From an uncultured Ideonella sp. (GTDB lineage Bacteria > Pseudomonadota > Gammaproteobacteria > Burkholderiales > Burkholderiaceae): a stretch of DNA of 7,144 nt. A model generated the notes under the pieces. That model searched no databases. It saw only the letters and a list, made by a program, of their open reading frames with translations, and was not told where the DNA came from. Shown one piece after another: positions 1-7,144 of the stretch; position 1 is the stretch's first letter; each line of letters starts with the position of its first letter. The translations under genes were made by a program, and so were the position numbers. The stretch lies in NCBI GenBank assembly GCA_946479475.1, contig CAMLGG010000266.1:1-7144 (forward strand), in the 5' to 3' direction.

Positions 1-176
1 GCTGGAACATCAGCCTCTTCCACTACCGCAACCAGGGCGCCGACTACGGCCGCATCCTGGTGGGCATCCAGGTGCCGAAACAAGACAAGAAGGCCTTCAA
101 GGAGTTCCTGGCCACCCTGGCCTATCCCTGCGTCGACGAGACCGACAACCCCGTCTACCAGCTGTTCCTTCGCTGA
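1..176 (+). CDS. ilvA: Threonine ammonia-lyase (threonine dehydratase), C-terminal fragment
   Basis: This is the 3' end of a gene whose start lies before the window; the reading frame is set by the codon at 3-5 and ends at TGA 174-176. The 57 visible residues begin W-N-I-S-L-F-H-Y-R, continue with D-Y-G-R-I-L-V, and end with a D-E-T-D-N-P segment and a short L-F-L-R tail. This matches the end of the C-terminal ACT-like regulatory domain of biosynthetic IlvA, as in E. coli, where the same [13 protein letters not shown] and DETxNP signatures occur. IlvA is a cytoplasmic PLP enzyme that deaminates threonine to 2-oxobutanoate, the first committed step to isoleucine, and this domain carries the isoleucine/valine allosteric control. 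The catalytic domain is outside the window, so its integrity cannot be judged. Presence of the regulatory domain argues against the short catabolic (TdcB-type) enzyme. Confidence 0.9.
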
Positions 177-182
177 GCCCCA

Positions 183-195
183 GGCCCGGCGGGCC
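183..195. repeat. Small GC-only inverted repeat after ilvA
   Basis: The five bases GGCCC (183-187) and GGGCC (191-195) are perfect complements around a 3-nt loop, seven bases after the ilvA stop codon. A hairpin here could mark or protect the 3' end of the ilvA mRNA. No T-run follows, so I do not call it an intrinsic terminator. In DNA this GC-rich, a 5-bp dyad may be chance. Confidence 0.3.
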
Positions 196-242
196 CGGAC
201 GGACTGCGCGAATTGGGCCCTGCAGCGCCGGTCCAACAGGCA

Positions 243-248
243 TACGAT
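243..248 (+). promoter_or_regulatory. Possible -10 element for the TPR lipoprotein gene
   Basis: TACGAT at 243-248 matches four of six positions of the sigma-70 -10 consensus and sits in the least GC-rich part of the ilvA-lipoprotein gap. Transcription would begin near 255, giving a leader of about 28 nt to ATG 283 that contains the GGAG ribosome-binding site. No convincing -35 hexamer lies 16-18 nt upstream, so the call is weak; the gene might instead be read from the ilvA transcript. Confidence 0.25.
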
Positions 249-272
249 TCGAGGCGTCGCCGCCGCAGTCGT

Positions 273-276
273 GGAG
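273..276 (+). promoter_or_regulatory. Ribosome-binding site that decides the lipoprotein start
   Basis: GGAG lies 6 nt upstream of ATG 283. Part of this motif coincides with the in-frame GTG at 271, so a ribosome placed by it would initiate at 283. No comparable purine motif precedes 271. Confidence 0.5.
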
Positions 277-282
277 CCCGCG

Positions 283-1464
283 ATGCCCTGCCTTGTCCGC
301 CTCAGAAACCTGGCCCTTGGTGTCGCCGTCGGCCTGCTGCTGGCCGCCTGCGCGAATGCGCCCCCCGCGGTCCCGCCCGAGGCTGTGGCATCGCTGCTGC
401 ACGACCAGGCCTTCGCACCGCCTTCCAGGCCGGTGCGGGTCGAGGACGTTTTCGCGCTCAGCCCGGAGATGGAGCGGTATCTCGACCACGACATCGTCCG
501 TCAGCTGCGCCGCAGCGGCCGGCAGCGGGGTCTGATCGATGCCCTCTACGACCGCGAGATGCTGCGGCTGGAGTACGACTCCGCCGCAACGCGCACCGCG
601 AGCGAGGCCTTCGCCGCCCGCTCCGGCAACTGCCTTTCTCTGGTGATCATGACGGCGGCCCTGGCGCGAAGGCTGGACTTGCAGGTGACCTACCAGTCGG
701 TCGACGTCGAGGACAGCTGGAGCCGTGGCGCCTCGTTGCTGTTGGCGGCCGGCCACGTCAACCTGGTCATCGGCCACCGCATGCTCGACCGCATCGGCGG
801 GATCGGCAACGACACTTCCACGACGGTCGATTTCCTGCCACCCAAGGACCTGCGTGGCCGCCGGGTGACGGTGATCAGCGAGTCGCGCGTGCTGGCGATG
901 TTCTTCAACAACCGCGCGGCGGAGACGCTCGCGGTCGGCGACCTGGACCAGGCCTACGCCTGGGCCAGGGCCGCGGTGGCGCAGGACCCGTCCTTCGCCA
1001 GTGCACAGATCACGCTCGGGGTCATCTACCACCGCCGCGGCATCCTCCAGCCGGCCGAGGAGGTGTTCCGCCAGGTGCTCCGGCGGGAGCCGCGCAACAC
1101 CCAGGCCCTGGCGGACCTTTCGTCAGTGCTATTCAGCCAGGGCCGCGAGACCGATGCCAAGGAGATCAGGCAACAGCTGGCGCGCCTGGAGAGCCACCCG
1201 CCCTTCTACTTCTTCGAACTGGGACGCGCGGCGGTGCAGCGAGGAGACTTCGAAGGCGGCCGTGCCTGGCTGCAGCGCGAGCTGTCCCGCGATCCCGATT
1301 ACCACGAGATCCATTTCTGGCTGGCTGTGGCCTATGCAGGCCTGGGGGACAACCGCAGCGCGATGCGCCACCTGACCCAGGCGATGGCCAACAGCACCAC
1401 GCGCGGCGAGCACGACCTCTACGCCGCCAAGCTCGATCGCCTGCAGGCCTCCCGGCAGCCCTGA
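283..1464 (+). CDS. Lipoprotein with transglutaminase-like domain and TPR repeats
   Basis: The 393-residue product starts with a lipoprotein signal peptide: an Arg-containing N-terminus, a hydrophobic stretch and a lipobox L-A-A-C with Cys23 (codon 349-351) as the lipidation site. Residues about 85-190 resemble a transglutaminase-like cysteine-protease fold. The signature S-G-N-C-L-S-L has candidate nucleophile Cys117, followed by G-H-V-N-L (His158) and V-D-F-L-P (Asp183), which would make a Cys-His-Asp triad. Residues about 210-385 hold at least three TPR-type helical hairpins. I chose ATG 283 because GGAG (273-276) lies 6 nt before it; the alternative GTG 271 would overlap that site and add four residues. 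The protein is probably anchored on the periplasmic side of a membrane, where the TPRs would bind a partner. Whether it cleaves, cross-links or only binds is unknown. The 3' end overlaps the converging gene by 46 bp. Confidence 0.8.
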   Translation: MPCLVRLRNLALGVAVGLLLAACANAPPAVPPEAVASLLHDQAFAPPSRPVRVEDVFALSPEMERYLDHDIVRQLRRSGRQRGLIDALYDREMLRLEYDSAATRTASEAFAARSGNCLSLVIMTAALARRLDLQVTYQSVDVEDSWSRGASLLLAAGHVNLVIGHRMLDRIGGIGNDTSTTVDFLPPKDLRGRRVTVISESRVLAMFFNNRAAETLAVGDLDQAYAWARAAVAQDPSFASAQITLGVIYHRRGILQPAEEVFRQVLRREPRNTQALADLSSVLFSQGRETDAKEIRQQLARLESHPPFYFFELGRAAVQRGDFEGGRAWLQRELSRDPDYHEIHFWLAVAYAGLGDNRSAMRHLTQAMANSTTRGEHDLYAAKLDRLQASRQP

Positions 1465-1916
1465 CCGCCCTGCGGGCCCGAGCTCCTGGGGCCAGCCGGG
1501 GCCGCCGTGGCGCCGCACGCGGGTTCGAAGATCGATTGCGGCCCCACCTCCACCGAGACCGCGGGGTGCAGTACCCGGCCCCCGACAAGGAAGGCGTCCG
1601 CCAGGCTGGCCTGCAACCGAGCCCGGACGACGGCCGCTTCAGCGGGCCCGGCGCCCGGCAGCAGGACGGCATGGCCGGCTCCGGCGTCGGGCAGCAGTTC
1701 GTCGGAATCCCGGATGCGGCTTCTCAGGCGTTGCTTCATCTCGGCCAGGAGCGCGCTGGCGACGGCCCCGTCGTGAAGGGCGCGCCAACCGGCCGCGTCG
1801 ACCAGGCGGACCTGCAGCACGGTGAACGAGGATCGCGCGCGCCGGCATTGGCCGCGGCGCTGCTCGATGCGTTCCAGCAACGCGTTTTCCGACAGTTCGA
1901 CATCGGCAGGCATCAC
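1419..1916 (-). CDS. Degenerate GGDEF-domain protein
   Basis: The 165-residue product matches the layout of a GGDEF (diguanylate cyclase) domain. There is a beta strand F-T-V-L-Q-V-R-L (31-38), a helix ending R-L-R-S-R-I-R-D-S-D (63-72) as in the usual LR..IR..D segment, and then G-A-G-H-A-V-L-L-P-G (79-88) where active enzymes have G-G-D-E-F-A-V-L-L-P-G. The Asp-Glu catalytic and metal-binding pair is thus replaced, and the upstream D-x-L-T-G-L-x-N-R and D-x-D-x-F-K motifs are absent, so cyclase activity is very unlikely. It may be a c-di-GMP or nucleotide-binding relic, or a partner-binding domain. GTG 1916 is favoured as start because the strong site complementary to 1923-1930 lies 6 nt before it; ATG at 1913 is the next choice. 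The last roughly 30 residues are Ala/Gly/Pro/Arg-rich and overlap the lipoprotein gene tail-to-tail. No sensory domain or membrane segment is visible. Confidence 0.7.
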   Translation of the reverse strand: MMPADVELSENALLERIEQRRGQCRRARSSFTVLQVRLVDAAGWRALHDGAVASALLAEMKQRLRSRIRDSDELLPDAGAGHAVLLPGAGPAEAAVVRARLQASLADAFLVGGRVLHPAVSVEVGPQSIFEPACGATAAPAGPRSSGPQGGQGCREACRRSSLAA

Positions 1917-1922
1917 GACGGT

Positions 1923-1930
1923 TCACCTCC
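1923..1930 (-). promoter_or_regulatory. Strong Shine-Dalgarno for the degenerate GGDEF gene
   Basis: Read on the minus strand this is GGAGGTGA, an uninterrupted eight-base match to the 16S anti-Shine-Dalgarno. It sits 6 nt before GTG 1916 and 9 nt before ATG 1913. It is the strongest such site in the window and the main evidence that the minus-strand frame is a real, translated gene and not a shadow. Confidence 0.75.
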
Positions 1931-1953
1931 AGCCAGCGTCAGCTGTAAGAGGC

Positions 1954-1980
1954 GGGCCGACCGGCGTTGCCGGTCGGCCC
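1954..1980. repeat. Perfect 12-bp inverted repeat upstream of the GGDEF-like gene
   Basis: GGGCCGACCGGC (1954-1965) and GCCGGTCGGCCC (1969-1980) are exact reverse complements around a 3-nt loop. As RNA it would be a very stable hairpin; as DNA it is a near-palindromic operator-like dyad. It lies 37 nt upstream of GTG 1916, in the probable 5' leader of the minus-strand gene. No T-run follows on either strand, so a classical intrinsic terminator is unlikely. Confidence 0.75.
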
Positions 1981-2151
1981 TGCGCTCGCTCCCTGAGCAC
2001 CTTTATCGTGATGTCGCTACCGAACCCTCCAACGGCCAGCGCGGCACACCCTGTGGCGTCTTGCTGTCTAGAACGGATTGGCGGCACGAAACACGACACG
2101 GCCCCGAGAAAAATTTGAACGCGGGCACTGAGACATGCTCCTGTGCTCCGA

Positions 2152-2180
2152 TTGCCCCTGCCGGCACAGCCCGCTAGAGT
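2152..2180 (+). promoter_or_regulatory. Sigma-70-type promoter of the ECF sigma / kinase operon
   Basis: TTGCCC (2152-2157) and TAGAGT (2175-2180) are separated by exactly 17 nt, each matching the bacterial housekeeping consensus at several positions. Transcription would start near 2187, leaving a leader of about 34 nt before ATG 2221. This supports 2221 as the start of the sigma gene and rules out the in-frame GTG at 2143, which lies upstream of the promoter. If correct, the operon has basal housekeeping expression and so would not depend wholly on its own sigma factor. Confidence 0.5.
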
Positions 2181-2193
2181 CGCGCGTGGTGCA

Positions 2194-2209
2194 TCGGCCG
2201 GTCGGCCGG
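2194..2209 (+). repeat. Tandem TCGGCCGG repeat in the sigma-gene leader
   Basis: Two adjacent copies of TCGGCCGG occupy 2194-2201 and 2202-2209, between the predicted transcription start and ATG 2221. Each contains the palindrome CGGCCG, so the leader could fold or bind a dimeric factor. The sigma gene has no clear Shine-Dalgarno: GGA at 2208-2210 is the only candidate at a workable distance, and it touches this repeat. Confidence 0.5.
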
Positions 2210-2220
2210 ACGCCTCAGGG

Positions 2221-2775
2221 ATGACCCAGGAAATCACGCTGTTGCTTCGCCGTGCCGCTGACGGAAACCGTCAGGCCGCGGATCAGGTCGTAGCCTTGCT
2301 TTACGCCGATTTGCAGCGCCTGGCGCGCAGCCGCCTGCGTCGCGCGGCCGACATGACCCTGCTGGACACCACCTCGCTGGTGCACGAGTCCTACCTCCGG
2401 CTCGCGCGGGGAGAAGGGCCGGAGTTCGCCGACCGCCGGCACTTTCTCGCCTACGCCGCCCAGGTGATGCGCAGCATCGTGGTCGACCTGCTGCGCTCCC
2501 GCCAGGCCGATCGCCACGGCGGCGGCGCCTGGCACGTCACCCTCAACACCGAGATCGGCGAGTCGGTGATGCGCCACGAGGACGAAGTCCTGCGCGTGCA
2601 CGAGGCCCTCGACGAGCTGGCAGTGACCGAGCCGCGCCTGGCCCAGGTGGTGCAGATGCGCTACTTCGGCGGCCTGTCGGAAGCCGAGATTGCCGACTGC
2701 CTGGGCATCACGGAGCGAACCGTGCAGCGCGACTGGCAGAAAGCCCGGCTCTTCCTTTCGCTGGCCCTGAAATAG
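2221..2775 (+). CDS. ECF RNA polymerase sigma factor (Sigma70_ECF/TIGR02999 type), probably kinase-controlled
   Basis: This 184-residue protein has both ECF domains. Sigma-2 covers residues about 8-95, including S-L-V-H-E-S-Y-L-R-L (52-61) and the H-F-L-A-Y-A-A-Q-V-M-R segment (74-84). Sigma-4 covers about 125-183, with P-R-L-A-Q-V-V-Q-M-R-Y-F-G-G-L-S (138-153) and a helix-turn-helix around E-I-A-D-C-L-G-I-T-E-R-T-V-Q-R-D-W (156-172). It would direct core RNA polymerase to an unknown regulon. Where typical ECF factors carry an acidic D-A-E-D-like motif before L-V-x-E, this one has D49-T50-T51-S52; Thr51 aligns with the Thr common in this family. In related sigma factors such phosphorylatable residues replace the negative charge needed to bind polymerase. 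No anti-sigma gene follows; a Ser/Thr kinase begins 4 nt downstream. The start at ATG 2221 is supported by the promoter and by family length. Confidence 0.88.
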   Translation: MTQEITLLLRRAADGNRQAADQVVALLYADLQRLARSRLRRAADMTLLDTTSLVHESYLRLARGEGPEFADRRHFLAYAAQVMRSIVVDLLRSRQADRHGGGAWHVTLNTEIGESVMRHEDEVLRVHEALDELAVTEPRLAQVVQMRYFGGLSEAEIADCLGITERTVQRDWQKARLFLSLALK

Positions 2776-2779
2776 GACC

Positions 2780-5533
2780 ATGCGCGACCCCGCTCACCGT
2801 GCCGAAGACGCCTCGAGCGCCGCGCCACGCGTGGTGGACAAGGCGCGCTGGCCGGTGTTGAGCCCTTACCTGGACGAGCTGCTCGACATGCCGCCGCCAG
2901 AGCGCGCTGCCCGGTTGGGCCAGCTGCGCGCCGAGGACGCGGCCCTGGCGGACGACCTGGCCGTGCTCATGGCCAGCCTGGAGTCGCTCGACCGCAATGC
3001 GTTCCTGCAATCGCCCGCGCTGCCGCCGCCGCCGGCTTTCGAGGGCCAGACGGTCGGCGCCTACACGATAGAACGCGAACTGGGCGAAGGCGGCATGGGC
3101 AGCGTCTGGCTGGCCCGGCGCACCGACGGCCGCTTCGAAGGCCAGGTGGCGATCAAGTTCTTGCACGCCGGCCTGGTCCCCCGCGCCGATGCCGAGCGCT
3201 TCGCCCGCGAGGGCCGCATCCTCGCGCGCCTGGCGCATCCGCACATTGCACGCCTTGTCGACGCCGGGCTGCACGGGCCGCCGGGGGCCACGCAGCCCTA
3301 TCTCGTGCTCGAGTACGTGGATGGGCTGCCGATCGACCAGCACTGCGAGCGCCACGAGCTGGACCTGGCCTCGCGGCTGCGGCTGTTCCTCGACGTCCTG
3401 GACGCCGTCGCGCACGCCCACCATCGGCTCATCCTGCACCGGGACCTGAAACCCACGAACATCCTGGTGACGGCTGGCGGCGACGTGAAGCTGCTGGATT
3501 TCGGCATCGCCAAGCTGCTGAGGGAAACGCACGGCGCCTCCACCACCGCCCCGCCCCCTGATGCCACCGAGCTGACCCAGCGCGCCGGTCGCGCGTTCAC
3601 GCTGCAATACGCCGCGCCGGAGCAACTGCAGAACGGCGAGGTGACGACCGCCACGGACGTCTACGCGCTCGGCGTGCTGCTGTACGTGCTGCTCGGCGGA
3701 ACGCATCCAACCGCCGGCACCACCGCCGCGCCGGTGGACCAGATGCGCGCCACGCTGGACAGGCAGCCGCGCCGCCTGTCGGAGACGGTGCTGCGCCGCG
3801 GTGGCCCCGACGCACAGCGCCAGGCCCGTTCCCTGCGCGGCGACCTGGACATCATCGTCGCGAAGGCGCTGAAGAAGACGCCCGCCGAGCGTTATCCCAA
3901 CGCCGAGGCGCTGGCCGAGGACCTGCGCCGCCATCTCGCCGACGAGCCGATCTCCGCCCGGCGCGACAGCGCCGCGTACGTCCTGGCCAAGTTCGTCCGG
4001 CGCCATCGCGCGGGGGTCGCTGCCGCCGGGCTGGTGACGGGTGCGCTGGCCGTCGGCGTCGGCGTTGCGCTCTACGAGGCGGAGCAGGCGCGGCGCCAGC
4101 AGGTGCAGGCCGAAGGACTGATCGAGTTCATGCTGGGCGACCTGCGCCGCAAGCTGCAGCCGGTCGGGCGGCTCGATGCACTGGATGCGGTGGGCGAGCG
4201 CGCCCTCGCCTACTACGCCGAGCAGGACCCGGGCCGCCTCGACGCCGCCTCGCTCGGGCGGCGCGCCCGGGCCCTGCACCTGATCGGCGAGATAGCCGAC
4301 AACCGCGGCGACCTCGACGAGGCCACGCGCGTGTTCCGTCAGGCGGCCGAGAGCACCGCTGCCCTGGTCCAGCGCCACCCGAGTGACGGGCAACGCCTGT
4401 TCGACCATGCGCAGAGCCTGTACTGGGTCGGCTTCGTCGCGCGCCAGCGCGGCAACGGAGAAGAGGCGGAGCGCGCCTTCAAGGGCTACCTCGAGCTGGC
4501 CGAGCAGCTGACGAGGCTCGATCCCACGCGGACGGATTGGCGCATCGAGCTGGCCTATGCCCACCAGAACCTCGGCGTGCTGCAGCTCGAGCGATCGCGC
4601 CCGGCCGAAGCGCTGCGCGCCTTCTTCGAGGCGCGGGACGTGTTCGCGGCCCACGGAACCGAGGAGCCGCTCGAGTGGGCCAACACGGTCGGATGGGTCG
4701 CCAAGGCCCGTGAAGCCCAGGGCGACCTGGCCGGGGCACTGGCCGCGCAGACCGAAAAGCTTGCCGGTCTCCAGCGCCTTGCCCAGGCCGGCACCGACCG
4801 CGGCGTCCAGCGCCTGATGGCCAACGCGGTGCACGAGCAAAGCCGGCTGAGGCTCGCCCTGGGCGATGCCGACGGTGCTCGCCGGGCAGCGGAAGACGCC
4901 CTCTCACGGTTCGAAGCCCTGCTCGCCGTCGACGGCTTGAACATGGATTGGCAGGCGCAGGCCACGCTCGCCCGTCTCACCCTGGGCGAAACCCTGCTGG
5001 CCCAGGGGAACCGCAAAGCGGCGCGCGAAGCCTGGCGCCGCGCCGGATCGGACATCGACCGCCTGCTCGCCGGCGGCGCGGTCGGCACCTCTCGGCGCCT
5101 CCTGCTGCAGGGAGGCCTGATCCGCCTGCGGCTGGCGCTGGCGGACCCCTGGCCGAGCCAGCGCCAGGACTTGCAGACCTACCTGGACGACGTACGGCAG
5201 GTCGAGGCGCGCACCCAGGCCCTGGGCGCCGACCAGGTGCTGCTCGTCGCGCAGGCCGAGGTGGCACTGGGCGACCTGCTCGTGCCCGCCGACCACGCCG
5301 CCGCCGAAGCGCTCTGGCGCTCGGCCAGCGGGCGCCTGCGTGAAGCGGCGAACCATGGCGACACGGCCGCCATGCAGTGGTTGGCTCAGGCGCTCTGGCG
5401 CCTGGGCAAGGACACCGACGCCCGGGCGCTCGAAAGGCGGCTGGCCCTGTCGGGGTATCGGCACCCCGATCTTGCCGATCTGCAAGCACGGCTGGCCAGC
5501 GGCGAGGGCGCTGCCAGCCATCATCGTCAGTGA
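2780..5533 (+). CDS. Transmembrane Ser/Thr protein kinase with C-terminal TPR region
   Basis: This 917-residue Hanks-type kinase opens with a short helical region (about 24-72: L-D-E-L-L-D-x-P-P-x-E-R-A type) common before such kinases. The catalytic domain (about 95-385) is complete: Gly loop G-E-G-G-M-G-S-V (102-109), V-A-I-K with Lys126, helix-C Glu144, H-R-D-L-K-P-T-N (220-227, catalytic Asp222), D-F-G (240-242) and A-P-E (279-281). The activation loop has Thr266 and Thr274 as possible autophosphorylation sites. A single hydrophobic Ala/Gly/Val-rich segment (about 411-432), preceded by R-R-H-R, fits a cytoplasmic kinase and a C-terminal half outside the inner membrane. Residues about 490-760 contain several TPR-like hairpins, probably a sensor or docking module. 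The gene starts 4 nt after the sigma gene, with AGGA at the junction, suggesting translational coupling. The likely substrate is the sigma factor; direct ligand sensing is inference. Confidence 0.9.
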   Translation: MRDPAHRAEDASSAAPRVVDKARWPVLSPYLDELLDMPPPERAARLGQLRAEDAALADDLAVLMASLESLDRNAFLQSPALPPPPAFEGQTVGAYTIERELGEGGMGSVWLARRTDGRFEGQVAIKFLHAGLVPRADAERFAREGRILARLAHPHIARLVDAGLHGPPGATQPYLVLEYVDGLPIDQHCERHELDLASRLRLFLDVLDAVAHAHHRLILHRDLKPTNILVTAGGDVKLLDFGIAKLLRETHGASTTAPPPDATELTQRAGRAFTLQYAAPEQLQNGEVTTATDVYALGVLLYVLLGGTHPTAGTTAAPVDQMRATLDRQPRRLSETVLRRGGPDAQRQARSLRGDLDIIVAKALKKTPAERYPNAEALAEDLRRHLADEPISARRDSAAYVLAKFVRRHRAGVAAAGLVTGALAVGVGVALYEAEQARRQQVQAEGLIEFMLGDLRRKLQPVGRLDALDAVGERALAYYAEQDPGRLDAASLGRRARALHLIGEIADNRGDLDEATRVFRQAAESTAALVQRHPSDGQRLFDHAQSLYWVGFVARQRGNGEEAERAFKGYLELAEQLTRLDPTRTDWRIELAYAHQNLGVLQLERSRPAEALRAFFEARDVFAAHGTEEPLEWANTVGWVAKAREAQGDLAGALAAQTEKLAGLQRLAQAGTDRGVQRLMANAVHEQSRLRLALGDADGARRAAEDALSRFEALLAVDGLNMDWQAQATLARLTLGETLLAQGNRKAAREAWRRAGSDIDRLLAGGAVGTSRRLLLQGGLIRLRLALADPWPSQRQDLQTYLDDVRQVEARTQALGADQVLLVAQAEVALGDLLVPADHAAAEALWRSASGRLREAANHGDTAAMQWLAQALWRLGKDTDARALERRLALSGYRHPDLADLQARLASGEGAASHHRQ

Positions 5534-5540
5534 GGACAAC

Positions 5541-5858
5541 ATGCCAACCGTCAACGTCTCCGTCTCTTCTCCCGGCGTCATCGCGGTCAGCCCGGATCCG
5601 GTCGCGGTAAGCGGGCCCGACCAGACCATCACCTTCAACCTGGTGTCTTCGGGCTACTCGTTCCGCGCCACCAATGCGGTCGTCGTCCCGCAGCCGGCAT
5701 CGCAGTTCCCGAATCCGTCGAGCACGGTCTCGGCCACGCAGGCCACGCTGCTGGATGCGAACACGGACTCCAATAGCTACAAGTACGCGGTGCACCTGGT
5801 GAAGAACAGCGACGGCTCGCCGCTGAGCCTCGATCCGACGATCCAGAACGGTCAATAA
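5541..5858 (+). CDS. Small Ser/Thr-rich beta-type protein of unknown function, third gene of the sigma-kinase operon
   Basis: The 105-residue product starts at ATG 5541, 7 nt after the kinase stop, with TGAGGA (5531-5536) as ribosome-binding site overlapping that stop. It has no signal peptide, membrane segment or cysteine. About a quarter of its residues are Ser or Thr, and there are only three Lys/Arg against six Asp. Alternating hydrophobic residues (V-N-V-S-V, V-I-A-V, T-I-T-F-N-L) and turns such as S-P-D-P, S-G-P-D and D-P-T-I-Q-N-G suggest an all-beta, perhaps Ig- or cupredoxin-like sandwich without copper ligands. From memory it resembles short proteins that databases label DP-EP family, a descriptive name without a function; I could not check this. 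Position suggests a kinase substrate, adaptor or the effector of the pathway. The Ser/Thr content is compatible with being phosphorylated but proves nothing. Confidence 0.8.
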   Translation: MPTVNVSVSSPGVIAVSPDPVAVSGPDQTITFNLVSSGYSFRATNAVVVPQPASQFPNPSSTVSATQATLLDANTDSNSYKYAVHLVKNSDGSPLSLDPTIQNGQ

Positions 5859-5881
5859 ACTTCAACGATCGCGCGGGCAGG

Positions 5882-5896
5882 CGGCCGCAGCGGCCG
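5882..5896. repeat. Perfect 7-bp inverted repeat after the sigma-kinase operon
   Basis: CGGCCGC (5882-5888) and GCGGCCG (5890-5896) are exact complements around one base, so an RNA hairpin would open to a loop of about 3-5 nt. It lies 24 nt after the stop of the small gene. No T-run follows, so it may be a 3'-end stabiliser, part of a Rho-dependent end, or chance in GC-rich DNA. Confidence 0.45.
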
Positions 5897-5899
5897 AAT

Positions 5900-5935
5900 G
5901 CGGGCCGTCCCCCCATGCTTGCACGATAGGCCCGC
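5900..5935 (+). repeat. 7-bp inverted repeat that competes with the next hairpin
   Basis: GCGGGCC (5900-5906) pairs exactly with GGCCCGC (5929-5935) around a 22-nt loop. Its right arm shares 5933-5935 with the left arm of the following terminator-like hairpin, so the two full-length structures cannot form together. Such partial exclusion is the layout of an attenuator, but the shared part is only 3 nt. Confidence 0.35.
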
Positions 5936-5946
5936 CCTCCGTGCCG

Positions 5947-5955
5947 TGCTCGAAT
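5947..5955 (+). promoter_or_regulatory. Possible extended -10 promoter for the multicopper oxidase
   Basis: TGC followed by TCGAAT (5950-5955) fits an extended -10 element, four of six positions matching TATAAT. No good -35 is present at 16-18 nt. Transcription would start near 5962, inside the hairpin loop, giving a leader of about 26 nt that lacks the left arm and so leaves the ribosome-binding site exposed. Evidence is thin. Confidence 0.25.
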
Positions 5956-5973
5956 CGCCGACGCACTGCCACC

Positions 5974-5978
5974 GGAGG
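5974..5978 (+). promoter_or_regulatory. Shine-Dalgarno of the multicopper oxidase, inside a hairpin arm
   Basis: GGAGG lies 9 nt before ATG 5988 and fixes the start. All five bases are within the right arm (5974-5981) of the terminator-like hairpin, so access depends on whether the left arm at 5933-5940 is in the same transcript. Confidence 0.7.
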
Positions 5979-5987
5979 GCGTTTTTC

Positions 5988-7144
5988 ATGTCCGTGTTGT
6001 CCCGTTTTCGTGGCGAGGCTGCTGCCGCCCTCGCGCCCTGGCTGCTGGCCGGGGCGCTGCCGGCCGGGGCCGCCACCTTGAACGAGTTGCCCGTGCTGAA
6101 GAGCCAGGGCGGCGTGCTGGACGTGCTGGTCGTCGCTCGCGGCGACAGGATCACCCACCTCGGCGAGTTGAAGACCCACGGCTGGGTCTACGACATCTGC
6201 CCGCGCCCGGCCGACGGCAGCGACACCTGCCCGGCGAAGCCACCCGGCACCAACCTGTACGGCGGCACGCGCCTGCAGTTGCAGCCCGGTGACACGCTGA
6301 AGATGAGATTGGTGAACAAGCTGCCGATGGTGCTCGACTCCGAGCACGCGGGCGAGCCCGGCCACCACTACCTCGCCTCGAATCCGACCAACCTGCACAC
6401 CCACGGGCTGATCGTCTCTCCCCACTACCCGACGAAGAACAACCCGACCTACGGCGACAACGTCTTCGTTCTGACGCTGAACCCGGACAACCCTCCGCCG
6501 GGTGATGACGACGTGGTCCATGGCGACGTGCGCTTCGGCTTCACCGAGTACGAGATCAAGATCCCCAGGAGCCACCCTTCGGGCCTGTTCTGGCTGCATG
6601 GCCACATCCATGGCCTGACGCTGAACCAGCTCAGCTCGGGCATGTCGGCGATGATCACCATCGGCGACCCTTCCGAGTACCTGTGCAAGAACGCCGAGTG
6701 CGGCGACTTCCTGAAGAAGCTGCCGGTGCGCCACCTGATGCTCAAGGACACCCAGGTGCTCAAGAGCGGCCGGATGGTGACCGAGCAGTACCCGGTGTTC
6801 TGCAAGACGAAGGCGACGCGCAACGAGGAGTCGCGCCAGGGCTCGTGCGCCGGCATCCACGGCCGGCCCACCGGCGGCGGCCGCTGGTACTTCAGCGTCA
6901 ACGGCCAGGGCTATCCGCACATCCCGGTGGCCCAGGGCAACGGCGAGATCTGGCGCATCGTCACCGCCTCGGCCACCGTCACCTACGACCTCGGCCTGCG
7001 CGACGACCTGACCGGCGGCGACATGCTGATGCAGGTGCTGTCGGTCGACGGCGTGGCCGTGCAGCCCGACCGCAACGCCACCGGCGCCGAGCTGCGCAGC
7101 ATGACCGGCACGCGCATCACCACCGTGCCCTGCCCGGCCGACCT
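5988..7144 (+). CDS. Exported multicopper oxidase, N-terminal part
   Basis: The frame starts at ATG 5988 and is open to the window end, giving 385 residues without a stop. The N-terminus has arginines, a hydrophobic Ala/Leu stretch and a likely signal-peptidase site near A-G-A/A (28/29), so it acts in the periplasm or outside. Two of the copper motifs of the family are visible: H-T-H-G (137-140) and F-W-L-H-G-H-I-H-G (201-209), giving His137, His139, His204, His206 and His208 for the trinuclear copper site. G-M-S-A-M-I-T-I-G-D (218-227) closes cupredoxin domain 1. The type 1 copper site and remaining histidines belong to the C-terminal domain beyond the window. Six or more cysteines (71, 81, 233, 238, 272, 287) suggest disulfides in the oxidising periplasm. 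Such enzymes oxidise phenols, metals or Cu(I) with reduction of oxygen to water; the substrate cannot be told from this part. Confidence 0.85.
   Translation, partial: MSVLSRFRGEAAAALAPWLLAGALPAGAATLNELPVLKSQGGVLDVLVVARGDRITHLGELKTHGWVYDICPRPADGSDTCPAKPPGTNLYGGTRLQLQPGDTLKMRLVNKLPMVLDSEHAGEPGHHYLASNPTNLHTHGLIVSPHYPTKNNPTYGDNVFVLTLNPDNPPPGDDDVVHGDVRFGFTEYEIKIPRSHPSGLFWLHGHIHGLTLNQLSSGMSAMITIGDPSEYLCKNAECGDFLKKLPVRHLMLKDTQVLKSGRMVTEQYPVFCKTKATRNEESRQGSCAGIHGRPTGGGRWYFSVNGQGYPHIPVAQGNGEIWRIVTASATVTYDLGLRDDLTGGDMLMQVLSVDGVAVQPDRNATGAELRSMTGTRITTVPCPAD

Follow-up and report, generated by a model that had tools for sequence, protein, structure and literature searches.

A probable ECF43-type sigma factor and its candidate transmembrane kinase in a lineage resembling Ideonella

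Results

Genes at the locus

The window, as we call the whole stretch of 7,144 nucleotides analysed here, contains the gene for an ECF sigma factor followed on the same strand by those for a Hanks-type Ser/Thr kinase and a small protein (Table 1). The sigma ORF, ending in a stop codon at 2773-2775, matches TIGR02999 with 175.1 bits (cut-off 126.15) and PF07638 with 145.7 bits (cut-off 21.1), both of them models that cover ECF43. Among the 120 database matches listed, of 7,661 proteins above threshold, the best 18 are 80-97% identical to the window sigma, and the named sources include Ideonella, Aquincola and Paucibacter.

Table 1. Features of the window and the evidence for each
Feature	Position	Strand	Basis
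ECF sigma factor, TIGR02999/PF07638, 184 aa	2221..2775	+	Profile matches; start column common to most close relatives
Region 2.2 motif D49-T50-T51-S52, at the canonical DAED-type site, Asp49 retained	2365..2376	+	Alignments to SigL (6dv9_F) and to the EcfK orthologue in L226
Thr51, likely main phosphosite (predicted)	2371..2373	+	Alignment with EcfK T51; PMC13147305
Linker Thr107, possible second phosphosite (predicted)	2539..2541	+	Aligned with EcfK T106 (multiple alignment) or T104 (pairwise)
Linker Thr110	2548..2550	+	Thr in 32/32 rows of alignment A1
Hanks-type Ser/Thr kinase, 917 aa	2780..5533	+	Pkinase, 134.8 bits; best solved match PknS (9eed_A), 161.1 bits over residues 23-386
Third operon gene, 105 aa, SO1698-like predicted fold	5541..5858	+	Fold prediction; Asp98-Pro99 invariant in 23 aligned rows
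ORF, open at its end	5898-7142	+	No Pfam match at 0.001

The ATG of the kinase gene (2780) lies 4 nt past the sigma stop codon, as originally predicted, and the kinase domain (residues 95-379) has all the catalytic residues: K126, D222 of the HRD motif, N227 and D240 of the DFG motif. A hydrophobic segment near residues 411-431, which probably spans the membrane, is followed by a TPR-like C-terminal part. From its sequence and position, this kinase would be the natural candidate for the enzyme that activates the sigma factor. Six window ORFs were scanned at E 0.001 and none matched an anti-sigma family, so that, within these 7 kb, the claim that no anti-sigma gene is visible also holds.

The product of the third gene, an uncharacterised protein, has the same predicted fold as SO1698, a name that did not appear among the literature matches listed, which does not prove its absence. 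In at least 16 of 93 related loci, this gene likewise comes after that of the kinase. The ORF at the end of the window has multicopper-oxidase-like histidine motifs, as judged by eye; the window itself was its only match among the loci compared, in which it is not a conserved neighbour. Divergently upstream of the sigma gene, on the reverse strand (1419-1916), there is a gene that weakly matches a diguanylate-cyclase model (SiaD; 21.5 bits, E 1.2e-4, far short of the cut-off) and whose GGDEF motif looks degenerate by eye; of 158 kinase-linked loci, 36 have a relative of this gene in the same divergent position upstream.

The D-T-T-S motif and canonical ECF sigma factors

With the ATG at 2221 as start, codons 48-52 read L-D-T-T-S (Leu48, 2362-2364; Asp49, 2365-2367; Thr50, 2368-2370; Thr51, 2371-2373; Ser52, 2374-2376), directly followed by L-V-H-E. 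The original prediction had placed the motif at 2362..2376; the motif is there, but it starts at 2365, the preceding codon being that of Leu48. Its presence before LVHE is not a chance feature of one sequence: in alignment A1, 15 of the 16 rows at least 80% identical, window row included, have DTTS and the other one has DTSS, and in the full set of 32 rows, 30 have Thr at position 51, with Ser and Arg in one row each.

Canonical ECF sigma factors were represented by sigma region 2 (PF04542) matches from five genomes that also yielded TIGR02999 sequences. The motif pattern was found in 21 of 40 fetched domains, the other 19 being left out, and nine further sequences were picked by eye from 13 pattern matches in 30 loci, of which the other four were false matches. 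All 30 of these controls have an acid at position 52, 25 have one at 51 and 10 at 49, and none has Ser or Thr at 51. The profile of alignment A1 matched the canonical ECF factor SigL (6dv9), which has the same two-domain ECF layout, with 22.8 bits and placed Thr51 on a Glu and Ser52 on an Asp of SigL (6dv9_F). The single sigma sequence had no match among solved structures at E 0.01. We also obtained an AlphaFold model from the shallow alignment A1, but its mean pLDDT was 63.5, with residues 38-50 below 50, and nothing was drawn from it.

The two canonically acidic positions are therefore Thr and Ser here, while the acid that is kept, Asp49, sits where only a third of the controls are acidic. 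The window sigma is non-acidic at both the Glu and the Asp position of DAED and has Thr at the former (T51, S52), a pattern expected of ECF43 factors. Because Asp49 is retained, however, the motif is not acid-free, as it typically though not obligatorily is in ECF43 (EcfK has QATE), and the claim that the acidic motif had been replaced holds for residues 51 and 52 but not for residue 49.

Alignment with known phosphosites

In the literature covered, there are few worked cases of direct phosphorylation of ECF43 sigma factors: EcfP, EcfK and one from Hyphomonas (PMC8999054). EcfP of Vibrio parahaemolyticus has the motif STTA, the second Thr of which is phosphorylated by the neighbouring kinase, PknT (PMC8999054), and EcfK of Xanthomonas citri is phosphorylated at T51 by the neighbouring PknS; the sole EcfP site is reported to correspond to EcfK T51, and the ECF43 group consensus is given as QTTA (PMC13147305). 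None of the literature matches listed in a further search contains the name ECF43, which is not proof of its absence.

As a stand-in for EcfK, which was not itself aligned, we used an orthologue in locus L226, from a genome of the family of a Lysobacter locus (L058). Its sigma motif is QATE, and the kinase downstream matches 9eed_A, from the deposited structure of PknS (entry code from PMC13147305), with 722.6 bits. Counted from the start MAELPITE, the L226 sigma has Thr51 and T104/T106/S108/S110, coinciding with the published EcfK numbers, although translation could also begin at an ATG lying three codons before it. Thr51 of the window aligns with Thr51 of this orthologue, the two sigmas being 36% identical. 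The proposal that Thr51 corresponds to the EcfP phosphosite is thus supported indirectly, through L226 and the published equivalence of both sites (PMC13147305), and not by a direct alignment with EcfP.

The window pair resembles EcfK-PknS in the order of a sigma gene and a transmembrane Hanks kinase gene, in the number of Thr51 and in having linker Thr, and the match of its kinase to PknS includes the N-terminal extension in addition to the kinase domain. It differs in the motif (DTTS versus QATE), in the linker (VTLNTE versus VTLTISLS) and in the third gene after the kinase; also, the scan of six window ORFs gave no match to a type VI secretion family. As for EcfP-PknT, compared by motif and not by direct alignment of the sequences, the motif of both sigmas includes a pair of Thr, of which the latter is the site mapped in EcfP (PMC8999054), but the EcfP motif lacks an acid and the window sigma keeps Asp49.

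Position 51 across TIGR02999 sigma factors

The comparative set comprises 284 distinct sigma sequences, gathered from 320 loci to which the window was added; the window sigma is counted among them. Eighty loci were found by region 4 words and the others by TIGR02999 searches or by refetching those places; none was picked by its motif, although the TIGR02999 model does cover the motif columns. Thirty-nine sigma matches were dropped (32 duplicates, five of low score and two short).

Position 51 is Ser or Thr in 256 of the 284 sequences, and only 19 have an acid at 52. Ser/Thr51 occurs in 182 of the 208 sequences whose gene is immediately followed by a kinase gene in the same orientation, in 55 of 57 with a kinase in another arrangement within 2.5 kb and in all 19 without a kinase within 2.5 kb. 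Nine of these 19 have flanks of at least 5 kb on each side, and all nine have Thr51, although one of them (L179) has a kinase 4.0 kb away; among the remaining ten, flanks are short in several. Kinase adjacency was not found to predict Thr51 in the 284 sequences, although the genomes of the 19 may have kinases farther away, and a Thr at this position is, by itself, no proof of a phospho-switch; where no kinase is near, Thr51 may be conserved on other grounds or be the target of a kinase encoded elsewhere.

Among the 208 kinase-linked sequences, window included, Asp49 is found in 123 and any acid at 49 in 130, so Asp49 is a frequent variant and does not exclude the window sigma from ECF43. Position 107 is S, T, D or E in 174 of these sequences. 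In the 26 that lack Ser/Thr51, the kinases all keep their catalytic residues. Ser or Thr at 50 or 51 is present in 198 and neither in 10, nine of which carry an acidic residue at one of the positions 49, 51 and 52, bearing in mind that an acid at 49 is common anyway. Three related sequences (L345, L348 and L349) have Glu51, within a DTEA motif, beside kinases with intact catalytic residues. In a FastTree phylogeny from which the motif columns were left out, Glu51 has a single origin, and position 51 must have switched between Ser/Thr and other residues at least 16 times.

Two further patterns were considered and set aside. An acid at 52 is more frequent without Ser/Thr51 (6 of 26) than with it (9 of 182; Fisher p 0.005), but we make no claim of charge compensation, since its independence from kinship was not shown on the tree: only nine independent pairs lie on supported branches, with which a sign test cannot reach 0.05, and random pairings gave 0.7 the same way and 0.1 the other way for acid at 52, and 1.0 versus 0.1 for acid at 51 or 52. 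Joint loss of phosphosite and kinase activity was suggested by four kinases, next to sigma factors lacking Thr51, that seemed to be without HRD in a pattern search; in the alignment they have HCD, with the catalytic Asp present, and the catalytic columns K/D/N/D are found in 260 of 265 aligned kinase domains, the other five having gaps there.

Separately, four kinase-linked sigmas (L209, L213, L214 and L333) have motifs of the form S/A/G-K/Q-G-E/D, with an acid at 52 and no Ser/Thr50-51, and the kinases of the first three have HCD instead of HRD. The genomes G535 and G543 each yielded at least 20 sigma factors matching TIGR02999 at E 1e-30, a strong expansion.

Discussion

We consider it likely that the locus encodes an ECF43-type sigma factor and a cognate PknS-like transmembrane kinase, and that the former is activated by phosphorylation of Thr51 and, probably, of a linker Thr. 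This reading draws on the sequence, the gene order, homology, the alignment with the EcfK phosphosite, the catalytic residues of the kinase and the contrast with canonical ECF factors. The unphosphorylated sigma has no acid at positions 51 and 52, where canonical ECFs hold the beta' subunit, and its basal activity would be low. The kinase would sense a periplasmic signal and phosphorylate Thr51, and probably also Thr107 in the linker; the phosphate would provide the negative charge with which the sigma factor could bind RNA polymerase and direct its regulon.

Two of the alternatives are narrower forms of this explanation, and for this reason their probabilities and that of the main reading do not add up to one. 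The better of them, for which we see somewhat less than an even chance, is that the phosphate can sit on Thr50, on Thr51 or on a Thr of the linker, with the main site shifting between lineages. This would fit the presence of Ser or Thr at 50 or 51 in nearly all kinase-linked sequences, the residues found at position 107 and the behaviour of EcfK, which needs T51 or T106: its T51A mutant is functional and T51A/T106A fails (PMC13147305). However, Ala or Pro is common at position 50, a phosphosite at 50 is not reported in the literature covered, and the linker alignment is ambiguous, with T107 facing T106 in the multiple alignment and T104 in the pairwise one. A linker Thr that might be phosphorylated is nevertheless present under either alignment, and a T51A mutant of the window sigma may therefore well stay active.

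The original prediction was stricter, with Thr51 (or possibly Thr50 or Ser52) as the sole activating site and a protein that is inactive until phosphorylated, as in EcfP, for which a single site has been mapped and which is reported to be inactive by itself (PMC8999054; PMC13147305). The near invariance of DTTS among close relatives would agree with such a switch, but we regard it as rather unlikely: Asp49 is retained, the linker, which carries additional sites in EcfK, contains Thr107 and Thr110, and the functional T51A mutant of EcfK makes sole dependence on Thr51 doubtful. It is further weakened because Thr51 is equally conserved without a kinase within 2.5 kb and because 26 of the 208 kinase-linked sequences do without Ser/Thr51. 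Conservation of Thr51 for structure or polymerase contact, with the kinase acting elsewhere, would explain why sequences lacking a kinase within 2.5 kb have Ser/Thr51 no less often than those with a kinase immediately behind them, but is the least probable reading, given that the aligned Thr is directly phosphorylated in EcfP and EcfK (PMC8999054; PMC13147305) and that the same genomes may have distant kinases.

With the preferred reading of a sigma factor activated at Thr51 and probably at the linker, the locus would be, as far as can be judged from sequence, an ECF43-like sigma-kinase pair of known mechanism in another lineage, one that looks related to Ideonella. A broader proposal, which we consider improbable, is that the sigma factor, the kinase and the Asp-Pro protein of SO1698 fold, maybe self-cleaving, form a three-gene module of the Burkholderiales in which Thr51 would not be obligatory; the charge would be supplied on Thr50, Thr51 or the linker, and L345, L348 and L349 would have a fixed phosphomimetic Glu51 while keeping the catalytic residues of their kinases.

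In all, the conservation of Thr51 is only loosely linked to the adjacency of a kinase in the sequences collected, and natural variants such as DTTS, DTQA, DTGA, DTEA and SKGE would make the charge-supply model testable without designed mutants.
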